A stretch of DNA of 64,000 nt. Source: Siphonodentalium dalli (lineage: Eukaryota > Mollusca > Scaphopoda > Gadilida > Siphonodentaliidae). The DNA is taken from the NCBI GenBank assembly GCA_032622095.1, contig CP136068.1, positions 16,287,729 through 16,351,728 of the forward strand, read 5' to 3'. How positions within the stretch are numbered: the stretch's first letter is position 1; the number at the start of each line of letters is the position of its first letter. Positions 1-64,000 of this stretch are shown here, one piece after another. The notes under the pieces were generated by a model that searched no databases, had not been told where the DNA came from, and saw nothing but the letters and a program-made list of their open reading frames with translations. Made by a program: the position numbers and the translations under genes.

Positions 1-600
1 GCGAGAGTGGTATAGGACCCTACCAACGTACAAAATCCCGGTTAAAAATGCAGCATGTTTCTTCACCTCGTTTCAGTGTAATGATATGTTGCAAGGTGTT
101 ACGAAATGTAACCGGTACGTGTTGCAAATAATATAAAGTCCTCATAAGAAAACCGCAGCATATTTTTAAAACTCACATCCATGCCGCGATATGATACAAA
201 GTGGTACGAAGCATTACGTAAATGATTTCTGAGATCCACAGATACCGCTCATAGACAGTTACAAATGATATAAAGTCCCTGTGGGTGTGAGAAAACCGCA
301 GTACCGTATATTTTATCAAGTCATCCAAGTGTAGCAATAAGTTATGTTACAAAGTTTTACGAAGTGTTATGTTATGTAATTTCTGAGATCCAAAGAGACC
401 GCTCATTGATGGGTGTATGCAAATGATGTAAAGTCCTTGTGAGAAAACCGAGGATATTTCTTCAACTAGTCTCAGTGTAGTTACGAAGGTGTGTGTGATT
501 TACATGTATGATATTCCACAGATCGATGTACCGCCCGTTAGAATGCAAAGAAATGAATTGACAAGTTGCGGAACATTTTGTGATTTCTGAGATTCCTCAG
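1..600. repeat. Diverged tandem repeat, about 140-160 bp period
   Basis: At least three degenerate copies share an ordered set of words: 'aaagtcc' (at 135, 272 and 430), then 'gagaaaaccg', then 'acaaagt..tacgaag', then 'tttctgagatcca', then 'accgctcat'. Spacings of 137 and 158 bp show indels between copies. No coding potential was seen. The first copy runs off the left edge. Confidence 0.6.
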
Positions 601-964
601 AAACTGGTCATATTCATGTGGATACAAGTTTGTTTAAATAATCACTTTGAATTTGACCAAATACATTAGTTTTTTATGAATATATCATCTTGAAATTTCT
701 TAAATACCATGATAGTTTCTTCTTCTGAAAACTTGTTTGTGTACACTAACTGTGGAGCAAAAAATCGAAATAGAAAAATATTTGGCTCAATGCCGACAGA
801 TAGGAGAATTCCTATAAGAAAATTTTGACTAAACTTATTGATTATGGCCTCTTCATGAGTCCTAGTTGACATATGGAGACTAAATGTATTCCAAAATTCT
901 GCTAATAATGTTTAATTTTCCTCCAGCGATGGCAAAGTTTATTAATTTTGGTTTCGTCCTTGAC
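601..964. other. Unassigned AT-rich sequence
   Basis: No gene, RNA or clear repeat was recognised. A 68-codon open frame on the minus strand (666-872) has no recognisable domain and is probably chance. Confidence 0.4.
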
Positions 965-983
965 ATATATATATATATATATA
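965..983. repeat. (TA)n microsatellite
   Basis: An uninterrupted AT dinucleotide run directly precedes the inverted satellite fragment. The same dinucleotide surrounds the end of the matching spacer segment inside the satellite ('agctatatgtatatg'). Confidence 0.9.
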
Positions 984-1120
984 GCTAACAACACTAACGA
1001 CCTTAGGGAGACTGTTGAAATAATCCGACCTTAGGGAGACATCTCGATATATCATTTTCTATGCATTTTCATAGCTTCTGTGTGTGGTGAGAGCATTTGG
1101 TATTAATTGAAAAACCATCA
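984..1120 (-). repeat. Inverted fragment of the satellite spacer
   Basis: Read on the minus strand this matches the spacer of the array monomers: 'ttaataccaaatgctctcac', then an 'agaagct' word, then 'aatgatatat.gagatgtctccctaaggtcgg', then 'attatttcaa', then the 'gttagctat' end. It lies about 310 bp outside the left edge of the array and in the opposite orientation, so the array margin has been rearranged. Divergence from the array copies is clear. Confidence 0.7.
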
Positions 1121-1430
1121 ATTATGTCATTTGTGATGACTATTATAATATTTAAAAATATATACCAAGTGTCCCCCTAATACCGTCTCCCTAATGTTTG
1201 GTCATTTTACATACAACATGAACCATATTAGGGGGACATATACAATAAATACCACTACATGCGGTATTAGGGGGACACATATTAAAAATCAAAGTTATGG
1301 AGATACATAATATGTACTTTATATTTTGAAGCCATATTCTTGCAATAGTCTTACGAAATGACTAGATATAATTTAAGATGCTAGCATACGCGAGAAATTT
1401 AACCCTCAATACACGAATGCGGGACCTGGT
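1121..1430. repeat. Fragment with repeated inverted CCCCCTAAT / ATTAGGGGG motifs
   Basis: The segment holds 'gtccccctaat' and 'gtctccctaatg' followed by two inverted matches, 'attagggggacat' and 'attagggggacaca'. The inverted arrangement suggests the ends of small miniature elements, but no target duplication could be fixed. The same motif recurs at 39.5-40.3 kb and 49.6-49.9 kb. Confidence 0.4.
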
Positions 1431-2519
1431 TTAATCTTTGTAAAACGCTATATCAGTACATGGCATTGGTTATAATAATCAAAGGCACGGGCGGCGTTCG
1501 TTGCAGAAATATCATATGTGTTCAAATCCCAACCAACAGAAGGAATATTAAAAAATATATAGTTTTGATCATATGCAAACATAATCAGCGCGTAAATAGT
1601 ATATTGTCCTCAATGTGCACTATGGTGGCGTAAAAAGCAGTCTGCTCATGTTACAGAAGTTTTGCTTTTGTTTACACAACACAACGCAAGTATAGTAGTT
1701 GACCACACCAAAATTATATAAACGCTCTTTATTATTTCCATATAAGGAACAAATAACGCTCTTTATGTTTACCATATCCGGATCTAAACAAAAGCAAGGA
1801 AACGTAACGGTTTTTCCCTTTCTTTACATAATATGCGCAAAACACAACGCAATCATATTGGTTAATCACACAAACATTATATAAACGCTCTTCATTATTT
1901 CCATATAAGAAAAATAGTAACAAACAACGCTCTTTATGTCAGGAAACGTAACGGTTTTTTCCTTTTGTTTGCACAACAAAGTGAAAACGATTGACAATAA
2001 CATACTGTTTATGCCATATTTCTGTATGATATAACAACAACTTCTGCCTATATTTTACTATTTCTGTTTATGGTGGTTTTTGACGGAGCTGAATATTTTA
2101 ACAGCATACCCACCGCCAAAGACAGCCCGTATCTTTAATATGAGCAATAAAAGATGTTTTTTTATTAATACCAAATGCTCTCACCATACCCTGAAGCTGC
2201 ACGTTGCATGGAAAATGATATATTGAGATGTCTGCCTAAGGTCGGATTATTTCAAGAGTCTCCCGAATGTCGTTTCATGTTGTTAGGTATATGTATATCA
2301 TTACATGGTATTGGTTATAATAATTAAAGGCACGGGCGGCGTTCGTTGCAGAACTATTCATATGTGATCAAATCGCCACCAACAGATGGAATATTAAAAT
2401 ATATATAGCTTTGTTGAGATGTCTCCCTAAGGTCGGATTATTTCAAGAGTCTCCCTAATGTCGTTAATTTTGTTAGCTATATGTATATGTATATGAGTAC
2501 ATGGCATTGGTTATAATAA

Positions 2520-3043
2520 TTAAAGGCACGGGCGGTGTTCGTTGCAGAAATATTAATGTGTGGTCAAATCGCCACCAACAGATGGAATATTAAAATATGT
2601 ACAGTTTTGTTCATATGCAAACGTAATCAGCGCGTGAATAGTGTATTGTCCTCAATGTGTACGATGATTGCGTAAACAACAGCATGCTCGTGTTACAGAA
2701 GTGTTGCTTCTGTTTACAAAACACAACGCAATCATATTGGTTAATCACACAAACATTATATAAACGCTCTTCATTATTTCCATATAAGAAAAATAGTGAC
2801 AAATAACGCTCTTTATGCTTACCATATCCGGATCTATACAAAAGTCAGGAAACGTAACGGTTTTTTCCTTTTGTTTGCACAACAAAGTGAAAACAATTGA
2901 CGATAACATACTGTTTATGCCATATTTATGTATGATATAACAACAACTTCTGCCTATATTTTACTATTTCTGTTTATGGCGGTTTTTGACGGAAATGAAT
3001 ATTTTAACAGCATACCCACCGCCAACACCGCCCGTATCTTTAA
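2520..3043 (+). mobile_element. Representative TTAA-flanked miniature element inside a satellite monomer
   Basis: The left end reads TTAA then AGGCACGGGCGGTGTT. The right end reads AACACCGCCCGTATCT then TTAA, an inverted match with two mismatches. TTAA on both sides is the target duplication typical of piggyBac and a few other DDE superfamilies. The interior has two direct 'acgctct' words about 40 bp apart and no coding capacity. Equivalent copies occur in every full monomer, and diverged free-standing relatives lie at 32906, 35923 and 60727. Confidence 0.75.
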
Positions 3044-6000
3044 TATGAGCAATAAAAGATGTTTTTTATTAATACCAAATGCTCTCACCATACCCAGAAG
3101 CTGCACGTTGCATGGAAAATGATATATTGAGATGTCTGCCTAAGGTTGGATTATTTCAAGAGTCTCCCGAATGTCGTTTCATGTTGTTAGGTATATATTA
3201 CATGGTATTGGTTATCATAATTAAAGGCACGGGCGCCGTTCGTTGCAGAACTATTCATATGTGATCAAATCGCCACCAACAGATTGAATATTAAAATATA
3301 TATAGCTTTGTCGAGATGTCTCCCTAAGGTCGGATTATTTCAAGAGTCTCCCTAATGTCGTTAATTTTGTTAGCTATATGTATATGTATATGAGTACATG
3401 GCATTGGTTATAATAATTAAAGGCACGGGTGGCGTTCGTTGCAGAACTATTCATATGTGATCAAATCGCCACCAACAGATGGAATATTAAAATATATATA
3501 GCTTTGTCGAGATGTCTCCCTAAGGTCGGATTATTTCAAGAGTCTCCCTAATGTCGTTGATTTTGTTAGCTATATGTATATGTATATCAGTACATGGCAT
3601 TGGTTATAATAATTAAAGGTACGGGCGGTGTTCGTTGCAGAAATATTAATATGTGGTCAAATCGCCACCAACAGATGGAATATTAAAATATGTACAGTTT
3701 TGTTCATATCCAAACGTAATCAGCGCGTGAATAGTGTATTGTCCTCAATGTGTACGATGATTGCGTAAACAACAGCATGCTCGTGTTACAGAAGTTTTGC
3801 TTCTGTTTACATAACACAACGTAATCATATTGGTTAATCACACAAACATTATATAAACGCTCTTCATTATTTCCATATAAGAAAAATAGTAACAAACAAC
3901 GCTCTTTATGCTTACCATATCCGGATCTATACAAAAGTCAGGAAACGTAACGGTTTTTTCCTTTTGTTTGCACAACAAAGTGAAAACAATTGACAATAAC
4001 ATACTGTTTATGCCATATTTCTGTTTGATATAACAACAGATTCTGCCTATATTTTACTATTTCTGTGTATGGCGGTTTTTGACGGAGATGAATATTTTAA
4101 CAGCATACCCACCGCCAACACCGCCCGTATCTATAATATGAGCTATAAAAGATGTTTTTTTAATAATACCAAATGCTCTCACCATACCCAGAAGCTGCAC
4201 GTTGCATGGAAAATGATATATTGAGATGTCTGCCTAAGGTCGGATTATTTCAAGAGTCTCCCGAATGTCGTTTCATGTTGTTAGGTATATGTATATCATT
4301 ACATGGTATTGATAATAATAATTAAAGGCACGTGCGGCGTTCGTTGCAGAACTATTCATATGTGATCAAATCGCCACCAACAGATGGAATATTAAAATAT
4401 ATATAGCTTTGTCGAGATGTCTCCCTAAGGTCGGATTATTTCAAGAGTCTCCCTAATGTCGTTAATTTTGTTAGCTATATGTATATGTATATGAGTACAT
4501 GGCATTGGTTATAATAATTAAAGGCACGGGCGGTGTTCGTTGCAGAAATATTAATATGTGGTCAAATCACCACCAACAGATGGAATATTAAAATATGTTC
4601 AGTTTTGTTCATATGCAAACGTAATCAGCGCATGAATAGTGTATTGTCCTCAATGTGTACGATGATTGCCTAAACAACAGCATGCTCGTGTTACAGAAGT
4701 TTTGCTTCTGTTTACATAACACAACGCAATCATATTGGTTAATCACACAAACATTATATAAACGCTCTTCATTATTTCCATATAAGAAATATAGTAACAA
4801 ACAACGCTCTTTATGCTTACCATATCCGGATCTATACAAAAGTCAGGAAACGTAACGTACTGTTTATGCCATAGTTCTGTATGATATAACAACAAATTCT
4901 GCCTATATTTTACTATTTCTGTTTATGGCGGTTTTTGACGGAGATGAATATTTTAACACCATACCCACCGCCAAAGACAGTCCGTATCTTTAATATGAGC
5001 AATAAAAGATGTTTTTTATTAATACCAAATGCTCTCACCATACCATGAAGCTGCACGTTGCATGGAAAATGATATATTGAGATGTCTGCCTAAGGTCGGA
5101 TTATTTCAAGAGTCTCCCGAATGTCGTTTCATGTTGTTAGGTATATGTATATCATTACATGGTATTGGTTATAATAATTAAAGGCACGGGCGGCGTTCGT
5201 TGCAGAACTATTCATATGTGATCAAATCGCCACCAACAGATGGAATATTAAAATATATATAGCTTTGTTGAGATGTCTCCCTAAGGTCGGATTATTTCAA
5301 GAGTCTCCCTAATGTCGTTAATTTTGTTAGCTATATGTATATGCATATGAGTACATGGCATTGGTTATAATAATTAAAGGCACGGGCGGTGTTCGTTGCA
5401 GAAATATTAATATGTGGTCAAATCGCCACCAACAGATGGAATATTAAAATATGTACAGTTTTGTTCATATGCAAACGTAATCAGCGCGTGAATAGTGTAT
5501 TGTCCTCAATGTCTACGACGATTGCGTAAACAACAGCATGCTCGTGTTACAGAAGTTTTGCTTCTGTTTACAAAACACAACGCAATCATATTGGTTAATC
5601 ACACAAACATTATATAAACGCTCTTCATTATTTCCATATAAGAACAATAGTAACAAACAACGCTCTTTATGCTTACCATATCCGGATCTATACAAAAGTC
5701 AGGAAACGTAACGGTTTTTTCCTTTTGTTTGCACAACAAAGTGAAAACAAATGACAATAACATACTGTTTATGCCATATTTCTGTTTGATATAACAACAG
5801 ATTCTGCCTATCTTTTACTATTTCTGTGTATGGCGGTTTTTGACGGAGATGAATATTTTAACAGCATACCCACCGCCAACACCGCCCGTATCTATAATAT
5901 GAGCAATAAAAGATGTTTTTTTATTAATACCAAATGCTCTCACCATACCCTGAAGCTGCACGTTGCATGGAAAATGATATATTGAGATGTCTGCCTAAGG

Positions 6001-9000
6001 TCGGATTATTTCAAGAGTCTCCCGAATGTCGTTTCATGTTGTTAGGTATATGTATATCATTACATGGTAGTGGTTATAATAATTAAAGGCACGTGCGGCG
6101 GTCGTTGCAGAACTATTCATATGTGATCAAATCGCCACCAACAGATGGTATATTAAAATATATATAGCTTTGTCGAGATGTCTCCCTAAGGTCGGATTAT
6201 TTCAAGCGTCTCCCTAATGTCGTTAATTTTGTTAGCTATATGTATATGTATATCAGTACATGGCATTGGTTATAATAATTAAAGGCACGGGTGGCGTTCG
6301 TTGCAGAACTATTCATATGTGATCAAATCGCCACCAACAGATGGAATATTAAAATATATATAGCTTTGTCGAGATGTCTCCCTAAGGTCGGATTATTTCA
6401 AGAGTCTCCCTAATGTCGTTAATTTTGTTAGCTATATGTATATGTATATCAGTACATGGTATTGGTTATAATAATTAAAGGCACGGGCGGTGTTCGTTGC
6501 AGAAATATTAATATGTGGTCAAATCGCCACCAACAGATGGAATATTAAAATATGTACAGTTTTGTTCATATACAAACGTAATCAGCGCATTAATAGTGTA
6601 TTGTCCTCAATGTGTACGATGATTGCGTAAACAACAGCATGCTCGTGTTACAGAAGTTTTGCTTCTGTTTACATAACACAACGCAATCAAATTTGTTAAT
6701 CACACAAACATTATATAAACGCTCTTCATTATTTTCCATTTAAGAAATATAGTAACAAACAACGCTCTTTATGCTTACCATATCCGGATCTATACAAAAG
6801 TCAGGAAACGTAACGTACTGTTTATGCCATAGTTCTGTATGATATAACAACAAATTCTGCCTATATTTTACTATTTCTGTTTATGGCGGTTTTTGACGGA
6901 AATGAATATTTTAACAGCATACCCACCGCCAAAGACAGCCCGTATCTTTAATATGAGCAATAAAAGATGTTTTTTTATTAATACCAAATGCTCTCACCAT
7001 ACCCAGAAGCTGCACGTTGCATGGAAAATGATATATTGAGATGTCTGCCTAAGGTCGGATTATTTCAAGAGTCTCCCGAATGTCGTTTCATGTTGTTAGG
7101 TATATGTATATCATTACATGGTATTGGTTATAATAATTAAAGGTACGGGCGGCGTTCGTTGCAGAACTATTCATATGTGATCAAATCGCCACCAACCGAT
7201 GGAATATTAAAATATATATAGCTGTGTCGAGATGTCTCCCTAAGGTCGGATTATTTCAAGAGTCTCCCTAATGTCGTTAATTTTGTTAGCTATATGTATA
7301 TGTATATGAGTACATGGCATTGGTTATAATAATTAACGGCACGGGCCGTGTTCGTTGCAGAAATATTGATATGTGGTCAGATCGCCACCAACAGATGGAA
7401 TATTAAAATATGTACAGTTTTGTTCATATGCAAACGTAATCAGCGCACGAATAGTGTATTGTCCTCAATGTGTACGATGATTGCGTAAACAACAGCATGC
7501 TCGTGTTACAGAAGTTTTGCTTCTGTTTACATAACACAACGCAATCATATTGGTTAATCACACAAACATTATATAAACGCTCTTCATTATTTCCATATAA
7601 GAAAAATAGTAACAAACAACGCTCTTTATGCTTACCATATCCGGATCTATACAAAAGTCAGGAAACGTAACGGTTTTTTCCTTTTGTTTGCACAACAAAG
7701 TGAAAACAATTGACAATAACATACTGTTTATGCCATATTTCTGTATGATATAACAACAACTTCTGCCTATATTTTACTATTTCTGTTTATGGCGGTTTTT
7801 GACGGAGATGAATATTTTAACAGCATACCCACCGCCAACACCGCCCGTATCTTTAATATGAGCAATAAAAGATGTTTTTTTATTAATACCAAATGCTCTC
7901 ATCATACCCAGAAGCTGCACGTTGCATGGAAAATGATATATTGAGATGTCTGCCTAAGGTCGGATTATTTCAAGAGTCTCCCGAATGTCGTTTCATGTTG
8001 TTAGGTATATGTATATATCATTACATGGTATTGGTTATAATAATTAAAGGCACGGGCGGCGTTCGTTGCAGAACTATTCATATGTGATCAAATCGCCACC
8101 AACAGATGGAATATTAAAATATATATAGCTTTGTTGAGATGTCTCCCTAAGGTCGGATTATTTCAAGAGTCTCCCTAATGTCGTTAATTTTGTTAGCTAT
8201 ATGTATATGTATATGAGTACATGGCATTGGTTATAATAATTAAAGGCACGGGCGGTGTTCGTTGCAGAAATATTAATATGTGGTCAAATCGCCACCAACA
8301 GATGGAATATTAAAATATGTACAGTTTTGTTCATATGCAAACGTAATCAGCGCGTGAATAGTGTATTGTCCTCAATGTGTACGACGATTGCGTAAACAAC
8401 AGCATGCTCGTGTTACAGAAGTTTTGCTTCTGTTTACAAAACAGAACGCAATCATATTGGTTAATAACACAAACATTATATAAACGCTCTTCATTATTTC
8501 CATATAAGAACAATAGTAACAAACAACGCTCTTTATGCTTACCATATCCGGATCTATACAACAGTCAGGAAACGTAACGGTTTTTTCCTTTTGTTTGCAC
8601 AACAAAGTGAAAACAAATGACAATAACATACTGTTTATGCCATATTTCTGTTTGATATAACAACAGATTCTGCCTATATTTTACTATTTCTGTTTATGGC
8701 GGTTTTTGACGGAAATGAATATTTTAACAGCATACCCACCGCCAAAGACAGCCCGTATCTTTAATATGAGCAATAACAGATGTTTTTTTATTAATACCAA
8801 ATGCTCTCACCATACCCTGAAGCTGCACGTTGCATGGAAAATGATATATTGAGATGTCTGCCTAAGGTCGGATTATTTCAAGAGTCTCCCGAATGTCGTT
8901 TCATGTTGTTAGGTATATGTATATCATTACATGGTATTGGTTATAATATTTAAAGGCACGGGCGGCGTTCGTTGCAGAACTATTCATATGTGATCAAATC

Positions 9001-11951
9001 GCCACCAACAGATGGAATATTAAAATATATATAGCTTTGTTGAGATGTCTCCCTAAGGTCGGATTATTTCAAGAGTCTCCCTAATGTCGTTAATTTTGTT
9101 AGCTATATGTATATGTATATGAGTACATGGCATTGGTTATAATAATTAAAGGCCCGGGCGGTGTTCGTTGCAGAAATATTAACATGTGGTCAAATCGCCA
9201 CCAACAGATGGAATATTAAAATATGTACAGTTTTGTTCATATGCAAACGTAATCAGCGCGTGAATAGTGTATTGTCCTCAATGTCTACGACGATTGCGTA
9301 AACAACAGCATGCTCGTGTTACAGAAGTTTTGCTTCTGTTTACAAAACACAACGCAATCATATTGGTTAATCACACAAACATTATATAAACGCTCTTCAT
9401 TATTTCCATATAAGAACAATAGTAACAAACAACGCTCTTTATGCTTACCATATCCGGATCTATACAAAGGTCAGGAAACGTAACGGTTTTTTCCTTTTGT
9501 TTGCACAACAAAGTGAAAACAAATGACAATAACATACTGTTTATGCCATATTTCTGTTTGATATAACAACAGATTCTGCCTATATTTTACTATTTCTGTG
9601 TATGGCGGTTTTTGACGGAGATGAATATTTTAACAGCATACCCACCGCCAACACCGCCCGTATCTTTAATATGAGCAATAAAAGATGTTTTTTTATTAAT
9701 ACCAAATGCTCTCATCATACCCAGAAGCTGCACGTTGCATGGAAAATGATATATTGAGATGTCTGCCTAAGGTCGGATTATTTCAAGAGTCTCCCGAATG
9801 TCGTTTCATGTTGTTAGGTATATGTATATCATTACATGGTATTGGTTATAATAATTAAAGGCACGGGCGGCGTTCGTTGCAGAACTATTCATATGTGATC
9901 AAATTGCCACCAACCGATGGAATATTAAAATATATATAGCTGTGTCGAGATGTCTCCCTAAGGTCGGATTATTTCAAGAGTCTCCCTAATGTCGTTAATT
10001 TTGTTAGCTATATGTATATGTATATGAGTACATGGCATTGGTTATAATAATTAAAGGCACGGGCTGTGTTCGTTGCAGAAATATTGATATGTGGTCAGAT
10101 CGCCACCAACAGATGGAATATTAAAATATGTACAGTTTTGTTCATATGCAAACGTAATCAGCTCACGAATAGTGTATTGTCCTCAAGGTGTACGATGATT
10201 GCGTAAACAACAGCATGCTCGTGTTACAGAAGTTTTGCTTCTGTTTACATAACACAACGCAATCATATTGGTTAATCACACAAACATTATATAAACGCTC
10301 TTCATTATTTCCATATAAGAAAAATAGTAACAAACAACGCTCTTTATGCTTACCATATCCGGATCTATACAAAAGTCAGGAAACGTAACGGTTTTTTCCT
10401 TTTGTTTGCACAACAAAGTGAAAACAATTGACAATAACATACTGTTTATGCCATATTTCTGTATGATATAACAACAACTTCTGCCTATATTTTACTATTT
10501 CTGTTTATGGCGGTTTTTGACGGAGATGAATATTTTAACAGCATACCCACCGCCAACACCGCCCGTATCTTTAATATGAGCAATAAAAGATGTTTTTTTA
10601 TTAATACCAAATGCTCTCATCATACCCAGAAGCTGCACGTTGCATGGAAAATGATATATTGAGATGTCTGCCTAAGGTCGGATTATTTCAAGAGTCTCCC
10701 GAATGTCGTTTCATGTTGTTAGGTATATGTATATCATTACATGGTATTGGTTATAATAATTAAAGGCACGGGCGGCGTTCGTTGCAGAACTATTCATATG
10801 TGATCAAATCGCCACCAACAGATGGAATATTAAAATATATATAGCTTTGTTGAGATGTCTCCCTAAGGTCGGATTATTTCAAGAGTCTCCCTAATGTCGT
10901 TAATTTTGTTAGCTATATGTATATGTATATGAGTACATGGCATTGGTTATAATAATTAAAGGCACGGGCGGTGTTCGTTGCAGAAATATTAATATGTGGT
11001 CAAATCGCCACCAACAGATGGAATATTAAAATATGTACAGTTTTGTTCATATGCAAACGTAATCAGCGCGTGAATAGTGTATTGTCCTCAATGTGTACGA
11101 CGATTGCGTAAACAACAGCATGCTCGTGTTACAGAAGTTTTGCTTCTGTTTACAAAACACAACGCAATCATATTGGTTAATCACACAAACATTATATAAA
11201 CGCTCTTCATTATTTCCATATAAGAACAATAGTAACAAACAACGCTCTTTATGCTTACCATATCCGGATCTATACAACAGTCAGGAAACGTAACGTTTTT
11301 TTCCTTTTGTTTGCACAACAAAGTGAAAACAAATGACAATAACATACTGTTTATGCCATATTTCTGTTTGATATAACAACAGATTCTGCCTATATTTTAC
11401 TATTTCTGTTTATGGCGGTTTTTGACGGAAATGAATATTTTAACAGCATACCCACCGCCAACACCGCCCGTATCTTTAATATGAGCAATAAAAGATGTTT
11501 TTTTATTAATACCAAATGCTCTCATCATACCCAGAAGCTGCACGTTGCATGGAAAATGATATATTGAGATGTCTGCCTAAGGTCGGATTATTTCAAGAGT
11601 CTCCCGAATGTCGTTTCATGTTGTTAGGTATATGTATATCATTACATGGTATTGGTTATAATATTTAAAGGCACGGGCGGCATTCGTTGCAGAACTATTC
11701 ATATGTGATCAAATCGCGACCAACAGATGGAATATTAAAATATATATAGCTTTGTTGAGATGTCTCCCTAAGGTCGGATTATTTCAAGAGTCTCCCTAAT
11801 GTCGTTAATTTTGTTAGCTATATGTATAGGTATATGAGTACATGGCATTGGTTATAATAATTAAAGGCCCGGGTGGTGTTCGTTGCAGAAATATTAATAT
11901 GTGGTCAAATCGCCACCAACAGATGGAATATTAAAATATGTACAGTTTTGT

Positions 11952-14766
11952 TCATATGCAAACGTAATCAGCGCGTGAATAGTGTATTGTCCTCAATGTG
12001 TACGACGATTGCATAAACAACAGCATGCTCGTGTTACAGAAGTTTTGCTTCTGTTTACAAAACACAACGCAATCATATTGGTTAATCACACAAACATTAT
12101 ATAAACGCTCTTCATTATTTCCATATAAGAACAATAGTAACAAACAACGCTCTTTATGCTTACCATATCCGGATCTATACAAAAGTCAGGAAACGTAACG
12201 GTTTTTTCCTTTTGTTTGCACAACAAAGTGAAAACAAATGACAATAACATACTGTTTATGCCATATTTCTGTTTGATATAACAACAGATTCTGCCTATAT
12301 TTTACTATTTCTGTGTATGGCGGTTTTTGACGAAGATGAATATTTTAACAGCATACCCACCGCCAACACCGCCCGTATCTTTAATATGAGCAATAAAAGA
12401 TGTTTTTTTATTAATACCAAATGCTCTCATCATACCCAGAAGCTGCACGTTGCATGGAAAATGATATATTGAGATGTCTGCCTAAGGTCGGATTATTTCA
12501 AGAGTCTCCCGAATGTCGTTTCATGTTGTTAGGTATATGTATATCATTACATGGTATTGGTTATAATAATTAAAGGCACGGGCGCCGTTCGTTGCAGAAC
12601 TATTCATATGTGATCAAATCGCCACCAACAGATGGAATATTAAAATATATATAGCTTTGTCGAGATGTCTCCCTAAGGTCGGATTATTTCAAGAGTCTCA
12701 CTAATGTCGTTAATTTTGTTAGCTATATGTATATGTATATCAGTACATGGCATTGGTTATAATAATTAAAGGCACGGGTGGCGTTCGTTGCAGAACTATT
12801 CATATGTGATCAAATCGCCACCAACAGATGGAATATTAAAATATATATAGCTTTGTCGAGATGTCTCCCTAAGGTCGTATTATTTCAAGAGTCTCCCTAA
12901 TGTCGTTAATTTTGTTAGCTATATGTATATGTATATCAGTACATGGCATTGGTTATAATAATTAATCGCACGGGCGGTGTTCGTTGCAGAAATATTAATA
13001 TGTGGTCAAATCGCCACCAACAGATGGAATATTAAAATATGTACAGTTTTGTTCATATACAAACGTAATCAGCGCACGAATAGTGTATTGTCCTCAATGT
13101 GTACGATGATTGCGTAAACAACAGCATGCTCGTGTTACAGAAGTTTTGCTTCTGTTTACATAACACAACGCAATCATATTGGTTAATCACACAAACATTA
13201 TATAAACGCTCTTCGTTATTTCCATATAAGAAAAATAGTAACAAACAACGCTCTTTATGCTTACCATATCCGGATCTATACAAAAGTCAGGAAACGTAAC
13301 GTACTGTTTATGCCATAGTTCTGTATGATTTAACAACAAATTCTGCCTATATTTTACTATTTCTGTTTATGGCGGTTTTTGACGGAGCTGTATATTATAA
13401 CAGCATACCCACCGCCAAAGACAGCCCGTATCTTTAATATGAGCAATAAAAGATGTTTTTTTATTAATACCAAATGCTCTCACCATACCCAGAAGCTGCA
13501 CGTTGCATGGAAAATGATATATTGAGATGTCTGCCTAAGGTCGGATTATTTCAAGAGTCTCCCGAATGTCGTTTCATGTTGTTAGGTATATGTATATCAT
13601 TACATGGCATTGATTATAATAATTAAAGGCACGGGTGGCGTTCGTTGCAGAACTATTCATATGTGATCAAATCGCCACCACCAGATGGAATATTAAAATA
13701 TATATAGCTGTGTCGAGATGTCTCCCTAAGGTCGGATTATTTCAAGAGTCTCCCTAATGTCGTTAATTTTGTTAGCTATATGTATATGTATATCAGTACA
13801 TGGCATTGGTTATAATAATTAAAGGCACGGGCCGTGTTCGTTGCAGAAATATTAATATGTGGTCAAATCGCCACCAACAGATGGAATATTAAAATATGTA
13901 CAGTTTTGTTCATATGCAAACGTAATCAGCGCATGAATAGTGTATTGTCCTCAATGTGTACGATGATTGCGTAAACAAAAGCATGCTCGTGTTACAGAAG
14001 TTTTGCTTCTGTTTACATAACACAACGCAATCATATTAGTTAATCACACAAACATTATATAAACGCTCTTCATTATTTCCATATAAGAAATATAGTAACA
14101 AACAACGCTCTTTATGCTTACCATATCCGGATCTATACACAAGTCAGGAAACGTAACGTACTGTTTATGCCATAGTTCTGTATGATATAACAACAAATTC
14201 TGCCTATATTTTACTATTTCTGTTTATGGCGGTTTTTGACGGAGCTGAATATTTTAACAGCATACCCACCGCCAAAGACAGTCCGTATCTTTAATTTGAG
14301 CAATAAAAGATGTTTTTTTATTAATACCAAATGCTCTCACCATACCCTGAAGCTGCACGTTGCATGGAAAATGATATATTGAGATGTCTGCCTAAGGTCG
14401 GATTATTTCAAGAGTCTCCCGAATGTCGTTTCATGTTGTTAGGTATATGTATATCATTACATGGTATTGGTTATAATAATTAAAGGCACGGACGGCGTTC
14501 GTTGCAGAACTATTCATATGTGATCAAATCGCCACCAACAGATGGAATATTAAAATATATATAGCTTTGTTGAGATGTCTCCCTAAGGTCGGATTATTTC
14601 AAGAGTCTCCCTAATGTCGTTAATTTTGTTAGCTATATGTATATGTATATGAGTACATGGCATTGGTTATAATAATTAAAGGCCCGGGTGGTGTTCGTTG
14701 CAGAAATATTAATATGTGGTCAAATCGCCACCAACAGATGGAATATTAAAATATGTACAGTTTTGT
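11952..14766 (+). repeat. Higher-order repeat block of 2815 bp (1101+857+857)
   Basis: Three consecutive monomers have the same order and landmark spacing as the first three of the next block. It lacks the 662-bp monomer that closes the 3477-bp version. Confidence 0.8.
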
Positions 14767-17700
14767 TCATATGCAAACGTAATCAGCGCGTGAATAGTGT
14801 ATTGTCCTCAATGTGTACGACGATTGCATAAACAACAGCATGCTCGTGTTACAGAAGTTTTGCTTCTGTTTACAAAACACAACGCAATCATATTGGTTAA
14901 TCACACAAACATTATATAAACGCTCTTCATTATTTCCATATACGAACAATAGTAACAAACAACGCTCTTTATGCTTACCATATCCGGATCTATACAAAAG
15001 TCAGGAAACGTAACGGTTTTTTCCTTTTGTTTGCACAACAAAGTGAAAACAAATGACAATAACATATTGTTTATGCCATATTTCTGTTTGATATAACAAC
15101 AGATTCTGCCTATATTTTACTATTTCTGTGTATGGCGGTTTTTGACGGAGATGAATATTTTAACAGCATACCCACCGCCAACACCGCCCGTATCTTTAAT
15201 ATGAGCAATAAAAGATGTTTTTTTATTAATACCAAATGCTCTCATCATACCCAGAAGCTGCACGTTGCATGGAAAATGATATATTGAGATGTCTGCCTAA
15301 GGTCGAATTATTTCAAGAGTCTCCCGAATGTCGTTTCATGTTGTTAGGTATATGTATATCATTACATGGTATTGGTTATAATAATTAAAGGCACGGGCGC
15401 CGTTCGTTGCAGAACTATTCATATGTGATCAAATCGCCACCAACAGATGGAATATTAAAATATATATAGCTTTGTCGAGATGTCTCCCTAAGGTCGGATT
15501 ATTTCAAGAGTCTCACTAATGTCGTTAATTTTGTTAGCTATATGTATATGTATATCAGTACATGGCATTGGTTATAATAATTAAAGGCACGGGTGGCGTT
15601 CGTTGCAGAACTATTCATATGTGATCAAATCGCCACCAACAGATGGAATATTAAAATATATATAGCTTTGTCGAGATGTCTCCCTAAGGTCGTATTATTT
15701 CAAGAGTCTCCCTAATGTCGTTAATTTTGTTAGCTATATGTATATGTATATCAGTACATGGCATTGGTTATAATAATTAATCGCACGGGCGGTGTTCGTT
15801 GCAGAAATATTAATATGTGGTCAAATCGCCACCAACAGATGGAATATTAAAATATGTACAGTTTTGTTCATATACAAACGTAATCAGCGCACGAATAGTG
15901 TATTGTCCTCAATGTGTACGATGATTGCGTAAACAACAGCATGCTCGTGTTACAGAAGTTTTGCTTCTGTTTACATAACACAACGCAATCATATTGGTTA
16001 ATCACACAAACATTATATAAACGCTCTTCGTTATTTCCATATAAGAAAAATAGTAACAAACAACGCTCTTTATGCTTACCATATCCGGATCTATACAAAA
16101 GTCAGGAAACGTAACGTACTGTTTATGCCATAGTTCTGTATGATTTAACAACAAATTCTGCCTATATTTTACTATTTCTGTTTATGGCGGTTTTTGACGG
16201 AGCTGTATATTATAACAGCATACCCACCGCCAAAGACAGCCCGTATCTTTAATATGAGCAATAAAAGATGTTTTTTTATTAATACCAAATGCTCTCACCA
16301 TACCCAGAAGCTGCACGTTGCATGGAAAATGATATATTGAGATGTCTGCCTAAGGTCGGATTATTTCAAGAGTCTCCCGAATGTCGTTTCATGTTGTTAG
16401 GTATATGTATATCATTACATGGCATTGATTATAATAATTAAAGGCACGGGTGGCGTTCGTTGCAGAACTATTCATATGTGATCAAATCGCCACCACCAGA
16501 TGGAATATTAAAATATATATAGCTGTGTCGAGATGTCTCCCTAAGGTCGGATTATTTCAAGAGTCTCCCTAATGTCGTTAATTTTGTTAGCTATATGTAT
16601 ATGTATATCAGTACATGGCATTGGTTATAATAATTAAAGGCACGGGCCGTGTTCGTTGCAGAAATATTAATATGTGGTCAAATCGCCACCAACAGATGGA
16701 ATATTAAAATATGTACAGTTTTGTTCATATGCAAACGTAATCAGCGCATGAATAGTGTATTGTCCTCAATGTGTACGATGATTGCGTAAACAAAAGCATG
16801 CTCGTGTTACAGAAGTTTTGCTTCTGTTTACATAACACAACGCAATCATATTAGTTAATCACACAAACATTATATAAACGCTCTTCATTATTTCCATATA
16901 AGAAATATAGTAACAAACAACGCTCTTTATGCTTACCATATCCGGATCTATACACAAGTCAGGAAACGTAACGTACTGTTTATGCCATAGTTCTGTATGA
17001 TATAACAACAAATTCTGCCTATATTTTACTATTTCTGTTTATGGCGGTTTTTGACGGAGCTGAATATTTTAACAGCATACCCACCGCCAAAGACAGTCCG
17101 TATCTTTAATTCGAGCAATAAAAGATGTTTTTTTATTAATACCAAATGCTCTCACCATACCCTGAAGCTGCACGTTGCATGGAAAATGATATATTGATAT
17201 GTCTGCCTAAGGTCGGATTATTTCAAGAGTCTCCCGAATGTCGTTTCATGTTGTTAGGTGTATGTGTATCATTACATGGTATTGGTTATAATAATTAAAG
17301 GCACGGACGGCGTTCGTTGCAGAACTATTCATATGTGATCAAATCGCCACCAACAGATGGAATATTAAAATATATATAGCTTTGTTGAGATGTCTCCCTA
17401 AGGTCGGATTATTTCAAGAGTCTCCCTAATGTCGTTAATTTTGTTAGCTATATCTATATGTATATGAGTACATGGCATTGGTTATAATAATTAAAGGCAC
17501 GGGCGGTGTTCGTTGCAGAAATATTAATATGTGGTCAAATCGCCACCAACAGATGGAATATTAAAATATGTACAGTTTTGTTCATATGCAAACGTAATCA
17601 GCGCATGAATAGAGTATTGTCCTCAATGTGTACGATGGTTGCGTAAACAAAAGCATGCTCGTGTTACAGAAGTTTTGCTTCTGTTTACATAACACAACGC

Positions 17701-18243
17701 AATCAAATTGGTTAATCACACAAACATTATATAAACGCTCTTCATTATTTCCATTTAAGAAATATAGTAACAAACAACGCTCTTTATGCTTACCATATCC
17801 GGATCTATACAAAAGTCAGGAAACGTAACGTACTGTTTATGCCATAGTTCTGTATGATATAACAACAAATTCTGCCTATATTTTACTATTTCTGTTTATG
17901 GCGGTTTTTGACGGAAATGAATATTTTAACAGCATACCCACCGCCAAAGACAGCCCGTATCTTTAATATGAGCAATAACAGATGTTTTTTTTATTAATAC
18001 CAAATGCTCTCACCATACCCAGAAGCTGCACGTTGCATGGAAAATGATATATTGAGATGTCTGCCTAAGGTCGGATTATTTCAAGAGTCTCCCGAATGTC
18101 GTTTCATGTTGTTAGGTATATGTATATCATTACATGGTATTGGTTATAATAATTAAAGGCACGGGCGGTGTTCGTTGCAGAAATATTAATATGTGGTCAA
18201 ATCGCCACCAACAGATGGAATATTAAAATATGTACAGCTTTGT
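14767..18243 (+). repeat. Higher-order repeat block of 3477 bp, first copy
   Basis: Monomers of 1101, 857, 857 and 662 bp appear in this order. The third monomer carries diagnostic variants (for example 'ggtgtatgtgtatc' in place of 'ggtatatgtatatc') that recur exactly one period later. Confidence 0.85.
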
Positions 18244-21200
18244 TCATATGCAAACGTAATCAGCGCGTGAATAGTGTATTGTCCTCAATGTGTACGACGA
18301 TTGCGTAAACAACAGCATGCTCGTGTTACAGAAGTTTTGCTTCTGTTTACAAAACACAACGCAATCATATTGGTTAATCACACAAACATTATATAAACGC
18401 TCTTCATTATTTCCATATAAGAACAATAGTAACAAACAACGCTCTTTATGCTTACCATATCCGGATCTATACAAAAGTCAGGAAACGTAACGGTTTTTTC
18501 CTTTTGTTTGCACAACAAAGTGAAAACAAATGACAATAACATACTGTTTATGCCATATTTCTGTTTGATATAACAACAGATTCTGCCTATATTTTACTAT
18601 TTCTGTGTATGGCGGTTTTTGACGGAGATGAATATTTTAACAGCATACCCACCGCCAACACCGCCCGTATCTATAATATGAGCAATAAAAGATGTTTTTT
18701 TATTAATACCAAATGCTCTCACCATACCCTGAAGCTGCACGTTGCATGGAAAATGATATATTGAGATGTCTGCCTAAGGTCGGATTATTTCAAGAGTCTC
18801 CCGAATGTCGTTTCATGTTGTTAGGTATATGTATATCATTACATGGTATTGGTTATAATAATTAAAGGCACGTGCGGCGTTCGTTGCAGAACTATTCATA
18901 TGTGATCAAATCGCCACCAACAGATGGAATATTAAAATATATATAGCTTTGTCGAGATGTCTCCCTAAGGTCGGATTATTTCAAGCGTCTCCCTAATGTC
19001 GTTAATTTTGTTAGCTATATGTATATGGATATCAGTACATGGCATTGGTTATAATAATTAAAGGCACGGGTGGCGTTCGTTGCAGAACTATTCATATGTG
19101 ATCAAATCGCCACCAACAGATGGAATATTAAAATATATATAGCTTTGTCGAGATGTCTCCCTAAGGTCGGATTATTTCAAGAGTCTCCCTAATGTCGTTA
19201 ATTTTGTTAGCTATATGTATATGTATATCAGTACATGGCATTGGTTATAATAATTAAAGGCACGGGCGGTGTTCGTTGCAGAAATATTAATATGTGGTCA
19301 AATCGCCACCAACAGATGGAATATTAAAATATGTACAGTTTTGTTCATATACAAACGTAATCAGCGCATGAATAGTGTATTGTCCTCAATGTGTACGATG
19401 ATTGCGTAAACAACAGCATGCTCGTGTTACAGAAGTTTTGCTTCTGTTTACATAACACAACGCAATCAAATTGGTTAATCACACAAACATTATATAAACG
19501 CTCTTCATTATTTCCATTTAAGAAATATAGTAACAAACAACGCTCTTTATGCTTACCATATCCGGATCTATACAAAAGTCAGGAAACGTAACGTACTGTT
19601 TATGCCATAGTTCTGTATGATATAACAACAAATTCTGCCTATATTTTACTATTTCTGTTTATGGCGGTTTTTGACGGAGCTGTATATTATAACAGCATAC
19701 CCACCGCCAAAGACAGCCCGTATCTTTAATATGAGCAATAAAAGATGTTTTTTTATTAATACCAAATGCTCTCACCATACCCAGAAGCTGCACGTTGCAT
19801 GGAAAATGATATATTGAGATGTCTGCCTAAGGTCGGATTATTTCAAGAGTCTCCCGAATGTCGTTTCATGTTGTTAGGTATATGTATATCATTACATGGC
19901 ATTGATTATAATAATTAAAGGCACGGGTGGCGTTCGTTGCAGAACTATTCATATGTGATCAAATCGCCACCACCAGATGGAATATTAAAATATATATAGC
20001 TGTGTCGAGATGTCTCCCTAAGGTCGGATTATTTCAAGAGTCTCCCTAATGTCGTTAATTTTGTTAGCTATATGTATATGTATATCAGTACATGGCATTG
20101 GTTATAATAATTAAAGGCACGGGCCGTGTTCGTTGCAGAAATATTAATATGTGGTCAAATCGCCACCAACAGATGGAATATTAAAATATGTACAGTTTTG
20201 TTCATATGCAAACGTAATCAGCGCATGAATAGTGTATTGTCCTCAATGTGTACGATGATTGCGTAAACAAAAGCATGCTCGTGTTACAGAAGTTTTGCTT
20301 CTGTTTACATAACACAACGCAATCATATTAGTTAATCACACAAACATTATATAAACGCTCTTCATTATTTCCATATAAGAAATATAGTAACAAACAACGC
20401 TCTTTATGCTTACCATATCCGGATCTATACACAAGTCAGGAAACGTAACGTACTGTTTATGCCATAGTTCTGTATGATATAACAACAAATTCTGCCTATA
20501 TTTTACTATTTCTGTTTATGGCGGTTTTTGACGGAGCTGAATATTTTAACAGCATACCCACCGCCAAAGACAGTCCGTATCTTTAATTTGAGCAATAAAA
20601 GATGTTTTTTTATTAATACCAAATGCTCTCACCATACCCTGAAGCTGCACGTTGCATGGAAAATGATATATTGATATGTCTGCCTAAGGTCGGATTATTT
20701 CAAGAGTCTCCCGAATGTCGTTTCATGTTGTTAGGTGTATGTGTATCATTACATGGTATTGGTTATAATAATTAAAGGCACGGACGGCGTTCGTTGCAGA
20801 ACTATTCACATGTGATCAAATCGCCACCAACAGATGGAATATTAAAATATATATAGCTTTGTTGAGATGTCTCCCTAAGGTCGGATTATTTCAAGAGTCT
20901 CCCTAATGTCGTTAATTTTGTTAGCTATATCTATATGTATATGAGTACATGGCATTGGTTATAATAATTAAAGGCACGGGCGGTGTTCGTTGCAGAAATA
21001 TTAATATGTGGTCAAATCGCCACCAACAGATGGAATATTAAAATATGTACAGTTTTGTTCATATGCAAACGTAATCAGCGCATGAATAGAGTATTGTCCT
21101 CAATGTGTACGATGGTTGCGTAAACAAAAGCATGCTCGTGTTACAGAAGTTTTGCTTCTGTTTACATAACACAACGCAATCAAATTGGTTAATCACACAA

Positions 21201-21720
21201 ACATTATATAAACGCTCTTCATTATTTCCATTTAAGAAATATAGTAACAAACAACGCTCTTTATGCTTACCATATCCGGATCTATACAAAAGTCAGGAAA
21301 CGTAACGTACTGTTTATGCCATAGTTCTGTATGATATAACAACAAATTCTGCCTATATTTTACTATTTCTGTTTATGGCGGTTTTTGACGGAAATGAATA
21401 TTTTAACAGCATACCCACCGCCAAAGACAGCCCGTATCTTTAATATGAGCAATAACAGATGTTTTTTTTATTAATACCAAATGCTCTCACCATACCCAGA
21501 AGCTGCACGTTGCATGGAAAATGATATATTGAGATGTCTGCCTAAGGTCGGATTATTTCAAGAGTCTCCCGAATGTCGTTTCATGTTGTTAGGTATATGT
21601 ATATCATTACATGGTATTGGTTATAATAATTAAAGGCACGGGCGGTGTTCGTTGCAGAAATATTAATATGTGGTCAAATCGCCACCAACAGATGGAATAT
21701 TAAAATATGTACAGCTTTGT
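18244..21720 (+). repeat. Higher-order repeat block of 3477 bp, second copy
   Basis: The total length equals the preceding block and monomer lengths are again 1101, 857, 857, 662. The shared private variants show block-wise duplication rather than one-by-one monomer gain. Confidence 0.85.
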
Positions 21721-24537
21721 TCATATGCAAACGTAATCAGCGCGTGAATAGTGTATTGTCCTCAATGTGTACGACGATTGCGTAAACAACAGCATGCTCG
21801 TGTTACAGAAGTTTTGCTTCTGTTTACAAAACACAACGCAATCATATTGGTTAATCACACAAACATTATATAAACGCTCTTCATTATTTCCATATAAGAA
21901 CAATAGTAACAAACAACGCTCTTTATGCTTACCATATCCGGATCTATACAAAAGTCAGGAAACGTAACGGTTTTTTCCTTTTGTTTGCACAACAAAGTGA
22001 AAACAAATGACAATAACATACTGTTTATGCCATATTTCTGTTTGATATAACAACAGATTCTGCCTATATTTTACTATTTCTGTGTATGGCGGTTTTTGAC
22101 GGAGATGAATATTTTAACAGCATACCCACCGCCAACACCGCCCGTATCTATAATATGAGCAATAAAAGATGTTTTTTTATTAATACCAAATGCTCTCACC
22201 ATACCCTGAAGCTGCACGTTGCATGGAAAATGATATATTGAGATGTCTGCCTAAGGTCGGATTATTTCAAGAGTCTCCCGAATGTCGTTTCATGTTGTTA
22301 GGTATATGTATATCATTACATGGTATTGGTTATAATAATTAAAGGCACGTGCGGCGTTCGTTGCAGAACTATTCATATGTGATCAAATCGCCACCAACAG
22401 ATGGAATATTAAAATATATATAGCTTTGTCGAGATGTCTCCCTAAGGTCGGATTATTTCAAGCGTCTCCCTAATGTCGTTAATTTTGTTAGCTATATGTA
22501 TATGGATATCAGTACATGGCATTGGTTATAATAATTAAAGGCACGGGTGGCGTTCGTTGCAGAACTATTCATATGTGATCAAATCGCCACCAACAGATGG
22601 AATATTAAAATATATATAGCTTTGTCGAGATGTCTCCCTAAGGTCGGATTATTTCAAGAGTCTCCCTAATGTCGTTAATTTTGTTAGCTATATGTATATG
22701 TATATCAGTACATGGCATTGGTTATAATAATTAAAGGCACGGGCGGTGTTCGTTGCAGAAATATTAATATGTGGTCAAATCGCCACCAACAGATGGAATA
22801 TTAAAATATGTACAGTTTTGTTCATATACAAACGTAATCAGCGCATGAATAGTGTATTGTCCTCAATGTGTACGATGATTGCGTAAACAACAGCATGCTC
22901 GTGTTACAGAAGTTTTGCTTCTGTTTACATAACACAACGCAATCAAATTGGTTAATCACACAAACATTATATAAACGCTCTTCATTATTTCCATTTAAGA
23001 AATATAGTAACAAACAACGCTCTTTATGCTTACCATATCCGGATCTATACAAAAGTCAGGAAACGTAACGTACTGTTTATGCCATAGTTCTGTATGATAT
23101 AACAACAAATTCTGCCTATATTTTACTATTTCTGTTTATGGCGGTTTTTGACGGAAATGAATATTTTAACAGCATACCCACCGCCAAAGACAGCCCGTAT
23201 CTTTAATATGAGCAATAACAGATGTTTTTTTTATTAATACCAAATGCTCTCACCATACCCAGAAGCTGCACGTTGCATGGAAAATGATATATTGAGATGT
23301 CTGCCTAAGGTCGGATTATTTCAAGAGTCTCCCGAATGTCGTTTCATGTTGTTAGGTATATGTATATCATTACATGGTATTGGTTATAATAATTAAAGGC
23401 ACGTGCGGCGTTCGTTGCAGAACTATTCATATGTGATCAAATCGCCACCAACAGATGGAATATTAAAATATATATAGCTTTGTCGAGATGTCTCCCTAAG
23501 GTCGGATTATTTCAAGCGTCTCCCTAATGTCGTTAATTTTGTTAGCTATATGTATATGGATATCAGTACATGGCATTGGTTATAATAATTAAAGGCACGG
23601 GTGGCGTTCGTTGCAGAACTATTCATATGTGATCAAATCGCCACCAACAGATGGAATATTAAAATATATATAGCTTTGTTGAGATGTCTCCCTAAGGTCG
23701 GATTATTTCAAGAGTCTCCCTAATGTCGTTAATTTTGTTAGCTATATCTATATGTATATGAGTACATGGCATTGGTTATAATAATTAAAGGCACGGGCGG
23801 TGTTCGTTGCAGAAATATTAATATGTGGTCAAATCGCCACCAACAGATGGAATATTAAAATATGTACAGTTTTGTTCATATGCAAACGTAATCAGCGCAT
23901 GAATAGAGTATTGTCCTCAATGTGTACGATGGTTGCGTAAACAAAAGCATGCTCGTGTTACAGAAGTTTTGCTTCTGTTTACATAACACAACGCAATCAA
24001 ATTGGTTAATCACACAAACATTATATAAACGCTCTTCATTATTTCCATTTAAGAAATATAGTAACAAACAACGCTCTTTATGCTTACCATATCCGGATCT
24101 ATACAAAAGTCAGGAAACGTAACGTACTGTTTATGCCATAGTTCTGTATGATATAACAACAAATTCTGCCTATATTTTACTATTTCTGTTTATGGCGGTT
24201 TTTGACGGAAATGAATATTTTAACAGCATACCCACCGCCAAAGACAGCCCGTATCTTTAATATGAGCAATAACAGATGTTTTTTTTATTAATACCAAATG
24301 CTCTCACCATACCCAGAAGCTGCACGTTGCATGGAAAATGATATATTGAGATGTCTGCCTAAGGTCGGATTATTTCAAGAGTCTCCCGAATGTCGTTTCA
24401 TGTTGTTAGGTATATGTATATCATTACATGGTATTGGTTATAATAATTAAAGGCACGGGCGGTGTTCGTTGCAGAAATATTAATATGTGGTCAAATCGCC
24501 ACCAACAGATGGAATATTAAAATATGTACAGCTTTGT
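21721..24537 (+). repeat. Higher-order repeat block of 2817 bp with a fused middle monomer (1101+1054+662)
   Basis: The two 857-bp monomers of the full block are replaced by one 1054-bp monomer. That equals 662 plus two 196-bp sub-repeats without the 48-bp block, as expected from unequal exchange between two monomers. Confidence 0.8.
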
Positions 24538-26127
24538 TCATATGCAAACGTAATCAGCGCGTGAATAGTGTATTGTCCTCAATGTGTACGACGATTGCGT
24601 AAACAACAGCATGCTCGTGTTACAGAAGTTTTGCTTCTGTTTACAAAACACAACGCAATCATATTGGTTAATCACACAAACATTATATAAACGCTCTTCA
24701 TTATTTCCATATAAGAACAATAGTAACAAACAACGCTCTTTATGCTTACCATATCCGGATCTATACAAAAGTCAGGAAACGTAACGGTTTTTTCCTTTTG
24801 TTTGCACAACAAAGTGAAAACAAATGACAATAACATACTGTTTATGCCATATTTCTGTTTGATATAACAACAGATTCTGCCTATATTTTACTATTTCTGT
24901 GTATGGCGGTTTTTGACGGAGATGAATATTTTAACAGCATACCCACCGCCAACACCGCCCGTATCTATAATATGAGCAATAAAAGATGTTTTTTTATTAA
25001 TACCAAATGCTCTCACCATACCCTGAAGCTGCACGTTGCATGGAAAATGATATATTGAGATGTCTGCCTAAGGTCGGATTATTTCAAGAGTCTCCCGAAT
25101 GTCGTTTCATGTTGTTAGGTATATGTATATCATTACATGGTATTGGTTATAATAATTAAAGGCACGTGCGGCGTTCGTTGCAGAACTATTCATATGTGAT
25201 CAAATCGCCACCAACAGATGGAATATTAAAATATATATAGCTTTGTCGAGATGTCTCCCTAAGGTCGGATTATTTCAAGCGTCTCCCTAATGTCGTTAAT
25301 TTTGTTAGCTATATGTATATGGATATCAGTACATGGCATTGGTTATAATAATTAAAGGCACGGGTGGCGTTCGTTGCAGAACTATTCATATGTGATCAAA
25401 TCGCCACCAACAGATGGAATATTAAAATATATATAGCTTTGTCGAGATGTCTCCCTAAGGTCGGATTATTTCAAGAGTCTCCCTAATGTCGTTAATTTTG
25501 TTAGCTATATGTATATGTATATCAGTACATGGCATTGGTTATAATAATTAAAGGCACGGGCGGTGTTCGTTGCAGAAATATTAATATGTGGTCAAATCGC
25601 CACCAACAGATGGAATATTAAAATATGTACAGTTTTGTTCATATACAAACGTAATCAGCGCATGAATAGTGTATTGTCCTCAATGTGTACGATGATTGCG
25701 TAAACAACAGCATGCTCGTGTTACAGAAGTTTTGCTTCTGTTTACATAACACAACGCAATCAAATTGGTTAATCACACAAACATTATATAAACGCTCTTC
25801 ATTATTTCCATTTAAGAAATATAGTAACAAACAACGCTCTTTATGCTTACCATATCCGGATCTATACAAAAGTCAGGAAACGTAACGTACTGTTTATGCC
25901 ATAGTTCTGTATGATATAACAACAAATTCTGCCTATATTTTACTATTTCTGTTTATGGCGGTTTTTGACGGAAATGAATATTTTAACAGCATACCCACCG
26001 CCAAAGACAGCCCGTATCTTTAATATGAGCAATAACAGATGTTTTTTTTATTAATACCAAATGCTCTCACCATACCCAGAAGCTGCACGTTGCATGGAAA
26101 ATGATATATTGAGATGTCTGCCTAAGG
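24538..26127 (+). repeat. Last higher-order block, interrupted by an insertion
   Basis: One 1101-bp monomer is followed by a monomer cut at 26127. The cut monomer resumes at 30242; the two parts (landmark 25639 to 26127, then 30242 to landmark 30611) sum to 858 bp, the expected monomer length. Confidence 0.85.
26121..26127. repeat. Target duplication CCTAAGG, left copy
   Basis: CCTAAGG occurs here, at 28522-28528 between the two elements, and at 30235-30241 on the right. The true duplication could be as short as CTAAG, because bases shared with the element ends make the boundary ambiguous. Confidence 0.7.
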
Positions 26128-26350
26128 GTGGATACACACATGCGTGTAATCTCTGTAAATATCGTGTATTTGGAGTTTTACATGGATCATACACACCGTG
26201 TAATATGTGTCCGCTGACAACCCAATCATTGCGACTGTGTTTGACCACAGTGAGTTAAACTCTGAACCGCTGAAGAGCCGTTGACTGGGACGAAGTCGTC
26301 AGGCCGCTTAAAATAATTATTCGCGCGATAACTGAAATGGTCGACGTTCT

Positions 26351-27371
26351 GTTTAAATCATTGTCAATATTCTATTGATGTTAATACCAGTGATGGCCTC
26401 TTCCACAACGCAGGGGGCTATGACCCCCAACATACACTGGGAGCTATATTATCCCAGAAGCTACCGAATTCACCATTGCATATTTCATCGACGGGGGGGG
26501 GGGGTGTGCACTGTGCACGCAACACCCTGAGTCCTGACACCCTGCTTTATAAATATCGAAGTCATGTCTGTCATGTCTGTTTTCTACGAGTGATTAATCT
26601 AATATGCAGCAATTTATGCTATTCATATAATTATGAACATATTATACAGCTTTAAATTTGAATGCATGGTGTTGCTGTTTGTCTTCATTCGGCGAAAGGG
26701 TTGCCTAGCTACGAGTTCCCAACTACGTCACCTTTCATCTCTTGTGTTATACAGTTATACATGTATACGCAAACTTTACAACTATGGAATATTTAAGTAA
26801 AACATTATATTGTAATTCTTGCCCAGATAATCCCGGTTGATACATTCAATTAACTCCCTTAGTTATTGGAAGCTTTCGAGAACCATCCCCTCCCCCAATC
26901 ATGGATTATGGTAGAAAATGTTATAATTCAAGCTTGTGACAGGTAGGAGCTTGTTCAACCTTTGGCTTGAGAAACATATATATAAATGGGGGGGGGGGGT
27001 GTCACTCTTTTTAATTTCAACGCTGTACCTGCATTATTTGTTGGCGCTATAATGAATATTTGCAATCCCAATTGAATTAATGTTATCATATGAGCTCGCT
27101 CTCAAATTATCAGAGAAATCTCAACAAGCCGGTATCATCCTATAAAAGAATTCTGCATATTTTATTTCTGTTTTGGATGACCCTGTTTCCAAGAAAGGAC
27201 AGACACAAATCAAGTATAAAATCGACCGGCTCTAATCCACTTTTCGAAATGAATTATAACTCGTGACAAACAGCAACATATATCAGACAAGAATTACTCA
27301 TTTCGGCATCCATGAAAGAAGACATGATTATGACTGGCCTGAAATTTCTTGATGGCAGTTTGTTTGATAAT
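26351..27371 (+). repeat. 1021-bp direct duplication, first copy
   Basis: It begins at 'gtttaaatcattgtc' and ends at 'tttgtttgataat'. The next copy starts immediately after with the same word. The two are almost identical apart from G-run lengths and a few substitutions, so the duplication is recent. Confidence 0.9.
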
Positions 27372-28393
27372 GTTTAAATCATTGTCAATATTCTATTGAT
27401 GTTAATACCAGTGATGGCCTCTTCCACAACGCAGGGGGCTATGACCCCCAACATACACTGGGAGCTATATTATCCCAGAAGCTACCGAATTCACCATTGC
27501 ATATTTCATCGACGGGGGGGGGGGGGGGGTGTGCACTGTGCACGCAACACCCTGAGTCCTGACACCCTGCTTTATAAATATCGAAGTCATGTCTGTCATG
27601 TCTGTTTTCTACGAGTGATTAATCTAATATGCAGCAATTTATGCTATTCATATAATTATGAACATATTATACAGCTTTAAATTTGAATGCATGGTGTTGC
27701 TGTTTGTCTTCATTCGGCGAAAGGGTTGCCTAGCTACGAGTTCCCAACTACGTCACCTTTCATCTCTTGTGTTATACAGTTATACATGTATACGCAAACT
27801 TTACAACTATGGAATATTTAAGTAAAACATTATATTGTAATTCTTGCCCAGATAATCCCGGTTGATACATTCAATTAACTCCCTTAGTTATTGGAAGCTT
27901 TCGAGAACCATCCCCTCCCCCAATCATGGATTATGGTAGAAAATGTTATAATTCAAGCTTGTGACAGGTAGGAGCTTGTTCAACCTTTGGCTTGAGAAAC
28001 ATATATATAAATGGGGGGGGGGTGTCACTCTTTTTAATTTCAACGCTGTACCTGCATTATGTGTTGGCGCTATAATGAATATTTGCAATCCCAATTGAAT
28101 TAATGTTATCATATGAGCTCGCTCTCAAATTATCAGAGAAATCTCAACAAGCCGGTATCATCCTATAAAAGAATTCTGCATATTTTATTTCTGTTTTGGA
28201 TGACCCTGTTTCCAAGAAAGGACAGACACAAATCAAGTATAAAATCGACCGGCTCTAATCCACTTTTCGAAATGAATTATAACTCGTGACAAACAGCAAC
28301 ATATATCAGACAAGAATTACTCATTTCGGCATCCATGAAAGAAGACATGATTATGACTGGCCTGAAATTTCTTGATGGCAGTTTGTTTGATAA
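27372..28393 (+). repeat. 1021-bp direct duplication, second copy
   Basis: Near-identical to 26351-27371. Differences include longer or shorter G runs near 27514 and 28013 and a 'cattatttg' to 'cattatgtg' change. The sequence after this copy continues into the normal right end of the element. Confidence 0.9.
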
Positions 28394-28498
28394 TGGCTTA
28401 TAACTACTCACTGGTGAAATTGACCTCTCGCGCGCAGGTGATTAATTTTGTCAATTATTGGTGTGGCCATGTAAAATACATGTATTTTACATACAGAC

Positions 28499-28551
28499 AT
28501 TACATGCATGTGTGTATCCACCCTAAGGGTGGATACACACATGCATGTAAT
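28499..28551. repeat. 53-bp palindrome at the junction of two elements
   Basis: The right end of copy 1 and the left end of copy 2 face each other across CCTAAGG. This gives a perfect palindrome with 26-nt arms and a single central base, able to form a cruciform. Confidence 0.95.
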
Positions 28552-30234
28552 CTCTGTAAATATCGTGTATTTGGCGTTTTACATGGATCATACAGACCAT
28601 GTAATATGTGTCTGCTGATAACCCAATCATTGCGGCTATGTTTGACCACAGTGAGTAACGCTCTGAACGTGTATATATATATAGAGTGTCGTTGACTGGA
28701 CGAAGTCGTCAGGCCGCTTAAAATAATTGTTGGCGCGATAACCCAAATGTTGGACGTTCTGTTTAAATCATTGTCAGTCTTCTCTTGGTTGTATACCAGT
28801 GATGGTCCCAGGATTTCCACAAAGCAGGGGCTATATTATACCGGAAGCTATCGGACTGACCATTACATATTTCATCGACCGGAGGTGGGGGCATGCAGCA
28901 ACATGAGGCCTACCCCCCTGAAGCCACGAAGCCACTCCTGATTTGTAAATATTGTAGTTGACAGTCATATCTGCCGTGCCTGTTTGCTACGAGTGATTAA
29001 TCTCATATGCAGCAATTGATGCTATTCATATAATTATGAACATATTATTACAGCTTTAAATTTGAAGGTATACAGAAGGTGGTGTTGCTGCATGTGTGTC
29101 TTCATTCGGGAAAAGGGTTGTCCAGCTACGAGTCCACAACTACGTCATATTTCCTCTCTTGTGTTATATACACACAATTTACAACTATGGAATATTTAAG
29201 TAAAACATTATGTTGTACATTCTTGCCCAGATAATCCCGGCCGATACATTCAACTAAATCCCTTAATTATTCGAAACTTTCGAGAACCAGCCCCCTCCCC
29301 CAATCATGGATTATAGTCCAAAATGTGATAATTCAAGCCTGTACAGGCTAAAATGGTGACAGTTAGGAACTTGTTCATCCTTTGGCCTGAGATTCTGGGT
29401 TAAAATGGGGGGGGGGTGACTCTTTTTTCTTTCAACGTTGTACCTGCATTAATGTTTTGGCGCTGTAATGGATATATGCAAAGAAATCCCAATTGAAAGT
29501 TATCACATGAGCTCGCCCTCAAATTATCCGAGCAATCTCAACAAACTGGTATTGTCTGTCTTAATGTTCCAATGCCTGCATTCAAGGCATGAGAGCACCA
29601 TATCGGATTGTTAAAATTTGAACTGAGGCCATGCATAGTCGAGGAACAAATATCCTTATCCTGACTCGATTCGGCGTTGTCCGATTAGGCTAAATCACTT
29701 TATAACATGGAATTCACCATGTATGAGTTAGTTGATTGCCATGTGTATTAATATAGCACTTCCAAAATGTGGAGCCAGAAAGCCGTTCGGGTTCTGCTGG
29801 ACGAGATCAAATTGGGAGTCAGTGTGTGGGGCATTAAACACCCATGTATCACAATCGTCCTAAAATAGCTTCAAAAGTCTACACATTTATTTTTATTTTG
29901 GATGACCCTGTTTCCAAGAAATGACGAGAAACAAATCAAGTATAAAATCGACAGACTCAAATCCACTTTTCGAAATGAACTAAAACTCGTGAAAAACAGC
30001 AACATATATCAGACAGGATTTATTCATTTCGGCACCCATGAAAAAAGACATGTTTATGACTGGCCTGAAATCTCTTGATAACAGTTAGTTTGATTTTGGC
30101 TTATAACTACTCACCGGTCTCGCCTGTTGAAATGGAACGATCGCGCGCAGGCGATTAATGCTATCAATGATTGGTGTGACCATGTAAAATACATGTATCT
30201 TACATACAGACATTACATGCATGTGTGTATCCAC
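28529..30234. mobile_element. Non-autonomous terminal-inverted-repeat element, copy 2
   Basis: It has the same ends as copy 1 and shares the central CCTAAGG with it. It is clearly diverged from copy 1 and has a different central segment (about 29540-29890) absent from copy 1. It lacks the internal 1021-bp duplication. No reading frame with a recognisable domain was seen. Confidence 0.8.
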
Positions 30235-30241
30235 CCTAAGG
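30235..30241. repeat. Target duplication CCTAAGG, right copy
   Basis: It directly follows the inverted end GTATCCAC and continues into the satellite word 'tcggattatttcaag', rejoining the monomer interrupted at 26127. Confidence 0.7.
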
Positions 30242-31390
30242 TCGGATTATTTCAAGAGTCTCCCGAATGTCGTTTCATGTTGTTAGGTATATGTATATCA
30301 TTACATGGTATTGGTTATAATAATTAAAGGCACGGGCGGCGTTCGTTGCAGAACTATTCATATGTGATCAAATCGCCACCAACAGATGGAATATTAAAAT
30401 ATATATAGCTTTGTCGAGATGTCTCCCTAAGGTCGGATTATTTCAAGAGTCTCCCTAATGTCGTTAATTTTGTTAGCTATATGTATATGTATATCAGTAC
30501 ATGGCATTGGTTATAATAATTAAAGGCACGGGCGGTGTTCGTTGCAGAAATATTAATATGTGGTCAAATCGCCACCAACAGATGGAATATTAAAATATGT
30601 ACAGTTTTGTTCATATGCAAACGTAATCAGCGCACGAATAGTGTATTGTCCTCAATGTGTACGATGATTGCGCAAACAACAGCATGCTCGTGTTACAGAA
30701 GTTTTGCTTCTGTTTACATAACACAACGCAATCATATTGGTTAATCACACAAACATTATATAAACGCTCTTCATTATTTCCATATAAGAAAAATAGTAAC
30801 AAACAACGCTCTTTATGTTTACCATATCCGGATCTAAATAAAACCTAGGAAAGGTAACGTTGTTTGCTTTTGTTTACGTAACACATTTGACGGATGTGAA
30901 TATGTTAGTAGCATGCCCACCGCCGACACTGGCCGTATCTTTTATATAGCAATAAAAGATTTTTTGTTCGTTTGATACCAAATGCTCTCACCATAACCAG
31001 AAGCTTTACATTGCATAGAAAATGATATATCGAGATGTCTCGCCATCAACATATTGAATATTAAAGCATTGTTCATATGCAAACATAATGGGGCGTAAAT
31101 GGTGTATTGTGTAATAGTATACTGTCTTCAAGGTGTGCGATGATTGCCAACACCGCCCGTATCTTTGATATAGCAATAAAAGATGTTTTTTTTCGATTAA
31201 TAACAAATGCCCTCACCTTACCCAGAAGCTACGCGTTGCATAGAAAATGATATATCGAGATTCTCCATAAGGTCGGATTATTTCAAGAGTCTCCCAAAGG
31301 TTTATGGCTGTTTTTGACGGATGTGAATATTTTAACAGCATACCCACTGCCAACGCCGCCCGTATCTTTAATATAGCAATAAGCAGTTAT
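30242..31390 (+). repeat. Satellite array, right end with degenerate copies
   Basis: It continues the interrupted monomer and then one further copy (landmark 30611). After about 30840 the sequence decays into truncated, diverged pieces: three partial right ends ('caccgcccgtatcttt'-like) and spacers ('accaaatgctctcacc'). Divergence at the margin and uniformity in the interior is the usual pattern of satellite homogenisation. Confidence 0.85.
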
Positions 31391-32905
31391 CAACGTACGA
31401 TATCTCCATTCGTCGTTTATTTACATGTCTTCATGGCATATGACACTTTCCGACAAACACTTTAAGGACATTTCTAACGGGACAATGTTTTCGTTTGAAA
31501 CGTGTGGGGGAGGGGTTGGGTGTCTTTGTTCAGTCATATACTCATTGTAGCAAATGAACACACCCAGCTTCATATGTCGAGTTGTTTGTAGATGCGATCG
31601 CGAATCGCGATGGAGAGTTCAAACAATAATGAATATTTCATAATTACCCTCTAATTTGGTTGTTAAAAATAGATAATGACGACGTGTGCATAGATACATT
31701 ATCAGACAACAAGTGATCATTGAGCGCTAAACGTTTTAGTTGATTGTTCGATCGTTTTGTAATTATAATAAGCTGGATGCGTGCCGGGCCACATCGTTTG
31801 CGCCACCCAGACCTTGCTTTTTGACGCTGTTGGGAGACAATATTCAGAAGAAAATACTAAATGCTTGCATATAGAAATGAAATTGATGAGCGTTTGTACA
31901 TGTATGGTTTAAAATGAAAGAATCAATCGCCGACCCACCCATGGCGATATAGATGCCATTGTTGGATAAATGGGCTAAATTTGTCAGATTTTCTAGTGAT
32001 GGTAAACGGGGGTATTGTATCGACCCCCTTGACTTTAATAATACTACCGTACTATTAACGTAAAACGTGCATCCAAACTGCCTCTATCCGAGTACATGTA
32101 TAATAGGGACAGCGCATAGAGGCCGTTTGGATGCATGGAATGGGAGCGGAGCGCGTTGCAAGTCCATGTGCACTGGTTAATATATTCATTTCCGCTTTAG
32201 CTAACAACTTGCCTGATTGCCAACAAATGCATACAGGGCAATTGGCTGCATGATATTATATTGTCCTTATGAAGGCAGCTTGGGGAGGTGCGGTCCGTGT
32301 CATGTTTATGTTGCGCACTTGGCAGAACCGGCCGTAGGTTAACAATGCTGTTCTCGCTCGAGCTACCGAGATTGGAACACCTGTATATACATACATGTCT
32401 ATTCTGCACGAGAGCATTTTCCGGTATTGCATCATTTGGTTAATGATTTATTTTGGCCGAATTATACCAAATGTGCTTGTCCCTATAAACATGCTGATGT
32501 CAACTTCCATGTACCATGCCATGACCAATGTCCCAATTGTATGGATTGTATCCCGTGCTAAATTATTTAACGACAAAATCCGACCAAGATATGCACCAGA
32601 GAACATGTTTTGCCGACGACGCCAAATGCAAGTTATTTGTTTTCTCCCTCAACCAGATAACTTATATCAACCGAGGGCGTTTTGTAATAATGTCGTTTGG
32701 TCCCAAAAGGTTTGTCCTACTGTTTGTTTTCTTCCTGAGGGGGTTTTGTCAGAGTACCATGACAAGATATCTGGACATCAATTCAAATTCAGATGTTTAT
32801 TGAACATGGATTATCATCAGAACAAAATGAAAATATAACAATGATGACGATTTTATAAAAAAAAAAAACAATGATGACGACTTACATGACATATAATCAA
32901 ATAAT
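31391..32905. other. Unassigned sequence
   Basis: No convincing gene. A 147-codon frame at 32395-32838 (+) overlaps a 91-codon frame in another phase; neither shows a domain I recognise, and codon use is not informative by eye. The stretch contains a small inverted repeat at 32069-32134 and an A-run at 32858-32868. Confidence 0.4.
32069..32134. repeat. Small inverted repeat, 19-bp arms
   Basis: The word 'gcatccaaactgcctctat' (32069) pairs with 'atagaggccgtttggatgc' (32116) with two mismatches around a 28-nt loop. It is probably a remnant of a foldback element. Confidence 0.65.
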
Positions 32906-33365
32906 TTAAAGGCACGGGAGGCCTTAATTGTCGAAAATATTCATATCTGTTCCAAACACCGTAAACAGAAAAACATTAACACGCTTAGTGTTCAATGCAT
33001 AAATTATATACCATGACAATCGCGTAAACAACAGTATGTTATCATAAAGATCTACTATATTTTATCTGAACAAGAGCCTGGTTGTGTTACAGAAGACAGC
33101 ACAATGCTGCTGGCTAATCACACACAAATGGTATAAACGCTCTTTATTAGTTCCATATCAGGAATTCACCAACAAAGAACGCTCTTTATGTTTACCATAA
33201 TAATATAAACAAACACCAGTAAAGTAACTGTTTATGCTTTTTTTTTTTACATAACAATGGTCAAACATATGTCTACATTTTGATGTTCTTTCTGTTTGTG
33301 CCGGTTTTTGACGGGTTGAAACATTTTGACAGGACACCCACCGCCAAGGCCTCCCGTACCTTTAA
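32906..33365 (+). mobile_element. TTAA-flanked miniature element (460 bp), satellite relative
   Basis: The left end is TTAA-AGGCACGGGAGGCCTT and the right end is AAGGCCTCCCGTACCT-TTAA, a near-perfect inverted pair. The interior is colinear with the satellite element: 'gcgtaaacaacag', 'ggctaatcacaca', 'aaacgctctttat' twice, 'ggtttttgacggg', 'acacccaccgcca'. It lies about 700 bp upstream of the piggyBac transposase remnant and in the same orientation as the satellite copies. Confidence 0.85.
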
Positions 33366-34064
33366 ACGTAGAACTGTATAGCTTCTATTTGTGGCACATG
33401 AGGGGTTTCTGAATTATGACGTAGACAGGACACCGATAATGATGAATGTTCACTAATCCTGATATGGCACCAGAGATAAAATGGGAAATAAACAGTATCC
33501 GTTATCATGAAAGCCCTTGTTGCACTTCCATCCGAACTGTGTGGTGAACCATTGACCGATTTAATTTGGATATGGCTCAACATGAGCATTATGCCAAAGT
33601 TATATTTGTCTCAGGAAAACTACGAAAACCAACAGCGTCTGTCCGAGTGTGCGTCATTTCGTCCGTGCGTGCGCATTTTGGTTTGCGAACGATAACTTTA
33701 GTAACGTTAAAATTGTATTAATTTTCTGCGCATGTTTTATCTCTTTACTCCCCATAATCGTCCCTGGACGCTTTTGCACTATTTCCACATAAGCGCATGT
33801 GGGCGCCTCGCAACATATCCATAGACGCGCATAAGAGCGCGTTACCAGACTTCCCCACAAGCGCCCTAGAGCGCCACACTAGGCCCAGACTGTACTAATG
33901 AGTTCGCCCCTATGCCCCCCGCTTTTGCTATGTTTCTAATCGAGACCACCCGGTTATGTCAACTCGTTATTTGCCTATCTAATAACAATAAACGTGGCAC
34001 CGTGTGCATCGCGCGCGACACATGCTGTGTTACTTGGCTACCATTCTAAGTATTTACGAACAAC
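33366..34064. other. Upstream region of the transposase remnant
   Basis: From about 33780 to 34020 the sequence is richer in CG dinucleotides than its surroundings. It leads into the transposase start codon. No terminal inverted repeat belonging to the transposase could be identified. No TATA box is obvious at a convincing distance. Confidence 0.35.
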
Positions 34065-35679
34065 ATGGCTGCAACATTTTCGAAACAGCAAGTGATCGAC
34101 ATGTTAATGGGAGATGATAGCGATTTTAGCGGAGATTGCGGTTCCTCGTCATCAGAAGATTCAGACGACGATTACTCTGCTCCTGCTACCAGCGACAATG
34201 TGACCTCCATCGATGATAGCAGCTTGAATAATAACCCGATTGGCTGGTCAAATAAACTTCGAAAGGTATCACTTCAGCCATTTACCCAAAGGACAGGGCC
34301 AGTTATACCAGATGAATTCGATACTGATACAGCAACAGCTTTGGAATATTTCAATTTTATGTTCTCGCCATCGAAGTATGCCGAAATAGCCAGGCATACT
34401 AACAACTATGCCAAATGGAAAATGGAAGAAAAGGGCGAGACTGATAAATACTGGTCTGATATTTCGGAACTAGAACTTCGTGCGTACATCGGTATGAACA
34501 TCATGATGGGTGTGAGTGACCTTCCCTCATACAAGCAGTACTGGTCACATGATGAGTTTATCGGAAACGCCGGCATCAGCAAAGTTATGAATCGGCGCAG
34601 ATTTGAAAAAATCACAGAATACTTCCACGTCAGTGACCGAGAGAGCGAACCTGCTAAAGGGACAGATTCGTACGATCCACTATATAAGGTTCGCGACATC
34701 ATCGACTCATCACTAACAACATTGAAATCGTGTTTACAAGCAATACATGCCGGCAAAACCAATAAAACGAGGGATCAAAATATGGATGATGTACGATGCC
34801 ACCAATGCCTACCTGTTAAACTTTGAAGTATACCTTGGAAAGCATTATTTCAAACCGTCTGGAAAAGGTCTCGGGTATGATGTGGTTACGTCATTGTCAT
34901 CGGATTTGTGTGACAAAAATTACTGTTTGTTCTTTGATAACTATTTTACGAGTGTGCACCTCATGCAGGACTTACTAAACGATGGGTTTTACTCGTGTGG
35001 CACCGTTTGGCAGAACAGGAAAGGATTCCCGAAGGATTTACAGCGACTGAAGAAAATGAATCGAGGTGACTATAACACTAGGCAGGATGGCGAATTTCTC
35101 ACGGCAACGGTATGGCAGGACAAGAAACAAGTGTTCACCCTTAGCACGATGACTGACCCAACGACAGATATCATGGCTAATCGGCGCCAGGGAAAAACAA
35201 TTTTTGAAGTGACTCAGCCGATGAGCATATTTATGTACAACAAGTACATGAATGGTGTTGACAAACATGATCAGTTGAGGATGACGTATCTCCTCGGTCG
35301 CGAAAGGAAAAAAGCATGGAAATGCATCTTCTGGTTGGTCGCCAATTCATCAATAGTTAACAGTTTCATCTTGTTCAAAGAAACATCAAAGAGACATAAT
35401 TCTAAGAAGGTGTTCACGCATATGGATTTTAGTATTGAACTGGCTCATCAACTGATTGCAGAATATTCTTCTAGAAAACTCAAAGCACAAGAAGAGCCAC
35501 GTGCCCTCAATGTATCACCAGAAAACTCAAACGGACACGTGTCCACACACATGGGACGCAAGAACCGATGTCGGGTTCATCTGAACTCAAAAGAAATAAA
35601 AGAAACTGTATTTGGTTGCAAACTCTCCAATGTTCATCTATGTAAGGACGGTTGCCATTTCAAGTATCATTGTAGTTGA
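34065..35679 (+). pseudogene. piggyBac transposase (PGBD4-like), disabled by an internal deletion and frameshift
   Basis: Two overlapping frames together spell one piggyBac-family DDE transposase. The first (34065-34826) has an acidic Ser/Asp-rich N-terminus and the family core ('FTQRTGP', 'FNFMFSP', 'YIGMNIMMGV', 'RRRFEKITEYFH'); homology stops near 34733. The second frame takes over at about 34735 with 'YKQYMPAKPIKRGIKIW' and runs to a stop at 35679. It keeps the second catalytic Asp ('FFDNYFTS', about 34936) and the third ('NGVDKHDQ', about 35260). A Cys-rich C-terminal tail is present but lacks a clean first CxxC. The block normally between the two halves, the '(S/T)IDE' stretch with the first catalytic Asp, is missing, and the join is out of frame. 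The start is supported by 'acaacATGG'. The enzyme should be inactive. It sits between two TTAA miniature elements. Confidence 0.9.
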
Positions 35680-35922
35680 ACGTTCCGAACAATTATGGAT
35701 TATGGTTATGAGATATATAATGCATGGACATCACAGAGAACCCAATGTGTATCTACTGTATATTGCTATACTCAGTTAACATTCAAACTATCCAATTATA
35801 TTAATTGTTCACGCAACACATTTCATGATATAATTTCAAATTTGGTGAAATGCACGATTTGACTCAGTTATCATTTCAAACCAAATTATAACATTCAAAA
35901 ACAAATTTATTGCGAAATATTT
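35680..35922. other. Downstream flank of the transposase remnant
   Basis: AT-rich, with no inverted end that matches the upstream side. Confidence 0.4.
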
Positions 35923-36474
35923 TTAAAGATACGGGCGGCGTTCGCGGTGGGTATGGTGTTAAAACATTCATATCCTTGAAAAACCACCATAAACAGAAGG
36001 AATAGTAAGATATGGACATACTTTGTTCTTATACCAATCAGAAATATGGCATAAACGGTATGTCATTGTCAATTTGTTCCCCTTTGTTATGTAAACAAAA
36101 GCAAAAAAATTACGTTTCATTGCTTTTGTTTAGATCTGGATATGACACACATAAAGCGCGTTGTTTGTTACTGTTTTCCTGATAGGGAAATAATAAAGAG
36201 CGTTTATATCATTTTTGTAGGAATAACCAATAGAATTTCGGTCTGTTATGTTATTTACGTACACCATTGTACGTCTTGACGACAATACACTATTTACGCG
36301 CTGATTATGTTTGGCATATGAGTTGAACTGTATATACATGATATATCAGTACACGGCATTGGTTATAATAATTAAAGACACGGGCGTATATACATGTATG
36401 TTGGCGTTCATTCTGTTGATGCCGATTTGAACAAATATAAATATTTCTGCAACGGATGTCGCCCGTGACTTTAA
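35923..36474 (-). mobile_element. TTAA-flanked miniature element (552 bp), inverted
   Basis: The left end is TTAA-AGATACGGGCGGCGTT and the right end is CGCCCGTGACT-TTAA. On the minus strand it follows the satellite element in order. It contains the words 'ataaagagcgtttat', 'cgctgattatgtttg' and 'atttctgcaacg', each the reverse of the array version. Near its right end it has an inserted scrap of satellite spacer in the opposite direction ('ggcattggttataataatta', about 36350). Confidence 0.8.
36372..36474 (+). mobile_element. Possible 103-bp minimal TTAA element nested in the larger one
   Basis: TTAA-AGACACGGGCG on the left and CGCCCGTGACT-TTAA on the right form a short inverted pair. It may be a real minimal element, or an accident of the spacer scrap landing next to the right end of the larger element. 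Confidence 0.4.
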
Positions 36475-38399
36475 TAATGGTTGCATTAGTTGCAAATCGA
36501 CTATAACCAAGATCGCTATTTGCGTCGTTTTAGAAACACCAGCGCAGTTATTATTATATTTTTCAAAAATATATATGTTCTTGAATGTTTTTGTTTTATC
36601 AAATCGCTCTAGTTATCCAATCACCTTGAAAATTACAACTTTAGAAAAATAACGGTACTTTTTCGTAACGGAATTAGTTTGCCCTACCCGCATCATAGCA
36701 ATTCAACATGACCACCGGCATCATAGTATATTAGCATGCCCACTTGACCAGGGGTGGACACGCGACAGCTCAGCTACAGTTATGTATTATTGTTTCAAAC
36801 CGCTTAACATTAAATGGCTGGTGTTACATGCATGTTTCAGTTGGACGTTATGTTACAATTTGCTTGATCGAAGAGTTCACAAACTATTTTCTCAAACATG
36901 TTTGGCTTTTGAGTAAAAGGAAATATCTATATCAATACAATGTGTACATTGTGCGGTCCTTTTTCTGATAATGTTGGTATATGTTTCTGGTGTTTCTGAC
37001 GTATGTGATAAAATAGTGTGTAATCGTACACCTATATACCTGTATATGGATTGTTTCAAATTTCTCTTATATTATATAATGCGGCTAAATTTTAAATGGT
37101 GATGCCATACAGTGTTTGCACGAAGATGAACTTCCAAGCACGACGTGTTATATAATAGGTGTTTTCGAAGTCGAAATCAAAGTTGATATTGAGTAATTAG
37201 ACAACGCGCCATAAAACCAATGACATACACGTATACCTATGATCTAGCCTGCATCACGATTACCATTGATTTGTGCTAATAAATCAGAAGCCGTGCGGTA
37301 TATACACGTAAGCATTACGCACTCTGGAAGCGGAACATACTTATGTATGTACAGCGAATTACCAATGAATAATAATTATAATTGAATTGTATGTGTATGT
37401 TCTATATTATCACTTCTGTTAACTGTTACATTTGCATGTTAGTTTATAGTAATAAACAATCACAAACATCACTATTCTGAAAATATATTTTAAAACCTTA
37501 CTTGAATTTCGTAGTGCGACATCGCGTTATTTTGGCTGAACGAAATAGAGGATATCTAGCGTTCTGAATTGATACCGGACAAATATATTTGATTATTTTC
37601 GCGACCGACTAGCTGCACTTTTCGCCAGCGGAAATACATTTGTTCTGGCAGAAACAACAGAAACTCATTATCGCCAGAAACAATGTACATGCGTTGACGA
37701 CAAGTTGGTCGCGAAATTAAGTCCTTAAGCCATATCATGAGATATTTCTGGTATTAATTATGAGAAGAAAACAAAACACATTTGCTTTGAATTGTTTACA
37801 AAATACTTTTGGGAGTTGGTGACTTTCCAAAATAAGACGAGTCTAAATCCTGAACAAGGATCATTTGTATAAGACCTATTTTATTGTCACAATGTGACAT
37901 TCGTGTGCAAACACGTCGTGGTCACTTCAACCCATGTAATCTGAGTAAATGATGAGATTTTGTATGGAATATTAAAAGCAACATTTCAGAGCTGACGAAA
38001 CGCACAATACATATAGTTTGATATACTGATATTGAACTAATCCCAACAGAAATGTCGAAGATACTTGCTTGCCCAGGGCTCTTATACACAGGTGTCGATT
38101 TTCTCATATTACGACACACGTCCCGGCTTACGGTCATGATCCCCAGTTGGAGCTGTCACTCCAACAGCCTACCTTCACTGCCTCAACACAGTAACAGGTT
38201 TACCACCATTTATGGAGCAACGGGATACTTTCTGACAAGCCAAAACTTATGGGGAAATAGCGTCTGGTACTTGATATATGCCCGGGAACACACCGTCGGT
38301 ATTATGTTATAGCTGCAGGGAGATGAAGGGGTGGCTTATACAGCTAGTGTGGGAACTAAAGAGTTAAATATCTTATAAATATGTTCAGTGCGTAAATAC
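36475..38399. other. Unassigned AT-rich sequence
   Basis: Only short open frames with no recognisable domain. No strong repeat was seen. A 60-codon minus frame at 37556-37738 and a 71-codon one at 37922-38137 are probably chance. Confidence 0.4.
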
Positions 38400-38700
38400 A
38401 ATTCAAGTTCGAAAAAGGGTTCGGTCCGAATCATTTTTTACTAAGTTATGACCCTTTTTACTTAAAATTTTCCAAATTTGAGATTTCTCGATAAATTTAA
38501 ATTGGGCTGTTTGGTCTGAAGGAAATGTGTATGTTAGCTGTTTAGTGCCAAATACAGGTCTATACTAAGGGTTTGTTTCGAATAAGTTTTACTGAGTTCT
38601 GGCCCATTAGAGTAAGGATTTTCCAAATTTGAGGTTTCTGGATAACTCAAGTTTTGGTTATTTGATCGGAACCAAATTTGATGTATGATTTTTCCAGTCA
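38400..38700 (+). repeat. Two-copy tandem repeat, 151-bp period
   Basis: 'ttttccaaatttgagatttc' at 38468 and 'ttttccaaatttgaggtttc' at 38619 anchor two diverged copies. They also share 'aagggttcggt/aagggtttgtt', 'tttttactaagtt/ttttactgagtt' and 'ggtctg/gatcgga' words. Confidence 0.7.
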
Positions 38701-38769
38701 TATTTTGTTACCAAGAAGACCCTTATCGCTTGTCCAGGATCATCTATAAATTCTGTCCTACTTTCTAGA

Positions 38770-39230
38770 AAGGCAATGCCCTAAATGAATCAAATTTAAA
38801 GGGGATATGTATATTATTTAAAGGGGCATTGTGTCCTCAGTACGTATGTGGCTTATTTCATGCTGTATTAAATTGTAATGATGTTGAGGAAATACTATTG
38901 TATAAGTTACTTTAATATAATAGTAAATAAAATGCCATACAAAAACACTCATTGTCGAAGCAGTCAGTTGCTATTTGCAATATTGAAATACAGTATATCG
39001 AGTTTGAATATACAAGCTCTGTTTAGTTGTTTTGAACAGAAAATTAGCTATGTGATTTTATTTATATATTACTTTTATAATAAAATACAGGTATCCCACA
39101 ATCGTGCTACAATAAAGTAACCCAGTAAGTCATGAGTGTTTGTGAACCTGATTCTTTTCATGCAACTTTGTCTTGCGTGGGTTCGTGCAACTGGTTGTAA
39201 TGAACATATTCTTTCTTAAACAATTAATGA
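38770..39230. other. Unassigned AT-rich sequence
   Basis: No feature recognised. An 80-codon open frame at 38878-39120 has strongly AT-driven composition and no domain. Confidence 0.4.
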
Positions 39231-40430
39231 ATTTCTTTGCATATATATAGCATGGACACCAGTCAGAATAATTTTATTGGTGCCAACAACAATATCAGAA
39301 GGTGTATTAAACCATTCGCAATGAATGTGTTATATAATTATTGTATATTGACCTCCAAGTATGAAGAGCTAACGAGTTATGTGGCTTATATTGACACGTA
39401 TGAATACCTATATATACAGTGAAAAATGGGTGGCATACAAAGTCAAATATAACTCTTTTGAGTAGGGGCAATAGCAGTAGGGGCAATAGCCTAACCTGTA
39501 TATGCAATGCGTTGAAACCAGTTATTAGGGAGACATATATAACGAGCACGTACGTGTCTCCATAATCACGGTTTATCACCTATCAGTTAACTTGAGAAAG
39601 TTAATATTCCCACAATACCCGCGTGTGGCTTCTATATATATATGGACACGTATTTATATATATACAATAAATAAGTTGGTGGCAAAAAAAGCCAAATATT
39701 ACTCTTTTGAGTCGCAATCATTGGGGATAATAACATAACGTGTACATATGCAATACGTTGCAGAAACATACATGCATGCTGGTTATCTTTGTCTCCTTAA
39801 TAACGGTTTATTACGTATAAGTTATATTTAATCTGAGAAAGTTAATATTCCCACAATACCCATATAGTGGCTTCTATAGACACGTATGTATATCAATACA
39901 GTAACAAATGAGTGGCATACAAAACAAATATAACACTTTTGAGTTGTAATCTTTAAGGACACATTAACCTAACATGCATATGCAATGCGTTGAAATCCGT
40001 CAATAGGGAGACACATATAACCAGCATGTACGTGTCTCCCTAATCATGGTTTATTACATATCAGTTAATTTGAGAAAGTTAATATTCCCACAGTGTCCAC
40101 TATGTGGCTTCTATGGACACGTATTTATACCTATACAATAACAAATTGGGTGGCATACAAAGTCAAATATAAGTCTTTGAGTTGTCATCATTAGGGACAA
40201 TAACCTAACGTGTATATGCAATGCGTTGAAAACAGTTATTGGGGAGACATATATAACCAGCGTGTACGTGTCTACCTAATCACAGTTTTTTACCTATCAG
40301 TTATCATTTATTATATTAACTCGCCACGTTATAGTACGGGGGAAAAAGTCATATTGTACTCCCAAATGTCATATTGGACTCCCGAGTGTACAATGCGACG
40401 TTATATTGGGACTCTGTGACGTAACGAATT
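39231..40430 (+). repeat. Tandem repeat, about 240-bp period, four to five copies
   Basis: The word 'gtggcatacaaa' or a variant falls at 39430, 39679, 39911 and 40150, followed each time by '(a)ctcttttgag'. Each unit also holds 'tgcaatgcgttg', an inverted pair 'ttagggagaca...tgtctccctaa' about 20 nt apart, 'gagaaagttaatattcccac' (absent from the last unit) and 'acacgta'. The first unit is truncated at the left and the last runs into unrelated sequence near 40320. Confidence 0.85.
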
Positions 40431-40790
40431 ACCTATTGCGAAATAAACTGGTGAAATTGTGATGCGCGTACAACAGATTTAGCAAACGTTTCACTTCCGC
40501 GTTGAATATTTTTTATTGCCGTGTTTACTGTTCCAAATCAAATCATGCATACTGTGTGTTTCGTCATCACGGTTTCTACAAATAAAATGCGAGCGCACAA
40601 TATCCATGTAACTTGTTAGTTTTTTATCATTCTACATTTATATGTATCTGATTTAAAAAATAAAACGATGAAAATACTAGGCACACACACATAGTAACAT
40701 ACTGGTATATAAGCCTTTTATCAAAGTCGGAATGTCATTTTGAAAAGATAAGAGATCACCCATGACTATCTTTAAACGATTTAGAATTTG
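40431..40790. other. Unassigned sequence
   Basis: Nothing recognised beyond low-complexity AT stretches and a short CA run near 40682. Confidence 0.35.
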
Positions 40791-41530
40791 GAAAGTTGAC
40801 GCATAATTTGGTCGCCTATTATAAAAAATAACCAAAAACAACCATGTCATCGATGACCTTTCACCTATTAAATGGCGATCGCGATCTTTAAAAAAAATCG
40901 TATTAGTAGCGAAAACAGGAATGCATGTTTACATAGCACGTGTCTAATTATGCCAGCTAATGGGATTTTATATTCGAGAACAGTTGAAGCTGCTTTCACA
41001 GACCTGCGGCGGACGCACAAGGCCAACGCTATCGGGTTTGTGGCTGACCACTGGCACTGCGCATAAACCGATAGCCGCAGACACTGCACGCATGTGTCAG
41101 CCGCAGGTCTGTGAAATCAGCTTTAACTTCAGACAGACAAAATTGCGACTACGACCTCCAAGTCATCTGGCCATGTGAACGGGTTCCAAACAATTATGTT
41201 TCGAGTGAAAAGGTCAGAGGTAGCAAATTACTCTAAAAGACGCGGAACGTGAAATGTTGACGCATCATTTTGTCGTATATTGCAATTTTAGAAGATATGA
41301 ACACTTCAATTAAAACAAGTTGTAAATTTTCAATGAGCTTCCCACAACAATCATCGCATTAGCTCAAATATGACTGAACGATTACACACCACATGTCCCA
41401 ATTAGGCCAGATAAAGGGATTTTATAACCGACAACGGTTAAACCACAAGACAGACCACCACACTGTTGGTCCAACCAAATTGCGACCACGCCCTTTAGGC
41501 CATGTGTACGTGTGAACGGGTCCCAAACCA
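40791..41530 (+). repeat. Two-copy duplication, 461-bp offset
   Basis: 'gttgacgcat' at 40795 and 41256 begins two diverged copies. They share 'gggattttat', 'aaattgcgac.acg', and 'catgtg..gaacgggt.ccaaac' at the end. The first copy contains the foldback insert at 40982-41128, which the second copy lacks. Confidence 0.65.
40982..41128. repeat. Foldback insert with 29-bp arms
   Basis: The left arm (40982-41010, 'cacagacctgcggc') pairs with the right arm (41100-41128, 'gccgcaggtctgtg') with two or three mismatches. An inner pair ('gctatcgg' and 'ccgatagc') extends the fold. Comparison with the second duplicate copy near 41430 suggests it was inserted after, or lost from one copy of, the duplication. 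Confidence 0.7.
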
Positions 41531-42060
41531 TATTCTTGCATATGGCGAAGTCCACCCGTTATGTGTGTACACCTCCTTTGGTAAGAAATACTGCTGACCT
41601 TGTGATTTTGATTGCGAATTATAAATGTTATACCTAAACAGAATACAACCAAAGCATATTATGCAATCTGATTGTTAACATTTATGAGGCCTGATAACCC
41701 TGACTAGATCACAGGACGTATAACTGTTATATTTATATATTTACATACACCTGATATCTCTTCCGATTTCCCCATAGCGTTACGGTAGACACGCCCCCTT
41801 ATTCAATGCGTTCATAAATCTATGAACGTAACGTCACGTTCAATGTCGTTCATAGGTTTATGAACACATTGTTCCCGGAAATCACCGGGGATTGTCGGAC
41901 ATTACCGACTGCTTGAGTATCTAGTCAGCCAATACGCCAAGGATTTGATAGCAAACAATATGTAATCGAGGTTCACGATTGGATGGCTTGTGGCATCTGA
42001 TCGCGAGCACGGGTGGCACAAGATGTTCGGTTGACTATCAGAATGTTGGTTATCATATAA
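41531..42060. other. Unassigned sequence with one short hairpin
   Basis: The only structure seen is the hairpin at 41810-41865. Confidence 0.4.
41810..41865. repeat. Hairpin of two 18-nt inverted words
   Basis: 'gttcataaatctatgaac' and 'gttcataggtttatgaac' are each close to self-palindromic and are inverted matches of each other, separated by 20 nt. Confidence 0.75.
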
Positions 42061-42069
42061 TTCCATAAT

Positions 42070-42200
42070 ATGTCAAATATATCGAAATATGAAATACAAC
42101 GAAAAAGCGAAATATGAAAATACAGCGAAATAGCACGAAAAATCGAAATAGGAAAATACAGCGAAATAGGGCGAAATATAGAGCAAAATATAGAAATAGG
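42070..42200 (+). repeat. Purine-rich minisatellite
   Basis: Degenerate repetition of 'cgaaatat/cgaaatag' with 'gaaaatacag' gives a strongly purine-biased plus strand over about 130 bp. Confidence 0.75.
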
Positions 42201-42205
42201 AAATT

Positions 42206-42290
42206 ATTTTTATAAACGAAATAACGGACATATTTGAAAAAAGTGTTTTTGACTTAATAACGGACATATTTGGAGAAGTGTTTTAAAGAG
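42206..42290 (+). repeat. Direct repeat, about 45-bp period, two copies
   Basis: 'aataacggacatatttg' followed by 'aagtgtttt' occurs twice. Confidence 0.8.
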
Positions 42291-42315
42291 CGTAAGTATA
42301 TAAATATGAATAATA

Positions 42316-42453
42316 AACGGCGGACTCAACGTGGTCATGGGTTTTGACTGCGATAAAAAATCAGCAAACTCCGCATGAACCCCTTTGGGGTTTATGCAGT
42401 TTGCTGAATTTTTCTCGCGGTCAAAATCCCATGACCACATTGAAACCGCCGTT
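42316..42453. mobile_element. Foldback element, 138 bp
   Basis: It is an almost complete inverted repeat with arms of about 67 bp ('aacggcgg...catgaacccc' against 'ggggtttatg...ccgccgtt') and a loop of about 4 nt. No target duplication is evident, so the mobile origin is inferred from structure only. Confidence 0.75.
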
Positions 42454-43060
42454 CATTTCTTATATAAAACAAAGTGCACCATTCCAAATTTCATGCATAG
42501 AAACAAGTTTTATTCCACACCGAGATGCCAGGCCAGATGGCACTGAGTAAAATTTTATTCCATAAAATTATATGGATAGCATACACACACTGTTTACATT
42601 TAAAACATTACATGTTTCTGAAATACGCTCAAATTCTTTCATCCTATCTGTGGTTCTACGTAACTCTGGGTGAGAATTTCACACTATATGTGCCATGAAT
42701 ATGAATGAGCTAAGATCGCATGTAGTAACATCATGATTTATAATGGAATATGCAATGGTTTGAATGTAATCAATTTCAATTGGGGGAGGGTCCGGGAGGG
42801 TGCGCGAGATATTTTTTTGGATTTACAGCTGGGAGTTACCGTTCAAATCTCGAGATTAACGGGGTCTTTATTGGTGTTATATGGTGCTGACAGGTTCATT
42901 TAATGACAAAATTACGATTAACCAATTAAGCTGGATAAACAACACATGTGGCGGCACACGTCGGTTTCATTTGCGGCCCAACCAAATATACCACATGTAA
43001 TTTCATTAGGTTGTCGCTTGAGGGACCTAGCAGCAATAATACGCATCGTAGCATTGATCT
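42454..43060. other. Unassigned sequence
   Basis: Only a G-rich patch near 42780-42810 stands out. No gene signal. Confidence 0.35.
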
Positions 43061-43268
43061 TGGTTACGAGCACTTTTGGGGTCCGTGAAGTTGGATCGAA
43101 GTTCGAAGTTAAAAATTCGGTAGAGATTCGACCCCCACTTTTGTTTGCCTCAAATGCATTGTTGTGTTCCAATTCGTGCTCCCCTGCTCGATTTTGGGTC
43201 AAAAGTGATTTTTTTTCACTTTTTCTGAGATACTGCTGGACTTGGAAAATTTAGCCACGGCGCTGGAC

Positions 43269-43417
43269 TAACGCTCAGCTTCGAGAAATTACTCGATCTA
43301 TAGGTTTGAATTTCAATCTGAATTTTAATCTGGGCGAATTTCGATCTGGATTGAAGTTCGAAATTCAGATTGAAATTCAAACCTATAGATCGAGTAATTT
43401 CTCGAAGCTGAGCGTTA
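43269..43417. repeat. Perfect 57-bp inverted repeat with 35-nt spacer
   Basis: 43269-43325 and 43361-43417 are exact reverse complements. The spacer contains a further small inverted pair ('aatttcga' and 'tcgaaatt'). Absence of any mismatch implies recent formation or gene conversion between the arms. Confidence 0.95.
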
Positions 43418-43859
43418 GTTTGCTTGATTCTCTTATGGAAAGTATCAAACATGCCAAATTTCAGCTCAATCCAGCCATAAACAATGCCACTTCCCTTCGG
43501 CACCTTAATATTGAAGGCCAAATTTTCTACGTCCAGCGTCGTGGCTAAATTTTCCAATTCCAGCAGTATCTCAGAAAAAATGAAAAAAATCACAAAAAAA
43601 AGTGGGGGTCGAATTTCAATCTGAATTTCTAACTTCAATCCAGATCGAAATTCGCCCAGATTGAAATTCAGATTGAAATTCAAACCTATAGATCGAGTAA
43701 TTTCTCGAAGCTGAGCGTTAGTTTGCTTGATTCTCTTATGGAAAGTATCAAACATGCCAAATTTCAGCTCAATCCAGCCATAAACAATGCCACTTCCCTT
43801 CGGCACCTTAATATTGAAGGCGAAATTTTCTAAGTCCAGCGCCGTGGCTAAATTTTCCA

Positions 43860-43866
43860 AGTCCAG
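43860..43866. repeat. Target duplication AGTCCAG, left copy
   Basis: It matches 45398-45404. The uninterrupted site 'gtccagcagtatctcag' is present elsewhere in the same repeat (near 45750), which confirms what the sequence looked like before insertion. Confidence 0.9.
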
Positions 43867-45397
43867 CAGGGGGGGGGGGGTCGGAAAAAAATTCCAGGCA
43901 CGTATGATGGGGTGGGTGGGTGGGTGTCTCTCGGGTCCAAAAAGCTGTTTTTTCCATGTGCCAAATTATTTTTTCATTCCTGCTATTGAGTCTTATTTTG
44001 ATGTGTTTTGAACAGAAACAGGTCATTATATAGTTAATAGTAATGCTATACTATATATAGAGGTTATCAGTAGTTGGATCAGTTGCACAATGGCCAACAA
44101 TAACCCAAATTCAACTTGATAGAACTAGAAACTGCGCTATTGGAAAATTTAATTTAATCAGGATTCCATCTACTGATACAACAAAATAAGAATAACTATG
44201 CAGAACTCAGCTGAAAATAAGCAATAAAATGAAAGCACATTTGACCATATGAGACATGGAAATAAAGATATAATAAATAATGGAATAAAATAGACTTTTG
44301 ACAACATAAAACATAAAATCTTAACAAATAAATTGAAGGCCAGCCGGGCCAGCTTGAACAATTTCAAATTGTTTTCCAAGTTAATGTGGATCAGCTTGTA
44401 ATGTTGATCACAGTAACACAGATTTTATCGTCACTGATATCGTGAGCAAAAAAGAAGTGAGATTGGGCTATCCATCCATATTATTCCCAATTATTACGAA
44501 GCCTATTACTTCAATCAGTGGCTACCAGCCTGCCATTACACGCTATAACATGTTTCCTCAGTTCTGGTTTCTGAGATGCACCAAGAAGAGTCACGCGGGT
44601 ATATCATGGTTGTGTTTGGTATTAGCATTATTCTTCAAACTGGGATAAACTGGGATGAACAGTTGTATTTCCACATGTTTTGATAAACAATTTGGTTCCA
44701 GCAATACAGTAATGAACTAATTAAACGACTCCATAACCACAGCAGAATAATGGGTATTTTTTTCAGGGGAGAGCTTTCCGATGAATGACAGCAAGCCATA
44801 TTTCCAACTAAATCCTGAAAAATTACCCATTATTTTGCTGTGGTTATGGAGTCAATTAATTAGGGCATTACTGTATATCACATAGCAAATATCAAAATAT
44901 CAAATAATCTGAAATTTGTTGTACCGGTACCATGTATTCTGTAGAATACTCAAATGTGATTATGTGACTAGATCATGTGACTATATATTATGAAAATGAA
45001 TGTTAATAAAAACTTTGGCACTCTGCCTATATATCCCTAGAAATGTGATTATGTTGACACATTTCTTGATTAATGACATTTATATGATAAATTCGAATAG
45101 TATCGTTATCTCATTATGCACTGTTCTATTCAAATATCGCGCAATAAATTATGATAATGCAGGATAATCAGCTATTTGGTTGCTCAGTTGATAATTTTCT
45201 CAAATTTAGGGGGGTGGGTATCCAAAACTGACCGGAAAAAAATTCCTGAAACGGAAAAAAAAAGGGTGGGTGTCCAAAATTGCCTGGAAAAAAAGGCCGG
45301 AAACGGAAGAAATTGGGTGGGTGGGTCCCCCGAGGCCGGAAAAAATTAAAATGATCATACGTGCCTGGAAATTGTTTCCGACCCCCCCCCCCCCCTG
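43867..45397. mobile_element. DNA transposon with CAGGGG ends, copy 1 (1531 bp)
   Basis: It starts CAGGGGGG(n)TCGGAAA..CCAGGCACGTATGAT and ends with the inverted counterpart ATCATACGTGCCTGG...CCCCCTG. A perfect 7-bp duplication, AGTCCAG, flanks it. Ends beginning CAG suit hAT or P-type families, though hAT normally makes 8-bp duplications. No transposase frame is evident. It carries a further miniature element at 44705-44875. The subterminal regions are full of 'gggtgggtg' and 'ccggaaa' words. Confidence 0.85.
44705..44875. mobile_element. Palindromic miniature element with TA duplication (Tc1/mariner-type)
   Basis: TA-CAGTAATG at the left and CATTACTG-TA at the right. Arms of about 60 bp match with few mismatches ('gactccataaccacagcaga' against the inverted right arm). 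It is nested inside the CAGGGG element, making it the youngest layer of three. Confidence 0.8.
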
Positions 45398-45404
45398 AGT
45401 CCAG
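45398..45404. repeat. Target duplication AGTCCAG, right copy
   Basis: It follows the terminal CCCCCTG and continues into 'cagtatctcagaaaaag', the expected continuation of the interrupted repeat. Confidence 0.9.
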
Positions 45405-45965
45405 CAGTATCTCAGAAAAAGTGAAAAAAAATCTCTTTTGACCCAAAATTCGAGCAGGGGAACACGAATTGGAACACAACAATGCATTTAAGGCAAACAA
45501 AAGTGGGGGTCGAATTTCAATCTGAATTTCGAACTTCAATCCAGATCGAAATTCGCCCAGATTGAAATTCAAACCTATAGATCGAGTAATTTCTCGAAGC
45601 TGAGCGTTAGTTTGCTTGATTCTCTTATGGAAAGTATCAAACATACCAAATTTCAGCTCAATCCAGCCATAAACAATGCCACTTCCCTTCGGCGCCTTGA
45701 TATTGAAGGCGAAATTTTCTAAGTCCGGCGCCGTGGCTAAATTTTCCAAGTCCAGCAGTATCTCAGAAAAAGTGAAAAAAATAACTTTTGACCCAAAATT
45801 CGAGCAGGGGAACACGAACTGGAACACAACAATGCATTTGAGGCAAACAAAAGTGGGGGTCGAATCTCCACCGAATTTCGAACTTCGAACTTCAATCTAA
45901 CTTCACGCGAATCTCCACCGAATTTCGAACTTCGATCCAACTTCACGGACCCGCACTTTTGAGGA

Positions 45966-47144
45966 GCTTTCTTAATCTTCAAGTATTTTTCGCAAATTGC
46001 CCAGACCATCTGGTGTGTTAAACTCTTCCCTAAACCGAAATGAGGCCAGTCCGTCCCATTTAAATCGCGCGAGGTGGCTTCGCGCGCAACGGAAACGGCT
46101 CATGCTGTGAACCATGTATGAATTTACCAGTATTACTAAACTGAATTCCAAGATAATTTTATTCATTAACAGCTTCTGACACTTGGGAGTAATGGGAGCC
46201 AAATCTGACTGGTTACACAAATCAGTACAATCATATATATATAATCTTACTACCGGCTCTGGTGTACTTCCGTACACAAAACTACACAATAATTGTTTAA
46301 ATACAAGCACCATCGGTCTCTATTGGCACAATTCAAGTACAATTGCATTTTAGATTGGAATTTACGAAACTATTCATACATATAAAGCTGGACATCAATA
46401 TTGGAACACACACAGGATAAATTTCTATCAGGCTAATTGATAACCTTATATCGAGTTACAACAAACGAGGCCGCATCGACAAGTTCGTGGCATCTGTGCA
46501 CTGGCTGATTTATTACCTCTTGCGTGATGAGGTGAAATCAAAGAGATACCGATACCGGATATGGCATTAATTTGTCCATACATTAGGAAGAAAATTCCAG
46601 GGATATACATGTACGATGGGTTCTTCTCAGAAGATAGCAGTCATTCTACTTACATATTTGGGACTGGCCACGACTGCTACAGTTACCATTCTGTAGTCGA
46701 TCCCAGTCTATCTGCTATATTTGCATGGCAATTACTTTACTTAATGCGTGTTAATCGTCGATAATCGTTCTTGGCTGCGTGGTATTCTCGTGGTGATTCC
46801 TTTGTGCGATTGGCAGCATCATTTTATTTAACGGAAATTTTATCGAAATTCAACCCGTCGATTGTAAAAATTGGCCCAAAGAAAGTAAAGATACCAATAT
46901 ACCGCGATTACTCATAAAAATATGTTATATTGTGTGTGCTATAAAATATGCATATGTGCATATATATGAAATTACTTTGATACTAACAATTCTTGAAAAT
47001 TTTATTAATTGTTGAAAATGAGCATTTAAAATTAAATTTGGAAAAACTAAATTTTATTTATATAAATTTTGATCCCAGTTTTCAAAACAAATTAATTTAA
47101 ATTTAAAACTTTAGTTACGTTTTGGACATTAAATTCGATATTTT
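45966..47144. other. Unassigned sequence
   Basis: A 113-codon minus frame at 45972-46313 and a 67-codon plus frame at 46561-46764 show no recognisable domain. 46980-47140 is very AT-rich. Confidence 0.35.
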
Positions 47145-47530
47145 AAAGTGATCTGAAACACTCCGGTAGGGTGATGAAATAGAAATGGAGAATATCTTGC
47201 TGAAAGTAGTTATTTTTACAAATATTATATCCAAATTGACAGAACACACCGTAATTCTTATATATATACATTAAATACAGTGACCCCCCGATGGCGAAAT
47301 CATTTGTGTTAATTTACCGCCGATAGTTGCGTCCCGAATCGGGAAGTAAATATTTACAATTGAGCGTATAATATAGTAGTTCAGACGATGTTTTCTATGA
47401 AGTGGTACGGTCGATTTGTTTGAGATTTTCGGCAATGTTAGTAGAATTCATACATCCCCTCATGGCATAGCGCATGCATACTAACTAATCAGTTTCACGC
47501 GTCCGAACAAGTGCATAATATGTCTTTAAC
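47145..47530 (+). repeat. Dispersed repeat, copy 1
   Basis: It shares colinear sequence with 51918-52300: 'gaaatggagaa', 'tacaattgagcgta', 'gcg..tg..tact', and the end 'cagtttcacgc', 'ccgaacaagt', 'cataatatgtctt'. No ends or coding frame were found. Confidence 0.75.
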
Positions 47531-48199
47531 TTATGAATTTTTGTAATGTTATATCCAATTTTTCACCCATTTGTTAGAACACGATATCGCCGCACAAACT
47601 ACCGAAACCATTTGCGTACATGTAATATGAACAAACACAAGAAAATAGTAATGCCAACTAAAATAAAATGCGACAACAAAACATGACATGGATATAAAGG
47701 CCATAGACACAGATAAACAAATATGATATCTCATATATATATAATTCAATATATGAAATTGTTTTTTATTATAAAAGATTTTATCTGACAATTCTGTATT
47801 CATTGACGCTAAGACCACGTGCGATTTTTCCGTGTTAAAATGTTGGCCACGCGTGGTTTTGAAAACACCACGGGCCTTGTATACTGTGGTTGACACATCT
47901 TGACTTCTAGACTATACCGTGGCGCATCCATTCTAACAATACCCCTCTCCCAATCATGTTGACTTGCTATAGTGAACAGTCATTGAAGTTTTAACTAATC
48001 TAGCCGAAACGTAGGCTAAGCGTTTTTTGGAATGCGTAACCGTCTATGACGTGTCATCGGTCGACCCCATTCACGACTGCTTTGATGGATACGCTCACAG
48101 TATGTAGCCCACCACGCATGTGTACCGTCATGTATCAATCACCATAACGAATGCAAATTTAGCCCTCCCCGGTTCTTGTAATTTAACAGAACCCAGCTG
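47531..48199. other. Unassigned sequence
   Basis: No feature recognised. Open frames are short and patternless. Confidence 0.35.
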
Positions 48200-49190
48200 T
48201 TCGAAGCCAAAGTTAAACTATCTCTTAATTGCTGATTATTAGTGCCTCTTCAAAACCATTATAGGTAAACAAAACCAATCCCGTGACATTCCCTGCGTCA
48301 TGTCACTTTTTTGCATCAATTTCTCCACATATCTCCATGAAATAATAATAAACGCTCTTTAATGATTGTATATCAATGAAATCATCTGAGGTCAAAGACG
48401 CCTATCACGTGAAATCACCTGGTCGGGTGATTCATCTGTACCAATTTTTCTTCATATACTTTGAGCCTATAGCGAATGCCTTCATTGCTCGCATTTGCCC
48501 ACTAAAGTCGTCTGAGATCAACGTCATCCGGATAGAGTTAATTTTTTTCTTTTAATTGCTAATTATTAGTGCATCTTTAAATCGTGTGAGGTCAACACAC
48601 CCAATCCTTTGACACGCCCTGCGTCATTCCAGTTTTGTCACAAATTTCCCCCACTCATCTTCAGGAATGAAAATAAACGCTCTTTATTGATTATATGACC
48701 ATGTAAGTCATCTGAGGTCAAAGACGCCTATCGCGTGACAACCACCTGGTCGGGTGATTCATCTGTACCAGTTTCCCTACATATACTTTGAGCCTATAAC
48801 TAACGCTCTTTATTGCTCACATTTGTCCATTAAAATCGTCTGAGATCAGCGGCATCCGGATAAAGTTACATTTATCTTTTAATTTCTTATTATTAGTGCA
48901 TCTTTAAATAATTTGAGGTCAACAAACCCATTCCCTTGACATGCCCTGCGTCATTCGACTTTTGTCACCAATTTTCTCACATATCTTCTGGAATGATGAT
49001 AAACGCTCTTTATTGATTATATACCCATGTAAGTCATCTTGGGTCGAAGATGCCTATCGCGTGACATTCATCAAGTTGGTGGTTCATTTGTACCAATTTT
49101 CCTACAAATACTTTAAACTTATAAAGAACGCTCTTTATTGCTCAAATTTGACCCTTAAAGGCGTCTGAGGTCAACCGCATCTATACCACA
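48200..49190 (+). repeat. Three-copy tandem repeat, 327-bp period
   Basis: 'attattagtgc' falls at 48235, 48562 and 48889, exactly 327 bp apart. Each copy also has 'ccctgcgtca', 'aaacgctctttat', 'catctgaggtcaaagacgcc'-like, 'gtgattcatctgtacc'-like and 'catccgga' words. A second 'aacgctctttattgctca'-like motif lies in each copy and is degenerate in the first. Confidence 0.9.
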
Positions 49191-49600
49191 CTATATGGGT
49201 CATCCCCGTGTTTAAACTTACACCGACCAGATTGCAACCATTTTTGGTCTATAATCAATTAGTTAGTTAAATGCGTTGTTATTGCCCCTTTAGGACATCT
49301 AATGTCAATGGGACCTATCTAATAATATTTTCCGGGCCAAATTACCCATATATCAAATCTCATTAGTAACTGACCAATGTGGTTGTCTACTTAATGCATG
49401 GTTTATTCAGATGTAATTCTATATCTCCTGTGTCGTAGAAAATATCACCGCAAAATACGTAAATCGAAATATATCTCAGGATTTTGAATTTTAAAAGTTG
49501 ATATTGAGTAAGCGGTTTTAATTATAAGATATAACCCATAATCAGTCTTCGTCATGCAAACATATTCCCAAATTAACAGTATTTATCACAATAAAACCAG
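49191..49600. other. Unassigned AT-rich sequence
   Basis: Nothing recognised. Confidence 0.35.
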
Positions 49601-49882
49601 GTCCCCCTAATGTCGGTCTGTAACACTGTCAGATATACACTACCGATAATTTAATTGCATATATCTATTAAAATATTCATTCGGCGCAAAAACTATCGAC
49701 AGTTGGTGAATAATAGTGTCACAGAGATCACACATGACAGGAAAAATATATAAATTTGCATGTTAAATTCACTTAAAAAACACGCTAAACATTAGGGGGA
49801 CACACAAAAAGTCGCCCTAATGTAAAAGTCGCCCTAATGTGGGTTATTTACACACAAATGTCTCCCTAATGTGGCTTCCGCG

Positions 49883-49885
<3 letters not shown>
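49601..49885. repeat. Cluster of CCCTAATGT motifs in both orientations
   Basis: 'gtccccctaatgt' near 49602, inverted 'acattagggggacaca' near 49789, then 'gtcgccctaatgt' twice and 'gtctccctaatgt'. The layout resembles the end regions of small elements, as at 1170-1290. Confidence 0.5.

Positions 49886-49913
<28 letters not shown>
49886..49913. repeat. (TA)n microsatellite
   Basis: An unbroken TA dinucleotide run. Confidence 0.9.
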
Positions 49914-49917
<4 letters not shown>

Positions 49918-50130
49918 TTCGGGAAAAAAAACACTCGATCTATCAATCGATCGATATTATTTTGATGGAAACAGGGCGAGACTGTTTTCGGCTCAAGTCG
50001 TCACAGATCATATTCGGACAGTGACTCTGTTTCGGTCCGTTATTTGAGAACATATAGTTCCTTGCTTCAACGGTCTTTCAAGGGCGAAAATGTTTTTCAA
50101 ATAAATATTTAACCATTAATGTTAGAACTA

Positions 50131-50278
50131 TAAGGAACAATCTCGGTTTCTTAAATTAATTACACAGTCTAAGGGCATATGCCGAATAACAAACTCTTAT
50201 AAATCTCTTTATAGGTTTGTGATTCGGCATATGCCTTTAGACTGTGTAATTACATTAGGAAACCGAGATTATTCCTTA
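50131..50278. mobile_element. Palindromic miniature element with TA ends, 148 bp
   Basis: TA-AGGAACAATCTCGG at the left and CCGAGATTATTCCT-TA at the right. Arms of about 67 bp are nearly complementary throughout ('cagtctaagggcatatgccg' against 'cggcatatgcctttagactg'). TA borders suggest a Tc1/mariner-type origin. It lies upstream of the exon cassettes, probably in an intron or 5' flank. Confidence 0.8.
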
Positions 50279-50963
50279 AATAAATGGGAATGAACAAATG
50301 CATTTATTCTTAATAAAATACAATAATACTTCGAAGGAATAAAAACAAAGTAATTCGAAAACAAAAACAAAAGAGCAAACAAATGTAATAACGAAACAAG
50401 TGCTATATCAAAATGTACGAACAAGAACAGTAATACGAAAACACATAGAATCAACAAGAAATTAAAAAATAACAACAGAAAAGAACAAATGTAACAAACT
50501 CAAGTACATGCACAAGGTCGATGCAAAATGGAGCTCATGTGTGGCTAATATATATAGACTGTAATGTATATTATATGTCACTTACTGCCCACATATGAAT
50601 TATCATTGGTGTTAATGTTGACGAGCTTTAGCAATAGTAAACCTATACGACGTGTTTATGGCTGTAGACAAATTGGCAGATTGATTGTGTATTTGTACAA
50701 TATTTACAAACAGAATGCTGACAGTGAAATATTCAGAAATAAACATGATTATATTGTACAGCACAATACAATTACGAGCGGTTCAACATGTACTCCAACT
50801 GTTTGTTGCTGTTTCATTATATGTACAATGCTTACTGAATGTGGAACATTTAACCTTTGTTTGGCAATTATGTCACCCGTTGATGTAGCATGCCTGTAGG
50901 TTAGCGAAACTGCGCTGCTAATACACTGTGTTAATCAACCTATCAGTTTATGTTTTCATACAG
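50279..50963. other. A-rich stretch, then the intron leading to exon A
   Basis: 50280-50520 is A-rich. From about 50760 the sequence matches the introns before exons B and C ('gaatgtggaacat', 'tgtttggcaattatg', 'gcgaaactgcgctg', 'tgttttcatacag'). This shows that intron as well as exon sequence was duplicated. No upstream exon was found. Confidence 0.55.
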
Positions 50964-51091
50964 TCCAATAGCTCCAAGCAACTCCGAGACTGTGAATGGT
51001 GATCAGACTGAACAAGATCACGATTACCTCGAACTGTTAGATAGTGGTGACGTGGGTTCTGGAATGGTGTATACAGCCAGCAGATCTATCG
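50964..51091 (+). CDS. Exon A, first copy of the tyrosine-motif cassette (partial gene)
   Basis: This 128-nt exon is preceded by 'tgttttcatacag' (acceptor) and followed by 'gtgagaat' (donor). It enters with one base finishing a codon and leaves with one base starting the next; only this phase is open, the other two having stops. It encodes 42 full codons, starting PIAPSNSETV and containing DYLEL and VYTAS. Aligned with exons B and C, the first YxxL has become SETV, so this copy keeps only the second YxxL motif and the third tyrosine. It has no signal peptide or membrane segment; an acidic, Ser/Thr-rich, tyrosine-bearing stretch suits a cytoplasmic tail. The rest of the gene is not visible. 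It could be a decayed or diverged copy. Confidence 0.65.
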
Positions 51092-51740
51092 GTGAGAATT
51101 TACTGTTGTACTACTAATTTACTGCTGATCTACTGGTGATTATTTACTGTCGTACTACACATCATACTTTGGGAATGTATTGCTGTACTAAAAAGCCAGT
51201 GATAATTTAGTATCGGTATACCGATATACCGGCTAAAATTTGCCGAGAATACCAATCCACTAGTGCTAATTTATTATATACCGATATACCCGTAATAATT
51301 TGCTGGGAATACCAATCTACCAACGATAATGTCTTATCGGTATTCCGATATATCGGTTATAATTTGCTGGGAATACCAATTTACTAGTGATAATTTATTA
51401 TCGGTATACCGATCTACGGTTTTATTTCGCTGTGAGTACCAATCTACAGGTGAGAGTTTATTGTCATAAAACAAATCTTCTTGTGAGAATCTATTGTAGT
51501 ACTACCAACCTACTAGGTAAGTCTGGTATTGTACTACATATTTACGGCTATAATATAATGTTTTACTACAAATTTATCGGTAATTATCTTTCTAGAGAAC
51601 GACCGTTGAAAAGCTGTTGTCTTTCTATAAATGTACCGTTGACAATGGTCTGTGTGTATTACACATCTACTGCTGAGAATTTGCTGTTTATTCTACACAT
51701 ATACTGCTGATAATTTACAGTCTAATTACAAATCTCACTG
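51092..51740 (+). repeat. Intronic minisatellites after exon A
   Basis: Degenerate units of 'gataatttactg..gtactac' (about 30-40 bp) flank a run of about 80-bp units built on 'cggtataccgatataccgg' and 'gctgggaataccaatctac'. These start at the donor site itself, as they do after exons B and C. Confidence 0.7.
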
Positions 51741-51917
51741 CTAACGTTTTTCCTGCATTGCCGTGTTCAATAATCCTAATGTTTGTTGTTACTTTTGCAA
51801 AACGAACTTTTGGATGAACATATTTATTTTACCTCGTCTAGCTGAATGCAGTGTAGGGGCAGGAGGTATAGTATATATGGGTGATGGCATAATCTGCCAC
51901 CCCAGTAAAAAACAGGC

Positions 51918-52300
51918 ACTAAAGTGATGCCAAACACTGCGGTTGTGTGATTAAATGGAAATGGAGAACACAAATATTGCACAAAGCACTGCTCAAAGTA
52001 GATATTTTTTACGAATATTACTCCAAATTTACAACACCATAGTTTTATATATTTATTAAAAGCAATGGGTATCAATGAGGAGAATATTTTCCTTAGTTTA
52101 TCGCCGTTTGTTGCTTGTAAATGTAAATATGTACAATTGAGCGTAGTCCTGACGGTGTTTTATATGAAGTTCTGTAGTCGACTTTTACGATATTTTGAGC
52201 GATGTTTGTGGATTGCTACATCCCCACGGTTGGCATTGCGCCTGAGTACTAGTAATTCATCAGTTTCACGCACCCGAACAAGTCCATAATATGTCTTCAA
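51918..52300 (+). repeat. Dispersed repeat, copy 2 (inside the intron)
   Basis: Homologous to 47145-47530. The introns after exons B and C lack it at the corresponding place, so it was probably inserted in this copy after the cassette duplication, or lost from the other two. Confidence 0.75.
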
Positions 52301-52432
52301 TGAAACAAAAATCAAACAGTAACCAAACACTAATAACTTGGTAAAACGCATATATTATTTGATTAGAGCATTTAACACTATTATTATTTACTTGGACTTA
52401 TATTAAATGTTAAGAAAAACGTTATTTTGCAG

Positions 52433-52457
52433 CAAGTCATCGGAGCCTTCCTGTCAT
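52433..52457 (+). CDS. Microexon A' (25 nt)
   Basis: Bordered by 'ttattttgcag' and 'gtgagtaac'. It enters needing two bases and leaves with two bases, so it joins exon A to exon B in frame. It encodes the core SHRSLPV. Microexons B' (54062-54086) and C' (55555-55579) have the same length, phase and 'cttcctgtca' core, which makes chance unlikely. Confidence 0.65.
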
Positions 52458-53211
52458 GTGAGTAACAATACAATGTATCGCGATTCGTAGTTTAAGCTGT
52501 TACAGAGTTAGTTCCAAATACTAATATCGAATGTTTACATAACCCATCTGGTCTACAATAAACCAGGTGCTCATACTTGCCTGTTATTTGTTCACAAAAT
52601 CACGAATGTTTTTGGTGAGGTAGCAAAATATCACAGATGAATTCGTGCTTAGCCCAAGTGATCAAGTAAATAATCTTGCGTTATTAGGGATTTGGTACAC
52701 CAAATAAAATTCACCCGAAGTCACATATTGTTAACCAATAATTTTGCTATTGGAAAGTGGAACCCTCACTTTGATCGTTTTTCAAAGGTTTATTTTGAAA
52801 TATATCCTGCTTTGGTGGCCTTCGTTCACATTACCATCTCGCACGAAGTGTAGTTAATCAAATTGTGCATCAGATACGAACGTTTATTATAAATACAGCA
52901 CTACTAAATTATTCGGAGATTTGCACATGGCCAACTGTGTATTTCGTCAGCTGTCAGTCAATGCTAATTTCGGATGGCAAGATAGCTATCTCGTAACTAT
53001 TGTTGAACAATGGAAATTCAATTAGGGTAAAACATATACTCCAATGATTTGTTCACGTGTCACTATGTTAACAATGCTTACGGAATGTGAAATATTTAAC
53101 TTTTGTTTTGAAAATGATGGCACCCGTTAAGGTAACATGCAACCCTTAACACGAGTTGTAGTTTAGCGAAACTGTGCTGGTAATCAACCCATTGGTTTAC
53201 TTTCCATACAG

Positions 53212-53351
53212 TCCAATAGATCCAAGCACTTACGAGACATTGCATACTGAGCAGACTGCCACAGACAAAACATACTGTGGACTGGATGGCGTCGTGGTGG
53301 AGATTGATAACGTCAGGGCTGCATACATGTATACTGACTGCAAATCTCTGG
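53212..53351 (+). CDS. Exon B, ITAM-like cassette copy
   Basis: This 140-nt exon has acceptor 'tttccatacag' and donor 'gtgagaat', with the same phases as exon A. It encodes 46 full codons beginning PIDPSTYETL. It carries STYETL, then TYCGL exactly 10 residues after the first YxxL, then AAYMYTD. The pattern YxxL-x10-YxxL lies within the wider range described for ITAM-type motifs (classically 6-8, up to about 12), which recruit SH2-domain kinases when phosphorylated. Endocytic YxxL sorting signals are an alternative reading. Compared with exon C, changes inside the YETL and YCGL cores are silent while the linkers vary, which suggests selection on the motifs. Its place within the protein is unknown. 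Confidence 0.75.
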
Positions 53352-53800
53352 GTGAGAATTTTCTGTCGTACTACACATTTACTGCTGACAATTTTCTCTC
53401 ATACAACAAATCTACCGGTATTGATTTATTGTTGTATTAGAAATCTACCGACAATAATTTACTTTCGTAATACAAATCAATCCATGGTAATTTAATGTCG
53501 GACTACTAGTGTTTATTTATGGTCGATATACAAATTTACCTGTAAGACTTTGATGTTGTATTTCACTTCTACCGGTAAGAATCTGCAGTCGCACTGCAGT
53601 GCGACCATTGACATTTTACCGTCGTGCTACAAATCTACTGTCGGACTACCAACCTACAAAATGTATGGTCGTAATACAAATCTACTGGTAGGATTTTGAT
53701 GTTGTACCACATTTCTACCGGTAAGAATTTAATTTTGTACTACTAATCTACCAGTAAGAATCTACAGTCTTACTATATGGGTACCGTTGAAAATTCACTG
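53352..53800 (+). repeat. Intronic minisatellite after exon B
   Basis: Degenerate 'tctaccggtaagaatttactgtcgtac'-type units, beginning at the donor site. Confidence 0.65.
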
Positions 53801-54061
53801 TTCTACAAATGTCATTGCCCACGTTATTTTGCATGACAGTGTTCAATAAAGCTGAACGCCGTCGTTATTATTGCAAAACGAATTTTTGGCCGAACATAAT
53901 TTTTACGATAATGAATAACTAATTATATAATAATAATAAAACCAATAATAAAAAATAGTTAAACATTAAACACTTGATAGGAAGGCAGTTAGGTATATGT
54001 ATTAATACAGATATCATTATTGTTATTCACATTGACTTATTTTAGAAGTTGTGTTTTGTAG

Positions 54062-54086
54062 GAAATCTTCAGAGCCTTCCTGTCAC
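54062..54086 (+). CDS. Microexon B' (25 nt)
   Basis: Bordered by 'gtgttttgtag' and 'gtgagtacc'. It reads NLQSLPV in the phase set by exon B and passes two bases to exon C. Length and phase are identical to A' and C'. Confidence 0.7.
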
Positions 54087-54821
54087 GTGAGTACCAATGT
54101 CATATATCGTACCAAACAAGAATACCGAATGTATATATATAACCAACGTTTTCTACACTAGACTCGCTGTATATAATTGCCTATTATTTGTTCACGAATT
54201 CACGCAGATCTGTGGCAAGGTAGTAAAATATCACTGATGAATATTATATTAACATTTACATAGCCCGTGTGTCAAAGTAAATCCTAAACCGTGGTTGGTC
54301 AACTGTCAATTAGGAAATTAATTGTACCAATCAAAACACGCCCGATGTCACATAACCAGTAATGTTATAATGTATCTGGAATCCTCAGACAGGTCAATTT
54401 TCATAGGTTTATTTCAAAATATACCTTGTTTCGGTTCCTTTATTCACATTAGCATATCGCTCAAATCACAGTTGTGCAGACAGTGCACCATTTACAAACA
54501 TTTATTCAAAATATATCATTATTAAAATTTCAGTAGGTATGTGCACAACCAACTTTGTAGTTCGTCATATTTCAGTCAATGTTGTCTACTATAGAACAAT
54601 GGCAAGCCAATTGCGAACGTTCCAACATCATATTCCAATTGTTTGTATACGTTTCACTATGAATGATATCATGTACAGTGCTTAATGAATGTGGAACATT
54701 GTAACCTTGTTTTGGGAATGATGGCACCCATGGAAGTAACATGCCTGTAACCGTGAACATGAATTGTACCCATTGATAAACTGCTCTGTTAATCAAACTG
54801 TTGGCCTATGTTTTCATACAG

Positions 54822-54961
54822 TCCAATAGACCCAAGCACATACGAGACATTGCATATTGAGCAGACGAACGGCGATCAACAATACTGTGGGCTTGATGGC
54901 ATCGTATTAGACAGCAGTAACGCCCAGGCTGCATACATAGCTGCTGACAGCAAACGTATCG
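54822..54961 (+). CDS. Exon C, ITAM-like cassette copy
   Basis: This 140-nt exon follows 'gttttcatacag' and precedes 'gtgagaat'. It encodes PIDPSTYETL, then QYCGL with the same 10-residue gap between YxxL motifs as exon B, then AAYIAAD. It is the same length as exon B and 1610 bp downstream of it. Third-position changes (gat/gac, act/aca, ctg/ctt, gga/ggg) in the conserved core point to purifying selection. Whether it is transcribed cannot be told from sequence. Confidence 0.75.
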
Positions 54962-55250
54962 GTGAGAATTATTGACTGTCACGATAATTTACTGTCCTAT
55001 CCTACAAATGTACTACTGATATACTACAAATATAATGCTGTCGTATTCTACAAACCTACTTCTGATAATTTACTGTTCATATATTACAAATGTACTGCTG
55101 ATAATTTACTATGCTATTCTAAAATTTACTGCTGAGAATTTACTGTCCTATACTAAAATGTACTGCTGAGTATTTACTGTCCTATACTAAAATGTACTGC
55201 TGAGAATTTACTGTCCTATACTATAACTCTGCTGTTGAGAATTGGCTGTC
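54962..55250 (+). repeat. Intronic minisatellite after exon C
   Basis: About 33-38-bp units of 'tactgctgagaatttactgt' plus 'cctatactaaaatg', the most regular of the three intronic arrays. Confidence 0.8.
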
Positions 55251-55554
55251 GTATTAACCATCTCCAATTCCCACTGCCCACGTTTTTTGTCGTGTTCAAT
55301 ATTGCGAATCATCGTCATTATATATAGGATGAAGAACTAAATGTATTGTATTAGCTGACAGTTAGCTTGCGATACCTATCTGTAAACTTGTTAGGTCCAT
55401 TGGCAATCAGACAGTAATAAAACATTAATGAAACAATAATCACACATGCATCACACATTAATCAAACACTAATCAAACAATAATACAACATTGGTCATTG
55501 CATATATCACTGTTTTTATTCACATCGACTAATTTTTTAAATTGTAATTTGTAG

Positions 55555-55579
55555 CAAATCTTCGGAGGCTTCCTGTCAG
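55555..55579 (+). CDS. Microexon C' (25 nt), last recognisable exon
   Basis: Bordered by 'gtaatttgtag' and 'gtgagtacc'. It reads NLRRLPV and leaves two bases for a further exon, so the transcript should continue. No fourth long exon was found before the CAGGGG element at 55914 or after it within the window. Confidence 0.65.
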
Positions 55580-55746
55580 GTGAGTACCAATATCATAGAT
55601 CTATTCAAACAAGAATATCAAATGCTCATATAACCCATGTAATGTGACCATACGCCAGCGTAATTAATGTGTCACGTGAATACGTATATTTATATATATC
55701 TAAACAAGAATACCAAATGCTCATATAACACACCAAAAATGTGACC

Positions 55747-55777
55747 AGATTTGGTTCTTAATTAACGAACCAAATCT
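55747..55777. repeat. Short inverted repeat in the last intron
   Basis: 'agatttggttc' and 'gaaccaaatct' flank 'ttaattaac', a compact hairpin. Confidence 0.8.
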
Positions 55778-55906
55778 GAACCACATGTTGTCAGTTTGGT
55801 GATACACCCACTTAAATGCTTATTTCAGTCATCTTTATCTAAAAGAAATTTAGACCACGTCTACGTATGAGAAGCCAATAAGAGCACAATAATCATGGAT
55901 AACGTG

Positions 55907-55913
55907 TTAATAT
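55907..55913. repeat. Target duplication TTAATAT, left copy
   Basis: Identical to 56452-56458. Confidence 0.9.
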
Positions 55914-56451
55914 CAGGGGGGGGGGTCGGAAAAAATTTCAGGCACGTATGGCATTTTTTCCCTTTCGATCATTTTTTGTACCCACCCACCCCCACCGCCA
56001 AATTATTTTCCGTTTTCGGCTTTTTTTTCCGACCATTTTTTGACACCCACCCCCTTTTAACACTAAAACAGATATTTGCGGGGGGAAATTCACTGTAAAC
56101 AGCTGTATATGAAATTTTGTGCATACTATTTATCATGGATGTTAACATGGACATGTAAATAGGAATGAGTCATTTTGAGGTCATTCGGCCAAAAAAACAT
56201 GGCTGCCAGCGGCCATCTTGGATTTCAAAATTTGCAACAAAATACAACACGATAACTGCCTGCAGTCAGTTTACAGTTATAATTACATTATTTCTCTCAT
56301 TCAAAGTGGTTTTGAAGTCCAACTCATTGCCAAACACTAACAAACAAGCAGGACATTTTTTTTTTAGTTGCGGAAAAAATTGCTTGTTGGTGGCTTTGAT
56401 CACCCACCCACCCCGGCATACGTGCCGGAAATTTTTTTTCACCCCCCCCTG
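55914..56451. mobile_element. DNA transposon with CAGGGG ends, copy 2 (538 bp)
   Basis: The ends are CAGGGGGG(n)TCGGAAA..CAGGCACGTATG and CATACGTGCCGG..CCCCCCCTG, the same as the element at 43867. It has a perfect 7-bp duplication, TTAATAT. It is about 1 kb shorter than copy 1 and likewise lacks any transposase frame. It sits downstream of the last recognisable cassette exon. Confidence 0.88.
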
Positions 56452-56458
56452 TTAATAT
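56452..56458. repeat. Target duplication TTAATAT, right copy
   Basis: Directly after the terminal CCCCTG. Confidence 0.9.
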
Positions 56459-56971
56459 AGACAATTTTTCCGTGGTTCGCGTGTGCTTTCGGGTTTCTTT
56501 TGTGTTAAATTTTCTCAGGATATATATACATGTAGCTTGTAACTGAATGCTTTCTATTAACTGAAAATTTGCGTTTCCTTATAACTCTGGAAGATCAGGT
56601 TTTCTCGAGACACATGAGATCAGCTTTCGTAAACTTGAAAAGTAAATGGTATTATGTAATGGCAACATGCATGCAAGCATTACACAAACTTTATATTTAA
56701 ATGGATCGTGCAACAATATAGCTGGAAATAATGGACACGGCTATATTGTATCAGTTGGTTGGCAATATAGTCCAACAAATTAGACTAATGTTTAATTCAT
56801 TGAACTTAATATTATATTTGTGTCGCTTTATGAAATGACGTTCGTGAAAGTGAAGCACAGCAGGGGACGACAACATTATACAGGCTATGACTAACGTATG
56901 ATCTACGATTTCTCATACACATTAATGAATCTGTCACAGCTGAAATCAAACAGTCCCTGCCGGTGTGACTA
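56459..56971. other. Unassigned sequence
   Basis: No gene or repeat recognised. Confidence 0.35.
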
Positions 56972-58130
56972 ATTACCGCCCGGGACCGCCCGGGGACCGC
57001 CCGGGACCGCCCGGGCGGCCCCACGGGACCGTGGACACAATATATCGACGGTATAACATAGCGACATGCCACATGAGGGCAACATAGAAAAATTTACTCG
57101 CTCGCTCGTCTCCGGCCGGTCATATTAACCCCACAAATGCCGATATTGGCTAAAAGAGCCTGGGTGATTACTTGTGTCTTCGTGTGTTTTCAGACAGATT
57201 ATTTTGGTGATTCTCGGTAGTGCAATTCACCTGAGTGTGAATTCCATGTATTGACTCGTTGACGCGTCCACGGCCAATGTTATTAACCCCTCAAATTCTA
57301 GTAAAATAGTGTATAAACAAAAGAACCTTGGAACCGCCCGGGTGGACCCATGGGCCCGTGGACACTATATATCGACGTTATAACATAGCGACATACCCCA
57401 CGAGGTCAACCTAGAAAATGTTACTCGCTCGCTCGACCCCGGCCGGTGTTATTAACCCCTCAAAATCCGACAAAATGGTATATAAACAAAAAGAACATTG
57501 GGACCGTCCGGGACCGCCCGGGTGGCCCCACGTGCCCGTGGACACTATATCTCGACGTTATAACGTAGCGACATACCACATGAGGTCAACCTAGAAAATT
57601 TTACTCGCTCGCTCGACCCCGGCCGGTGTTATTAACCCCTCAAAAACGACAAAATGGTATATAAACAAAAAGAACATTGGGACCGCCCGGGACCGCCCGG
57701 GACCGCCCGGTGGCCCCATGTGGCCGTGGACACAATATCTCGACGTTATACCATAGCGACATACCCCACGAGGTCAACCTAGAAAATGTTACTCGCCCGC
57801 TCGACCCCGGCCGGTGTTATTAACCCCTCAAAATCCGATAAAATGGTATCTAAACAAAAAAAATTATGATCGCCCGGGCGGCCCCATTGGCCCGTGCACA
57901 CTATGCATCGACGTTATAACGTGGCGACATACCCCACGATGTCAACCTAGAAAATCTTACTCGCTCACTCGACTCCGGTCGGTATTATTAACCCCTAAAA
58001 ATCCAATATTGGCTAAGAGGGCACGGACAGCTCGGTGTCTTCTTTTGATTTCGGACAGCATATTTTGATGATGAATGGTAGTGCAATACCACCTGTTAGT
58101 GACTTCCAGATATTGACTCGCTGACGCGTC
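56972..58130 (-). repeat. GC-rich ~180-bp tandem array, first orientation
   Basis: About five units. Each has one to four copies of the 10-mer GACCGCCCGG, then 'ccgtggacac', 'cgacgttataacatagcgac', 'aggtcaacctagaaaat', 'ctcgctcgctcgaccccggc' and 'gttattaacccctcaaaa', and then 'atggtatataaacaaaaaga'. The first and last units carry an extra ~180-bp module ('ccaatattggctaa', 'attttg.tgat', 'gtgcaat'). The minus strand is given because it is the orientation of the larger opposed array. Confidence 0.9.
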
Positions 58131-58764
58131 AACACAAAATCCCGCAAAATACCGTATCACCATAAATATTCGGCTCTACATGATCGTAAATATCGCAATT
58201 TTCTTGAATGTTTTCAATAAAAATTAATACTTTACACCTATAATTTTTATATTTGGACACGAGCGGGTGTAATTGTGTTGATTTCGACAGCAACTGCTTG
58301 TCTGAAGAGAGCCGCGGCAGTTGTTTGAATGTGTTGATATCAATTAGCAGTAAAACGGTATCGCAATTGTTATGTTGTATACATTAACCACTTCACAATA
58401 ATCAGAAGACATATTGGCGGATTTAAACCGAAACTTTGTTTTCATAACACTTGGGGAAGACGAACAGGTAATCTGGTGACAACAGTGGAGATTTGCGATG
58501 AGGTTTCCGTGTTTTTATTGCAATCGAAAATGGTCGTAATCCCAAAATCTTCTTGGTGCTAGACAATAACGATCAAGATGACGAAGAGAGTACTTGTGAT
58601 ATTGGAAACCCGTGTACTTAATTTGCTTACCGACGAATCACACGATATTACGTTATGGGGTAGATTATATATAATCGTGTGTGAATTAAAAATAAAATAT
58701 AATTTTAAATATCTTAAAATCATGCGACCACGTATTCGATTCACGATTCCATCCATGGTGCTGT
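58131..58764. other. Spacer between the two opposed arrays
   Basis: AT-rich with no recognised gene. It separates the two arrays and would form the loop if they paired. Confidence 0.5.
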
Positions 58765-60440
58765 ATCCGTGATATTGTGTCCACGGGCACGTGGGGCCAC
58801 CCGGTCGGTCCCGGGCGGTCCCAATGTTCTTTTTGTCTATATACCATTTTATCGGATTCTGAGGGGTTAATAACGCCGACCGGAGTCGATCGAGCGAGTA
58901 CCATTTTGTAGGTTGACCTCGCGGGGTATGTCGCTACGTTATAACGTCGAAATATAGTGTCCACGGGCCCATGGGGCCTACCGGGCGGTCTCGGGTGGTC
59001 CCAATGTTCTTTTTGCTTATATACCATTTTATCAGATTTTGAGGGGTTAATAACACCGGCCGGAGTCGAGCGAACGAGTACCATTTTGTAGGTTGACCTC
59101 GTGGTGTATGTCGCTACGTTATAACGCCGAGATGTAGTGTCCACGGGCCCATGGGGCCTCCCGGGCGGTCCCGGGCGGTCCCGGGCGGTCGCAATGTTCT
59201 TTTTGTTTATATACCATTTTATCGGATTTTGAGGGGTTAATAACACCGGCCGGAGTCGAACGAGCAAGTAACATTTTCTAGGTTGACCTCGTGCGGTATG
59301 TCGCTACGTTATAACGTCGATATATTGTGTCCACGGGCACGTGGGGCCACCCGGGCGGTCCCAATGTTCTTTTTGTTTATATACCATTTTGTCGGATTTT
59401 GAGGGGTTAATAGCACCGGCCGGGGTCGAGCGAGCGAGTAACATTTTCTAGGTTGACCTCGTGAGGTATGTCGCTATGTTATAACGTCGAGATATAGTGT
59501 CCACGGGCCCATGGGGCCGCCCGGACGGTCCCGGGCGGTTCCAAGGTTCTTTTGTTTATACACTATTTTACCAGAATTTGAGGGGTTAATAACATCGGCC
59601 GTGATCGCGTCAACAGGTCAATACATGGAATTAACACTCAGGTGTATTGCACTAGCGAGAATCACCAAAATAATATGTCTGAAAACACACGAAGACACCA
59701 GTAATCACCAATGCTCTTTTAGCCAATATCGGCATTTGTGGGGGTTAATATGACCGACCGGAGACGAGCGAGCGAGTACATTTTTCTATGTTGCCCTCAG
59801 GTGAGATATTGTGTCCACGGGCACGTGGGGCCACCCGGGCGGTCCCGGGCGGTCCCAATGTTCTTTTTGTTTATATACCATTTTGTCGGATTTTGAGGGG
59901 TTAATAACACCGACCGGGGTCGAGCGAGCGAGTAAGATTTTCTAGGTTGACCTCGTGGGATATTGCGCTATGTTATAACGTCGAGATGTTGTGTCCACGG
60001 GCACGTGGGGCCACCCGGGCGGTCCCGGGCGGTCCCGGGCGGTCCCAATGTTATTTTTGTTTATATACCATTTTGTCGTTTTTGAGGGGTTAATAACACC
60101 GGCCGGGGTCGATCGAGCGAGTAACATTTTCTAGGTTGACCTCGTGGGGTATGTCGCTATCTTATAACGTCGAGATGTTGTGTCCACGGGCACGTGGGGC
60201 CACCCGGGCGGTCCCGGGCGGTCCCAGTGTTCTTTTTGTTTATATACCATTTTGTCGTTTTTGAGGGGTTAATAACACCGGCCGGGGTCGAGCGAGCGAG
60301 TAACATTTTCTAGGTTGACCTCGTGGGGTATGTCGCTATGTTATAACGTCGATATATAGTGTCCACGGGCCCATGGGGCCGCCCGGGCGGTCCCGGGCGG
60401 TTCCACTGTTCGTTTGTTTATACACTATTTTACCTCAGTC
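58765..60440 (+). repeat. GC-rich ~180-bp tandem array, opposite orientation
   Basis: About nine units in reverse orientation to 56972-58130. The word 'gtgtccacggg' falls at about 58777, 58957, 59137, 59327, 59497, 59811, 59991, 60179 and 60358. Each unit reads GGGCGGTCCC (one to three copies), 'caatgttctttttgtttata', 'taccatttt', 'gaggggttaata', 'gagcgagcgagta', 'aggttgacctcgtg'. One unit (59486-59800) contains the same extra module as the outermost unit of the other array. The last unit is truncated near 60440, just before a hAT terminus. Confidence 0.9.
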
Positions 60441-60459
60441 ATGATCTTGTCATCAGCGT

Positions 60460-60640
60460 CAGGGTTGGGTCAATTACATTGCAATGTAATTAATTACAAT
60501 TACAATTCCATTGAAATATGTCAATTACAATTACAATTCCATTGAAATATGTCCATTACAATTACAATTACATTGGAAATGTAATGTAATTAATTACAAT
60601 TACATTGGTTCAATTACAATTACAATTACAATTACTTTTG
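60460..60640 (-). mobile_element. hAT element terminus with ATTACA sub-repeats
   Basis: CAGGGTTGGG followed by 'tcaattacattgcaatgtaa' and a run of 'caattacaattaca' words. CAG-initial ends with nested TTAC/ATTACA repeats are typical of many animal hAT elements. On the minus strand this is the 3' end of the element whose transposase C-terminus lies at 61299-61508. The opposite terminus and matching 8-bp duplication were not found. Confidence 0.7.
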
Positions 60641-60726
60641 GTTAATGAAAATCGGGAAGAGCTTCAAGGAGGAAAGTCATTTGTGTTTGATGAACTTTAT
60701 TGATATACATAAAATATAAAAGCAAA

Positions 60727-61228
60727 TTAAAGGCACGTGAGGCCTTAGTTGTCGAAAATATTCATATTTGTTCTATTCACCGTAAACAGAAAAACATTAA
60801 CACGCATACAGTTTCGTTCATATATACCATGACCACCACGTAAACAGCATGTTATCATAAAGACCTATTATATTTTACCTAAGCAAGGGCCTGATTGTGT
60901 TACAAAAGAGAGCACAATGCTACTGGCTAATCACACACAAACGGCATAAACGCTCTTTATTAGTTCCATATCAGGAATTCACCAACAAAGAACGCTCTTT
61001 ATGTTTACCATCATAATATAAACAAACACCAGAAAAGTAACTTTTTATGCTTTTGTTTACATAACAATGGTCAAACATTTGACAATAACATACTGTTTAT
61101 GCGATATTTCTTATTTGTATACGGACGAAGTCTGTCTACATTTTGATGTTCTTTCTGTTTGTGGCGGTTTTTGACGGGTGGAAATATTTTCACAGGATAC
61201 CCACCGCCAAGGCCAACCGTACCTTTAA
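60727..61228 (+). mobile_element. TTAA-flanked miniature element (502 bp) inserted in the hAT remnant
   Basis: TTAA-AGGCACGTGAGGCCTT on the left and AAGGCCAACCGTACCT-TTAA on the right. The interior follows the element at 32906 closely, including two 'aacgctctttat' words 42 bp apart. It separates the hAT terminus from the hAT coding remnant, so it was inserted after the hAT element. Confidence 0.85.
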
Positions 61229-61298
61229 TGTAACACAGTGAAACAATGTAAACTAAACAAAACAATAAAACAACAACTACATGTCGAGCACAAATTGT

Positions 61299-61508
61299 TC
61301 ATTTGATGTGGTCGTTACAACTGACCATCATCATTCTTTCGAATGTGTCATCTGTCATTCGACACCTGTCGGGTCTGGATATTTTTTCTGCAATACTGAA
61401 GAGCCGCTCAACAGGTGCTGATGAGGCAGGGACACAGATGTGCTTTGCAGCTAGCAGGCTTAACCCAGGAAAGTTTGTACAATTAAGTCGCCAGTATGAA
61501 GAGGGCGC
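61299..61508 (-). pseudogene. hAT transposase C-terminal fragment (dimerisation domain)
   Basis: Read on the minus strand, the frame ending at the TGA at 61299-61301 gives YWRLNCTNFPGLSLLAAKH, then ICVPASSAPVERLFSIAEK, then RPDRCRMTDDTFERMMM. This is the hallmark region of the hAT C-terminal dimerisation domain, including the 'P(A/S)SSAPVERLFS' core. Upstream an in-frame TGA at 61509-61511 ends the readable part and no N-terminal zinc finger or catalytic core follows within the next kilobase. The element is thus truncated and inactive. The hAT terminus lies downstream at 60460, in the expected place, with a miniature element inserted between. Confidence 0.88.
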
Positions 61509-61530
61509 TCATATTGATCCCTATGTTTAA

Positions 61531-62560
61531 ATAATTAACATTAAGATACATCATTATGTATAATTTGCCTACATACTAATAGCAGGGATTAAAACAATCA
61601 AGCCAGCTAGGGTTGTAAATCACACACAATGACATAATCAGGGTTATGAAGTAAAACAGGCCACCGGTGTGCCTAATGCTGCCTTTGTTAGGGGATTAAC
61701 GCATTGATAAAATACTGCAGTGGAGTCATATAATTAGGACAGCAACATAGATTAAGTGCACAACACTGACCAGATATGGAGGTGAATACAGTTAAGCTCA
61801 AAACAAATAGATTAAATTAGGTTTTGTTATGAAGACAAAATGCATTTATTATTAATGTTATAAAACAATTATTGTTTTAAAATGAATGTATTACTTTTAA
61901 AGATATATTCCGGGAATGTTCAGAAACAACAATAATGTTTATGAATTTTTTTTTTTTTAAATCCAATACATGTACTTGTATTAATTATGTACATATTCTC
62001 ATGATGATATACACATTATTGTAGGTGTATTAAACATATACATATAATAATAACAATAACATATATAAACTAGAGGTCAGATTCCATGGAATCAGATATA
62101 CTTCCATGGTATTCCATCCCATCCCATGTGAGTGTTATGCGTATATGTGTATTCCTCTTAATTCGAATTCATATTGGTGCTTAATGATCCGATGGTGGAC
62201 TTGCATTGACATTTCTAAATACTAAATATACTCCAAAGGTTTATGTCATGATGATTAATGACTGTCTAATGCATCATGGTCCTGACCAACTGAGTCACCA
62301 TTCACCCAGCCAATTAGTTCATTTGTATTCAGTAGGGATACATTTTATGGCTAATTATAACCGCTCCCCTGGATGCCCAAATCCTGTTCAACGGTCACGA
62401 AATTTTGTGTGTCTGATTTTTGAGTAATTGGCATACATGTATATATATCAAAAGGGTGCAAATCATATTAATTTGAGTAATATATTTCACCCGTTAACAA
62501 TGTTACGCGCTACCAGGATTAAACGGTCCACTCTAAAACTTATACAATCGTTCGAAAGTT
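61531..62560. other. Unassigned AT-rich sequence
   Basis: No transposase core or other gene recognised. Short open frames only. A small cluster of 'ccatggaat/ccatcccatc' words lies near 62093-62130. Confidence 0.35.
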
Positions 62561-62639
62561 GCACCTGGATACTTCTGACCACGTCAACAAATTTTTGTCT
62601 CAAAGTTTTATTTTTAAAGTAATTTTCCACATTTGTTTG

Positions 62640-62790
62640 CTGTGGAATTTACCAAGTCTGAACCCACCCGACGCAAACTCTCCGCTGAGCATACATCTTG
62701 GAGGCGTACCTACAGTATACCGACGTACATGCTCCTGCATTAAACTAGATCTTTATTAGCACGTTTGGATTTGGGGCTACAATTAGGTTA
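62640..62790 (+). repeat. Dispersed repeat, copy 1
   Basis: 'tggaatttaccaa', 'aacccaccc', 'ctctccg', 'tacatgct...gcatta' and 'cgtttggatttggg' recur in order at 63340-63515. The two copies bracket the ~130-bp tandem repeats. Confidence 0.65.
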
Positions 62791-62869
62791 GTGATAGACT
62801 ACTTAAGTATAAATATTTATATTATACTAGCAGGGTGACCAGACTTCGTCCTTGCTGTTTTCCCTATTG

Positions 62870-63265
62870 ACAATTTTGAAGGTCAAGGTCAGGTCGGGGA
62901 CTCAATTTGACCCGTGTAAAACAGTCCCACGACAAAATTACCCCTAGGTATCAATTTCATCAAAATCCCGTCGAAAGGCGCGATTTGACATTGAATTGAC
63001 CATTTTAAAGGTCAAGGTCAGGTCGGGGACACAGTTTTACCGGTCCAAAACACTCCCCGGACAAACGTACCCATAGGTATCAAATTTCGTGGAAATCCAT
63101 CCGTTTTACACGATTTGACATTGAATTGACCATTTTTAAAGTCATGACCAGGTCGGGTTTTAAAAACACTCCCCGGACAAAAGTAACCCTAGATATCAAA
63201 TTTCGTCGAAATCCGTCCGGCTGTTTTCCCGGCCATACCTAACAGACAAACAGACAGAAGTCCCA
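62870..63265 (+). repeat. Three-copy tandem repeat, about 130-bp period, rich in AGGTCA
   Basis: 'ggtcaaggtcaggtcgggga' occurs at 62881 and 63010, and a degenerate copy at 63140. Each is followed by 'ccggacaaa', 'taggtatcaaattt' and 'gtgaaatcc'-like words and by 'cgatttgacattgaattgac'. It ends in 'acagacaaacagacag', a type of tail common on non-LTR retroelements and SINEs. Confidence 0.75.
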
Positions 63266-63339
63266 AAATATGTAGTAGATAGCGTTGTCACGAGTAAACC
63301 GATCCATCTGAAAATTCGAAAATGGCACTTTAGATTTTC

Positions 63340-63515
63340 GATGGAATTTACCAAAAGTCTCAACCCACCCCATCTTGCATTCTCCGTTGGGTATGTTACT
63401 TTTAAAGTATAGCGGTCAAGATTTGGGGGGGTGGCTTGAATAGAATATCCAAATGTACCTGCTACGGCATTACCTTGCTCTTTAATTAGCCCGTTTTGGA
63501 TTTGGTGGGAAGAAT
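63340..63515 (+). repeat. Dispersed repeat, copy 2
   Basis: Diverged match of 62640-62790. Confidence 0.65.
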
Positions 63516-63670
63516 AGGTGCATTTTCCCGTTCCCCGTATAGCGGAAAGGGGTATATATAGTCACGCATTTCAATCAGTTTATAATCATATTTAAAGTTT
63601 AAATATATACAGTTATATGCCTATATATTTAATACTAATATATTTTCTTATAAATTAACAGCGCAGTGCG

Positions 63671-63764
63671 TAGCCGAGTGGTGAGAGCGTCAAACCTTCA
63701 GTTTGTGTTTTATTGCGACGTGAGTTCGAATCCCGTCAAATTATCTACTATTTTTTTTTTTTTT
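63671..63764 (+). tRNA. tRNA-like Pol III unit (pseudogene or SINE head)
   Basis: Box A TAGCCGAGTGG (63671-63681) and a near-consensus box B AGTTCGAATCC (63723-63733) are spaced as in a tRNA gene. A run of 14 T at 63751-63764 would terminate Pol III. The box A/B sequences are of the Leu/Ser type. The acceptor stem does not pair, the T stem has a mismatch, and the anticodon loop candidate CCTTCAG lacks the usual T at position 33. A functional tRNA is therefore unlikely; a decayed tRNA or the head of a tRNA-derived SINE is more likely. Confidence 0.55.
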
Positions 63765-64000
63765 AACATGCTTTGGTGTATTTTAATCATCAAATACGAA
63801 TAATACCAAACTAAAGATAATGTAAAGATGCTTTTTATATTCGATAAATAACTAGAATATAAACGTCGATGTGTTATTGAATCGGATATAAAACAATAAA
63901 CACGTGGGTCGGTTTTCGCATATATAACATGAAGCGCGCTTAATGAACGTTCGGTCCGAAGAATATAATGAGTGATTAACAACAACACACAAAGAGTTTG
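63765..64000. other. Unassigned AT-rich sequence
   Basis: Nothing recognised up to the window end. Confidence 0.4.

Follow-up and report, generated by a model that had tools for sequence, protein, structure and literature searches.

The window analysed here, 64,000 nucleotides of Siphonodentalium dalli DNA, probably contains the first half of an exon array that encodes the cytoplasmic tail of a single-pass Ig/FN3 receptor and in which a signalling module has been multiplied. Its exons are confirmed as real coding exons, and they most likely encode the intracellular tail of a cell-surface receptor of the immunoglobulin type. The type of receptor is known; what is new is the make-up of the tail.

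Structure of the exon array

Six exons on the forward strand of the window form three cassettes, each composed of a main exon and a 25-nt microexon. Cassette A opens with a 128-nt main exon of a first type (50964-51091), in which SETV replaces the first tyrosine and YLEL is kept, followed by a microexon encoding ASHRSLPV (52433-52457). The main exons of cassettes B (53212-53351) and C (54822-54961) are 140 nt long and both encode YETL-x10-YCGL with a further tyrosine, in AAYM and AAYI, respectively; their microexons encode GNLQSLPV (54062-54086) and ANLRRLPV (55555-55579). AG acceptors and GTGAG donors were present on all six exons, and the phases were consistent throughout, with main exons running from phase 2 to 1 and microexons from phase 1 to 2. 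The positions, matching borders and phases given in a preliminary description of this DNA, and its YETL-x10-YCGL reading of exons B and C, were therefore confirmed. As a cassette runs from phase 2 to phase 2 overall, its tandem duplication adds a whole 55-aa module and leaves the frame unbroken.

The same description had counted three copies. In fact six main exons are present, along with five microexons and a single broken relic, and the array reaches local position 77384 (C8:16365112), beyond the end of the window. The later main exons lie at C8:16355866-16356005, C8:16360860-16360999 and C8:16364973-16365112, and a candidate terminal exon lies at C8:16367425. The distance from the window end is about 13 kb for the last cassette and about 16 kb for the candidate terminal exon. 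The start of the latter resembles an exon found after the 10.4 Mb array on the same contig. None of the six main exons or five microexons has lost its frame, phases or splice sites, and splicing them in silico gave a single open tail of 328 aa with 11 YxxL motifs, ten of which sit in five YETL-x10-YCGL pairs. A cassette at local position 71787 was rejected as a relic, its frame running into a stop after about 20 residues. No Pfam family scored above cut-off on the stretch of tail encoded by cassettes A-C, and the tail is likely to be disordered.

Coding constraint across the cassette family

A protein query with exon B found 46 matches in the genome, all stop-free, of which six fall in a near-identical duplicate locus. 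A microexon pattern with splice borders, allowing up to 3 mismatches, matched 40 sites genome-wide, and the reversed pattern matched none. Main exons were 140 nt long in 28 of the 43 extracted. Thirty-nine were distinct, and omission of two degenerate ones left a set of 37. No stop occurred in the coding frame of any of these, and each of the other two frames was stopped in 37/37. When the 37 were aligned as unconstrained nucleotide sequences, all 74 gaps were 3, 6, 9, 12 or 15 nt long.

Cassette arrays occur on three long contigs (C2, C3 and C8) and differ in size by locus; C8:10.39 Mb, for example, has six main exons where C2:26.54 Mb has two. We rejected the C3 array as a separate family; it appears to be duplicated from the 3' part of C8, with about 81-92% identity across the largest colinear blocks. 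Among the matches listed, translated stretches of C3 and the C8 3' end are mostly 90-100% identical. When the 5' flanks of the C2, C3 and C8 arrays were compared for upstream exons, the only similarity apart from transposon-like matches lay directly before cassette 1.

A dN/dS near 1 between exons B and C had been named in advance as evidence against the tail reading. The ratio for this pair is 0.56 (dN 0.278, dS 0.500; 46 codons, a small sample), so that objection fails for B and C. It was 0.46 over 25 ordinary-type C8/C3 cassettes and 0.64 over all 37 distinct main exons. Values of 0.98 over four first-type cassettes, the group of exon A, which is the odd one of the three, and of 2.22 over eight C2 cassettes, where dS is very low, mean that constraint is not clear for every copy. 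Counting changes on a tree, we found 2.4 amino-acid changes per column at five anchors (Y1, its +3 Leu, Y2, its +3 Leu and Y3) versus 6.0 in the other 41 columns (permutation p 0.00025 for the anchor contrast), with third-position changes similar at 2.8 and 3.3. The second tyrosine, kept in 35/37 copies, showed the fewest changes (one). Exons of recent duplicate pairs were 96.1% alike versus 93.4% for their flanks, a slight excess only.

Receptor context of the array

The ectodomains of Draper and MEGF10 have EGF-like repeats, and the preliminary description had compared the tail with receptors of that type. At C8:10.37-10.405 Mb, a paralogous locus contains Ig-like exons, FN3, a membrane segment, a basic exon and then an array, in phase. 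Its TM exon, 28-nt basic exon (RRARKH), cassette 1 and microexon 1 join open and in phase, the FN3-to-TM phase being judged by eye. The FN3 exon matched Pfam fn3 at 3.6e-9, and the hand-joined ectodomain gave matches above cut-off to PF13927 (Ig_3, 1.6e-15, three stretches), PF07679 (I-set, 5e-10) and PF00041 (fn3, 4.2e-8), that is, the combination of Ig/I-set with FN3 that marks the Ig superfamily. An array standing behind Ig, FN3, TM and basic exons indicates an Ig/FN3 receptor tail, not a Draper/MEGF one. A Draper/MEGF10/EGF-type receptor was rejected as a candidate, since the Pfam matches to the paralogue ectodomain include no EGF family; cysteine-rich frames of the window, inspected by eye, held nothing EGF-like. 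The proposal that a receptor tail multiplied a tyrosine module by duplicating its exons in tandem gained support from the paralogue, whose array follows the FN3, TM and RRARKH exons in phase.

In the paralogue, TM and basic stop-transfer exons join the tail in phase; for the window array, we infer splicing to Ig/FN3/TM exons 123 kb upstream. The nearest such exons of the family share the strand of the array and span about C8:16.2087-16.2153 Mb. They include homologues of the paralogue's last two Ig-like exons and FN3 (C8:16.208-16.213 Mb), a TM exon (C8:16215159-16215269), which is the nearest to the array, and a basic exon (C8:16215822-16215849). Much repeat DNA intervenes, and after a cassette at C8:16227617 comes a second basic exon (C8:16228678-16228705) in place of a recognised microexon. 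The repeat-rich 123-kb gap and this second basic exon make the 5' joining ambiguous.

A conceivable alternative, which we consider improbable, takes the window array for a tail duplicate that is detached from any ectodomain or in decay, with working receptors only at arrays like that at C8:10.39 Mb. Within the window we detected neither a TM nor a basic exon, and the FN3 list also has no site there. Eight family queries (E <=0.01) against the 110 kb between C8:16228000 and cassette A gave no additional exon of the ectodomain, TM or cassette kind. When the 10 longest of 421 frames in that interval (60 aa or more, after setting aside 88 satellite and 2 low-complexity frames) were scanned against Pfam, transposase pieces were all that exceeded the cut-off. 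The C2 and C3 arrays have no nearby FN3 or TM match in the lists, so detached copies seem to occur, and the broken relic inside the array would suit decay. Against this stand the intact main exons and microexons joining into an open 328-aa tail, the B-C ratio of 0.56, the candidate terminal exon resembling that after the 10.4 Mb array, and the second basic exon, which is in phase with cassette A.

Class of the tyrosine motifs

The relevant passages of two reviews define a canonical ITAM as two YxxL/I spaced 6-8 residues apart. Two YxxL/I are retained together in 27/37 copies, but the spacing is x10 in 21/37 and 13 or 15 in 6/37, the pair being absent in 10/37. The canonical acid at -3 is missing from the first tyrosine, whose context DPSTYETL has it at -4; an acid does precede some YxxL/I at -3 in 26/37 copies, at the second tyrosine by alignment rows. 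Given this spacing, and as an ITIM pattern also fits 23/37 copies, the earlier ITAM reading gained only partial support. A hemITAM, defined in the source passages as a single DGYxxL-type motif, does not describe a joined tail with five YxxL pairs and zero DGYxxL. As far as residues can tell, the cassette motif is ITAM-like, not canonical.

YxxPhi is an endocytic signal motif, and YETL and YCGL both match it. Together with the spacing of 10, outside 6-8, and a third tyrosine beyond the pair retained in 33/37 copies, this would suit a tail for sorting or scaffolding, in which YxxL units serve as endocytic signals or adhesion-scaffold sites and not as paired SH2 docking. We regard such a role as the least probable one, as single YxxPhi signals have no need of the pairing kept in 27/37 copies, 21 of them at x10.

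The first tyrosine of each cassette might instead be an ITIM recruiting Shp-type phosphatases, making the tail inhibitory, which also seems unlikely. The ITIM pattern [I/V/L/S]xYxx[L/V/I] fits 23/37 copies; this count is itself blind to place, and the alignment rows put the fit at the PSTYETL site. The primary paper on the oyster Ig receptor CgIgIT2, of a similar general kind, has the word inhibitory in its title, but review text (PMC11999971) terms the motif of this receptor an ITAM. The second tyrosine, for all its retention, misfits an ITIM, with mostly Gln or Lys at -2.

Under the preferred reading of a multiplied signalling module, clustering of the ectodomain by ligand would lead Src-type kinases to phosphorylate the YETL and YCGL tyrosines. 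The phosphorylated sites could then bring in tandem-SH2 proteins of the Syk type, or other proteins with SH2 domains, with signal strength possibly set by repeat number or exon skipping. Because the tyrosine unit is copied several times, one receptor could offer many docking sites for signalling proteins.

Comparison with known receptors

CD3 zeta carries three ITAMs in tandem on one chain with hardly any ectodomain. The present array would likewise put several tandem motifs on one chain, but as five YxxL pairs in a tail that putatively belongs to a large receptor with Ig and FN3 domains. CgIgIT2 of Crassostrea gigas is, by description, also a single-pass invertebrate receptor that combines several Ig domains with a tail tyrosine motif; the review text (PMC11999971) gives it five Ig domains and a single classic ITAM, and mentions no repeated cassette array. 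The genes of the allorecognition receptors Botryllus FcoR and Hydractinia Alr likewise cluster at loci and encode ITIM, hemITAM or ITAM tails; unlike here, the FcoR ectodomain is described as combining Ig and sushi, and a tandem array of a single tail module is not described in the passages on either (PMC12065747). Arthropod Dscam is likewise an Ig/FN3 receptor with spliced tail exons, one with an ITAM-type YxxL (PMC6851185). This family differs in having one FN3 exon beside the TM exon, on which the Pfam model of the Dscam C-terminal FN3 scored 19.8 bits, below its cut-off of 39. The chelicerate Dscam arrays are 5' according to the title of PMC4835542, whereas the present array lies in the tail. 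Searches of open-licence literature, including passages of PMC11999971, PMC12065747, PMC6851185, PMC7026191 and PMC3819593, brought up no comparable tail array.

Implications

We tentatively suggest, as an idea with some but limited likelihood, that this lineage built a modular signalling tail of variable copy number, by amplifying a frame-neutral two-exon YxxL-pair cassette within a gene and copying it across loci and chromosomes. If so, exon skipping could give receptors graded or switchable signal strength, and the inner side of the receptor would have been diversified as Dscam diversifies the outer side. To our knowledge, the rationale for multiple ITAMs and the effect of repeat number have been studied largely in a few mammalian chains; the same module in differing numbers at loci of one genome would offer a natural series for dose tests. 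The family would also add to the evidence that signalling by Ig-receptor tyrosine motifs is widespread in invertebrates.

Results

The preliminary description located six exons in the window, and their positions proved exact when the sequence was inspected and joined in silico. In the main exons of cassettes A, B and C (128, 140 and 140 nt), only the first base after the AG belongs to a split codon and the last one before the GTGAG donor opens a new codon, while the accompanying 25-nt microexons return the reading to its starting phase. The cassette thus runs from phase 2 to phase 2 and can be duplicated without frameshift. When joined, a cassette reads ...STYETLHTEQTATDKTYCGLDG...AAYMYTDCKSLGNLQSLPVT, and the next cassette follows. 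Short degenerate repeats resembling TTTACTGCTGATAAT were seen in the introns after main exons (window 51100-51760 and other cassette introns), and recur among introns of different cassettes.

Three cassettes do lie in the window (C8:16287729-16351728, in a genome of 2.23 Gb and 9 contigs), as had been described, but the array is not limited to three. Counted from the window start, further main exons are found at local 68138-68277, 73132-73271 and 77245-77384. Microexons lie at local 70882 and 76458, and near local 71787 there is a broken relic cassette. A candidate last exon, reading (G)DNVHGSDVTDV-stop, is located at local 79697 (C8:16367425); its start resembles, by eye, the exon after the paralogous array at C8:10.37-10.405 Mb. 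Splicing in silico from A to this terminal exon gave 328 codons followed by a stop, with 11 YxxL motifs, 10 of which form five YETL-x10-YCGL pairs.

A protein search of the genome with exon B returned 46 matches, all stop-free and all on the three contigs C2, C3 and C8; six of them sit in a near-identical locus at C8:15.16-15.26 Mb. Cassette A, too diverged for this list, was picked up by DNA comparison. The microexon pattern was found at 40 sites, compared with none for the same pattern read backwards as a control. All 40 are on these three contigs, each about 3 kb or less from a main-exon match by coordinates, and their likeness is partly selected because the search tolerated at most 3 mismatches. 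On C2, cassette units are dispersed at 15.94, 26.30-26.32, 26.54, 26.98, 39.13 and 39.43 Mb (loci L006, L007, L013 and L036-L041), with two main exons wherever both were located. In the only two compared, at 26.54 and 15.94 Mb, similarity sets in abruptly about 280 nt 5' of cassette 1.

Coding state and constraint were analysed in 37 main exons, left from 43 extracted (39 distinct) after removal of two degenerate 95-nt ones. As the extraction script picked donors in the expected phase, the phase of exon lengths does not by itself count as independent evidence, whereas gap and stop counts do. All 74 gaps in an unconstrained nucleotide alignment were multiples of three, and stops occurred in 0/37 exons in the coding frame and in 37/37 in each of the two other frames. 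The first, second and third tyrosines are retained in 32, 35 and 33 of the 37, respectively. Amino-acid changes on the tree averaged 2.4 in the five anchor columns (the three tyrosines and the leucines at +3 of the first two) versus 6.0 in the other 41 (permutation p 0.00025); third-position changes were 2.8 and 3.3. Pairwise NG86 dN/dS was 0.64 over all 37 distinct main exons (658/666 pairs usable), 0.46 for 25 ordinary C8/C3 cassettes and 0.98 for four first-type cassettes (grouped by eye, A included). Eight C2 cassettes, which are of two kinds, gave 2.22 at a mean dS of just 0.051. Exons B and C differ by a dN of 0.278 and a dS of 0.500. In seven recent duplicate pairs, identity was modestly higher in exons (96.1%, 942/980) than in flanks (93.4%, 841/900). 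From these class values and identities, ordinary cassettes look constrained and first-type cassettes relaxed; constraint on the C2 copies is uncertain.

Comparing the 5' flanks of paralogous arrays revealed shared upstream exons. At C8:10.37-10.405 Mb, five Ig-like exons (assigned by size, phase and Pfam, the last run on the joined ectodomain) are followed in order by single exons for FN3, the TM segment (IIGGAVGGVVFFAAVVVAVLVWLR) and, in 28 nt, the basic stretch GRRARKHNS. The array after them has six main exons, of which one is degenerate, and five microexons. Joined from the TM through the basic exon and cassette 1 to microexon 1, the reading is open and in phase. Pfam matches above cut-off on the joined ectodomain were Ig_3 (three stretches), I-set and fn3; the tail part A-C gave none. 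The closest solved chains by sequence were those of titin, NCAM2, myosin-binding protein C and contactin-5, all general Ig/FN3 proteins. Genome-wide, there are 22 FN3-related exons (16 on C8, one with a stop) and 24 related to the last Ig-like exon (both at E up to 0.001), and seven TM-related ones (E up to 0.1). No FN3 or TM exon appeared beside the C2 and C3 arrays in the genome match lists, from which weak or diverged exons could escape. The C2 units resemble tail fragments that were copied with no ectodomain attached.

A search for a TM or basic exon within the window found none. The nearest family ectodomain (two Ig-like exons, FN3 and TM) lies at about C8:16.2087-16.2153 Mb on the same strand as the window array. 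A basic exon follows at C8:16215822, then a first-type cassette at C8:16227617, whose donor (GTGATA) is weaker and for which no microexon was recognised. A second basic exon stands at C8:16228678. Over the roughly 110 kb between this exon and cassette A, eight family queries (E up to 0.01) detected no family exon. Worked out by eye, phase is kept both in TM-basic-A and in a path from TM and basic exon through the 16227617 cassette and second basic exon to A. We infer that the window array is the tail of this gene, reached across a long repeat-filled intron.

The locus at C8:15.15-15.26 Mb, about 1.1 Mb away, is near-identical to C8:16.21-16.37 Mb (99.8% over 3,015 nt) and has its Ig, FN3 and TM exons and cassettes arranged likewise; either one locus was duplicated very recently or the assembly contains it twice. 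Within the presumed intron, a satellite-like array with 196-nt internal repeats occupies window 2223-25638. Between the 16227617 cassette and A lie 111 kb at this locus, compared with 70 kb in the duplicate at 15.2 Mb, a difference which suggests that this array has expanded. Two overlapping frames at window 34050-35676 match PF13843 DDE_Tnp_1_7 (7.1e-47 and 5.1e-26), the piggyBac type of transposase, and window 57333-60431 holds a tandem repeat of about 180 nt, partly G+C-rich and apparently in both orientations.

Discussion

Our results show that a YxxL-pair module has been multiplied and, judging from the paralogue, where it comes after the TM, that it is cytoplasmic. The tyrosine pair is ITAM-like and departs from the strict definition in two sequence features, with a spacing of 10 instead of 6-8 and no acid at -3 of the first tyrosine. 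The first tyrosine could also act as an ITIM, and both could act as sorting signals. In the mechanism that we propose, a ligand would cluster the receptor, tail tyrosines would become phosphorylated, and SH2 proteins would be recruited to the tail.

Among invertebrate Ig receptors, tails of the ITAM, ITIM or hemITAM kind have been described in oyster CgIgIT2 (PMC11999971), Botryllus FcoR and Hydractinia Alr (PMC12065747), and Dscam (PMC6851185). Our searches of an open-licence library, which covers few subscription papers, turned up no published account of such a repeated tail cassette array. Invertebrate Ig receptors with a tyrosine-motif tail are thus a known kind, and the repeated cassette tail appears to be the new element.
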